Source: Chloroflexota bacterium
GTDB lineage: Bacteria > Chloroflexota > Anaerolineae > Anaerolineales > Villigracilaceae
Assembly: GCA_016235425.1 (NCBI GenBank)
Contig: JACRLC010000093.1
Span: 1-40,239, forward strand
Direction: 5' to 3'
Length of the DNA: 40,239 nt
Part shown: positions 1 through 40,239 of the stretch, piece by piece
Position numbering within the stretch: the first letter of the stretch is position 1
Layout: every line of letters starts with the position of its first letter
The notes under the pieces: model-generated
What the model was told of the DNA's origin: nothing
What the model saw: only the letters and a program-made list of their open reading frames with translations
Database searches by the model: none
Position numbers and translations under genes: made by a program

Positions 1-49
1 ACATTTTTCGCAGACGCGCAATCTTGACTTGTTTTTCTGTTTTGCTCAT
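1..49 (-). CDS. 5' end of a gene running off the left edge
   Basis: A minus-strand reading frame begins with ATG at 47-49, preceded by a GAGG ribosome-binding site about 7 nt upstream. It stays open to the window edge, giving only 16 residues (MSKTEKQVKIARLRKM). The peptide is basic and hydrophilic. Too little is visible to name a family. The good ribosome-binding site is the main argument that it is real. Confidence 0.45.
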   Translation of the reverse strand, partial: MSKTEKQVKIARLRKM

Positions 50-133
50 TGGGTTGCCTCATATTATCTGAAGTTTTTTACCCAGAGTGTATCGCAAGAC
101 CTTTCAGTTTTTGGAAAAAACTTTTCTGGACAG

Positions 134-277
134 CTATACAGCCGCCTCGCCCCGATTTTGATTTAACATCAGTCTGGAGCGATAAGAATTCTTGATTACA
201 AAGCCAATTAGAAAACCAAAAACGAAAATTGCCAAACCAAGAGACCCAAGGCAAATTATTGAATAGAAATTAGACAT
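134..277 (-). CDS. Small single-pass membrane protein (47 aa), hypothetical
   Basis: A short minus-strand frame starts with ATG at 275-277 and ends with TAG at 134-136. It encodes a hydrophobic stretch, roughly residues 7-28 and rich in Leu, Phe, Ile and Gly, followed by a basic and polar tail. This is the profile of a one-helix membrane protein with a short cytoplasmic end. An AAGG-like ribosome-binding site lies about 9 nt upstream. It could instead be the decayed N-terminus of a longer membrane-anchored protein. No family is recognised, and the coding call rests only on the hydrophobic pattern and start context. Confidence 0.35.
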   Translation of the reverse strand: MSNFYSIICLGSLGLAIFVFGFLIGFVIKNSYRSRLMLNQNRGEAAV

Positions 278-342
278 AGATTACGCCTTTTGAAAAATTA
301 TAGTTATTGTGATTATACAATGACAATAAAAAGGAATCATTC

Positions 343-399
343 ATGACAAAAAACTACGACACCATCATCATCGGCGCAGGGCACAATGCGCGGGCTTAA
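343..399 (+). pseudogene. Severed start of a second FAD oxidoreductase copy
   Basis: ATG at 343 opens 18 codons that closely match the N-terminus of the intact oxidoreductase starting at 544. The same Rossmann dinucleotide-binding start IIIGAGHN is present, and the same AAGGAAT leader precedes the ATG. Just after the GHN codons the sequence passes into a palindromic element and stops at TAA 397-399. The two copies differ at several synonymous and non-synonymous positions, so this looks like an old tandem paralogue or partial duplication. Nothing of the rest of the enzyme is visible between 400 and 540. Confidence 0.7.
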
Positions 400-495
400 G
401 CCGCTTACTCAGTACATGGAAGCCTGCGGGCTAGCCGCTGGCGCGACGAGTCGGCTTGTAGCCGACTTCCACGAACTGAGGCAGGGCTTCAGCCC
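392..495. repeat. ~104-bp palindromic element in the oxidoreductase remnant
   Basis: The element is an imperfect palindrome. CTCAGT (408-413) and TGGAAG (417-422) pair with CTTCCA (466-471) and ACTGAG (475-480). The outer ends, GGGCTTAAGCC and GGGCTTCAGCCC, are near-complementary. Two smaller hairpins lie inside, including GTCGGCT-tgt-AGCCGAC. It carries no ORF. The shape suggests a small non-autonomous palindromic or REP/MITE-like element that inserted into the first oxidoreductase copy. Confidence 0.7.
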
Positions 496-543
496 AACAG
501 ATAAAGTACGCGAAACAACACTGTGATTGAAAAGGAATTATTT

Positions 544-2043
544 ATGACCAACCAATATGATTACATCATCATCGGCGCGGGGCACAACGGACTGGTTGCC
601 GCCGCGTATCTCGCCAAACAGGGCAAGAAGGTTCTGGTTCTCGAACGCCGCGCCATCGTCGGTGGATCGGTGGTGACCGAATCCTTTGGCGAAGGCTTCA
701 CCGTCGATTCTGTGTGGACAGGCGGGACTCTTCGTCCCGACATCATCAAGGATTTGAAACTCTCACAACATGGCTGGATACCTTCAACCGAAAAACCAGC
801 ATTTATCTCATTGCTTTCTGGTTCCGAGAATCTTGTCCTCGACTCTGACCCTGTCAAAGCCGCTGAGTCCATCAAGCGCTTCTCCGAAAAAGACGCGGCA
901 AAGTGGCCTGAGTTCGTCGCTTTCATGAATAAGACCGCCGAATTCCTTGATGTTGCCTATGCCACCATCATGCCGCGCCTGCCGAAAAACTTCAGCTTTG
1001 ACGAAGGCTATGGCCTCTTCGAAATGGGACTCGACCTGCGACTGATGGGCCGCAAGGATGTGCTCAACCTGATCCGCATGTTGCCGATGACTGCGGTTGA
1101 ATTCGTGGAAGAATGGTTCGAGTCCGAGCAACTCAAAGCGGCGATTGCCTCTGTTGCCATTCACGGTGCGACGCTGGGAGTCATGTCCGCGGGGACAGGC
1201 TACACCCTGCTCCATAACTGGTTGAATCGCGGCGGCTTGTCACATGTCAATGTGGGGAAGGCAGGTGAGATCACGCAGGCGCTTGCAAATGCCGTGAAAT
1301 CTTTCGGCGGCGAAATTCGGACAGAGGCGGAGGTAAAAGGTATACAGGTAGACACGTACACATGTAAAGGTGTGGTGCTGGCAAATGGTGAAGAGATTTT
1401 TGCGGATACAGTCATTTCCGCTGTAGACCCGAAACAGACTTTTTTATCTCTTGTTGGCCCTATGAATCTGCCTCCCGAATTCGTGTGGAAGACGCAATCC
1501 ATCAAAATGCGTGGCTCGGTGGCGAAGGTGCATTTGTTGACCGACGGCAATCACAGCATCCCCGAAGGAACGGTTGTCCTTGCGCCATCGCTCAAATACC
1601 TTGAAAAAGCCTACGATGCGGCAAAATACGGTGAGGTTTCCGAGAAGCCCTACCTTGAAGTGACGACGATGGGAAATGTGGTCAGTGTCCATTTCCAATT
1701 TGCCCCCTATCAGTTGAAGACAGGAGACTGGAGACTGGATGGCAGGAAAGTCGAGAAACTTGCGATAGATACTCTCACAGAATACTTCCCCAATCTCCAA
1801 TCTCTAATCTCTAATTCTCACATCATCACGCCTCTTGATTTGGAAACCACCTACGGCCTGACCGAAGGCGACCTCAATCACGGCCAGCTCATGCTCGACC
1901 AATTTCTATTCATGCGACCGATCCCGGGCTGGTCGAATCACAAGACGCCGATTGACGGACTGTATCTCTGCGGAAGTGGAGTCCACGGCGGCGGAGGAGT
2001 CAGCGGGGCGGCAGGGCGGAATGTGGTGAGGGTATTGAAGTGA
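544..2043 (+). CDS. FAD-dependent oxidoreductase, PYROXD2/phytoene-desaturase superfamily
   Basis: The 499-residue length is normal for the family. The N-terminus carries the FAD-binding motif IIIGAGHNGLVAA, followed by the second signature LERRAIVGGS. The C-terminus has the family's closing motif with GLYLCGSGVHGGGGVSGAAG, which binds the FAD pyrophosphate. A GTG at 523 would add seven residues, but the ATG at 544 has an AAGGAAT ribosome-binding site about 8 nt upstream and matches the start of the upstream remnant. The substrate cannot be told from sequence: relatives include carotenoid desaturases and ketolases and poorly characterised PYROXD2 proteins. There is no carotenoid operon around it, so a carotenoid role is not supported. 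Residues about 394-425 are encoded by 7-nt-periodic repeat words without obvious change of protein length. Confidence 0.85.
   Translation: MTNQYDYIIIGAGHNGLVAAAYLAKQGKKVLVLERRAIVGGSVVTESFGEGFTVDSVWTGGTLRPDIIKDLKLSQHGWIPSTEKPAFISLLSGSENLVLDSDPVKAAESIKRFSEKDAAKWPEFVAFMNKTAEFLDVAYATIMPRLPKNFSFDEGYGLFEMGLDLRLMGRKDVLNLIRMLPMTAVEFVEEWFESEQLKAAIASVAIHGATLGVMSAGTGYTLLHNWLNRGGLSHVNVGKAGEITQALANAVKSFGGEIRTEAEVKGIQVDTYTCKGVVLANGEEIFADTVISAVDPKQTFLSLVGPMNLPPEFVWKTQSIKMRGSVAKVHLLTDGNHSIPEGTVVLAPSLKYLEKAYDAAKYGEVSEKPYLEVTTMGNVVSVHFQFAPYQLKTGDWRLDGRKVEKLAIDTLTEYFPNLQSLISNSHIITPLDLETTYGLTEGDLNHGQLMLDQFLFMRPIPGWSNHKTPIDGLYLCGSGVHGGGGVSGAAGRNVVRVLK
1721..1819. repeat. 7-nt-periodic repeat words inside the oxidoreductase gene
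   Basis: Positions 1721-1738 hold two copies of GGAGACT, and 1791-1819 hold degenerate copies of CAATCTC/TAATCTC. The two blocks are of opposite sense, like the arms of an imperfect inverted repeat. Words of the same kind recur at 29580-29723. Confidence 0.55.
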
Positions 2044-2047
2044 AATC

Positions 2048-2082
2048 AAAACAGGCGGTTGGGTTTCCAACCGCCTGTTTTT
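2048..2082. terminator. Bidirectional intrinsic terminator
   Basis: A perfect 15-bp stem (AAAACAGGCGGTTGG paired with its complement) with a GTTT loop is flanked by an A-run on one side and a T-run on the other. It sits between the convergent oxidoreductase and rRNA methyltransferase genes and can serve both. Confidence 0.9.
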
Positions 2083-2084
2083 CA

Positions 2085-2723
2085 TTATCGGCTAAACACG
2101 GCCCGACACTCGATACTTTGTGCTTGAGCAAGCCAGCCACTCAACATCATTGCACGCGGATCGCGCCCAAAGGATAGACGTTTTGCCCAGGTGCTTGGAA
2201 AACTCCGCAGGGCATCGGTGTTCATCATCACAGGCGGCTCGACCTGCCATCCTGCTTGAATCATATTGTTGTAGATTTGCTCTGCTCCAGCTTCGAGAGC
2301 CCAGCCGGCCTCCACCAGCGCGCCGCCGTTCAAGCGGACATCCACCGATGCAATCGAATTCGAAATGGATTCGAGTCCGCACATCAAACTTGCATCGCCG
2401 GTGAGCAGGCTATCGAGCAGACTGCCCCACGGGAAGTTGATGGTCACGTGTGAGACGAGGCCGGTCAATTCCCGCGGTAAATCCTGTGCGCTGGCAATGA
2501 CGAAGAGCATGTTCGGCAATTTCGCACGCGAATGTTCGTGCAGATTTTCGCGGCACGGGTCCACACCGATGATGAATTGACCGGGAAATTTGTCGGCAAG
2601 GAAATGCACATAGCGGCCGTCGCCGGTTCCCAGGTCGAGGATGATGCGATTGTAGCCCGCGAGTCGTTCTGTCAATCCGTTAAAGTCCAAATCAAGGGAC
2701 GTTTTGCCCCGAATTGTTTCCAT
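2085..2723 (-). CDS. KamB/NpmA-type 16S rRNA (adenine-1408-N1) methyltransferase
   Basis: The product has 212 residues, the usual size for class I A1408 methyltransferases. The SAM-binding motif DLGTGDGRYV is at residues 30-39, with the ribose-binding acidic residue D55 in IIGVDP. The segment NFPWGSLL (96-103) contains W99. A later segment has S177, W179, R182 and R187. From memory, these fit NpmA/Kam residues that clamp the flipped A1408 between two Trp residues and contact 16S rRNA helix 44 (W107, W197, R200, R205 in NpmA). The predicted reaction is N1-methylation of A1408, which blocks kanamycin- and apramycin-type aminoglycosides. GGAGG stands about 8 nt before the ATG. The gene has no mobile-element neighbours, so it may be an intrinsic chromosomal copy. 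Activity is inferred. Confidence 0.82.
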   Translation of the reverse strand: METIRGKTSLDLDFNGLTERLAGYNRIILDLGTGDGRYVHFLADKFPGQFIIGVDPCRENLHEHSRAKLPNMLFVIASAQDLPRELTGLVSHVTINFPWGSLLDSLLTGDASLMCGLESISNSIASVDVRLNGGALVEAGWALEAGAEQIYNNMIQAGWQVEPPVMMNTDALRSFPSTWAKRLSFGRDPRAMMLSGWLAQAQSIECRAVFSR

Positions 2724-2754
2724 GAGAAACCTCCAATCTGTCGAATGGTTGAAT

Positions 2755-2940
2755 AGAGACAGATTGAAGCGGGGCGGAGCGCGGGCGCGTGAAATCCGAC
2801 GGTTGCGTCAGGCACCGTCCAGATCATCTGGGGTAGGTTTTTTACGATTTAGGGGAAACGCAAAACAGGCCCGTTGGGCCTTGCGAACACTGTGTTCGTG
2901 CTGGGTGAGGACTTAACAGGGTGGCCGGGTGGTGTTCATG
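2755..2940 (-). promoter_or_regulatory. Hairpin-rich leader or small RNA upstream of the A1408 methyltransferase
   Basis: This non-coding stretch holds four clean hairpins within about 100 bp: GACGGT/ACCGTC (2798-2803 with 2814-2819), CCAGAT-c-ATCTGG (2819-2831), GGCCC/GGGCC (2868-2880) and CGAACAC-t-GTGTTCG (2884-2898). Two adjacent hairpins share bases, so they could be alternative pairings. Strand is uncertain. It is either a structured 5' leader of the methyltransferase or a separate small RNA. No known RNA family is recognised. Confidence 0.35.
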
Positions 2941-3005
2941 ATGAAAAAATTATAGCACTCTCATTGGCAATGTGTGTTAAAGGATGATAAGTAATTTGTG
3001 CAAGC

Positions 3006-3063
3006 AACGTCCCGCAGGTTTGTTCTGCAAACGGACTTGATGCCGGGCAACCTGCGGGACGTT
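3006..3063. repeat. Inverted repeat with perfect 15-bp arms
   Basis: AACGTCCCGCAGGTT at 3006-3020 is perfectly complementary to 3049-3063, with a 28-nt loop. It lies just after the last codons of the broken metallopeptidase. With no T-run it reads better as a palindromic repeat than as a terminator. Confidence 0.7.
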
Positions 3064-3075
3064 ACGTAACATCAG

Positions 3076-4688
3076 TTACTTAAAATACCCGCGCACAATA
3101 TCGGAGTAATCCGCGCCGGTGTGTTCGTCGAGGATGCGGAAGAAGTCTTCGCGGGTTGCGATCTTCTCCCGGTTTTGCATGTATACTGAACACGGTCACT
3201 TTCTGCGCTTTTAATTTACCGCTAAGATCGCAAAGAGCGCGAAGGAAATGCGTGTTCTTAGCGTTCTTAGCGTTCTTTGCGGGCTTCGCGGTTTAATTTC
3301 GCCGATTCTCAAAACCGCAATTTGTGACCGTGCCAAGTATAGTAATCCCGGATGAAGGCGAAGAAGGCTTCGTCGCCGATTCTGCCGCGTAAATCCTGCA
3401 GGAAGTGTGCGCCGTTGAAATAGACGGTGTGCTTATAGGTGTCGTCGTTTTGGCCGTCGTAGACGGGGATGTTTATTTTTCCCTTCGGCTCGAAGTAATC
3501 AATGCGATAAGACCACCACCACGGAACCAAATCAGGATAAAGCGTTTCGTAAAAAATGGCTTCGGAATACGTAGTGAGCGATTCGTCCAGCCACGGTTCG
3601 AGCGCCTGGTCGTTCGCGACCTGGTCGAACCACCATTGGTGCGCGGTCTCGTGCGCGGCGACGAAGGTGAGATAGTTTTGGGACGTGCCGTTGTATTGGT
3701 CGTAGAAACTGCGGCTGTGGAAATAGAACGCGGAGAATTCCATGCTGTCTTTGAAATCGGCAATGATGATGGAAAGTGATTTGTGCGGGTACGGCCCAAA
3801 CTTCTGCGAATAGACTTGCAATGCGTCGGCGCTGGCGGTCATGGCGGCCTGACCCGCCCTTTCATAAATGGGGAAATAATAACTGGAGATTTTTACATCT
3901 CCCACTTTGGTATTTGAGACTTGAAATTCGCGGCTGGCCGAGAGGGTGAAGGCGCGGCCTGCGGTCAGTGTGTAGCGCGTGGATTCGCCGTTGGGTTCGG
4001 GGAATCCGCTGGAGGCGACGATGGGCGCGGTTTCGGGATTCGCGAGTTTAAGATTGACTTCAAAATCGGCGATGGGGTAGACGAGATATTCGCCGTGCGA
4101 CCACGGCTCGCGCAGAATCCATTCTCCGTTCGCGAACGGGACGATGAACGGGTACCAGTTCGTCAGATTCATCTGCATTTCAGAGTAGCCAAAAATACGG
4201 GCGCGCAGGCTATTGATTTGATCCATGTAAGGCAGGGAAAGGTTATAGCTGAGAGTCACCGTCGAAACGGATGCAGGTTGGAGCGGTGCGGGAAGCGGTG
4301 CTGTTAAACGGTGTCCGTCCAGGGTGTAGTCCGTGATTGGAATGCCCTCCACTGCGAGGGCGCGGAGTTCAAAACAATTTTGCCAGAGGTTGGGAGCGGC
4401 CGCGAAGACCAGCGAGTCGAGCGGCTGGCCGGTTTGGTTGGGATAGGTGATGGTCTCGTCCACGGTGATGAGGTGGCGGTCGTAATCGAGGAGGATGTTG
4501 AGGATGTACGCGGGACGCGCGGGGATGGGAATCGGCGTGGGGACTTGCGGTGTCGGCGTGGATGTGGGAAGCGGTCCGTTTGCAGGTGGAATGGGTGTGG
4601 AAATTGCCGGTGGAGCCGCGTAATTGTTACAGGATGAGGCGATGAACAGAAAACTGCAAAGCGCGAGATGAAGGAGGTGTTGACGCAT
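3076..4688 (-). pseudogene. M1-type (gluzincin) metallopeptidase lipoprotein, C-terminus disrupted
   Basis: The main frame, 3309-4688, encodes 459 residues. A lipoprotein signal ends in FIASSC (C20), followed by a Pro/Thr-rich linker, then an M1-like fold. The zinc site is HETAH (346-350) with the third ligand E369 eighteen residues on, and M316-E317 stand near the usual GAMEN exopeptidase position. The frame stops just after DYYTWHGHKLRF. At 3076-3180, in another frame, lie 34 codons (IATREDFFRILDEHTG and onward to SDIVRGYFK) that read as the natural end of such a peptidase. A 9-nt-periodic palindrome sits between them. The catalytic core is intact, so a shortened secreted enzyme may still be made. 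The native role would be cell-surface peptide hydrolysis. Confidence 0.75.
3191..3332. repeat. 9-nt-periodic palindromic element splitting the metallopeptidase
   Basis: The core, 3218-3292, is built of degenerate 9-mers such as ACCGCTAAG and AGCGCGAAG, mirrored by CTTAGCGTT and CTTCGCGGT. It is flanked by direct repeats TTAATTT (3211-3217 and 3293-3299), a possible 7-bp target duplication. An outer inverted pair, CACGGTCAC (3191-3199) and GTGACCGTG (3324-3332), encloses it. The same family recurs at 12147, 22757 and 26612. Confidence 0.75.
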
Positions 4689-4787
4689 GGTGTTATCCCA
4701 AGAGCAAGCCGGATTTTACGAACATTTTACACCAGCAAAACAACGGGCAAATAACCGTCCTGTATATTAAAACGGAAGGAGATCGCC

Positions 4788-5849
4788 ATGAAACATTCAT
4801 TCATCGCATTCGCTTTACTCGCTGTATCCGCGCTGGCCTGCACCCTGGGCGCGCCAACCCAAACCGCACAAGCCGTGCCAACGGAACCGGCCGTTAATGT
4901 GGCTGCACCGAATAATTCGCCCGCCGTTTTGTACTTTACCATTGGAATGCACATCGAGCCAATGGGAGAGACGGCGCAAGGTTTTGGCGGCGGAAAAGGC
5001 GATTATCACGAGGCCGCTTTATTTGAACATCACGTTCAGGATATTTTGACCGTTACGCAAATCGTCGAAGCGCACGGCGGACGAATGACGATCCAGACGC
5101 AATCGCCCTTTACGAGCGTTGCGGTTGAATCGGGCAGCACGATTCTCGCCGACCTCGCCGCACGCGGCCACGAACTCGCGCTTCACTTCCACGAAGACGC
5201 GCATCTCGGAAAAAACGACGACGCGCTTTCTGTTCAACAATGGTGCGGCGTGATGAAGGAGGAGATTGCGCTCATCAAACAGGCAAGCGGCGTGACCGAC
5301 GTTCGTTATTGGAGCGGCGGCAATTTATATCCCGACGTGTACGAAGCCGCGGCCTGCGCCGGACTCGACGTGAACAGCGATTGGAAGAATCCAAATATCC
5401 AGGAGACCGATCTCTCGCTCGTCGGCGTAAATCCCTGGCGGCCTGCGGGCGGCACGGATGGCACGAACTTCACGCTCTTCACGCAGCACGATCCGAACGG
5501 CGCGGTGGTGTTCCTGCCCGAAGGTCAGTATGATCAATCCAACTTCGCGGCCATGCGCCGGAGCGAGGATGCCGGCGGTGACGAAGCGTATTTCGAATAT
5601 CTCAAAGAGCAACTCTATGCTTCGCTCCAAGCCGTGCAACCGGGCAAAGTTAACGTCTTTCACTTTACAGTGCATCCGGGCGAATTTCGCGGCGACCCGG
5701 CGCATCCCTTCGCGGTCATCGAAAAATTCCTGACTGAAGTTGTGGACCCGCTCGTTGCATCGGGCCAGGTGCAGTGGGCAACCTTCTCCGAAATGGCCGA
5801 CGCGTACGCCGCGTGGGAAAAAGCCAACCCGGGCGTGGATCCGCGGTAG
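4788..5849 (+). CDS. Polysaccharide-deacetylase-like lipoprotein
   Basis: The product has 353 residues. A lipoprotein signal peptide ends at AVSALAC (C18), and a Thr/Pro/Ala-rich linker leads to a domain from about residue 46. The pattern is that of the glycoside hydrolase/deacetylase beta/alpha barrel: strand one ends in H55 (TIGMHIEP), a His cluster H128, H133, H135 and H139 follows (GHELALHFHEDAH), and a late strand carries H292 and H296 (NVFHFTVHPGEF). The canonical NodB Asp-Asp pair is not obvious, so the metal site is divergent or rearranged. Function is inferred: de-N- or de-O-acetylation of an outer polymer at the cell surface. GGAGG-type spacing precedes the ATG. It is the first of five co-directional exported-protein genes. 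Confidence 0.65.
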   Translation: MKHSFIAFALLAVSALACTLGAPTQTAQAVPTEPAVNVAAPNNSPAVLYFTIGMHIEPMGETAQGFGGGKGDYHEAALFEHHVQDILTVTQIVEAHGGRMTIQTQSPFTSVAVESGSTILADLAARGHELALHFHEDAHLGKNDDALSVQQWCGVMKEEIALIKQASGVTDVRYWSGGNLYPDVYEAAACAGLDVNSDWKNPNIQETDLSLVGVNPWRPAGGTDGTNFTLFTQHDPNGAVVFLPEGQYDQSNFAAMRRSEDAGGDEAYFEYLKEQLYASLQAVQPGKVNVFHFTVHPGEFRGDPAHPFAVIEKFLTEVVDPLVASGQVQWATFSEMADAYAAWEKANPGVDPR

Positions 5850-5860
5850 GAGGATGTCTT

Positions 5861-7006
5861 ATGAACCGACTCATCATAACCCTCACATTGCTCGCCCTAT
5901 TTACAGCTTCCTGCGCCCCGGCGACGCTTCCAACTTCGCCGACAGTTGCTCCTGTTTCCCAATCAGGAACCACCGCCGACACATCGACACCCGACACTTC
6001 GTCACCCTTCGACGTTGCTCAGGGCACGCTCGACACTGACAGGGCTTACATCACCTTCGTCATCAACGTCCACGATTGGATCTACACCGACGAAAGCGCG
6101 GACACCCTCCTCCAACTCGTTGACATCTTCGAGCGTTACAACGTGCGCGGCGACTTTTACTTCACCGCCGAAGTGACTCGCAAACTCGTGCAGGAGCGTC
6201 CCGATGTGATCGAGCGATTCAAGAACTCGAACATGACCATCAGTTACCACGTCCGCCCTCCGCACCCAATTTACACCGGATTCGATGATCGCTTGAAAGG
6301 CCTCAGCGACGACGAGTTGTATCAAACGTTGATGGATTACGAAACGTATGCGCTGGATTTGGAAACAGGCGATCTCGACCGTTCACAACCCGGCGGCTAC
6401 ACTTATGTGGCGCAGGTGTTCGGAAAAAATCCTGTTACCGTGTCCGTGCCGAGCAGTGACCCGCGCATCAAAGATACCGCGCAACGCGTCTACGCCGCGC
6501 TCGGCGCGCAGATGACCCTGCTCTATCACGAGGAAGGCACGCAAGTTGACCAGCCGTTTGAATACGCCAACGGCCTGCTCGTGCGCCCCAGCGATTTCAG
6601 CATCACGCGCACCACTGGCATCAACGGCTCGGATAATTTCTGGTGGAACTACATGACCGCATCCGACGCCGCCAAATACAACCCGACGACGACGCTGCAA
6701 AGTCAACTCGCCGAATGGGAAAGTCACAACTACTGGCGCTCTCCGTTCATCACCTCACTCATTCACGAAAACAACTACTATCGAAGCGGCGCGGAGGCAT
6801 GGTCGTCCATTTACTTCACGATGGAAAAAGGCAAAAAGGCCGAGCCGCTCTCCCCGCCGTTCAACCTGTCCGCGCCCGACCCATCGAAGCTGCGTTCACC
6901 CGAAGAACAGCAGGCCATCCTCGCCGCTTACGAGGAAATGATTGCCTACGCCGCGTCCAATTTGACGGTGGTCACTTCGGAAGATATTGTGGAAATGGCG
7001 AAATAA
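5861..7006 (+). CDS. Second deacetylase-like lipoprotein
   Basis: The ATG at 5861 follows AGGAGG (5848-5853) and lies 11 nt after the previous stop, so the two genes are co-transcribed. The product has 381 residues, with a lipobox at FTASC (C18) and a Ser/Thr/Pro linker to about residue 60. The barrel-like start YITFVINVHDW (H71, D72) and a later ISYHVRPPH (H130, H135) resemble the metal-binding end of polysaccharide deacetylase barrels, though H-x4-H is wider than the NodB spacing. A region around residues 320-335 (LIHENNYYRSG) is His/Asn/Tyr-rich. It is related in architecture, not closely in sequence, to the preceding protein. Substrate unknown. A longer upstream frame exists, but the ribosome-binding site and signal peptide fix this start. 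Confidence 0.6.
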   Translation: MNRLIITLTLLALFTASCAPATLPTSPTVAPVSQSGTTADTSTPDTSSPFDVAQGTLDTDRAYITFVINVHDWIYTDESADTLLQLVDIFERYNVRGDFYFTAEVTRKLVQERPDVIERFKNSNMTISYHVRPPHPIYTGFDDRLKGLSDDELYQTLMDYETYALDLETGDLDRSQPGGYTYVAQVFGKNPVTVSVPSSDPRIKDTAQRVYAALGAQMTLLYHEEGTQVDQPFEYANGLLVRPSDFSITRTTGINGSDNFWWNYMTASDAAKYNPTTTLQSQLAEWESHNYWRSPFITSLIHENNYYRSGAEAWSSIYFTMEKGKKAEPLSPPFNLSAPDPSKLRSPEEQQAILAAYEEMIAYAASNLTVVTSEDIVEMAK

Positions 7007-7017
7007 TTCGTTTCGCG

Positions 7018-7070
7018 TTGAGCGGAGCGCAGTCGAAACGCACATCCTTCGGCAAGCTCAGGATCACTCA
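7018..7070. repeat. Interspersed repeat (TTGAGCGGAGCG type)
   Basis: This 150-bp gap between two lipoprotein genes contains TTGAGCGGAGCGCAGTCGAA followed by CCTTCGGCAAGCTCAGG. These word pairs form an interspersed repeat in many bacterial genomes. A shortened relative, CCCTTCGACGTTGCTCAGGG, lies inside the preceding gene near 6005-6024, where it codes part of the linker (SSPFDVAQG). Confidence 0.5.
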
Positions 7071-7157
7071 GTCCCTCCGCTCACCTGTGCCTGCGTACTG
7101 CGTCTTCGCGCAGCGAACGGCGGTGCAGGCAGGACAAAGATATTTGGAGATGTCAAA

Positions 7158-8108
7158 ATGAAAAGACTCTATTTTTTAATTACGACTCTTGTAATTACAA
7201 CATTGGCTTGCAGTTTGCCGGGAAACCCCTCAGCCGCGGCCCAGCCTATCGAAACAGCGGCCCAGACTCCAGTCCAGAATGAGGCGGGGGGTACATCCAG
7301 CAAGTTTGATTCATCCAAGCTCGGCACAAGCCAGCGTGACATTGCCTATTGCACGATGGATGGCGTGGCGCTCAAAATGGATGTTTATTATCCATCGTCA
7401 AACGAATCACCCTGGCCCGCGACGATGTACGTTCACGGCGGCGGCTGGTCTTCGGGGGATAAGGCCGAGGGTGTGGGCGCGCTGGGAATTCCATCCCTGC
7501 AACGCGCAGGGTTTCTGGTGGTTGCCGTCAACTATCGTCTCGCGCCGGAGCATCCCTTCCCCGCGATGATCGAAGACGTGAAATGCGCCGTTCGTTACCT
7601 GCGCGCCCACGCGGGCGAATACAACCTCGACCCAAACCGCATCGGCGCGTGGGGCGGAAGCGCAGGCGGGCACCTCGCGGCTTTGCTCGGCACATCCGAT
7701 GAAAGCGCGGGCTTCGATGTGGGTGAATATCTCGATCAATCCAGCCGCGTGCAGGCTGTGGTGGATATGTTCGGTCCCACGGATTTGACCGCCCAATTCG
7801 AGGGCGGGTATGAAAAGGCAAGCCGCGTGTTCAACGGATTCGACCCCGCCCTCGCCAGCCCCGTAACCTACGTCACACCCGATGACCCGCCCTTCCTCAT
7901 GCTTCACGGCGATTCGGATGAACTCGTTCCCATCGAGCAATCCCAAATCCTGCTTGCCGCGCTTCAAACGGCGGGCGTGCCTGCCGAGTTGGTGACTGTG
8001 ACGAACGCCGGTCACAGTTTCAAGCCGGTGACCGACGCGCCGATCGATCCCACCCGCGAAGAACTTTCAGGGCTGGTCGTGGATTTCTTTCTGGAACACC
8101 TGAAGTAG
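7158..8108 (+). CDS. Alpha/beta-hydrolase lipoprotein (HSL/carboxylesterase type)
   Basis: The ATG at 7158 starts a lipoprotein signal (TTLAC, C18), so the longer upstream frame is not used. The 316-residue product has the full esterase set: oxyanion motif HGGGW (93-97), nucleophile S168 in GGSAGGH, acid D254 in HGDSDELVP, and H286 in NAGHSF. The order and HGGGW motif place it with alpha/beta-hydrolase fold-3 / feruloyl- and acetyl-esterase-like enzymes. As a surface-anchored esterase next to two deacetylase-like lipoproteins, it probably removes ester groups from an outer polymer or environmental ester. Substrate is not deducible. Confidence 0.82.
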   Translation: MKRLYFLITTLVITTLACSLPGNPSAAAQPIETAAQTPVQNEAGGTSSKFDSSKLGTSQRDIAYCTMDGVALKMDVYYPSSNESPWPATMYVHGGGWSSGDKAEGVGALGIPSLQRAGFLVVAVNYRLAPEHPFPAMIEDVKCAVRYLRAHAGEYNLDPNRIGAWGGSAGGHLAALLGTSDESAGFDVGEYLDQSSRVQAVVDMFGPTDLTAQFEGGYEKASRVFNGFDPALASPVTYVTPDDPPFLMLHGDSDELVPIEQSQILLAALQTAGVPAELVTVTNAGHSFKPVTDAPIDPTREELSGLVVDFFLEHLK

Positions 8109-8133
8109 TCGTTCAGCGAAAGAGGAGATGCCC

Positions 8134-8484
8134 ATGAAAAAATTGACGTTCCTGATCCTGAGCCTCGCCCTGTTGTTGACGGGATGCGTCCGCCCCAAAC
8201 GTCTGATGACGGACCCGCTTCCGCCTGCGCCGGTCACTGCTTCCACTGAATCGGCAGTTCCAACTCCGACGCATTCTCCGTCTGCGCCGAATTTCGCGGG
8301 CATGACCTTCGTGGAGAAAAACAAACTCTACCTAAAATTGCTGGAGGAAAACCAGACCGCCGGCATGAGCACAAGCGAGGCAGAGGAAACTTACGTCCGT
8401 TCATTGGAGGCCTCGCTGGAAGGCAATAGCGCCGAGGCCGACCGGTATTTGGAGCAGGCAATACTCCTGCTCTGGAATCAATAG
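8134..8484 (+). CDS. Small lipoprotein, unknown function
   Basis: ATGs at 8128 and 8134 are in frame. GAGGAG at 8122-8127 abuts the first and sits 6 nt from the second, so 8134 is chosen. The product has 116 residues: signal peptide with lipobox LLTGC, a Pro/Thr/Ser linker, then a mostly helical, acidic C-terminal half containing NKLYLKLLEENQTAGMS and a Glu/Ala-rich helix. The helical hairpin resembles a short tetratricopeptide-like or coiled segment, but no family is recognised. It lies 25 nt after the esterase gene and 13 nt before the next gene, so it belongs to the operon. Confidence 0.7.
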   Translation: MKKLTFLILSLALLLTGCVRPKRLMTDPLPPAPVTASTESAVPTPTHSPSAPNFAGMTFVEKNKLYLKLLEENQTAGMSTSEAEETYVRSLEASLEGNSAEADRYLEQAILLLWNQ

Positions 8485-8497
8485 AAAGGAGACAGAC

Positions 8498-8974
8498 ATG
8501 AAAAACAAACGCTTTTACACCATCGCGGCGCTGGCATTGACCCTCGCACTTGCCGGCACAGTTATCTTCGTTCCGCAGACAGTCCTTGCCCAATCGGGCG
8601 CGGGCGCCGGCACGCTGACTGCATCCGGTGATGGCCTCGCCGGAATTCGCGGCAACGGGACGATTCACATCACCGGCAACGGCATCCTTTGGATCCGCGA
8701 CCATAACGGCGATGCCGTGATCGAGGTGACAGGAAATGGTCATCGGATGGAAATGCCCAATGGCTGGATCCGTTACAGCGGATTTCAGGGGGCGGCCGCC
8801 GTAACCGGAACGCGCATCACCGTTGCCCTCTCCGGCTACGACATTCAACTGGAAGCCACTGGCACAGGCAAATTCGTCCTGCGCGGCAACGGGACTTACA
8901 CAGTTGAAAAAGATGGTTCCGTCGTCGCAACCGGCGCCTGGACGGAGTCGGCGGAGGTGCTTCAAATCCCCTGA
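8498..8974 (+). CDS. Secreted glycine-rich beta-repeat protein, unknown function
   Basis: The product has 158 residues with a Sec signal peptide cleaved near VLAQ (about residue 31). The mature part alternates short beta-prone segments with Gly/Asn turns. A repeated GNG motif (as in IRGNGTIHITGNG and LRGNGTYTV) suggests a small beta-helix or beta-sandwich of about eight strands. No cysteines or catalytic residues stand out. AAAGGAGA lies about 7 nt before the ATG. It is last in the exported-protein operon and ends before a hairpin at 9004. Confidence 0.7.
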   Translation: MKNKRFYTIAALALTLALAGTVIFVPQTVLAQSGAGAGTLTASGDGLAGIRGNGTIHITGNGILWIRDHNGDAVIEVTGNGHRMEMPNGWIRYSGFQGAAAVTGTRITVALSGYDIQLEATGTGKFVLRGNGTYTVEKDGSVVATGAWTESAEVLQIP

Positions 8975-9003
8975 TGTTGAATAACGGGCAGAGTCCTATT
9001 GGC

Positions 9004-9040
9004 CTTGTTCCACCAGCAGTCGAACTGCTGGTGGAACAAG
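9004..9040. terminator. Perfect 16-bp hairpin between convergent genes
   Basis: CTTGTTCCACCAGCAG (9004-9019) pairs perfectly with 9025-9040 around a TCGAA loop. It lies between the convergent secreted-protein and CPBP protease genes. There is no T-run, so it may be a terminator, a palindromic repeat, or both. Confidence 0.55.
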
Positions 9041-9047
9041 CGATGTG

Positions 9048-9659
9048 CTATTTACACATCAAATACACCGCCGTCAAAATCGAAAGGTCCGCGGCCATGT
9101 GGGCAAGCAAGGGGATGAGCAACCCGCCCGTCTTTCGATAAACCTGCCGCCACAGCCATGCAACTCCGGCAAGAGTCAAAAGCGAAACAAGCATCCAGGC
9201 CCAATTTGTCCTGCCGAACAAAATCAAAAGATGATAACCCGCGAAATAAAAATCAACCGGCAGGATTTTGGAGGAAGGGTCGCCCAAATAGCCGCGCCAG
9301 AAATATTCCTCGATCCACGGGTTGACGAGCGCGAAGTAGGCGATGAACGCAGACCACACCGCGGGGGTAAGCCCAATTGACGCGAGGTCTGCCGCCAAAT
9401 TGGGGGAAATGGAAAATATCGGCCAGCCGAAATACAAGGTCAGTCCACTCGAGGCGCTTAACAGCACGCAACCGATCAACAGGGCGGGATGAAAGCCTTT
9501 GAAAAGCGCGCCGAATAGGAGCGGCGGTCTTTCGATAAAAAGGATCGAAAGCAGGCCGATGTGGAATCCCAGCAACGCGCCCCACGCACTGCGCGCCCAG
9601 AATAGACCGGCGGCTACGGTGACGTAAGCCATCAGCGGCGCGAGCGATTTTAATTTCAT
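9048..9659 (-). CDS. CPBP-family intramembrane metalloprotease
   Basis: The product has 203 residues and about six hydrophobic helices. The CPBP (CaaX protease and bacteriocin-processing, Abi) signature is complete: motif 1 E117-E118-x3-R122 (WIEEYFWRG), motif 2 with H143 (FYFAGYH), and motif 3 H187 (LLAHMAADLS). These residues form the metal/catalytic site within the membrane. The substrate is unknown. The ATG stands 3 nt after the mevalonate kinase stop, so the two are translated from one message. Pairing with isoprenoid genes hints at, but does not prove, prenyl-protein or lipid-linked substrates. Confidence 0.85.
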   Translation of the reverse strand: MKLKSLAPLMAYVTVAAGLFWARSAWGALLGFHIGLLSILFIERPPLLFGALFKGFHPALLIGCVLLSASSGLTLYFGWPIFSISPNLAADLASIGLTPAVWSAFIAYFALVNPWIEEYFWRGYLGDPSSKILPVDFYFAGYHLLILFGRTNWAWMLVSLLTLAGVAWLWRQVYRKTGGLLIPLLAHMAADLSILTAVYLMCK

Positions 9660-9662
9660 GAC

Positions 9663-10607
9663 TCAGCTTACTTGTGTGACAATCGTATTCTTCGCCCCCG
9701 CTTCCCTCACGGACCTCGCGACTGCCTCCGCTTTATCGGCATTAACCAAAGCGATCATATTCCCTCCGCGTCCTCCGCCGGACATTTTCGCACCCAGCGC
9801 GCCTGCATCCCGCGCGGCTTGAACCAGCCGATCCAGTTCAGGCGAAGAGACGTTCATCTCTTGCAGGAAGGCATGGTTTTCGTCCATCAACTCGCCGAGC
9901 ATTTCCCATCTCCCGGCCTCGATGGCGCGGCGCGCTGTGAAGGAGATGATCCCAATCTTGTCGAAGACGGTTTCCCAGCGCGACCTGTCGTACATCCACA
10001 ACCGGCGCACATCGCGGACAGATTCTTTCGTCGGCGCGGGAATGCCTGTATCGGCGATGACGATGGTAAACGGATGGCCGACCTTGAATATGTCAATTGG
10101 CTGGCCCTTCACAAAATAGACCGGCTTTGCATAAGTGACAACCGTGTTGTCAATGCCCGACGGCGTGCCGTGATGGATCTTCTCGATTTCATAGGCAAGC
10201 GAACTGACTTCGTCGTCGGTCATCGGGCAATTCAAATGCAACGCGAGTGCGCGCGTCAACGCGACGGAGACCGCCGCGCCAGAGCCAAGGCCGGATGCAA
10301 CGGGGATGGTTGAGGTGATGGTGATTTCAAGCGGGGGCAGGCCCTCACCCCAACCCCTCTCCCGTGGGGAGAGGGGGGAGAAAAATTTATTTATAACGGA
10401 AGCAATTGGATGGTCAGCGGGAAGCGTGGAAAGTTCGGCGTGAAGATCAATGTTTGGGGCTTCGATCCAGATTCCAGCGCGGGGGGAGTCCCGGACTTCG
10501 ACATCTGCATGAATCTGTGTAACGGGAACGGCAAGCGCGGGCCGCGCGTAAACGACGGCGTGTTCACCGAAGAGAATGATTTTGCCTGGGGACGATGACG
10601 TTGTCAT
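9663..10607 (-). CDS. mvk: Mevalonate kinase (GHMP family) with a repeat-derived insertion
   Basis: It phosphorylates mevalonate to 5-phosphomevalonate with ATP in the mevalonate route to isoprenoids. The start MTTSSSPGKIILFGEHAVVY is the standard opening. The GHMP ATP loop ASGLGSGAAVS is at about 104-114, the catalytic Asp is D153 in GTPSGIDNTV, and the C-terminal motif KMSGGGRGGNMIAL is at 274-287. The 314-residue length is normal. An in-frame ATG 57 nt upstream would add a non-conserved tail. Residues about 76-91 (SPLSPRERGWGEG) are not family sequence: they come from a CCCTCACCCC-type palindromic repeat inserted in frame before the PLEITI strand. This lies in a surface region, so activity is probably kept. 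Confidence 0.88.
   Translation of the reverse strand: MTTSSSPGKIILFGEHAVVYARPALAVPVTQIHADVEVRDSPRAGIWIEAPNIDLHAELSTLPADHPIASVINKFFSPLSPRERGWGEGLPPLEITITSTIPVASGLGSGAAVSVALTRALALHLNCPMTDDEVSSLAYEIEKIHHGTPSGIDNTVVTYAKPVYFVKGQPIDIFKVGHPFTIVIADTGIPAPTKESVRDVRRLWMYDRSRWETVFDKIGIISFTARRAIEAGRWEMLGELMDENHAFLQEMNVSSPELDRLVQAARDAGALGAKMSGGGRGGNMIALVNADKAEAVARSVREAGAKNTIVTQVS
10342..10380. repeat. GC-rich palindromic repeat inside mvk
   Basis: CCCTCACCCC is followed by a hairpin, CCCCTCTCCC (10354-10363) with GGGAGAGGGG (10367-10376). It encodes SPLSPRERGWGEG within mevalonate kinase. It is a shorter relative of the perfect palindrome at 26892-26967. Confidence 0.75.
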
Positions 10608-10624
10608 TGTTGCGAAACCCCGAC

Positions 10625-11494
10625 TTACGAAAAATAGAAAACCACCAGCACTGTCAATGCCCACAGCGCCATCGCAATTTGGAAGGGACGGTCGGTGAGC
10701 AGAATTTCTTCGGGCGCGCCGCCTTCGTGCTTGACCTGCACGAGATAGAGGTAACGAAAGATGGTGTACACCACGAAGGGGATGGTGAGCATCATGCTGT
10801 GATTTTCAGGGACGTTGGGCGCGGAAAAAGTGTAAAGCGAATAGGCCACGATGGTTGTGCCTGAAACGATCAGGATGTATTGATCGAGCAGGGGCAGGGT
10901 GTAGCCCTCGAACACTTTGCGATGCGAACCTGCACCATGCGCGAGCAGTGACAGTTCTGCGCGTCGTTTGCCGAAGCCGAGAAAAAGCGAAAGCAAAGTC
11001 ATCACCACGTACAGCCACGGTGAGAATCGCTCGACGTTGATCAAGGTCACGCCCGCGCCCACGCGCAGGACGAAGCCCGCAGCGATGATCAACACGTCCA
11101 CAATGGGAATATGCTTGAGCCATTTGGAATACGCAATGTTGATCAGGAAATACAAGCCGATCACATAGGCAAAAGCAGGAGCAAGCAAATAGCCAATCAC
11201 GAGCGTCAGCGCGACCAGAATAATCCCAGCAGTCCACGCCGCGCCGATCGGCAACTGTCCCGATGGGATCGGGCGATTTTTCTTTTCGGGATGCTGGCGG
11301 TCTGCTTCGATGTCGGCTATATCGTTGAAGATGTAAACCGACGATGAAATCAAACAGAACAACGCGAAACCGGCGAGTGTCCGCAGGAACGAATCGACGA
11401 CGAACAATTGTTTATCGAACACGAGCGCGGCGAAGATGAAGGCATTCTTCGTCCACTGGCGCGGGCGCATGGTTTTTAATAGGGCTTTGAGCAT
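10625..11494 (-). CDS. UbiA-family prenyltransferase, decaprenyl-phosphate phosphoribosyltransferase-like
   Basis: The product has 289 residues and about eight or nine hydrophobic helices. The first Asp-rich motif, N57-D58-x2-D61-x3-D65 (NDIADIEADRQHP), binds Mg-diphosphate. The N-terminal RPRQWTKN (10-17) and the ISSSVYIFND context are typical of the DPPR synthase branch of UbiA (Rv3806c/AftA pathway), which moves phosphoribose from PRPP to polyprenyl phosphate, rather than of quinone prenylating enzymes. No epimerase partner DprE1/DprE2 is visible here. Without it the product may be used for another ribosylated glycan. A TAAAAT hexamer 6 nt before the ATG and no ribosome-binding site suggest a leaderless transcript. 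It sits 17 nt upstream of mvk. Confidence 0.82.
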   Translation of the reverse strand: MLKALLKTMRPRQWTKNAFIFAALVFDKQLFVVDSFLRTLAGFALFCLISSSVYIFNDIADIEADRQHPEKKNRPIPSGQLPIGAAWTAGIILVALTLVIGYLLAPAFAYVIGLYFLINIAYSKWLKHIPIVDVLIIAAGFVLRVGAGVTLINVERFSPWLYVVMTLLSLFLGFGKRRAELSLLAHGAGSHRKVFEGYTLPLLDQYILIVSGTTIVAYSLYTFSAPNVPENHSMMLTIPFVVYTIFRYLYLVQVKHEGGAPEEILLTDRPFQIAMALWALTVLVVFYFS

Positions 11495-11500
11495 TAGGCA

Positions 11501-11506
11501 ATTTTA
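11501..11506 (-). promoter_or_regulatory. -10-like hexamer, UbiA gene
   Basis: TAAAAT on the minus strand is followed by 6 nt and then the ATG (start at 11494). A transcript from it would begin at or next to the start codon. No clear -35 is visible. Confidence 0.4.
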
Positions 11507-11563
11507 CTCGGTTTCATGTTTGGTGGTCGAGCAGCGTTCTGTGCGTATCAAGACCGCGGCGTT

Positions 11564-11590
11564 TCATGTTGCGTGTTGCGTGTTCCGTTG
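11564..11590. repeat. 7-nt-periodic repeat (GTTGCGT words)
   Basis: Tandem degenerate GTTGCGT/GTTCCGT words lie in the divergent promoter region between the UbiA and tlyA genes. They are the complement of the AACACGCAACACG words at 16162 and 36034. Confidence 0.5.
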
Positions 11591-11620
11591 TTTACTTGTG
11601 TACCTGCCCATGCTCTGCAT

Positions 11621-11626
11621 TAGAAT
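11621..11626 (+). promoter_or_regulatory. -10-like hexamer, tlyA
   Basis: TAGAAT ends 6 nt before the tlyA ATG at 11633. A TTGTGT at 11596-11601 could be a poorly spaced -35. The short gap implies a leaderless message. Confidence 0.45.
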
Positions 11627-11632
11627 AGGGAC

Positions 11633-12517
11633 ATGCCCAAAATTCGTTTGGATGTTTTATTGACCGAACGCGGACTGGCCGAATCGCGCTCCAAAGCGCA
11701 GGCGCTCATCATGGCCGGGCAAGTCCGGGTGAACGGTCAAGTCGCCCTGAAACCTGCCATCGGCATTGATTCAGAATCAGCCCTGACGGTGGATACCGGC
11801 CCGCGCTTCGTCTCGCGCGGCGGCGAAAAACTGGACGCGGCGCTGGATGCTTTTGGCGTGAATCTCTCCGGCCTTGTCTGCGCGGACGTTGGCTCATCCA
11901 CCGGAGGCTTTACGGATTGCATGTTGCAACGCGGCGCGGTAAAAGTCTACGCCATTGACGTGGGTAAGGGTATCCTGCACTGGAAATTACGCAACGACCC
12001 GCGCGTGGTGGTGATGGAAGAGACCAACGCGCGCTTTGTCGAGTCGCTGCCTGAACAGGTTGATTTTGTGACGGTGGATGCGTCGTTTATTTCGTTGAAG
12101 ATTCTCTTGCCTGTGATAAAGAACTGGTTCTCACCATTGGAATCTCACCGCGAAGAGCGCGAAGGCCGCGAAGAAAAAAAGAATCTTAGCGCTCTTCGCG
12201 TGCTTCGCGGTTCAGAAAACATGCAGGGTGGGATCGTTGCGCTCATCAAACCCCAATTCGAAGCCGGAAAAAAAGACGTTGCCCGCGGCGATGGCGTGAT
12301 CCGTGATCCGGAAGTACACAAACAGGTGCTTCTCGATATTTTGACTTTCGCTCAAAATGCAGGCTTCGCGATACGCGGGCTGGTCAGGTCGCCGTTGCTG
12401 GGGCCAAAGGGAAACACGGAATTTTTGGTGTGGCTCACAAATGACGGGAATGAAATTGACATTCCCGGCTTGCTAGATTCTTTGTTTGCCAACAGGCGAC
12501 TGTCACTTCCAAAGTGA
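11633..12517 (+). CDS. tlyA: TlyA-type rRNA (cytidine-2'-O)-methyltransferase with repeat insertion
   Basis: The product has 294 residues. An N-terminal S4 RNA-binding domain (about 4-65, beginning RLDVLLTERGLAESRSKAQ) is followed by an FtsJ-like SAM methyltransferase domain. That domain has motif I ADVGSSTGGFTDCMLQRGA (84-102) and later TVDASFISL and ALIKPQFEAG. It 2'-O-methylates cytidines in 16S and/or 23S rRNA, and loss of TlyA gives capreomycin resistance in mycobacteria. Residues about 168-198 (between SPLE and GGIVALIKP) are encoded by a 9-nt-periodic palindrome: a charged Arg/Glu run, then NLSALRVLRG. Normal family members go almost directly from the helix to the VALVKP strand. The frame is preserved, so the protein is probably functional with a surface loop. 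The last codons run into a hairpin. Confidence 0.88.
   Translation: MPKIRLDVLLTERGLAESRSKAQALIMAGQVRVNGQVALKPAIGIDSESALTVDTGPRFVSRGGEKLDAALDAFGVNLSGLVCADVGSSTGGFTDCMLQRGAVKVYAIDVGKGILHWKLRNDPRVVVMEETNARFVESLPEQVDFVTVDASFISLKILLPVIKNWFSPLESHREEREGREEKKNLSALRVLRGSENMQGGIVALIKPQFEAGKKDVARGDGVIRDPEVHKQVLLDILTFAQNAGFAIRGLVRSPLLGPKGNTEFLVWLTNDGNEIDIPGLLDSLFANRRLSLPK
12147..12211. repeat. 9-nt-periodic palindrome inside tlyA
   Basis: Degenerate ACCGCGAAG/AGCGCGAAG/GCCGCGAAG units are mirrored by CTTAGCGCT/CTTCGCGTG/CTTCGCGGT around an A-rich centre. It is the same family as at 3218, 22757 and 26612, here carried in frame in a coding sequence. Confidence 0.85.
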
Positions 12518-12522
12518 CAGTC
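12498..12522 (+). terminator. Hairpin overlapping the tlyA stop
   Basis: GACTGTCACTT (12498-12508) pairs perfectly with AAGTGACAGTC (12512-12522) around a CCA loop. The tlyA TGA lies inside the right arm. Only a weak T-tract follows, so termination is possible but not certain. Confidence 0.45.
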
Positions 12523-12562
12523 ACCTTATTTCAGATAAAGTCTTTTGTTTAAGGAGTAACTT

Positions 12563-13012
12563 GTGATTAGAAGGATTTTGTATTTTATTGCGCTGGCGAT
12601 ACTGCTCGCGGCCTGCAGTTCAAATGTGTCCACGCCCGAAGCGGATACACTTCCCGTACTTGTTGTGGATGAAGCCCATTTCCAGGATGAGACTCTCGTC
12701 TATGAAATCCCTGCCGGAAATGGATTTGTTCTGGACGCCAGGAATTACACCTACCAAATCCCCGTCGGTGCCGGACCTGTGACTGCGAATTACCTTCAAC
12801 TTGTGGAAATTGCCCAGGAGGGGGAGATCTTTGGGATGGAGTTGTCCGTCGGCGCATCGCGCAGTTCAATTACGGCCGACCAGCTATTGCCATTAACCGG
12901 CACGTCTGATTTTGGCGGGTTTGGGGCAGGCCAGCAGTTTGTCATCGCGATTGGGAATATGAATGAAGAACGCTTCATTCCCCTGTGGACTGCAACGATA
13001 GAAGTCAAATAG
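12563..13012 (+). CDS. Lipoprotein, unknown function
   Basis: The GTG start at 12563 follows AAGGAG by 7 nt. The 149-residue product has a lipoprotein signal (ILLAAC, C18), a short Ser/Thr linker, then an all-beta-looking domain (VYEIPAGNGFVLDARNYTYQIP, written here in part: VYEIPAGNGF and LDARNYTYQ). No catalytic motif or cysteine pair is evident after the lipobox. The size and strand pattern suit a small beta-sandwich, but no family is recognised. It lies alone between tlyA and a convergent CDF transporter. Confidence 0.65.
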   Translation: MIRRILYFIALAILLAACSSNVSTPEADTLPVLVVDEAHFQDETLVYEIPAGNGFVLDARNYTYQIPVGAGPVTANYLQLVEIAQEGEIFGMELSVGASRSSITADQLLPLTGTSDFGGFGAGQQFVIAIGNMNEERFIPLWTATIEVK

Positions 13013-13013
13013 C

Positions 13014-13979
13014 TCATTCAAAATAATGTTCGTGTTCCGCGATGTGTTTGCGCGTCTCGGCCAGGATTTCGTCAATGCTCATGTTCTTGCGCGATTTGTC
13101 CGCGGGATGATAGTGGACGTGGATATGACGCATGTTTGGAATTGAGTCGTAGATGAGCGATTCCGCTTCCGTCGCGATCTTGTCTCCCTGCTTGACTGTC
13201 AAAGAGCCGTTAATGCCTATCGTCAAATTCACCACGAGATGAGGTCCGAAGCGATGCGCCTGTAATTCCTCCAATTGCTGGACGCCGGGCACATTCTTGA
13301 GCAGGTTTGCGATTTGCAACGCGAGTTCCTTGCTGGGGACCGCGTCCATTAATTCGACGGAGGATTCGCGCAGGATGAAAATTCCCGTGCGGAGGATGAG
13401 GAGAGCCACGAGCGCGCCCGCCAGCGGATCGCCCCAGGGCAGTCCATGCTGGCTGAGGAAGATGCCCAACGAAGCCGCGGATGCGGAGAAGATGTCGTTG
13501 CGGTGATCGTAGGCCAGCGCGTCCACTACGGGATTGCGGGTTTCCTTCCCAAGTTTGCGGACGTAGAAAAACAGATATATCTTGATGGCCACCGTCGCAA
13601 GCGCCACCCATAATGCGAAAGGATGCGCGCCAAGCGATGTCAACCTGCCATCCAGCAGGTCCCACATCTTGTCCACGGCATCCCAGAAGACCGCCACCGC
13701 CGTCGCCACCACGAACGCACCGACTACAACAGAGGCAATGCTTTCAAGCTGGCGGTGTCCGTATGGATGTTCAGTGTCTGCGGGCTTGTTTGCCAGCCGC
13801 ATGAAAATACTGGCAACCACGTAATAGGCCACGTCCGATGTGGAGTTGATCCCCTCGGCAAGAAGCGCGGGGCTGTGGCCGAGAATCCCAAACGTTGTCT
13901 TGACTGCGGCTAAAAGGACGTTGATCCCCAATCCCAGGTTAATAGCCCACAGGCTCTTGCGATCGCGTGTGTGTGTCAT
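13014..13979 (-). CDS. Cation diffusion facilitator, probable Mn2+ exporter
   Basis: The product has 321 residues, six transmembrane helices and a C-terminal cytoplasmic CDF domain (about 205-305, ending near NMRHIHVHYHP). The transport site is N45-x3-D49 in helix 2 (GINSTSDV) and D158-x3-D162 in helix 5 (DHRND), an N-D-D-D set. Zn exporters typically have H-D-H-D, while N-D-D-D is reported for manganese exporters such as MntE, so Mn2+ efflux driven by proton exchange is the best guess. The conserved HPYGHRQLE loop follows helix 2. An in-frame ATG at 14009 would add 10 non-conserved residues. Neither start has a clear ribosome-binding site. Confidence 0.87.
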   Translation of the reverse strand: MTHTRDRKSLWAINLGLGINVLLAAVKTTFGILGHSPALLAEGINSTSDVAYYVVASIFMRLANKPADTEHPYGHRQLESIASVVVGAFVVATAVAVFWDAVDKMWDLLDGRLTSLGAHPFALWVALATVAIKIYLFFYVRKLGKETRNPVVDALAYDHRNDIFSASAASLGIFLSQHGLPWGDPLAGALVALLILRTGIFILRESSVELMDAVPSKELALQIANLLKNVPGVQQLEELQAHRFGPHLVVNLTIGINGSLTVKQGDKIATEAESLIYDSIPNMRHIHVHYHPADKSRKNMSIDEILAETRKHIAEHEHYFE

Positions 13980-14149
13980 GGGTTGATTGTATTGTCTCAC
14001 ATCGTGCAAGGCAATGGATGAAAATCCTGATTTGTGTCATGTGCGGGAATTTTTTCAAAGAGTGATTACCCCGCGTGCCTGCTTTCATCTCTGGTGATTA
14101 CCCACATCTTTTACGCCCGCCAATTTCAGAGAAAAAAAGCAAAACCTCA

Positions 14150-14216
14150 GCCGCGGATTTCACGAATTTTCGCGAATTGGTTTTAAAAATCCGTGTGAAT
14201 TAGCGAAATTCGCGGC
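14150..14216. repeat. Imperfect palindromic repeat upstream of lepA
   Basis: The 376-bp gap 13980-14355 holds no gene. It contains this palindrome with outer arms GCCGCG/CGCGGC and internal TTCACGAATTTTCGCGAATT-type words mirrored on the far side. Nearby, 14239-14257, are the words TCTGTGTTTATCTGTGG. A TATACT at 14269-14274 is a candidate -10 for lepA. Confidence 0.55.
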
Positions 14217-14355
14217 AGAATGCTCTGGATCACCAATTCATCTGTGTTTATCTGTGGTTAAAATCGGTTATACTCCCGCACGCAACCATGCCAGTATGGA
14301 CTGCAAACTTTGTACTACATTTCTTGAAACAAAGCGATAACCTCCCGAAAGCAGT

Positions 14356-16155
14356 ATGACCTCCCACATCCGTAACTTTTGTATCATTGCCCATGTCGAT
14401 CATGGCAAATCAACTTTAGCCGACCGCCTGCTTCAATTGACAGGCGCAATATCCGAACGCGATATGACCGAGCAGGTGCTCGATAGCATGGACCTCGAAC
14501 GCGAAAAAGGCGTGACGATCAAAGCCTCCGCGGTGCGAATGTATTACAGCGCCAACGATAGTCAAAAATATGAGATCAACCTCATTGATACGCCCGGTCA
14601 CGTGGACTTCGGTTACGAGGTCAGCCGTGCGCTCAAGGCATGCGAAGGCGCGGTGCTTGTCGTGGATGCCACTCAGGGGATCGAAGCCCAAACACTCGCG
14701 AACCTTTATCAGGCGCTCGATGCCGACCTGACGATCATTCCTGTTATCAACAAAATTGATCTCCCATCAGCCCGTCCCGACGAAGTGGCCGAAGATATCG
14801 CGAGCCTGCTCGGGGTCGAGCCTGAAGCGGTGATCCGCATTTCGGCAAAGGAAGGCCTGAACGTGGACCAGGTTCTCGAAGCGATCGTCCAGCGGGTTCC
14901 GCCTCCCAAAGATGCGCCGGATGAAGCCATGCGCGCGCTCATCTTCGATTCGCATTATGACTCTTACAAGGGAGTCATCGCGTACGTGCGCGTGTTCGAG
15001 GGCACGTTCAAACATACCGACGTGCTTCGCATGTTTGTCACCAAGGTGGAAATGAAGCCGGTGGAGATCGGCATCTTCGCGCCGGGCATGAAGCCTGTTG
15101 AAACGTTGACTTCGGGGGAAGTGGGCTACATCGCGACCGGGTTCAAGACGGTGCATGAATGTCACGTTGGCGATACGATCACCCGCGCCTCCGCTCCCGC
15201 CTCAGACCCTCTGCCTGGGTACCGTCATCCAAAGCCGATGGTCTTCGCTGGAATATATCCCGTTGAAGCGGACGATTACACGGATTTGCGCGAGTCGCTG
15301 GAGAAACTGCAACTCAACGATGCTTCGCTGACCTTCCAACCTGAAACATCGCAGGCGCTTGGCTTCGGTTTTCGCGCGGGCTTTCTCGGCCTGTTCCACA
15401 TGGAAATTATCCAGGAGCGCATCGAACGCGAATACGACCTGGATGTTCTGTTCACCGCGCCTTCGGTGGAATACGAAGTGAAGATGATTGACGACTCGGT
15501 CATCACGGTTGATTCGCCCGCTGAACTGCCCGATGAAAGCAAGATCGTCGAGATCCGCGAGCCGTGGATGAACATAGAGATCATCACGCCTACCGATTAT
15601 TATGGCCCGATCATGGATTTGGTCACGAAACGGCGCGGCATCTTCAAGCAACAGGAATATCCCGCGCCTCACCGCGTGCAACTCGATTTCGAGATTCCGC
15701 TCTCCGAGATCATCGTGGATTTCTTCGACCAGTTGAAGTCGCGCACCAAAGGCTATGCTTCACTGGACTACCAGTTCTATGAATACCGCCCGGATAAACT
15801 GCAAAAACTGGAAATCCTTGTGAACGGCGAGCCGGTGGATGCGCTGGCGGCCATTGTCCATGAAAAGGACGCCTACCACAAAGGCCAGCGCCTCATCACC
15901 AAACTCAAAGAGTTGATTCCGCGTCAATTGTTCGACGTGGCAGTTCAGGCCTCCGCGGGCGGACGCGTGATCTCGCGCGCGAACGTCAAAGCCACGCGCA
16001 AGGATGTTCTCGCCAAATGCTACGGCGGCGACATCACCCGCAAGAAGAAATTGCTCGAGAAACAAAAGAAAGGCAAGAAACGCCTCAAGATGGTCGGGAA
16101 CGTTGAAATCCCGCAGGAGGCGTTCATGGCTGTCTTGAAATTGGAAGAGGAATAA
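14356..16155 (+). CDS. lepA: Elongation factor 4 (LepA), ribosome GTPase
   Basis: The 599-residue length is the family norm. The G1 motif AHVDHGKST is at about 12-20, the switch region includes [10 protein letters not shown]3 is DTPGHVDF and G4 is NKID. Domain II/III and the LepA-specific C-terminal domain follow, with the closing [20 protein letters not shown] stretch that marks LepA against EF-G. It is a cytoplasmic ribosome-dependent GTPase acting on stalled or initiating ribosomes. No internal repeats disturb it. The ribosome-binding site is weak. Confidence 0.97.
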
Positions 16156-16161
16156 GAGATT

Positions 16162-16203
16162 ACGGAACACGCAACACGTAATACTGAATGTTGCGTGCTC
16201 CGT
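16162..16203. repeat. Inverted repeat of AACACGCAACA words after lepA
   Basis: ACGGAACACGCAACA (16162-16176) pairs with 16189-16203 with one mismatch around a 12-nt loop. The words have 7-nt periodicity and match those at 11564 and 36034. It provides a spurious ATG at 16188 in frame with the next gene. Confidence 0.7.
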
Positions 16204-16217
16204 CTCATGAGGTGGTT

Positions 16218-17231
16218 GTGGTTCAGAAAAAATCCCGTTCAGGCAAACAAATTGGCCGCTGGCTTCCCGGCGCACTGGTGAGCGTCCTGCTCATTGCCGC
16301 CATCCTGTATTTCGTGGATATTCCCACGATGTTGACCTCGATCCGCAACGCGGACTTTCGTCTCCTTGCAGTTTCGATGGCGCTGTCCTTCGTGTGGTTG
16401 ATGGTGCGCGCAAAAGTGTGGATGACGTTATTACGCGACCGGGCCCCCTATCGCGATGTCCTTTTCACGGCAGGTGAAGGATATTTGCTGAATAACTTTT
16501 TGCCTTTTCGTCTCGGTGAATTTGGGCGCGCCTTTTTGCTCAGCCGCAAATCGGGCATGCAATTCGGCGAAATATTGCCGACCATTGTGATCGAGCGCGC
16601 CATGGACCTTGCCATCTCCGCCGCGATATTCCTGGCCGCACTGCCCTTTGTGGTCGGCGCGGAAGGCTCAGAGCGGATTGGCTATATCGTAGGCGCATTG
16701 GTCCTCATTGGCCTGGTCATGATGTATGTGCTGGCGCGCAACAACCGGTGGGCGCTCGATCTCTTCCACAAACTCAGCGCGCGCTGGCCTGCCGTTCAGA
16801 AATTTGGCGGCAGTTTTCTGGAATCGTTTTTCGCAGGATTGGCCGTCCTGACCGATGGCTGGCTCTTTGCCCGCTTCCTGTTTTGGATGTTACTGAACTG
16901 GGCGATTGCGCTCCTTGCGTACTATCTTATGATGCTGGCATACTTTCCGCAGGCGAATTTTGTCTGGGGCATGTTCGGGCTGGGTGCGGCCGCGTTTGGC
17001 GGAGCGATCCCATCCGCACCGGGCGCGGTTGGGACATTTGAAGGGGCAGTCGCCGGCGCGTTGACAGTGCTGTCGGGCGACCAATCCACATCGCTTGCGG
17101 TGGCGCTGACGGCGCGCTTGTATAACTACCTCAATAGTGGTGTAATCGGTGGTATCGGGCTGGCCCGTGAAGGGCAGACCCTTTCAGGAATCTACCAACA
17201 ATTGATGAACTTTAGAAATAAAAGCGAGTGA
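16218..17231 (+). CDS. YbhN/AglD-type (UPF0104) polytopic membrane protein
   Basis: The product has about 337 residues and roughly eight helices. A basic N-terminus is followed by LPF-R-GEFGRAFLLSR (about residues 93-110) and a late GLGAAAFGGAIPSAPGAVGTFEG motif, both typical of the lysylphosphatidylglycerol synthase transmembrane region / flippase-like family. Members act in lipid or lipid-linked sugar handling, and AglD-type proteins are found with glycan clusters. That fits the glycan genes downstream. The start is uncertain: ATG 16188 lies inside a repeat, whereas GTG 16218 has GAGGTGG just upstream. It overlaps nothing and ends 3 nt before the rhomboid gene. Confidence 0.78.
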   Translation: MVQKKSRSGKQIGRWLPGALVSVLLIAAILYFVDIPTMLTSIRNADFRLLAVSMALSFVWLMVRAKVWMTLLRDRAPYRDVLFTAGEGYLLNNFLPFRLGEFGRAFLLSRKSGMQFGEILPTIVIERAMDLAISAAIFLAALPFVVGAEGSERIGYIVGALVLIGLVMMYVLARNNRWALDLFHKLSARWPAVQKFGGSFLESFFAGLAVLTDGWLFARFLFWMLLNWAIALLAYYLMMLAYFPQANFVWGMFGLGAAAFGGAIPSAPGAVGTFEGAVAGALTVLSGDQSTSLAVALTARLYNYLNSGVIGGIGLAREGQTLSGIYQQLMNFRNKSE

Positions 17232-17234
17232 CGG

Positions 17235-17900
17235 ATGATCCCACTGTACGACACCCTGCGTTCGCGCAGGTTCCCGCTGGTCAACTGGCTGTTGATCGGC
17301 GCGAATGTCCTAGTCTTTTTATATGAAATCCGATTGAGTTCCGGCCAATTGAGAGGGTTGATCGAAACGCGGGCAGTGATACCGGCCCATCTGGTGGGCA
17401 ATCCTCCTTCGCAATGGATCACTCTCTTTTCGGCCATGTTCCTGCACGGGGGATGGTTTCATATCTTGAGCAATATGTGGGTGCTCTTCATCTTCGGCGA
17501 TAACGTGGAGGAGCGCATGGGGAAAATGGGATACCTGGTGTTTTATTTGCTGTGCGGCGCGGCGGCGGGAATCTTGCAGGCGTACATCCTTCCAACCAGT
17601 TCACTGCCGATGATCGGAGCAAGCGGCGCGATCGCCGGTGTGCTGGGTGCATATTTAATCCTGTTCCCGCGGGCGCGCGTTGCCAGCATCGTGCCCATTT
17701 TTTTCATCTTCACCCTCGTTGAACTCCCTGCCGTGATCTTTCTGGCCTTCTGGTTCATCCTGCAATTGTTCTCAGGGCTGATGGCGCTTGAAGGCGCGGT
17801 CGGCGGCGGGGTGGCCTGGTGGGCGCATATTGGCGGTTTCCTGTTCGGCATATTGACCGTGTCCTTGTTCGCCCGCCGGCGCGTTTACCGCACATGGTAG
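17235..17900 (+). CDS. Rhomboid-family intramembrane serine protease
   Basis: The product has 221 residues and six hydrophobic helices. The catalytic pair is S130 in GASGAIAGVLGAY and H198 in AHIGGFLFG. The HGGWFHILSNMW loop (71-82) carries the conserved His/Asn of the oxyanion region. It cleaves transmembrane segments of other membrane proteins, so the substrate is unknown. The start codon is 3 nt after the preceding stop, indicating translational coupling with the YbhN-like protein. Confidence 0.92.
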   Translation: MIPLYDTLRSRRFPLVNWLLIGANVLVFLYEIRLSSGQLRGLIETRAVIPAHLVGNPPSQWITLFSAMFLHGGWFHILSNMWVLFIFGDNVEERMGKMGYLVFYLLCGAAAGILQAYILPTSSLPMIGASGAIAGVLGAYLILFPRARVASIVPIFFIFTLVELPAVIFLAFWFILQLFSGLMALEGAVGGGVAWWAHIGGFLFGILTVSLFARRRVYRTW

Positions 17901-17930
17901 GATATTCAAATCACAACCCTGGAGACTTAC

Positions 17931-18962
17931 ATGGCCCGTAATTATCTCATCACCGGCGGCGCAGGATTTATCGGCTCGAACTATGTGGCGCGCCTGCTGT
18001 CACGCGGCCGCGAAGCGAAGGTGACCATCTACGATAATCTCAGCCGCGCGGGCGCGCCGCGCAATCTTGAATGGCTGAAACAGACTTTCGACGAAAAGTC
18101 CTTTGACGTGATCGTTGGGGATGTACGCGAGGCGGATAAAATAGCGGAAGCCGCCCGCCGGTCCGATGTGATCGTGCATTTGGCGGGTCAGGTCGCGGTG
18201 ACCACATCCGTTACCAATCCGCGCGATGATTTTGAGTCCAATGCGATAGGAACATTCAACACACTCGAAGCCGCGCGTCTTTCCGGGAGGAATCCAACCT
18301 TCATTTACGCGTCCACAAATAAAGTATACGGCGGCATGGAAGATGCGGAAGTGGTGGAGGACGCCACGCGCTGGCATTACAAGGATTTGACCTTCGGCGC
18401 GCCGGAGACTCAGCCGCTGGATTTCCACTCACCCTATGGATGCTCGAAGGGAACGGGCGATCAGTATGTACGCGACTATTTCCGCATCTATGGCTTGCCG
18501 ACGGTTGTGTTCCGTCAAAGTTGCATTTACGGCCCCAGACAGTTTGGCATTGAAGACCAGGGCTGGCTGGCGTGGATGATCATTGCCGCGGTGACGGGTC
18601 GTCAGATCACCATCTATGGCGATGGCAAGCAGGTGCGCGACGTGTTGCACGTGGATGACTTGATGAATGCCTACGATGCCGCGATCGCAAACATTGACCG
18701 CGCCAAAGGACAGGTCTACAACATGGGTGGCGGTGCGGGCAACGTGCTGGCGGTGTGGGCAGAGTTTGGGCCAATGCTTGAAAAACTGCTCGGCAAGCCC
18801 ATCCCGGTGGCGCGCAGTGACTGGCGTCCTGGCGACCAGCGCGTTTTCTACGCCGACTATCGCAAGGCGGAACGGGAATTGGGCTGGAAGCCGAAGATCA
18901 GTTTGGAAGAGGGAGTGGAAATGCTGTACGAGTGGGTGCAGGAGAATCAGAGTCTGTTTTAG
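17931..18962 (+). CDS. NAD-dependent sugar epimerase, CDP-paratose 2-epimerase-like
   Basis: The product has 343 residues of the extended short-chain dehydrogenase type. The NAD-binding motif GGAGFIGSN is at 9-17, the catalytic T129 lies in YASTNKVYGG, and Y169-x3-K173 is in SPYGCSKGTGDQYV. The opening YDNLSRAGAPRNLEWL and the DQGWLAWM loop (around residue 207) are features of CDP-paratose/tyvelose epimerases (RfbE/Tyv), rather than of UDP-glucose 4-epimerases. The predicted step is C2 epimerisation of a CDP-dideoxyhexose, or a related NDP-sugar interconversion. No CDP-sugar dehydratase genes are in view, so the exact sugar is open. GGAGA precedes the ATG. Confidence 0.82.
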   Translation: MARNYLITGGAGFIGSNYVARLLSRGREAKVTIYDNLSRAGAPRNLEWLKQTFDEKSFDVIVGDVREADKIAEAARRSDVIVHLAGQVAVTTSVTNPRDDFESNAIGTFNTLEAARLSGRNPTFIYASTNKVYGGMEDAEVVEDATRWHYKDLTFGAPETQPLDFHSPYGCSKGTGDQYVRDYFRIYGLPTVVFRQSCIYGPRQFGIEDQGWLAWMIIAAVTGRQITIYGDGKQVRDVLHVDDLMNAYDAAIANIDRAKGQVYNMGGGAGNVLAVWAEFGPMLEKLLGKPIPVARSDWRPGDQRVFYADYRKAERELGWKPKISLEEGVEMLYEWVQENQSLF

Positions 18963-19002
18963 AAAGAAACATCCGAAGATGTGAGGAGTTTATAAGACTG
19001 TG

Positions 19003-19587
19003 ATGCCCGGCAAGCCAAAATATTATTCAAAGCAGGGACTATGGTCCCTTTTTTTGATGTGCGCCTTCCCGCTTCACGTTTGGACCTTGCTCTTTTTCTT
19101 CAACGATTATGACTGGGTCGCCAAGCGTACAAACGCCTGGGATGCGATCGGTGTGGGCGCGTATGGACTGGTATTCGCCTTTATTGAAAGCGCGCTCGTG
19201 TTTCTCGGAGTCTCACTGCTTGGCTTTCTCGTCTCAACGAAATGGGATGAGAACCACCGGGTGGCGCTGTTGAGTGCGCTGGTTTTGATTACTTCCTTGT
19301 GGGCGATGTTCGGCCAGCTTTATATTCTTTGGGGACTTTCGATTCCGCTCCCCGCTCCACTGGCCTTATTCTTTTTGCAATCGGGGCACCCGGCAAGATT
19401 TCTTTATTTGTTGATTGCCGCCATCATCGGCCTGACGGTTCTGCCGCCAACCTTTTTAATCTTGAACTCCCCCAAAGCAATGCGTTTTGTGACGGGAAGC
19501 ATGGACCGGATTTCGTTACTGACCACGTTCTATTTCTTCTTTGACTTTGTCGGATTGATCATTGTGATCGTTCGCAATGCAGGATGA
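19003..19587 (+). CDS. Polytopic membrane protein, unknown function
   Basis: The product has 194 residues and about five hydrophobic segments, with a short basic N-terminus (PGKPKYYSKQGLW). No motif is recognised. An AGGAG at 18984-18988 lies a little far upstream, and a GTG directly before the ATG is the alternative start. The stop overlaps the start of the next gene (ATGA), so it is coupled to the TAT-exported enzyme. It could be a membrane partner or anchor for it. Confidence 0.75.
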   Translation: MPGKPKYYSKQGLWSLFLMCAFPLHVWTLLFFFNDYDWVAKRTNAWDAIGVGAYGLVFAFIESALVFLGVSLLGFLVSTKWDENHRVALLSALVLITSLWAMFGQLYILWGLSIPLPAPLALFFLQSGHPARFLYLLIAAIIGLTVLPPTFLILNSPKAMRFVTGSMDRISLLTTFYFFFDFVGLIIVIVRNAG

Positions 19588-21131
19588 GAATTATGACGAA
19601 CTCCTTTAGCAGGCGCGACTTTCTCAAATTGGCCGGTCTCTCGGCCTTAAGCCTTTCCGCCCCTCCTTTTGTGCGGATGATGAAGCCGTCCAATTTTATC
19701 CAGGGACAGGACGGGAAGCCGAACATTTTGATCGTGCTTTTCGATACGCTTTCGGCAGATAACCTTTCGATCCATGGTTACCCGCGTGAGACCATGCCAA
19801 ACCTGAACAAATGGGTCGAACGCGCAATCGTGTACCACAATCACATCTCCGGCGGTAATTTCACCACGCCGGGAACCGCCTCCCTGTTGACGGGCACTTA
19901 TTCCTGGAAACACCGCGCCTTTGACTATGATGGGAAGGTGATTCAGGGTTTTGCGGACAAGAGCATTTTCCACGCTTTTGAAAATTACCACCGGCTGGCC
20001 TACTCTCATAATCCGCTCGTCAATACGCTCTTTGACCAGTTCACCAGCGATATCGACGACTACATGCCAATGACCCAATTAATGCTGACGAGCGACGGTC
20101 CGATCCAGACCATGTTCAAGAACGATGATGATATCTCCACCGTCGCCTGGATGCGGATCATGAAGAAGGGCGAGGGTGGATACGCATATTCCCTGTTCCT
20201 GTCCGAACTATACCGGCGATACATGCAAAAGAAGATTTCGTCGTACAAATCCGTCTTTCCATTCGGTCCGCCATCCACCAAAGGCGACAATTATTTTCGC
20301 ATCGAGGAAGCCACGCAATGGCTGGAGAACAATCTCGCCAACCTGCCCAGTCCCTTCCTCACTTATTTCCATCTTTTGCCGCCGCATTATCCATACAAGC
20401 CGCCCATAGACTTGATGGGAAGTTTCAAGGACGACGGCGTTACATTCGCAGACAAGCCGCAGGATCCGTTTACCGACAACAACTCGCCGGAGTTCCTGGC
20501 CGCAAGGCGCGTGCTGTACGATGAATTCATCCTTTATGTGGATCGGGAAATGGGCAGGCTGCTTGAACGCCTTGATTCGTCCGGTATGTTGGATAACACG
20601 TGGGTGATATTTACATCCGATCATGGCGAATTGTTCGAACGCGGTATTTGGAGTCACGCCACAGCCACACTTTACCAGCCCGTCATCCGCGTTCCGCTTC
20701 TCATCTTTGAACCGGGACGAAAAACAAGGCTCGACGTCCACGATCCCACCAGCGCGACCGACCTGCTCCCCACGCTTCTGCAACTGACCGGCCAGCCGCC
20801 CGTGGATTGGACCGAAGGCGCGATCCTGCCGCCCTTTGCGGCGGATCAAAGCCCCGAACAAAATGTATATGCCGTCCAGGCCCGATACGCCGAGACGAAC
20901 GCGCCGCTCGCGGAAGGCACGATCATGCTCGTCAAAGGGCAATATAAACTTGTATACTTTTTTGGTTATGAAAAACTCAACGGCGGCGAACTTGTTCAGC
21001 TTTACGATCTCAAGCAGGACCCGAACGAGATGAACGATCTTTCCCCGGTTAAAAAAGAGACCGCCAATGAATTGCTTGCCGAGGTGAAAGCCAAACTAGA
21101 GGAAGTAAATGAACCGTACTTGAAGACGTGA
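19584..21131 (+). CDS. TAT-exported sulfatase-fold hydrolase/transferase with Thr nucleophile
   Basis: The product has 515 residues. A twin-arginine signal (SRRDFLKLAGLSALSLS, 9-25) indicates folded export. The body is of the alkaline phosphatase superfamily: metal ligand D54 in VLFDTLSADN, and a metal pair in FTSDHGELFERG. The sulfatase signature C/S-x-P-S-R is replaced by T94-T95-P96-G97-T98 followed by LLTG. Without the Cys/Ser it cannot form formylglycine, so ordinary sulfatase chemistry is unlikely. Thr nucleophiles occur in phosphoglycerol and phosphoethanolamine transferases and phosphodiesterases of the same fold. A role in editing or decorating an exported glycan with phospho-groups is an inference from context. 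An in-frame ATG at 19593 is also possible. Confidence 0.75.
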   Translation: MRIMTNSFSRRDFLKLAGLSALSLSAPPFVRMMKPSNFIQGQDGKPNILIVLFDTLSADNLSIHGYPRETMPNLNKWVERAIVYHNHISGGNFTTPGTASLLTGTYSWKHRAFDYDGKVIQGFADKSIFHAFENYHRLAYSHNPLVNTLFDQFTSDIDDYMPMTQLMLTSDGPIQTMFKNDDDISTVAWMRIMKKGEGGYAYSLFLSELYRRYMQKKISSYKSVFPFGPPSTKGDNYFRIEEATQWLENNLANLPSPFLTYFHLLPPHYPYKPPIDLMGSFKDDGVTFADKPQDPFTDNNSPEFLAARRVLYDEFILYVDREMGRLLERLDSSGMLDNTWVIFTSDHGELFERGIWSHATATLYQPVIRVPLLIFEPGRKTRLDVHDPTSATDLLPTLLQLTGQPPVDWTEGAILPPFAADQSPEQNVYAVQARYAETNAPLAEGTIMLVKGQYKLVYFFGYEKLNGGELVQLYDLKQDPNEMNDLSPVKKETANELLAEVKAKLEEVNEPYLKT

Positions 21132-21219
21132 TCGATGTTTTGCGCGCTCGTATTTCACGCCCAGCCGTGATGAAGTCACCTTCCGCTTTTGCCACCCACT
21201 CAGCGACCGGGTAACTCAT
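21132..21219 (-). pseudogene. Severed 5' end of a HEPN (HepT-like) gene
   Basis: A minus-strand ATG at 21217-21219 overlaps the stop of the nucleotidyltransferase gene by 20 nt. About 27-29 codons read like a HEPN N-terminus (AEWVAKAEGDF, ITAGREIRARK). The frame then runs antisense into the sulfatase-fold gene and stops at 21049-21051. The RNase motif R-x4-6-H, which lies further on in HEPN proteins, is missing. The partner gene has therefore been cut off at the junction with the convergent gene. Confidence 0.65.
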
Positions 21220-21550
21220 ATAAAACTTTTCCTTCTTTGAGAATATCGCGTATAAAGGAATCGCCTATTTTTACGCGCTCTTTCAGCCGTTCGGGTGTGC
21301 ACACGAGCAAGTCAAGCGCAAACATGACCCCCAGATAATGTCGAATTTCGAGGGATTTTACAGGCGCCTCCATGATGATGAGCAAATCCACATCACTATA
21401 TTGTCTGGGTTTCCCCCGCGCATACGAGCCGAACAAAATGATCTTCTGCGGCTTGAACTTCTCCGCGATCTGGCGCGTGACAGCGCGGATGGCCGAAGCG
21501 GGGATCCGTTTGCGTTTGTCAATCGTAGGGACGTTCAATGCGGGATTCAT
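21200..21550 (-). CDS. MNT-type minimal nucleotidyltransferase (MntA-like antitoxin), orphan
   Basis: The product has 116 residues. The polymerase-beta fold signature is complete: G41-S42 in ILFGSYARGK and the metal ligands D53 and D55 in YSDVDLLI. These small enzymes normally pair with a HEPN RNase. MntA of HepT/MntA modules AMPylates and silences the toxin. Here only the first codons of a HEPN gene follow, so the module is broken and this protein has no visible target. A TTG nine bases upstream is an alternative start. Its 5' end is divergent from the GT4 gene, with their starts 48 bp apart. Confidence 0.85.
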   Translation of the reverse strand: MNPALNVPTIDKRKRIPASAIRAVTRQIAEKFKPQKIILFGSYARGKPRQYSDVDLLIIMEAPVKSLEIRHYLGVMFALDLLVCTPERLKERVKIGDSFIRDILKEGKVLYELPGR

Positions 21551-21582
21551 GGTCCTCAAAAATCATTATACAACAATCGCGT

Positions 21583-21588
21583 TATAAT
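21583..21588 (+). promoter_or_regulatory. -10 hexamer of the GT4 glycosyltransferase gene
   Basis: A consensus TATAAT ends 10 nt before the ATG at 21599. The gene has no ribosome-binding site. Transcription from here would give a 5' leader of only a few nucleotides. Confidence 0.5.
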
Positions 21589-21598
21589 CCCCCCGCTT

Positions 21599-22756
21599 AT
21601 GAAAATCCTGACTGTTCTTACCTATTATCGCCCGCACACATCCGGGCTTACCATTTATGCCGAACGCCTCGCGCGTGCCTTTGCGAAGCGCGGACACCAG
21701 GTCACGGTGATGACCACGCAGTACGATCCGTCTCTTCCGCGCGAAGAAATGATGGACGGTGTCAAAGTCATTCGCGTGCCGGTTGCGGCGCGCGTCAGCA
21801 AGGGCGTGCTCGCTCCCACGTTTGGCCTCGTCGCGACAAAACTCGTTTGGGAGCACGATGTTGTCCAATTGCACCTGCCCCAATTCGACGCGCCCGGCGT
21901 GGCTCTGCGCGCCCGTCTCTTCGGCAAACCTGCCGTGCTTACTTATCATTGCGACCTGTTCCTGCCGCGCACCTGGTTCAACCGTTTCGTGAACACGGTG
22001 GTCAATTTTCAAAACAACATGGCGGGACACCTCGCGAATCACATCGTCACTTATACACAAGACTACGCCGACAATTCCCCCTACCTCTCGCGCTTCGCCT
22101 CAAAACTGACCCCCATCCTGCCTCCGGTTGAAATGCCTGTTCCCACGCCCGAGGCTGTTTCCGCTTTCGCCAGCAAACATCGCACCAAAGAACAGCGGCC
22201 TGTGATCGGCATGGTCACGCGTTTTGCTTCCGAGAAGGGTGTGGAAGTTTTACTGGAAGCGTTGCCCGCGATCTTGAAAAAATATCCCAATGCCCAGGTC
22301 TTGTACGCCGGGCAGCATGAAAATGTAATGGGCGAGCAGGCCTACTTCGACCGGTTGATCCCGCAGATACGCGAGTACGAAAAATCCGGCCATTGGACAT
22401 TCCTCGGGAATCTCGATCCCGTCCAACTTGCCGCGTTATATCCCAACCTCGATGTGTTGACCGTCCCTTCGCTCAACTCCACCGAAGCCTTTGGGCTTGT
22501 GCAAATCGAAGCGATGATGAATGGAGTGCCAAGTGTGCCGTCTGCGTTGCCGGGGGTGCGGCAGCCCGTCGCGATGCACGGGATGGGACGTGTCTCTCAA
22601 ATTGGGGATTCTGCCAGTTTAGCGGAAGCCATCCTTGAGGTCCTGGGCGAGGCGAATAAATTCAAGGGTGACATTGAATCGATCAAGAAATCCTATAACC
22701 CTGATTCCATCGCGGCGGAGTATGAAAAACTGTTTGAGAAGTTGAAAAAAGCTTAA
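21599..22756 (+). CDS. GT4-family glycosyltransferase
   Basis: The product has 385 residues and a GT-B fold. The N-terminus MKILTVLTYYRPHTSGLTIY has the donor-side Gly/Ser loop, and a middle RFASEKGVEVLLEA block carries the diphosphate-binding Arg/Lys pair. The E-x7-E motif lies in NSTEAFGLVQIEAMMNGVPS. It transfers a sugar from an NDP-sugar, probably to a lipid-linked acceptor at the cytoplasmic face. The donor cannot be told. A longer upstream frame exists, but it runs antisense through the nucleotidyltransferase gene and the consensus -10 argues against it. Two methyltransferase genes follow. Confidence 0.88.
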   Translation: MKILTVLTYYRPHTSGLTIYAERLARAFAKRGHQVTVMTTQYDPSLPREEMMDGVKVIRVPVAARVSKGVLAPTFGLVATKLVWEHDVVQLHLPQFDAPGVALRARLFGKPAVLTYHCDLFLPRTWFNRFVNTVVNFQNNMAGHLANHIVTYTQDYADNSPYLSRFASKLTPILPPVEMPVPTPEAVSAFASKHRTKEQRPVIGMVTRFASEKGVEVLLEALPAILKKYPNAQVLYAGQHENVMGEQAYFDRLIPQIREYEKSGHWTFLGNLDPVQLAALYPNLDVLTVPSLNSTEAFGLVQIEAMMNGVPSVPSALPGVRQPVAMHGMGRVSQIGDSASLAEAILEVLGEANKFKGDIESIKKSYNPDSIAAEYEKLFEKLKKA

Positions 22757-22819
22757 ACACAAAGGACACGAAGTACACAAAGGGACTTTTTTCTTCGCGA
22801 CCTTTGCGTTCTTCGCGGT
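22757..22819. repeat. 9-nt-periodic palindrome between GT4 and methyltransferase genes
   Basis: ACACAAAGG, ACACGAAGT and ACACAAAGG units are mirrored by CTTCGCGAC, CTTTGCGTT and CTTCGCGGT. It belongs to the family at 3218, 12147 and 26612, though the left arm is more diverged. Confidence 0.7.
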
Positions 22820-22830
22820 AAAAAATATCA

Positions 22831-23622
22831 ATGACCAACCGTCAATCGTCAATCGTAAATCGTAAATCGAAAGACTTTTTATTCCTCCAAATCAGTTCGC
22901 TCCCCTATTTCCGTGCATTTTTGCGTGCGGTGGAAAGTTCGTATTATCAGGATTTGCCCCTGCCCGCCCCGGTCTATGACGTGGGCTGTGGTGACGGTCA
23001 CTTCGCGTCATTGACTTTTGACCAAAAAATTGACGTGGGACTCGATCCCTGGCATGGGCCGATTCACGAAGCAAAGAAGTTTGGCGCGTATCAATCCCTC
23101 GTTGAAGCGGACGGCGCGTGCTCGCCCTTTCCAACCGGCCACTTCGCAAGCGGATTGAGCAACTCGGTTCTTGAACATATCCCGCACATCGACGCGGTGC
23201 TTGCGGAGACCGGGCGCGTGTTGAAACCGGGCGCGCCGTTTTATTTTTGTGTGCCCAACCCGCGTTATTTTTCGGCGCTCTCGCTCACGAAAGCCTTCGG
23301 CAAACCTTATGAAGACTGGTTCCGCAAAATCTCGCGTGTCCATCACGCGGATGAGCCGGATGTATGGGAACGGCGGCTGAATCAAGCAGGATTTGAACTC
23401 GAACGCTGGTGGCACTATTTTTCGCCCGCATCCATGCGCGTGTTAGAATGGGGACACTATTTTGGCCTGCCCTCATTGGTTTCCAAAGCACTCACGGGCA
23501 AGTGGATTCTCTCTCCCACAAAGTGGAATCTGCGGCTGACGGAAAACTACGTGCGAAGATATGCTTCGCCTGAGCCGGTGGAAGACGGGACGTTCACGTT
23601 TTATATCGCACGAAAAAAGTAG
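22831..23622 (+). CDS. Class I SAM-dependent methyltransferase
   Basis: The product has 263 residues. The SAM-binding loop is VYDVGCGDGHFA at about 49-60, motif II is VGLDPWHG, and motif IV is LSNSVLEHIPHID. The pattern GRVLKPGAPFYF is motif VI. It is of the Methyltransf_11 type common in glycan clusters, so a sugar or glycolipid acceptor is likely but unproved. The first 13 residues are encoded by 7-nt repeat words (22840-22869), so the true start may lie further downstream, near the FLFLQISSLPYF segment. No ribosome-binding site is seen. Confidence 0.82.
   Translation: MTNRQSSIVNRKSKDFLFLQISSLPYFRAFLRAVESSYYQDLPLPAPVYDVGCGDGHFASLTFDQKIDVGLDPWHGPIHEAKKFGAYQSLVEADGACSPFPTGHFASGLSNSVLEHIPHIDAVLAETGRVLKPGAPFYFCVPNPRYFSALSLTKAFGKPYEDWFRKISRVHHADEPDVWERRLNQAGFELERWWHYFSPASMRVLEWGHYFGLPSLVSKALTGKWILSPTKWNLRLTENYVRRYASPEPVEDGTFTFYIARKK
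22840..22869. repeat. 7-nt tandem repeat at a methyltransferase start
   Basis: CGTCAAT twice and CGTAAAT twice run in tandem and code the first residues of the methyltransferase. The same words occur at 34978-35018 inside the YYY protein gene. Confidence 0.75.
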
Positions 23623-23645
23623 GGGCGGGATCACCCCGCCCCTAC
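23619..23645. repeat. GTAGGGGCGGG palindrome overlapping a stop and a promoter
   Basis: An 11-bp perfect inverted repeat (23619-23629 with 23635-23645) with an ATCAC loop. The left arm contains the TAG stop of the upstream methyltransferase. The right arm ends in CCTAC and runs into TACAAT (23643-23648), a -10-like hexamer 7 nt before the next ATG. The element may both end one transcript and start another. Confidence 0.7.
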
Positions 23646-23655
23646 AATGATAATT

Positions 23656-24369
23656 ATGTCCTTCGACGAAAAATATTTCTCCACTCACACCTACGCAGAC
23701 ATCACCTTCGCCAAATACAGCATGTACTGGTGGTCAAATCGATTCTATGCCATGCTGGCGCGGCGATACGGAAGACAAGGCGGGCGCTTCCTGGAGGTTG
23801 GCTCCGGGATGGGGCACCTCACCGGCCAGCTCGAAGACACGTTCCAAACCTACGGCATGGACTTGAATCACTGGGCGGTCAAGCAATCCAAAGCCGTTGT
23901 GGAAAAATCTTCACTGCAAACTGCCAGCGCGCAGGAATTGCCATTTGCTGATAGCTCTTTCAACGTGGTGATCATTAAACACATCGTCGAGCATTTACCC
24001 GATCCCCAAAAAGCCATCAGGGAAATCGGCCGCGTCACCGAACCGGGCGGTATCCTGATCCTTGCCACGCCGAATCTCGATTCACTGCTCAAGCCGTGGA
24101 AAGGTGAAAAGTGGATTGGCTACCAGGACCCTACACATATCTCGCTCAAGCGTCCTGCGGAATGGCTTGAATTCATTCGGAGCGCGGGCTTTAGTCCGTT
24201 CAAGATTTTCTCCGACGGCTTTTGGGATGTGCCGTACATTCCCCTCATACCGAAGCAAATCCAGAAGTTGTTCTTTGGCTCGCTTGGCGGTTTTCAAGCC
24301 ATGACCGGTCTGGTCTTTTTGCCGATGAAGTGGGGTGAAAGCATCATCGTTGTTGCAGGAAAAACATAA
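23656..24369 (+). CDS. Second class I SAM-dependent methyltransferase
   Basis: The product has 237 residues. Motif I is FLEVGSGMGHLTG, followed by acidic YGMDLN, then LPFADSSFNVVIIKHIVEHL and EPGGILILATPN. The C-terminal half (YQDPTHISLKRPAEWLEFI) is typical of methyltransferases acting on lipid-linked sugars or quinone-like acceptors. It is unlike the preceding methyltransferase outside the SAM motifs. An ATG nine bases upstream is possible, but the TACAAT hexamer overlaps it. Probably leaderless. Confidence 0.85.
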   Translation: MSFDEKYFSTHTYADITFAKYSMYWWSNRFYAMLARRYGRQGGRFLEVGSGMGHLTGQLEDTFQTYGMDLNHWAVKQSKAVVEKSSLQTASAQELPFADSSFNVVIIKHIVEHLPDPQKAIREIGRVTEPGGILILATPNLDSLLKPWKGEKWIGYQDPTHISLKRPAEWLEFIRSAGFSPFKIFSDGFWDVPYIPLIPKQIQKLFFGSLGGFQAMTGLVFLPMKWGESIIVVAGKT

Positions 24370-24388
24370 TTCAATCTGGGTGAGAAAC

Positions 24389-26575
24389 ATGAAGGAACCT
24401 GTCGAACCTACCGTCCTCGATTACGTCAAATCAAAACTCAAATTCTGGCAAACCGGACAAATTGAAATTCCCCCTCTTCCCGTTGAAGAACAAGCGGTGG
24501 AACAGGTTGAGGAACTACCTGTCGTGCGGACGCCCTTTCCGTGGCCTTCCCTGCTTGCGCTTGGATTGGCGCTGTTTGCCCAGTACACTTTTGAGCCGGG
24601 ATTTAATGCTCCCCGTTCGTGGGTGCTTGGGACCGTATTGTATCTGGCCGCACTTGGCCTGCTGATCTTTGCGTATCGGCGCGGCGAGTGGACTCTTCAC
24701 CCGTTACCTGCCTCTGAATCCGCACAGGACCCGTTGATAGTCCGCTGGGTGGCGTTTGTTGCATCGCTGATCTTGGGCGGCGTCACCTTCTATTTGATGG
24801 GCGGCAACCTGTTCTCGGCGCTAAACCTTACGCTTTGGGTGCTTACGTTTTTCACTCACCTGCGGGCTTTTTGGCTGAGGGACCCGCAGGCTGAGCCGCT
24901 TTGGAACCGGGCAAAGAGATTCTTCGCACGCCAATCCTGGGACATTCGCATCACGCGCTGGGCTTTGTTGATCGTTGCGGTCGCGGCATTGATCCTCTAC
25001 TTCCGCGTCTACCAACTCAGCGAAGTGCCGCCAGATATGACCAGCGATCACGCCGAAAAACTCGAGGACGTGTTCGATATTCTGAACGGAAAATTTTCGA
25101 TTTACTTCCCGCGTAATACGGGACGCGAGCCGCTTTACGTCTATCTCTCGGCGTTGGTCGCATACTTGTTTACGGGAGTCTCGTTTCAAACGCTCAAGAT
25201 CGCGGCGGTGTTGGGCGGTCTCGCCACTCTGCCGTATCTTTACTTTTTGGGAAAGGAATTGGGTGCAAAACGGATTGGCCTGCTGGCTGTGCTTTTTGCA
25301 GGCATCGCCTACTGGCCGAATGTGATCGAGCGTTTTGGCTTGCGGATTTCGTTCTATCCGTTGTTCGTGGCAGCCACTTTTTATTACCTGATCCGCGGAC
25401 TGCGGCGTCAAAACCGCAACGACATGATCCTGGCCGGGATTTCGCTTGGCCTGGGGTTGAACGGCTACACACCTTTCCGCATCGTGCCGTTTGTGATTGT
25501 GGCGGCCTTCATCATTTACATCATTCACGCGCGTTCGGGGCAGGAACGCAAGCAAGCCGTCCTCTGGCTGGGACTGCTGGCGCTCACTTCCTGGGTGATC
25601 TTCATTCCACAGGCGCGCTTCGCTCTTGAGAACCCTGATTTGTATGGCTTCCGCGCTTTGTCGCGTATGAGTTCGGTCGAGCAGCCTCTTCCGGGGCCGG
25701 TCTGGCAACTCTTACTCCAAAACCTTTGGAACGCGCTGAAAATGTTCAATTGGAGCGACGGCGGCATTTGGGTTCATTCCGTCCCTGGCCGCCCCGCGCT
25801 TGACGTGGTTTCAGGCGCGCTGTTTCTCATCGGCGCGGCGTTGGTCTTGATCCGTTATATCCGCCAGCGCCAGTGGACGGACTTGTTCCTCCTGCTGTCC
25901 ATTCCTCTGTTGTTGATGCCGTCCATCCTTTCGCTGGCATTCCCGGACGAGAATCCCTCCCTCAACCGAACCGGCGGGGCGATCATCCCGGTGTTTCTCC
26001 TGGTAGGTTTGGCGGTGGATGGCTTACTGGCAGGATTTGCCGGGGGTGCGGAATCAGCTCAAAGTCAGGATGTGAGCGAGGGGAATCGGCCTGTAAAAGT
26101 CCGCGCGGCACATCCGGTGTTGATGTTCTTCGTCATGGCCGGGCTGTTGTTCATTTCCTGCGTACAAAATTACAACCTGGTCTTTCACGAATACTATCTG
26201 CAATACAGGGGATCGGCATGGAACACGAGTGAGATGGGCGTCGTCTTGAAGCAGTTCGCGTTGACGCAAGGCTCGTCCGAAAATGCCTGGATCGTTCCCT
26301 TCCCATTTTGGGTGGATACCCGCCTGCCGCCGATGTGGGCCGGTATTCCCGAACGCGGTGACATGGCAATTCGCCCGGAAAGCCTGCCGAATACATTATC
26401 CATAACGGACAACAAGTTGTTCATATTCAAGATTACGGATACGGAAACGATGGCTAAACTGCGGGAGCTCTATCCGCAAGGCACGTTGAACATTTACAAA
26501 TCGGCCCGCGGCGAAAACTGGAATTTTTATATTTACGTTGTTCCTGCGGTGGAGACGATTTCTTCCGTGCAATAA
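24389..26575 (+). CDS. GT39-type polytopic glycosyltransferase (copy 1)
   Basis: The product has 728 residues: a charged cytoplasmic N-terminus of about 45 residues, then about 12 hydrophobic helices and a C-terminal extracytoplasmic tail. The first large loop holds VPPDMTSDHAEKLEDVFDIL (about 217-236) followed by FPRNTGREPLYVY. This is the acidic-loop and acceptor-loop pattern of PMT/ArnT-like, polyprenyl-phosphate-sugar-dependent glycosyltransferases. It is expected to move a sugar from a lipid carrier to an acceptor outside the membrane. The C-terminal DTRLPPMWAGIPERGD stretch is shared with copy 2. The longer upstream frame overlaps the methyltransferase and is not needed. Confidence 0.85.
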   Translation: MKEPVEPTVLDYVKSKLKFWQTGQIEIPPLPVEEQAVEQVEELPVVRTPFPWPSLLALGLALFAQYTFEPGFNAPRSWVLGTVLYLAALGLLIFAYRRGEWTLHPLPASESAQDPLIVRWVAFVASLILGGVTFYLMGGNLFSALNLTLWVLTFFTHLRAFWLRDPQAEPLWNRAKRFFARQSWDIRITRWALLIVAVAALILYFRVYQLSEVPPDMTSDHAEKLEDVFDILNGKFSIYFPRNTGREPLYVYLSALVAYLFTGVSFQTLKIAAVLGGLATLPYLYFLGKELGAKRIGLLAVLFAGIAYWPNVIERFGLRISFYPLFVAATFYYLIRGLRRQNRNDMILAGISLGLGLNGYTPFRIVPFVIVAAFIIYIIHARSGQERKQAVLWLGLLALTSWVIFIPQARFALENPDLYGFRALSRMSSVEQPLPGPVWQLLLQNLWNALKMFNWSDGGIWVHSVPGRPALDVVSGALFLIGAALVLIRYIRQRQWTDLFLLLSIPLLLMPSILSLAFPDENPSLNRTGGAIIPVFLLVGLAVDGLLAGFAGGAESAQSQDVSEGNRPVKVRAAHPVLMFFVMAGLLFISCVQNYNLVFHEYYLQYRGSAWNTSEMGVVLKQFALTQGSSENAWIVPFPFWVDTRLPPMWAGIPERGDMAIRPESLPNTLSITDNKLFIFKITDTETMAKLRELYPQGTLNIYKSARGENWNFYIYVVPAVETISSVQ

Positions 26576-26611
26576 ACCTAGACCCTAACTCGGACGAGCC
26601 GAAAAAGTTTT

Positions 26612-26680
26612 ACCGCGAAGCCCGCTAAGAGCGCAAAGATTTTAAAGGTTTTTCTTAGCGGCCTTTGCGTGCTTGGCGGT
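26612..26680. repeat. 9-nt-periodic palindrome between the two GT39 genes
   Basis: The 279-bp gap 26576-26854 contains this palindrome (ACCGCGAAG, CCCGCTAAG, AGCGCAAAG mirrored by CTTAGCGGC, CTTTGCGTG, CTTGGCGGT). The remaining ~170 bp up to the next start hold no recognised signal. Confidence 0.8.
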
Positions 26681-26854
26681 TCAAAAATTCTTGCGCAAAA
26701 AACAAGGAGTTCACTTGTCAGGTACTAAAGGTTTTTTTGATACTCGGGTGGTTAATTTTTGGCAGGGGACCTTGCTTGTTCCACCTGTTCAATTGCAAAG
26801 GAAACCTTTAGGGTCTTTTCCTCATGGAATGGATAACTACAAAAAGAATTCGGC

Positions 26855-28897
26855 ATGAGCAACGACTCGCATGGTTCAAGCAAGTTGCATTCCCTCACCC
26901 CCAGCCCTTCTCCCGAAGAGAGAGGGGAACTCCCCTCTCTCTTCGGGAGAAGGGCTGGGGGTGAGGGCGCTTTTCCGTGGCGCTCAGTGCTGGCAGTCGT
27001 CCTTGCCGTTTGCGCTCAAATCCTTCTCGAACCGCCGGGGCGCAGGTTTGGATTTGCCATTCCTCTTTATATCCTCGCGGCGGGTTTGACAATTTGGTCG
27101 GCGATCAAAAATGAATGGGAACTCCCGCCGCTTCCTGTGCAATTCAACAACACTGAAACTTTTCAACTCCGCGCCATCCCGCTTCTTCTTTCCATGCCTT
27201 TCATGCTGGCCGCGTTCTGGGCATTTGGCGGCGGAAAATTTACGCGGCTCAACATTGCGCTTTGGCTTGCCGCGCTTGCGCTATTAATTTTTGGGTTGTG
27301 GGCAAGGCGGGCAAAAGAAGCTGCTCCCGTGAAGACCCCCGAAGAACGCGCACAAGGCCTGATGTGGTTTGCCCTGATTATCGCCGTATTTGGGATGGTC
27401 GTTTTCTTCCGCCTCAACCAGATTGACGATGTTCCCGGCGAGCCTTTCAGTGATCACGCCGAAAAAATCCTCGACGTGTTCGACATCTCAAAAGGCCAGT
27501 ACAACATTTTCTTTCCGCGCAATACAGGCCGCGAAGCCATTCAAATGTACTGGTCGTTCCTGGCCGCAAAGATCTTCGGCACGGGCTTCACCTTTCTCAC
27601 CCTCAAACTTGGCACGTCCCTGCTCGGCATTTTGACCCTTCCCTATATTTATTTACTTGGCAAAGAATTTGGCTCGCCGCGCGTCGGTCTCCTCACCCTT
27701 TTTCTTTTTGGGATTTCCTACTGGCCGAACGTGATCTCGCGCATCGGACTTCGCTTCCCCCTTTACCCTTTCTTCCTCGCGCCAACGCTTCTTTACCTGA
27801 CCCGCGGCCTGCGGACGCGTTCCCGAAACGATTTCCTCCTCTGCGGCATTTTTCTGGGACTCGGCCTTCACGGGTACAGTCCCTTTCGGATCGCGCCTTT
27901 CCTTGTGCTGGCCGCCTTCGCGATTTACGTGCTTCGTTCGCAATCCAAAGGGACTCGCCAGCAGGCGGTTTGGTGGCTGACGATCACCGGCGTCGTTTCG
28001 CTGGTCATCTTTTTGCCGCTCTTGCGTTACGCCCTCGACCATCCCGACATATTTTCCTACCGCGCCTTCTCGCGTTTGGGAAATGTGGAAACAAGCCTGC
28101 CTGATTCTTTGTTGAAAGTTTTCTTCTATAATTTGGGACGCGGCCTGCTCATGTTCAACTGGGACGATGGCGGGATTTGGGTCAATTCCCTGCCTCATCG
28201 CCCCGCGTTGGATGTGGTAACGGGCGCACTGTTCGTGATTGGCCTCATCCTGTTGGTTGCGCGCTACGCCCGTCAGCGCGATTGGCGGGATTTGCTCCTG
28301 CTCATTTCCATTCCCGTTTTGCTCCTGCCATCGGTTTTGGCGCTGGCGTTTCCCGAGGAAAACCCGGCGCTGAATCGCGCGGGGGGCGCGGCAGTGAGCG
28401 CGATCCTCATCAGCGCGCTGGCTCTCGATGGCCTGGTGTCAACTGTCGGCGTGGAAAAGAAGCGGGTTTTCGTCGCCTATGGGCTGACGGGAATTCTGCT
28501 CGCCGCGTCTGTAATCCAGAATTATGATCTGGTCTTCCGTCAATTCAATGAAAAATATTTGCTGGGAGTTTGGAACACGTCTGCGATGGGGGAGATCATC
28601 AGTGAGTTTCGCACCGGCTACGGGCAGACGGATACGGTGTGGATTGTCCCGTATTCGCAGTGGGTGGACACGCGCCTGCCGGGAATGTGGGCGGGAATCC
28701 CGAACCGGGATTTTGCGTTGTGGCCGAAGGATTTTGCGAACACCGTGAAAATCCCCGGGCCGAAGCTGTTCATCTTCCATCCTGAAGATGCAGATGCTGA
28801 GAATGCTCTTAAAGTCCTCTACCCGAATGGCGCGTTAAGCCGATATACTTTGGCGGTGCCAGGGAAAGACTTCATAGTGTTGTTTGTGGAGAGATAA
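26855..28897 (+). CDS. GT39-type polytopic glycosyltransferase (copy 2) with palindrome-coded N-terminus
   Basis: The product has 680 residues and is clearly paralogous to the preceding gene: SDHAEKILDVFDISKG, FPRNTGREAIQMYW, NWDDGGIWVNSLPHRPALDVV and DTRLPGMWAGIPNRD all align with copy 1. About 12 helices. The expected reaction is the same lipid-carrier-dependent sugar transfer outside the membrane. Residues about 13-38 (LTPSPSPEERGELPSLFGRR and beyond) are encoded by a perfect palindrome with 37-bp arms. A downstream start would avoid it, but none with a ribosome-binding site is visible, so the true N-terminus is uncertain. Both copies probably act on one glycan with different donors or acceptors. 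Confidence 0.83.
   Translation: MSNDSHGSSKLHSLTPSPSPEERGELPSLFGRRAGGEGAFPWRSVLAVVLAVCAQILLEPPGRRFGFAIPLYILAAGLTIWSAIKNEWELPPLPVQFNNTETFQLRAIPLLLSMPFMLAAFWAFGGGKFTRLNIALWLAALALLIFGLWARRAKEAAPVKTPEERAQGLMWFALIIAVFGMVVFFRLNQIDDVPGEPFSDHAEKILDVFDISKGQYNIFFPRNTGREAIQMYWSFLAAKIFGTGFTFLTLKLGTSLLGILTLPYIYLLGKEFGSPRVGLLTLFLFGISYWPNVISRIGLRFPLYPFFLAPTLLYLTRGLRTRSRNDFLLCGIFLGLGLHGYSPFRIAPFLVLAAFAIYVLRSQSKGTRQQAVWWLTITGVVSLVIFLPLLRYALDHPDIFSYRAFSRLGNVETSLPDSLLKVFFYNLGRGLLMFNWDDGGIWVNSLPHRPALDVVTGALFVIGLILLVARYARQRDWRDLLLLISIPVLLLPSVLALAFPEENPALNRAGGAAVSAILISALALDGLVSTVGVEKKRVFVAYGLTGILLAASVIQNYDLVFRQFNEKYLLGVWNTSAMGEIISEFRTGYGQTDTVWIVPYSQWVDTRLPGMWAGIPNRDFALWPKDFANTVKIPGPKLFIFHPEDADAENALKVLYPNGALSRYTLAVPGKDFIVLFVER
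26892..26967. repeat. Perfect palindrome, 37-bp arms with 2-nt spacer, in a GT39 gene
   Basis: Positions 26892-26928 are exactly complementary to 26931-26967, separated by two bases. The arms begin CCCTCACCCCCAGCCCTTCT. A shorter, decayed relative lies in mvk at 10342. The perfect match implies recent insertion or active copying. Confidence 0.9.
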
Positions 28898-28904
28898 AGT
28901 TTAT

Positions 28905-28959
28905 GGAGTCCAAAGTCTCCTGACTTTGGAAACGCCGAAGTCGGGAGACTTTGGACTCC
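28905..28959. repeat. Inverted repeat between GT39 copy 2 and the GT39-YYY gene
   Basis: GGAGTCCAAAGTCTCC (28905-28920) with GACTT (28922-28926) pairs with 28938-28959 around an 11-nt loop, with one mismatch. There is no T-run, so it is a palindromic repeat or weak terminator. Confidence 0.65.
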
Positions 28960-28994
28960 GGCTTGTTGTTGATCTTCATTATCGTGGTGAATAA

Positions 28995-31900
28995 ATGACC
29001 GAAAAACATAATTGGGTTTATGACTTGCTTCTCGTGTTCGTCCTGCTCGTTGCAGGATATTTGCGTTTCACCGGCGTGGACTGGGGCGAGGGTTATCACC
29101 AGCATCCCGATGAATTATTTTTGAGCGGCGTAGTGGAGAACATGCGGGCGAAGACCTGCATCGATCCAGCCATCCCCGTGGATGCCTGCCCGGCTGATCA
29201 GCAACGCTGGTTGAATATTCGCGAATATTTCGACACCGAGAAATCCACGCTCAACCCTCACAATCGCGGACAGGCTTTCTTTGTCTACGGCACACTGCCG
29301 ATGTTCATCGTGCGGTACGCGGCGGAGATAAGCCATGTGACCGATTTGGCCGAGTTCAAATTCCTCAGCCGCCAGCTTGCCGCGCTGGCAGACCTGTTCA
29401 CGGTCTTTATTTTGTATTTCATCGTTTCGCGCCTCTATGGTCGGCGTGTGGGATTGCTGGCTTCGCTCTTCTCTGCGCTGACCGTGATGCAGATCCAGCA
29501 GTCGCATTTCTTCACCACCGATACGTTCATGAACATGTTCATGTTTCTGGCGATCTGGTTCGCGGTGGAGATTTTGATGTGGAGAGAGAAGAGACCAGAG
29601 ACTAGAGAATCAGAGATTGGAGAATTGACTGAGAGTACAGTTGAACAATCTCCAGTCCCCAGTCTCCAAACTCCACCGTCCAATTCTCCAGTTCTCCAAT
29701 CTCCACTTACCAATAACCAACACTTGCACCGCACGCAAGTGCAGGTGTTACGAATTATTACTCACCCCCTCTTCCTCCTCAGCATTGGTTTTGGCCTGGC
29801 GCTGGGAATGGCGATGGCATCCAAGATCAACGCGGCGGTTTTGGCAATGCTGTTACCGGGGGCGTTCCTGGTGCGATATTTTGCCGTAGACCGCAAACAA
29901 CAAACTGAACTAAAAACTGATCACCCCCTTTCGGGGACAGGCTGGTTACTGATCACTTTATTTTTGGTCGCGGGCGGGCTGGCAACGATCATCTCCTTCC
30001 GCGTCTTTCAGCCCTACGCATTCAAGGGCCTGGGACTCAATCCGCAATGGGTCACGAACATTCAGGAGCAACGCCTCCAGGCTACCGGTGATGCAGACCT
30101 GCCGTGGAATTTACAGTGGGCGCGCCGCACGCATTTGTATTCGTTCACCAATCTCACCGCTTGGGGGCTTGGCCTTCCGCTCGGCATTCTGGCGTGGGCC
30201 GGTTTCCTGCTCATGGGCTGGCGCATCCTGAAAGGCGAGTGGAGGCACGCCCTGCTCTGGGGCTGGACGGCCTTCTACTTCGCCTGGCAATCGCTTGAAT
30301 TCAATCCCACCATGCGCTATCAACTGCCGGTCTATCCGCTGTTGGTGATGATGGCGGCGTGGGTTCTTTTCGAGGCGGCAGGTTGGAAAGTTGGAACGTT
30401 CAAACGTGTAAACCTTCCAGCCATTTTTGCGAGCATCATCGGAATTTCAATCCTTGCATTGACCGCCATTTGGGCTTTCGCTTTTCAGAGCATCTACCTG
30501 CGTGACGAACCGCGCATAGCCGCCTCGCGCTGGATTTATGAAAACGTCCCTGGGCCAATCACCGTTCAATTCCAATCAAAGGATGACGGCGGCAGCAACA
30601 TGCCTCTGACTTTCCCAATCGGCGGGATCATCCAGCCCGATGTTCCATACACAACGAGTTTTGTTCCGGCACAGGATGGACAGATTTCCGGCATTCTGCT
30701 TGGGCACGCGTTGGATTCATCCGCTTCACCCTCGACCGTTGTGCTGACTCTGTCTCCCGTAGAGAATCCAGATGGAATCCTTGGCCGCGCCTCGGCGGTG
30801 ATTGAGCCTGCCACAAACGATCCGCGCGGGCCTTCGGTTTCGCTTTCTTTTGACCCGCCCGTTCCAGTCGCGAAGGATGCCGTTTACACGCTGAAAATCG
30901 AGACACTCGGCCAGTCCCTGACTTTGTCCGGTTCCGGCATCGCCAACGAGACCGATTATGACTGGGGCCTGCCCTTCCGCATTGACGGCTACGATCCGTT
31001 TGGCGGGATGTATCGCGGCGATTTGCTCCTGCAGGTTTATTGGGACGACAATGCCGACAAGCTCATCCGTCTCGTGGATGTTTTGACCCAGAGCGATTAC
31101 ATCGTCATTCCCACCAACCACCAGTACGCGCAGATCACGCGCCTGCCGGAGCGTTATCCGCTGACGACGTTGTATTACCGCGAACTGCTCGGCTGCCCGG
31201 ATGAAATGGACATCATCAAGTGCTATCGCGAAGCGAAGCCTGGTCAATACAAAGGGGATTTGGGGTTTGAGTTGGTGCAGGTGTTCGAGTCCTATCCAAC
31301 GCTTGGGCCGATTGTGATCAACGACCAGGCCGCGGAGGAAGCATTCACGTTCTATGACCATCCGAAAGTCTTGATTTTCAAGAAGACGGATGATTTCAGT
31401 TCGGCAAAACTGCGCGAGATATTCAGCACGGTGGATTTGACGTCCGTTGTGCATCTCACGCCGCGGCAGGCCAGTAATTACAAGGACTTGATGCTCCCGT
31501 TGTCGCGTCTCGTTCAACAGCGCACAGGCGGGACGTGGTCCCAATTGTTCGATTACGATTGGATCCAGAATAAATATCCCATCGTTGGATTATTGTTCTG
31601 GTACGCGTTCATCTTCGTGCTGGGACTCGTCGTTTATCCAATCGTGCGCCTGGCATTGCCGGGGCTTGGGATGTATGGTTACCCGGTCAGCCGCGCACTG
31701 GGATTGGTCCTGCTGGCGTGGCTCTCGTGGATGGGCGGGTCACTGGGGGTTCCGTACACGCGAGTCACTATCGGGGCCGCGTTTGCTTTGATAACGGTGG
31801 CAGGTATCGGCTTGGGCTGGAGGCGCAGAGACCAGTTCAAAGCGGAGTGGAATGCCAATCGCAGGTTCTTCCTCCTCGCTGAGATTCTGTTTGCTTCGTT

Positions 31901-33995
31901 TTTCCTCATTGATCTGCTGATCCGCTTTGGCAACTCGGACTTGTGGCATCCATCCAAAGGCGGCGAGCGGCCGATGGACTTTTCGTATTTCAACGCGGTG
32001 TTGAAGAGCACAAGTTTCCCGCCGTACGACCCGTGGTTCGCGGGCGGGTACATCAATTATTACTATTACGGTTTCGTGCTGGTGGGAACGCCAGTGAAGT
32101 TGCTTGGCATTGTCCCGACCGTTGCTTACAACTTCATCCTGCCGACACTGTTCGCGATGGTGGCTGTGGGCGCGTTCACGGTGGGGTGGAACCTTTTGGA
32201 CCGCGGACAACAGACAACGGACGATAACGGCCAGTGGTCGGTGTTCAATAATCGTTTTGTATCGGGCATTACTGCTGCCATCATGATGGTGTTGATCGGG
32301 AACCTCGGCACGATCCAAATGTTATTCCAGGCGTTCCAGCGCATGGCTGCGCCGGGCGGCATCATCACGGATGCGAACGTCGTGCAGAGGTGGGTTTGGG
32401 CGTTCAAGGGATTTGTGATGTCGTTTGGCGTCACTGCGCTTCCAATTGGCCGCGGCGAATGGTATTGGAATCCCAGCCGCGTCTTCCCGCCGGGGCCGGG
32501 CAATGAGATCAATGAGTTCCCGCTCTTTACCTTCCTTTACAGCGACCTGCACGCGCACATGATCGTATTGCCGGTTGCCCTGTTCATCCTGGCATGGACG
32601 GTTTCCTTCTTGAAGACGCGCGCGCAGATGAAACCATCTGAATGGATCGCAGCCCTGCTGGTTGGCGGATTAACGATCGGTGCGCTCAAGCCCATGAACA
32701 CCTGGGACCTGTTCACGTATTTCCCGCTGGCCGCGCTGGCGATAATCTATACGATCTGGCGTCACGCGCAAGTGAAGGAGCGTTTCGGATTGCCCGATTG
32801 GGTGATCCGTCTTTTGCTCGCGCTTGGCACGGTGGTTTTGCTTTACGCTCTCGGTTCCCTGTTCTATGCGCCTTTTTCATATTGGTTCAGCCAGGGATAC
32901 AGTTCGGTAAATATCTGGGCCGGGCCATACACGCCGTTCTGGTCGTACATCACACAGTGGGGATTGTTCCTGTTCATCATCATTTCGTGGCTGGTATGGG
33001 AAACGCGCGAGTGGATGGCGTCCACGCCGGTTTCGGCTTTGAATAAGCTGCGGCCCTATTCGGTGGTAATCGAACTTGCACTGGCGTTCTTCCTGGCCTC
33101 GCTGGTCTATTTCGCATTCGAAGGGATTGCCATCGGATGGGTGACATTGCCGCTCGCGGCCTGGGCCGGGATTTTGATCCTGCGGCCAGGCATGCCGGGA
33201 GTGAAACGCATTGTTTTGCTGATGATCGGCACTTCGGTGACATTGACCCTGGCCGTGGAGAAGATCGCGCTGGCCGGTGATATTGGCCGCATGAACACCG
33301 TCTTCAAGCTGTACCTGCAGGCATGGACGATGTTTGCGGTCGGCGCGGCGGCGGCTTTTGGCTGGCTGCTGGGTGCATTCCCATTCTGGCTCGCCCGCTG
33401 GCGCAACACATTCCAGGTTGGAACGTCACTGTTGTTGACGGGCGCATTCCTGTTCACCATCACTGCCACTCCCGATAAGATCAGCGACCGCATGACGCCC
33501 ACTGCTCCGCGCACGCTCGACAGCATGGCCTACATGAACTTCTCCCAGCACTGGGACGGCAACACAATGGATTTGAGCGAAGACTACCGCGCCATCCGCT
33601 GGATGCAGGATAACGTGCAGGGATCGCCAGTCATTGTGGAAGCCAATTGCACGGAATACCGCTGGTGCACACGCTTCACCATTTACACCGGCCTGCCCGG
33701 CGTCGTCGGTTGGAACTGGCATCAAAGACAGCAACGCGCGCTCATCCCGCCGAATTTGATCACGGACCGGGTGGCGGAAATCAACTCCTTCTACACGACG
33801 ATTGATATTGAATCGGCGCTTGCCTTCCTGAAAAAATACCAGGTTAAATACATCGTCGTCGGCCAGCTCGAGCGAAATATCTACCCCGCCGCAGACGGCT
33901 TGGACGGCCTCGCCAAGTTCGAGCAATTCAATGGCACGCACTGGCGTTCGGTGTTTCGCGGCCTGCATACGGTTATTTATGAGGTGCTGCCATGA
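28995..33995 (+). CDS. Giant GT39-YYY (DUF2298) fusion membrane protein
   Basis: The product has 1666 residues. Residues 1 to about 500 form a GT39/PMT-like membrane module; its acidic loop WGEGYHQHPDELFLSG is near 32-47. Residues about 500-860 are a non-membrane, beta-rich extracytoplasmic region including QSDYIVIPTNHQYAQIT. Residues about 870-1666 are a YYY/DUF2298 module with FNAVLKSTSFPPYDPWFAGG, the INYYYYGF motif (about 1017-1024) and SDLHAHMIVLP (about 1180). Chloroflexota are known for YYY proteins, whose reaction is not established; the architecture suggests lipid-linked glycan transfer. Residues about 195-245 are a polar insertion encoded by 7-nt repeat words. The gene's stop overlaps the DUF952 start, giving an operon with the second YYY gene. 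Confidence 0.85.
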   Translation: MTEKHNWVYDLLLVFVLLVAGYLRFTGVDWGEGYHQHPDELFLSGVVENMRAKTCIDPAIPVDACPADQQRWLNIREYFDTEKSTLNPHNRGQAFFVYGTLPMFIVRYAAEISHVTDLAEFKFLSRQLAALADLFTVFILYFIVSRLYGRRVGLLASLFSALTVMQIQQSHFFTTDTFMNMFMFLAIWFAVEILMWREKRPETRESEIGELTESTVEQSPVPSLQTPPSNSPVLQSPLTNNQHLHRTQVQVLRIITHPLFLLSIGFGLALGMAMASKINAAVLAMLLPGAFLVRYFAVDRKQQTELKTDHPLSGTGWLLITLFLVAGGLATIISFRVFQPYAFKGLGLNPQWVTNIQEQRLQATGDADLPWNLQWARRTHLYSFTNLTAWGLGLPLGILAWAGFLLMGWRILKGEWRHALLWGWTAFYFAWQSLEFNPTMRYQLPVYPLLVMMAAWVLFEAAGWKVGTFKRVNLPAIFASIIGISILALTAIWAFAFQSIYLRDEPRIAASRWIYENVPGPITVQFQSKDDGGSNMPLTFPIGGIIQPDVPYTTSFVPAQDGQISGILLGHALDSSASPSTVVLTLSPVENPDGILGRASAVIEPATNDPRGPSVSLSFDPPVPVAKDAVYTLKIETLGQSLTLSGSGIANETDYDWGLPFRIDGYDPFGGMYRGDLLLQVYWDDNADKLIRLVDVLTQSDYIVIPTNHQYAQITRLPERYPLTTLYYRELLGCPDEMDIIKCYREAKPGQYKGDLGFELVQVFESYPTLGPIVINDQAAEEAFTFYDHPKVLIFKKTDDFSSAKLREIFSTVDLTSVVHLTPRQASNYKDLMLPLSRLVQQRTGGTWSQLFDYDWIQNKYPIVGLLFWYAFIFVLGLVVYPIVRLALPGLGMYGYPVSRALGLVLLAWLSWMGGSLGVPYTRVTIGAAFALITVAGIGLGWRRRDQFKAEWNANRRFFLLAEILFASFFLIDLLIRFGNSDLWHPSKGGERPMDFSYFNAVLKSTSFPPYDPWFAGGYINYYYYGFVLVGTPVKLLGIVPTVAYNFILPTLFAMVAVGAFTVGWNLLDRGQQTTDDNGQWSVFNNRFVSGITAAIMMVLIGNLGTIQMLFQAFQRMAAPGGIITDANVVQRWVWAFKGFVMSFGVTALPIGRGEWYWNPSRVFPPGPGNEINEFPLFTFLYSDLHAHMIVLPVALFILAWTVSFLKTRAQMKPSEWIAALLVGGLTIGALKPMNTWDLFTYFPLAALAIIYTIWRHAQVKERFGLPDWVIRLLLALGTVVLLYALGSLFYAPFSYWFSQGYSSVNIWAGPYTPFWSYITQWGLFLFIIISWLVWETREWMASTPVSALNKLRPYSVVIELALAFFLASLVYFAFEGIAIGWVTLPLAAWAGILILRPGMPGVKRIVLLMIGTSVTLTLAVEKIALAGDIGRMNTVFKLYLQAWTMFAVGAAAAFGWLLGAFPFWLARWRNTFQVGTSLLLTGAFLFTITATPDKISDRMTPTAPRTLDSMAYMNFSQHWDGNTMDLSEDYRAIRWMQDNVQGSPVIVEANCTEYRWCTRFTIYTGLPGVVGWNWHQRQQRALIPPNLITDRVAEINSFYTTIDIESALAFLKKYQVKYIVVGQLERNIYPAADGLDGLAKFEQFNGTHWRSVFRGLHTVIYEVLP
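29580..29723. repeat. Long 7-nt-periodic repeat inside the GT39-YYY gene
   Basis: The left block runs through degenerate AGAGACC, AGAGACT and AGAGAAT words. The right block runs through CAATCTC, CAGTCCC, CAGTCTC and CAAACTC words and is roughly the complement of the left. The frame stays open and adds a Glu/Ser/Pro-rich loop between helices. Confidence 0.75.
32205..32230. repeat. Short 7-nt-periodic words in the GT39-YYY gene
   Basis: GACAACA, GACAACG and a degenerate GACGATA run in tandem, coding RGQQTTDDNG in a loop between helices of the YYY module. Confidence 0.5.
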
Positions 33996-34354
33996 TCTTT
34001 CACATCACGTCACGCAAAGAATGGCTTTCCGCACAAACCCTCGGCGAATACCGCGCGCCGAGCCTCGATACCGAAGGTTTTATCCACACGTCCACGGATA
34101 AGCAGGTTGCGCACGTTGCCAACGCCTTTTACCGCGGACAAAACGGACTGGTTCTGCTGGTCATTGATGAAACGCGGCTCAAGTCCGAGGTCAAGTGGGA
34201 AGCGCCTGCTGGACCTCCCGCCGAGGGCATTTCCCCGTCCGACAAATTTCCCCACATCTACGGCCCGATCAGCATCGAAGCGGTCGCCTCTGTTCTGGAC
34301 CTCGAGCCTGATACCGAGGGAATTTTCATTTTCCCCCCTTTGGCAGGCGGCTGA
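33992..34354 (+). CDS. DUF952 family protein
   Basis: The product has 120 residues and fits DUF952 throughout: start MIFHITSRKEW, then SLDTEGFIHTST, LVLLVIDETRL, and FPHIYGPISIEAV. It is a small cytoplasmic protein, related in fold to ADP-ribosyltransferase-like domains in some classifications, but its activity is unknown. Its ATG overlaps the stop of the giant GT39-YYY gene (ATGA), and its own stop is 6 nt before the next YYY gene. It is thus locked into the YYY operon, an odd place for a soluble protein. Confidence 0.9.
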   Translation: MIFHITSRKEWLSAQTLGEYRAPSLDTEGFIHTSTDKQVAHVANAFYRGQNGLVLLVIDETRLKSEVKWEAPAGPPAEGISPSDKFPHIYGPISIEAVASVLDLEPDTEGIFIFPPLAGG

Positions 34355-34360
34355 TCACCG

Positions 34361-36817
34361 ATGACCTCTTTCATTTCCTGGTACATTCTCCTCACCCTGC
34401 TCGGCTGGCTGACTTTTCCGCTGGCTTACCGTCTCTTCCCCGCGCTGGCGGACCGCGGCTACACACTTTCACGCGCCGCGGGCTTGTTGATCTGGGGCTA
34501 CATCTTCTGGCTCTTCACGTCGCTTGGAATTTCACACAACGACATCGGCGGGATTTTGCTCGCGCTCGCCATCCTCGCGGGACTGAGTATTTGGTCGTTT
34601 GTTACGAATTACGAATTACGAATTACATGGATTAAATCGAACGTCCGCCTCATCGTTACAACCGAAATCCTCTTCCTCGCGGCCTTTGCCTTCCTCGCCT
34701 TTGTCCGTTCCGCCAACCCCGAACTGACGAGCGCCGAGAAGCCTATGGAATTGGCGTTCATCAACGCCATTTTGCGCTCGCCCACTTTTCCGCCGCGTGA
34801 CCCGTGGCTCTCCGGTTATGCCATTTCGTACTACTACTTTGGCTACGTGATGACCGCCATGCTGGCGCGGCTCACGTCCGTGCCCGGAAGCATGGCGCAC
34901 AACCTGATGACCTCGCTCATCTTCGGCCTTGCCTCGGTCGGTTCGTATGGGATTCTCTACAATCTGCTTGCACTAAACAATCGCCAATCTGAAATCCAAA
35001 ATCGTAAATCGTCAATCGGCCTGCCTCTCCTCGCTCCCCTCTTTCTCCTGCTCATTTCCAATTTTGAGGGCGTGTTTGAAATTCTCCATCGCCGCGGAAT
35101 CCTTTGGTTTAGAAACCCGGCTACTGCGGAGATGACCGGTCCGTTTTGGAAATGGCTGGATTTAAAGGAATTGACCTCTGCTCCCATCCAGCCGCCCCAG
35201 TGGACACCCGACCGTTATCTCTGGTGGTGGCGCGGCTCGCGTGTCGTGCAAGATTACGACATGCGCGGAAATCCGCTCGAGATCATTGACGAGTTTCCCT
35301 TCTTCTCTTTCCTCCACGCAGACTTGCATCCGCACGTGCTTGCCATCCCCTTTACCTTGCTGGCGATTGCGGTGGCGCTCAATCTCTTTCTCGGCGGCTG
35401 GCGCGGGACGATCAATTTGTTTGGCGGGCGTCTGCGCATTAATCCCTTGGGATTTTTCTTCACCGCACTCGCGCTCGGCGGACTGGCCTTCCTCAACACC
35501 TGGGACATCCTCATCTCAGCCGCTTTGATCGTTCTCGCCTACGTGATCGCGCGCGCCCGTGAGGATGGCTGGCGCTGGGAACGCCTGGAGGATTTATTCC
35601 TGCTCGGCCTGCCTCTGGGATTGACAGGCGTCCTGCTTTACCTGCCTTTTTATTTCGGCTTCTCGTCCCAGGCGGGCGGCATTTTGCCCAGCCTGATGTA
35701 TCCCACGCGGGGCGCATATCTCTGGATAATGTGGGGGACGCTGTTCATTCCGCTCTTTGCCACCCTGCTCTATTTTTGGCGCGGGGAAAAACTCCCGGCC
35801 AACTGGAAGCTTGGATTCTCCCTGGGGCTTGGCTTTGCATTTTTTATGTGGATTTTCATGTGGGGCGTCGGCTGGGTTGGGTCCATCGTCGAAAAGGATT
35901 ACGTCAACTTGTTCCTTGCATCGCAGGGAATGACGGCAGGCCAGCTATTTTACGCGACCACCCTGCGCCGCTTGAGTTACATCGGCGGGTTGATCACGCT
36001 GCTGGCAATCCTGATCCCCTCTATCGCATTCTTAATCACGAAACACGCAACACGAGAACAAGATAACACGGAAACAAGTACACACGGAAATACGCATCAC
36101 GCAACCCTCTTCGTCTTCCTTCTCATCGCCCTCGGTGCGCTCCTCATCATCGTCCCGGATTTTGTCTACCTGCGCGACCAGTTCGGGTATCGCATCAACA
36201 CCATTTTCAAGTTTTACTATCAGGCATGGATATTGTGGAGCCTTGCATCCGCATTCGGCATTGCCGTCCTTCTCCAAAAATTGCGCGGCGCATGGGACGT
36301 GGCCTTCCGCGTTGTAATTGGCCTGGTCATCATCCTCGGGCTGGTCTATCCCGCCTTCAGCCTGCCCTATAAAACCAACGACTTCAAACCGCCCTTCGGC
36401 TACACCCTCGACGACTTCGAGCGCATCCAGCGTGAAAACCCCGATGAGGCCGCCGGCATCGAATGGCTTCGTTCCGCCCCGGATGGGATCGTGGCCGAAG
36501 CGGTTGGCGATCCATACAGTTATTACGCGCGTGTTTCAGTCTACACCGGCCTGCAGACTGTTTTAGGATGGCCCGGCCACGAGGATCAATGGCGCGGTGG
36601 TCACGCTCTGCAAGGCACGCGGCGGGAGGATATCGAGACCCTTTACACCACCTCTAATTGGGAACTGGCGAATGAGATCATCCGGCAATACGACATTCGC
36701 TACATTTACATCGGAATATTGGAGCGCACGAGCATGCGGGTGCAGGAGGAAAAATTCATGGCCCACCTGCAGCCCGTCTTCCAGCAGGGCAGTGTGACAA
36801 TCTATGAGGTACCGTAA
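34361..36817 (+). CDS. YYY (DUF2298) family polytopic membrane protein
   Basis: The product has 818 residues and about 15-18 hydrophobic helices. It corresponds to the C-terminal half of the 1666-residue protein: KPMELAFINAILRSPTFPPR, the aromatic motif SYYYFGY (about 155-161), FSFLHADLHPHVLAIPF (about 315-331), FLNTWD, and a C-terminal soluble part with YYARVSVYTGLQTVLGW and IRYIYIGILER. The conserved S/A-D-L-H-x-H set could be a catalytic or metal site. Three loops are made of repeat words: TNYELRIT, NRQSEIQNRKSS and TKHATREQDN onward. All keep the frame. It is the last gene before the terminator at 36868. Confidence 0.87.
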   Translation: MTSFISWYILLTLLGWLTFPLAYRLFPALADRGYTLSRAAGLLIWGYIFWLFTSLGISHNDIGGILLALAILAGLSIWSFVTNYELRITWIKSNVRLIVTTEILFLAAFAFLAFVRSANPELTSAEKPMELAFINAILRSPTFPPRDPWLSGYAISYYYFGYVMTAMLARLTSVPGSMAHNLMTSLIFGLASVGSYGILYNLLALNNRQSEIQNRKSSIGLPLLAPLFLLLISNFEGVFEILHRRGILWFRNPATAEMTGPFWKWLDLKELTSAPIQPPQWTPDRYLWWWRGSRVVQDYDMRGNPLEIIDEFPFFSFLHADLHPHVLAIPFTLLAIAVALNLFLGGWRGTINLFGGRLRINPLGFFFTALALGGLAFLNTWDILISAALIVLAYVIARAREDGWRWERLEDLFLLGLPLGLTGVLLYLPFYFGFSSQAGGILPSLMYPTRGAYLWIMWGTLFIPLFATLLYFWRGEKLPANWKLGFSLGLGFAFFMWIFMWGVGWVGSIVEKDYVNLFLASQGMTAGQLFYATTLRRLSYIGGLITLLAILIPSIAFLITKHATREQDNTETSTHGNTHHATLFVFLLIALGALLIIVPDFVYLRDQFGYRINTIFKFYYQAWILWSLASAFGIAVLLQKLRGAWDVAFRVVIGLVIILGLVYPAFSLPYKTNDFKPPFGYTLDDFERIQRENPDEAAGIEWLRSAPDGIVAEAVGDPYSYYARVSVYTGLQTVLGWPGHEDQWRGGHALQGTRREDIETLYTTSNWELANEIIRQYDIRYIYIGILERTSMRVQEEKFMAHLQPVFQQGSVTIYEVP
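34602..34626. repeat. 7-nt tandem repeat ACGAATT in the YYY gene
   Basis: Three tandem ACGAATT units code NYELRIT. Clean 7-nt periodicity. Confidence 0.7.
34978..35018. repeat. 7-nt-periodic words in the YYY gene
   Basis: Degenerate CCAATCT, CCAAAAT, CGTAAAT and CGTCAAT words code a polar cytoplasmic loop (NNRQSEIQNRKSS). The same words occur at 22840-22869. Confidence 0.65.
36034..36105. repeat. 7-nt-periodic words in the YYY gene (AACACGCAACACG type)
   Basis: CGAAACACGCAACACGAGAA and related words run to 36105, coding a His/Thr-rich loop between helices. Related to 11564 and 16162. Confidence 0.6.
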
Positions 36818-36867
36818 ACCCATCTTATTACTACCTGTTTCTTGATAGCACGTTGAACTGGATAAAC

Positions 36868-36904
36868 GAAAAAGCGGCAGCGTTTTGGACGCCGCCGCTT
36901 TTTC
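36868..36904. terminator. Bidirectional intrinsic terminator ending the glycan region
   Basis: GAAAAAGCGGC (36868-36878) continues through GCGT and pairs with ACGC and GCCGCTTTTTC (36894-36904), with one A-C mismatch and a TTTGG loop. The A-run and T-run make it work on both strands, between the convergent YYY and M23 genes. Confidence 0.9.
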
Positions 36905-36911
36905 TCAGGCA

Positions 36912-39272
36912 TTACTTCTTTGTCAGGACAATTGACCTCGTTTCCGATTGAATTCCGCTTTCTGAATTGTAAGTAACTTCCAACATGTAAGAACCTGCGG
37001 GTAAGTTCTTCGTTTCCAGATTGTAGTGATATTGTTTACCTTGGATCGCGATTCCGTTGGCTGGATTGTTGCTCACATGAAATGGGCCAATCACTACATT
37101 CCCATTTGCATCCAGTACTTGAAGCGTTAGTGATTCGTCAACGACAAAGTTGCCTCCAAAATCAGTCACCGTGAACTTTACAGGGATTGTGCGACCTTGC
37201 TGACCGCTATATGGATTCGAGTTACTGATGGGTGGAAGCCATTCAAGCTGGTAGCCGTTCATGTGACTCCAAGCTTCGTCCATGGTTATGCCAGCCATGT
37301 CTTCAAGAGGACGGCGTTCCAGTTCGGACAAAATCACGGCTTGAAGCTCAGGGTCGCCATATTCAACTAAAGCATTCAAGAATGATTGAAGACCTGCTAC
37401 TTGTTCGGATGTAATTGTTACTGTATCTCCGTTACCATCCAATAAAGCCTCCAGTGATGGGACAAAAAGATTCATAGTTTCGAGGCTTTGATCGGACAGT
37501 TCCGGATGCGCCATGAGGACTTGCACGATATTGGGGATGTAGGTGTAGTACAAGTCAGTTAATCTCTGGCCCTCAGGCGTGGTGCTTAAGATTTCATCAC
37601 GAACACGATAGAGCAGGGTTGTCAGGTCAACTGCTTCTGCAATACGCAACGATGAAGATTCAGGCGTGGATGTGGTTGCATAAGGTGTGGGAGTCCCATA
37701 AAGCCCTGTTCCATTCACTGTTAATCTTTGCGCTGATGCTGGACAGCCAATTCCACATACACGGCAAATCCAAGGCACTTCTGTTGGCGGCGGATTTGTT
37801 GGAACAGGTGTAGGTGGAATATGTGTAAAAGTGGGTGGAATGGACGTGGAGATAAACACTGGCTGAGGAGTGTAATTCAGCGGTGTAGCCGTTGGTGTGG
37901 GAGTCCAATTTACATCGTAGGTAATTATCAATTTGGCAGTACTCAGATCTGGGTCAAAACTTACTCGTTCAAATCCAATTACGCGGCGTACATTTGTAGA
38001 ACCAGCGTTTTTTATGATGATGGAGATGGATTGCCCTGAATTCCAATCCGGGCGATTTATGATCTCCTGAATTACAGAGGAAATATCGGGCGTGTCCCGC
38101 GTCTCTCCAAGTTCCCAGGTATCTGTAACATTCCAAAGCGCCGAATTGAAAGTTGTAATGCGATTTGTAGGCGGACTGGACTCGCTATAAGTCAGTGGGT
38201 TTCCGCTTGCCTCACCAAAAATCTGCACGGCGATGGGTACGGTATATGTTCCATCTACTGAAAAGTTGATATAGGCATTTTCGATATTTGCATGTCGTGG
38301 GATTTGAACATTGTTAAATCTAAATCCGCTGGTTATATTGCCGCCATTGAAACAGGCCCCAAGATAAACTTCGTTGTCTGTATTGTAAAAAGCGCAGTCG
38401 CCTGGGTTTGTGCCGCCATCGTCGCTTCCTTGGCTGATTGGTATGCCAACTGCTGGGGCGGGAGGAAGAGTTGCTGTGGGAGTGGGAATAAATTGATGTG
38501 CATCAATAAAGTCAGTTGGATCTGTGTATCCTCGTCCCAGAGTTGGGAAATTATCAGGATGAATTTCAGGAGGAGTATAACCGCGTCCGACTCCATCATC
38601 TATGTTGCAATCGGGGTATTGTGAGTAAATTATACGTGCATCTGGAAAATACCGAATTTCAAAATGGAGATGAGAGTCTGGAATAGTATTGCCTGTTGTA
38701 TCATCTGTATGGTATTCAGGGAATAACCCCATGTAGTCTTGGTGGATAACAAAGCCTAGCACTTGCCCCTCTATTACTAAGTCTCCGCTGTTCACCTGAA
38801 CTGCATCAACATGTACGTAAACAGAGTATATTTTTTCTCTTGACGGAAGTGTATGTTCAATGATAATTCCCCTACCTGGCCAACCTTCTGGGGTAACTTC
38901 AATAACAACTCCGTTTGCTACAGCAGTTACCTCATGACCTGCTGCGTCAAATGTACGGTCAGGATAATATAAATCTTCGCCAGCATGAAACAATTCTCTC
39001 CAGTCATAATGGAAACATGTATCTGGGTTGTCCAAATCAGGATTTTTTACACCATAATCAGTATCTTCAATTAGGTTGCCATTGTTGTCGTAAGTTTGCC
39101 TAGGGATGTATAGTATGCGGTTTTGGTAGCCAAGCGGATAAGTAAAAGACGAAGATATAGATTCTGTTTGCAAAATGAAACCTTCGTTCAATGGTTTTGC
39201 GCTTATTTTCTGAAATATTGAAGACGATATAAGAAGAGCTAGTATTAAAACATGCAGTGATTTTGCTTTCAT
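36912..39272 (-). CDS. Exported M23-type metallopeptidase with beta domain and Pro/Thr linkers
   Basis: The ATG at 39270-39272 has AGGAGG 6 nt upstream, so the ATG nine codons earlier is not used. The 786-residue product begins with a Sec signal peptide (to about residue 25). The LytM/M23 zinc site follows: H96-x3-D100 (FHAGEDL), H154 (YVHVD) and H201-x-H203 (SHLHFEIR). After a TPTATLPP linker comes a beta domain (about 305-470, FRFNNVQIPRHANIENAYI to LIITYDV) of a type common in large secreted bacterial proteins. A second Pro/Thr-rich linker leads to a Cys-rich WICRVCGIGCP, a helical region and a C-terminal Ig-like domain. M23 enzymes cut peptidoglycan cross-links or cell-surface peptides. 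The gene is AT-richer than its left-hand neighbours, hinting at transfer. Confidence 0.82.
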   Translation of the reverse strand: MKAKSLHVLILALLISSSIFQKISAKPLNEGFILQTESISSSFTYPLGYQNRILYIPRQTYDNNGNLIEDTDYGVKNPDLDNPDTCFHYDWRELFHAGEDLYYPDRTFDAAGHEVTAVANGVVIEVTPEGWPGRGIIIEHTLPSREKIYSVYVHVDAVQVNSGDLVIEGQVLGFVIHQDYMGLFPEYHTDDTTGNTIPDSHLHFEIRYFPDARIIYSQYPDCNIDDGVGRGYTPPEIHPDNFPTLGRGYTDPTDFIDAHQFIPTPTATLPPAPAVGIPISQGSDDGGTNPGDCAFYNTDNEVYLGACFNGGNITSGFRFNNVQIPRHANIENAYINFSVDGTYTVPIAVQIFGEASGNPLTYSESSPPTNRITTFNSALWNVTDTWELGETRDTPDISSVIQEIINRPDWNSGQSISIIIKNAGSTNVRRVIGFERVSFDPDLSTAKLIITYDVNWTPTPTATPLNYTPQPVFISTSIPPTFTHIPPTPVPTNPPPTEVPWICRVCGIGCPASAQRLTVNGTGLYGTPTPYATTSTPESSSLRIAEAVDLTTLLYRVRDEILSTTPEGQRLTDLYYTYIPNIVQVLMAHPELSDQSLETMNLFVPSLEALLDGNGDTVTITSEQVAGLQSFLNALVEYGDPELQAVILSELERRPLEDMAGITMDEAWSHMNGYQLEWLPPISNSNPYSGQQGRTIPVKFTVTDFGGNFVVDESLTLQVLDANGNVVIGPFHVSNNPANGIAIQGKQYHYNLETKNLPAGSYMLEVTYNSESGIQSETRSIVLTKK

Positions 39273-39357
39273 GTGGCACCTCCTTTTGTTTTGTTGCAAG
39301 TTTGAGCGGAATATTACCTGCCCGTATGCTTTCTTTTAAACTTGTTACGCTGGGTGG

Positions 39358-39987
39358 TTATGGAAGAAAAGTGAGGGTTTGTAAAACTTCCAGAAAAACC
39401 TTTTCAGTTTCAGGTGCAAGTTCTGTTGCATTCATAAGCCCGTATAATGGGCCTGTGCCAATTATTTCATTTCCATATGCTACATAAACGAAGTATGGTG
39501 CGCTTTCAATCTCAAGATAATTTGGTAATGATGTTTTGATTGCTGTATATCCACCAATATCAAACCGTTCTCCAAGGTCAGATTTTGTTAGGTTTGTGGG
39601 TGGGGATTGTTTTTTCCATTTTCCCGTAAATTCTGTTAAGAGAAAATCTTCAGTTGTTAGTTTCTTGGGATTTGGAAGCACATAAAGCACCATACCTTGA
39701 TAGCCATAACCCTTTATTTCTTTAAATTGAATGGATAAATGGTCATATTTTTCCCCTTTATCTTTACTTGCAGTAATAGAAAGTGTTCCTGGCGCATAAG
39801 TGAAAGAATATCCCGCTTGCGCATCAGTATACCTATACTGTCCATTTTCTAGGATTTCTGGTGTTGGTGAAGGTTTAGGCTGTTGGGATGGTAGTGCTTT
39901 TATGGAAGATATTCCCCACACACTCCCTAAAAGAAATATGATAATAATCAATATTCCTAATATTGTAGATTTAATTGGTGTTTTCAT
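39358..39987 (-). CDS. Membrane-anchored extracytoplasmic protein, unknown function
   Basis: The product has 209 residues. A short basic start (MKTPIKS) leads into one strong hydrophobic segment (about 8-27), then a PKPSPTPE linker and a mixed alpha/beta domain opening with YTDAQAGYSFTYAPGTLSI. Such openings are common in PsbP-like or surface-exposed proteins of Gram-positives and Chloroflexota, but no specific family is claimed. GGAGG lies 4 nt before the ATG. The stop is 85 nt upstream of the M23 gene start on the same strand, so the two may share a message. The gene is strongly AT-rich. Confidence 0.72.
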   Translation of the reverse strand: MKTPIKSTILGILIIIIFLLGSVWGISSIKALPSQQPKPSPTPEILENGQYRYTDAQAGYSFTYAPGTLSITASKDKGEKYDHLSIQFKEIKGYGYQGMVLYVLPNPKKLTTEDFLLTEFTGKWKKQSPPTNLTKSDLGERFDIGGYTAIKTSLPNYLEIESAPYFVYVAYGNEIIGTGPLYGLMNATELAPETEKVFLEVLQTLTFLP

Positions 39988-40003
39988 TTTGCCTCCTGAA
40001 TTT

Positions 40004-40074
40004 ATTTTCTCTACCGTACAAATACGAGTAAAAACCGAGCTTATATTGCAGGCTAAATGTACGATAGAGAAAAT
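40004..40074. repeat. AT-rich inverted repeat upstream of the anchored protein
   Basis: ATTTTCTCTACCGTACA (40004-40020) pairs with 40058-40074 with a single mismatch, around a 37-nt centre. It lies just upstream of the ribosome-binding site of the minus-strand gene, where it could be an operator, a transcript hairpin or a small mobile palindrome. Confidence 0.65.
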
Positions 40075-40239
40075 TTATTTTGATTTTACATCATCATTAT
40101 ACTCGACTTTTGCACCTTAAAAACCAATACACCAGACAGTCCATTTTAACTTGAAAAGGCTCTCGATTCGCAGGACTGGGACAATACCTAACCTGCCCGC
40201 ATTCTTTAGAAAAGCGGAACAACAACTGCTTGAGAATTG
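40075..40239. other. Right end, no supported gene
   Basis: An AT-rich stretch to about 40150 is followed by a more GC-balanced segment to the edge. A short open plus-strand frame in the last ~85 bases is too short to support. No promoter, tRNA or repeat could be assigned. Confidence 0.4.

Follow-up and report, generated by a model that had tools for sequence, protein, structure and literature searches.

Palindrome in the tlyA gene

The window, i.e., the whole stretch of 40,239 nucleotides that was analysed, contained a tlyA gene and four short palindromes, one of which was read in frame within tlyA (Table 1). The palindromes were found at the coordinates that a preliminary description of this DNA had given. 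The arms of the tlyA palindrome were composed of ACCGCGAAG-AG-CGCGAAG-GC-CGCGAAG on one side and of the reverse complement of ACCGCGAAG-CA-CGCGAAG-AG-CGCTAAG on the other. The fold of this copy was calculated at -39.5 kcal/mol, as against a mean of -23.1 for shuffled sequences (z -4.8; 1 of 200 shuffles as good). The fold of the copy at 22757 was weak (z -1.7; 15 of 200 shuffles equally good).

Table 1. Features found in the window, including the repeats that carry two of its palindromes
Feature	Position	Strand	Basis
tlyA (S4 and FtsJ-like methyltransferase domains), insert at residues ~168-198	11633..12517	+	Pfam: S4 residues 5-42, FtsJ 59-268
Compact gene-less palindrome, read in frame in tlyA	12147..12211	.	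Fold; segment missing or replaced in homologues
Palindrome, subfamily A; four units in right arm	3218..3292	.	Sequence
Palindrome, CACRAAG left arm and CGCRAAG right arm, directly after stop codon of ORF 21338-22756	22757..22819	.	
Palindrome, subfamily B	26612..26680	.	
MITE-like repeat, inverted ends TATACT..CACGGTCAC, carrying the 3218 copy	3182..3341	.	Same flanks at other subfamily A copies of the genome
Longer repeated block, flanks ..CGAAAAAGTTTT / TCAAAAATTC.., carrying the 26612 copy	26580..26724	.	Edges by eye

The homologues of tlyA were present in 59 of the 61 genomes of the window's genus, family and order; loci from 30 of these were available, and 28 of the 30 were parsed, two being left out. 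Besides the window gene, the palindrome was found among the 28 parsed loci only in L032, which belongs to another genus (genome G003), and there in a changed form. In the remaining parsed homologues the segment was missing or other palindromes were present in its place. The loop between the LLPVIKNW and ALIKPQFEAG motifs ranged from 24 to 195 nt across the homologues. In G001, a genome of the same genus, it contained an unrelated CCCCATTTTC..GAAAATGGGG palindrome, and in further relatives it contained CCCCTCTCCC..GGGAGAGGGG, different palindromes, or none. The strongest hairpin of the gene was located in this loop in 15 of the 28 loci. As the loops of the homologues hold such varied palindromes, the loop is the landing place of several unrelated palindromes. 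The alignment of the 28 loci, most of them without the segment or with other palindromes, bears out the earlier proposal that the segment was inserted rather than being an old loop. To judge from this alignment, the insert is real and not very young. In the relatives (L033-L060) the tlyA loop was a hot spot, with unrelated palindromes at one site in different genera.

Palindrome family in the genome

Adjacent pairs of the CGCGAAGNNCGCGAAG unit, with up to two mismatches, were found 17 times in the window, as against 0.69 expected, a count that no shuffle out of 100 attained. Across the genome as a whole, ACCGCGAAGNNCGCGAAG with up to one mismatch gave 78 matches, as against one for the reversed pattern. 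The preliminary description had suggested a genome search with a covariance model of the palindrome; this search gave at least 119 matches, which were merged by hand into at least about 62 places, a lower bound because only 150 of the 2750 candidates were scored. The comparison of the window with Rfam gave no family reaching the gathering threshold.

In 17 aligned copies the unit was NNCGCNAAG, with most of its C, C, A, A and G positions invariant or nearly so and with a variable wobble letter and two variable spacer letters. The usual form of the palindrome started with a T-rich part, often ending with TGA or TTA, followed by ACCGCNAAG-NN-CGCNAAG-NN-CGCNAAG, a loop often containing AAAACCTTT, the mirrored arm and an A-rich stretch. 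The foot of the hairpin was mostly TT[GT]A-ACC..GGT-T[CA]A, in which no GTAG or CGTC tetranucleotide, the tag of REP/REPIN, was seen by eye. The compact copies (n=31) were 61-75 nt long.

The four window copies had been described as one family, which held with a reservation for the copy at 22757, whose two arms are built of different units. Mixed-unit palindromes were also seen at L120 and L130, as though each had combined the arms of two families. The copies outside tlyA had been said to be intergenic or to break genes; all three were found to adjoin ORF ends or to lie 17 to 37 nt past them, whereas a gene break was seen at none of them in the window.

Reading frame of the copies

A period of 9 nt had been thought to preserve the reading frame by design, and the copies did not agree with this. 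The lengths of the 31 compact copies fell 12, 14 and 5 times at 0, 1 and 2 modulo 3, with no excess of multiples of three, and 3.26 of the six frames were open, as against 2.98 in shuffles. The count of coding against intergenic copies, also proposed earlier, placed nine of the 59 window-genome copies with both arms delimited in an open frame (ten frames, with at least 40 residues on either side). A Pfam scan of five of the ten open frames found domains on both sides of the copy, or across it, in two, namely tlyA and an AddA/UvrD-like gene. In-frame copies are rare.

The second in-frame copy was located in the AddA/UvrD-like helicase-nuclease gene at L085 (G000:C47), with Pfam domains on both of its sides. 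Among the seven closest sequences aligned, that of G005 contained a changed copy, that of G016 another repeat, and the four most distant neither; the loop with the copy was merely a few residues longer than in these four. A further in-frame stretch of this gene, SPLPTGEGLGVRADSPLPELGEGSGVRA, looks like a second palindrome family.

GxxExxY nuclease genes framed by the arms

Outside the window, the same genome contained a nuclease-bearing element of 498 bp with arms of the tlyA type (G000:C100:3488-3985), in which the stop codon of the nuclease gene fell in the first unit of the downstream arm. The nuclease matched TIGR04256 (GxxExxY; 1.4e-36 for the window-genome protein of 140 residues) and PF13366. 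The best matches of its structure model (pLDDT 94.9) were PD-(D/E)XK nucleases, namely SSO0001, a Cas4 (Z 9.5), and 3ijm (Z 8.1), with the archaeal Holliday junction resolvase Hjc at Z 7.2; structural Z values below 8 are common by chance. In Foldseek the best match was lambda exonuclease (E 0.009), with none at E 0.001 or better, and no match was found among PDB sequences. The residues E29, D69, E79, K81 and Q93 were invariant in 13 diverse sequences and are presumably the catalytic residues. By family match, modelled fold and conserved acidic and lysine residues, GxxExxY is a predicted PD-(D/E)XK nuclease, and the likeness of the model to Hjc suggests a branched or hairpin DNA substrate. The family is named but unexplained, and little is said of it in the open-licence literature, in which (most subscription journals lying outside it) no link of GxxExxY to such arms was found. 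In the accessible parts of PMC8934634 it is named only as a neighbour gene.

The arms were tested independently of the unit by aligning the 200 nt upstream of each gene to the reverse complement of the 200 nt downstream, with a threshold of 27.8, the 99th percentile of 524 displaced windows. Among the best 80 of 580 confirmed GxxExxY matches from all phyla, 55 of the 77 testable loci exceeded this threshold and 22 fell under it; the mean score was 38.4, as against 18.1 in displaced windows, and seven loci exceeded the highest control window (55). The record titles of these best 80 named Planctomycetota, Methanosarcinales, Proteobacteria, Bacteroidota, Cyanobacteria, Acidobacteria, Spirochaetota, Verrucomicrobiota, Chloroflexota and others.

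Within ten genomes of the window's family, the threshold was exceeded by 19/24 PF13366, 19/28 PF05635 and 3/25 Y1 transposase loci, and by 0/29 tlyA genes from relatives; 6, 2, 5 and 1 of 30 loci, respectively, were left out as too short. Strict nonamer arms were found at 9/30 PF13366 loci and at 5/30 tlyA loci (two of them the insert itself), and at none of 30 Y1 loci of the ten genomes, these 30 being part of all Y1 matches. On reading, most PF13366 loci without strict nonamer arms had arms of other units. The best lag of the arms was 8-10 nt, with a peak at 9 nt, in 44 of the 55 all-phyla loci (from the best 80 of 580 matches) and in 19 of 19 loci of the window's family. The arms of PF05635 loci had a best lag of 7 or 14 in 15 of 19 loci. 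Both the insertion in tlyA and the association of the arms with the nuclease are well supported.

PF05635, the 23S rRNA intervening-sequence protein (L284-L313), had 2-14 matches per genome in ten genomes, often with inverted heptamer arms. At G018:C14:63048-63515, thirteen CACGAAT unit pairs in one orientation followed each other in steps of 37-38 nt just past a GxxExxY gene. On plasmids, GxxExxY was found in 8 of 72,556 records at E 1e-5, which are too few to set the edges of the element.

Arm unit and nuclease clade

In the window's family, 46 PF13366 loci were found, of which 31 contained a scoreable arm (arm score above 24) and motif and 15 were left out; two of the 31 (L381 and L383, both 25) lie below 27.8. 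The enzymes with NFN, NFT or NWN had units ending with AG in 14 of 14 cases, and those with NFG had units ending with AT in 17 of 17 (both classes, Fisher p 3.8e-9; 31 of 46 loci). On a protein tree made by a quick method from 41 rows, the unit label changed once, as against a mean of 10.4 when shuffled. The first 30 loci served to frame the rule; 16 were fetched later, of which 10 were scoreable and all 10 fit (p 0.008). In the all-phyla set (the best 80 of 580 matches), 48 loci were scoreable, all of them of the NFN/NFT/NFS type, and 47 had AG units. The NWN enzymes, L196 of the window genome, L372 and L375, had arms mostly of CGCNAAG units, like tlyA. L195 is an NFN enzyme outside the NWN group, yet its arms were CGCCAAG. 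As the arms and the gene are linked, their joint inheritance could by itself produce the match of unit and clade, which therefore supports, but does not prove, recognition. From these sequence comparisons, the nuclease is likely to recognise its own arm unit.

The gene-less copies of a unit type were commoner where a nuclease with that arm type was present (p 0.00045, three types in ten genomes, with manual assignment of nuclease presence; p 0.00035 once one doubtful assignment was removed). For the tlyA-type units alone, the p value was 0.076. G003 (114 pattern matches) and G028 (22) contained CGCNAAG copies and no nuclease with such arms among the loci read, and G027 contained 29 CRCRGAG matches and no PF13366 match.

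Pairing at the variable positions

The pairing of the two arms was studied in 26 window-genome copies, left after near-identical subfamily members were dropped. The core positions paired in 459 of 468 cases, and the wobble and spacer positions in 31 of 182, as against 57.9 with the arms swapped among copies (0/5000). In other genomes, 40 stretches were fetched and 11 without an arm pair within 45 nt were left out; the 29 copies paired at 38 of 179 variable positions (0.21), as against an expected 0.334 (3/5000).

A test with the arms oriented by polarity included 35 copies, 23 from the window genome with CGC arms and 12 three-unit CGC copies from elsewhere, with no CRCRGAG copies. The wobble position paired in 18 of 105 cases, as against 30.9 (3/3000), and the second spacer in 12 of 70, as against 23.9 (0/3000). 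The low pairing of the first spacer was rejected as a real deficit, being explained by an old asymmetry and mixed orientation (8/70 against 8.8 in the 35 oriented copies). In the 12 other-genome copies alone, which are too few for a position-by-position result, pairing was 4/36 against 5.5 for the wobble and 7/24 against 9.4 for the second spacer, neither significant, 1/24 against 6.8 for the first spacer, and 12/84 against 21.8 in total (6/3000). The arms framing nuclease genes paired more than by chance (51/96 against 38.9 in 24 loci; 21/5000 as high). In our reading of the low pairing, long perfect hairpins are selected against when their arms are close to each other; the alternative is that perfect copies were lost in assembly. 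The low pairing of the compact copies makes the survival of palindromes in bacterial chromosomes a testable question.

Carriers of the palindromes

About 20 of the 46 complete window-genome copies had flanks common to other copies, as seen by eye. These repeats were of several kinds, two of them with clear inverted ends, and the remaining copies stood alone. MITE transposition thus accounts for part of the copy number. One subfamily of G003 (L061-L080) was carried by a MITE that has inverted ends TCTCTACCGTACAT and is flanked by target duplications; at least 7 bases were common to both ends in 13 of 16 copies, as against 2 of 240 mispaired ends. The target duplications of this MITE were of about 8 bp; some of its copies adjoined terminator-like hairpins and some held nested palindromes.

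Neither an empty site with exact edges nor a target duplication of the palindrome itself was found, and a search with the joined flanks of MITE A gave no clean unfilled copy of MITE A without the palindrome. Nested palindromes occurred, and the flank complementarity exceeded the 99th percentile of 367 controls in 5 of the 46 window-genome copies. A small excess was found for gene-bearing loci (45 loci, 0/300 permutations; eight above the 95th percentile of mispaired flanks). That palindromes aim at palindromes was considered and rejected as a rule, the lone gene-less copies having no excess (24 copies; 204/300 permutations as high).

Interpretation of the elements

With a probability of roughly one half, the tlyA segment belongs, as a form without a gene, to a class of nuclease-bearing palindromic elements that would be REP/RAYT-like in working, without being REP. 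Each arm of such an element would be built from two to four tandem units, each about 9 nt long, with the two arms inverted relative to each other, and the long form would carry the GxxExxY PD-(D/E)XK gene between them. The nuclease would recognise its own unit in the arm DNA, folded as a hairpin or cruciform, and cutting by the nuclease with subsequent repair would copy the arms to new places. It would act in trans on gene-less copies too, in much the way proposed for RAYT and REP. Part of the copies may have spread second-hand inside ordinary MITEs, and the tlyA copy may survive because it fell, with the frame open, in a loop where inserts are tolerated. That the nuclease moves the elements is what we infer and put forward as a proposal. 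More tentatively, this may be a new mobile element of bacteria and archaea, in which a small PD-(D/E)XK gene lies between tandem-oligomer arms, the unit matches the clade, and the gene-less hairpins are spread in trans and are mismatched so that SbcCD or RNase III spare them, with PF05635 and its heptamers as a second, parallel system.

The palindromes could also be hairpins of a generic kind that MITE transposases and replication errors have spread, with the GxxExxY and PF05635 genes settling between the arms without acting. The MITE-like flanks of nearly half of the complete window-genome copies, the G003 subfamily with its target duplications, and the copies in genomes whose loci, as far as read, included no matching nuclease are in line with such passive spread. 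However, the two protein families keep different arm periods (9 and 7 nt), the unit type tracks the nuclease clade with one change on the tree, and the Y1 genes of the same genomes are rarely framed, and we find passive spread rather unlikely. A regulatory role, with the arms as regulator-binding sites, as in Geobacter metallireducens, or as RNA hairpins controlling the neighbours, is improbable: the same architecture is read as global regulator sites in the available text of PMC2700814, and three window copies lie just past ORF ends, but copies also occur inside coding frames and in MITEs with unrelated ends, in many phyla the arms lie closely around genes of a single family, and the window had no Rfam match at the gathering threshold.

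It is very improbable that the palindromes are conventional REP/REPIN mobilised by a Y1 (RAYT) transposase. They resemble REP/REPIN in size, hairpin form and copy number and in having rare in-gene copies, and Y1 matches were present in 10 of 10 genomes searched; the Y1 loci themselves, however, had no strict nonamer arms (0/30) and passed the inverted-arm threshold in 3 of 25 testable cases. Even less credible is an old protein loop or an effect of composition, which would suit the varying loop length among the tlyA homologues and the likeness of the window-genome and G003 versions, whereas the segment is missing or replaced in other homologues and its DNA motif is repeated at some 62 places of the genome. 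If the arms are indeed the substrate of GxxExxY, the family gains a likely role, the palindromic repeats of many genomes gain an explanation, and a natural code would link a nuclease to a short DNA unit.

Comparison with known elements

REP/REPIN with RAYT (Y1) likewise consist of many short hairpin repeats and a gene-bearing form thought to move them, according to the accessible parts of PMC3733652 and PMC3116915. The former also reports REPs in genes, including repair genes, and within other palindromes. In the present elements, by contrast, the arms are composed of tandem 9-nt units and the framed gene encodes a predicted PD-(D/E)XK nuclease and not a Y1 enzyme.

The paired sites of Geobacter metallireducens, as given in the available text of PMC2700814, belong to classes 1-3 and contain three to five tandem 7-9-mers; classes 1 and 2 are paired on opposite strands at variable distance, and the sites are interpreted as those of a global regulator. 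Tandem 7-9-mers on opposite strands at variable distance were also present in the palindromes studied here, and the class 2 consensus TCTCCGTS[Y] resembles, on the other strand, the CACGGAG unit found here. No nuclease is linked to the sites in that text, whereas in our study a GxxExxY gene was found between such arms in Trichlorobacter (L274).

The 23S rRNA intervening sequences with the S23 protein (PF05635) are likewise described, in the portions of PMC4990558 at hand, as selfish elements with a small gene in the loop, and heptamers GACAGAT are given upstream of the S23 protein gene. These heptamers fit the heptamer arms around the PF05635 genes in our study. The intervening sequences differ in being located in rRNA and excised by RNase III, and in having another protein family and another period.

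A likeness to Rickettsia palindromic elements with a different design, as suggested in the preliminary description, was upheld: both are found in frame in protein genes. The Rickettsia elements are about 150 bp long and near half of them lie in genes, as far as PMC10969869 was available, whereas the present palindromes are shorter and 2 of 59 were shown to be in frame in known genes. The insert of tlyA is missing from homologues of the host protein, as for Rickettsia elements; a large in-frame share in unrelated genes, as known there, was not found (9/59 in an open frame; Pfam support in two of the five frames scanned).

Some copies lie within MITE-like repeats that have inverted ends, and the G003 carrier has target duplications. 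The palindrome itself has inverted arms; no duplication was found for it alone, and it recurs in several unrelated carriers and as lone copies. At L354 (G000:C71:7122-7299), a CCCTGGCACCGCCCGCCAGGG palindrome was located in the stem of a nonamer palindrome, which itself lies inside MITE A.
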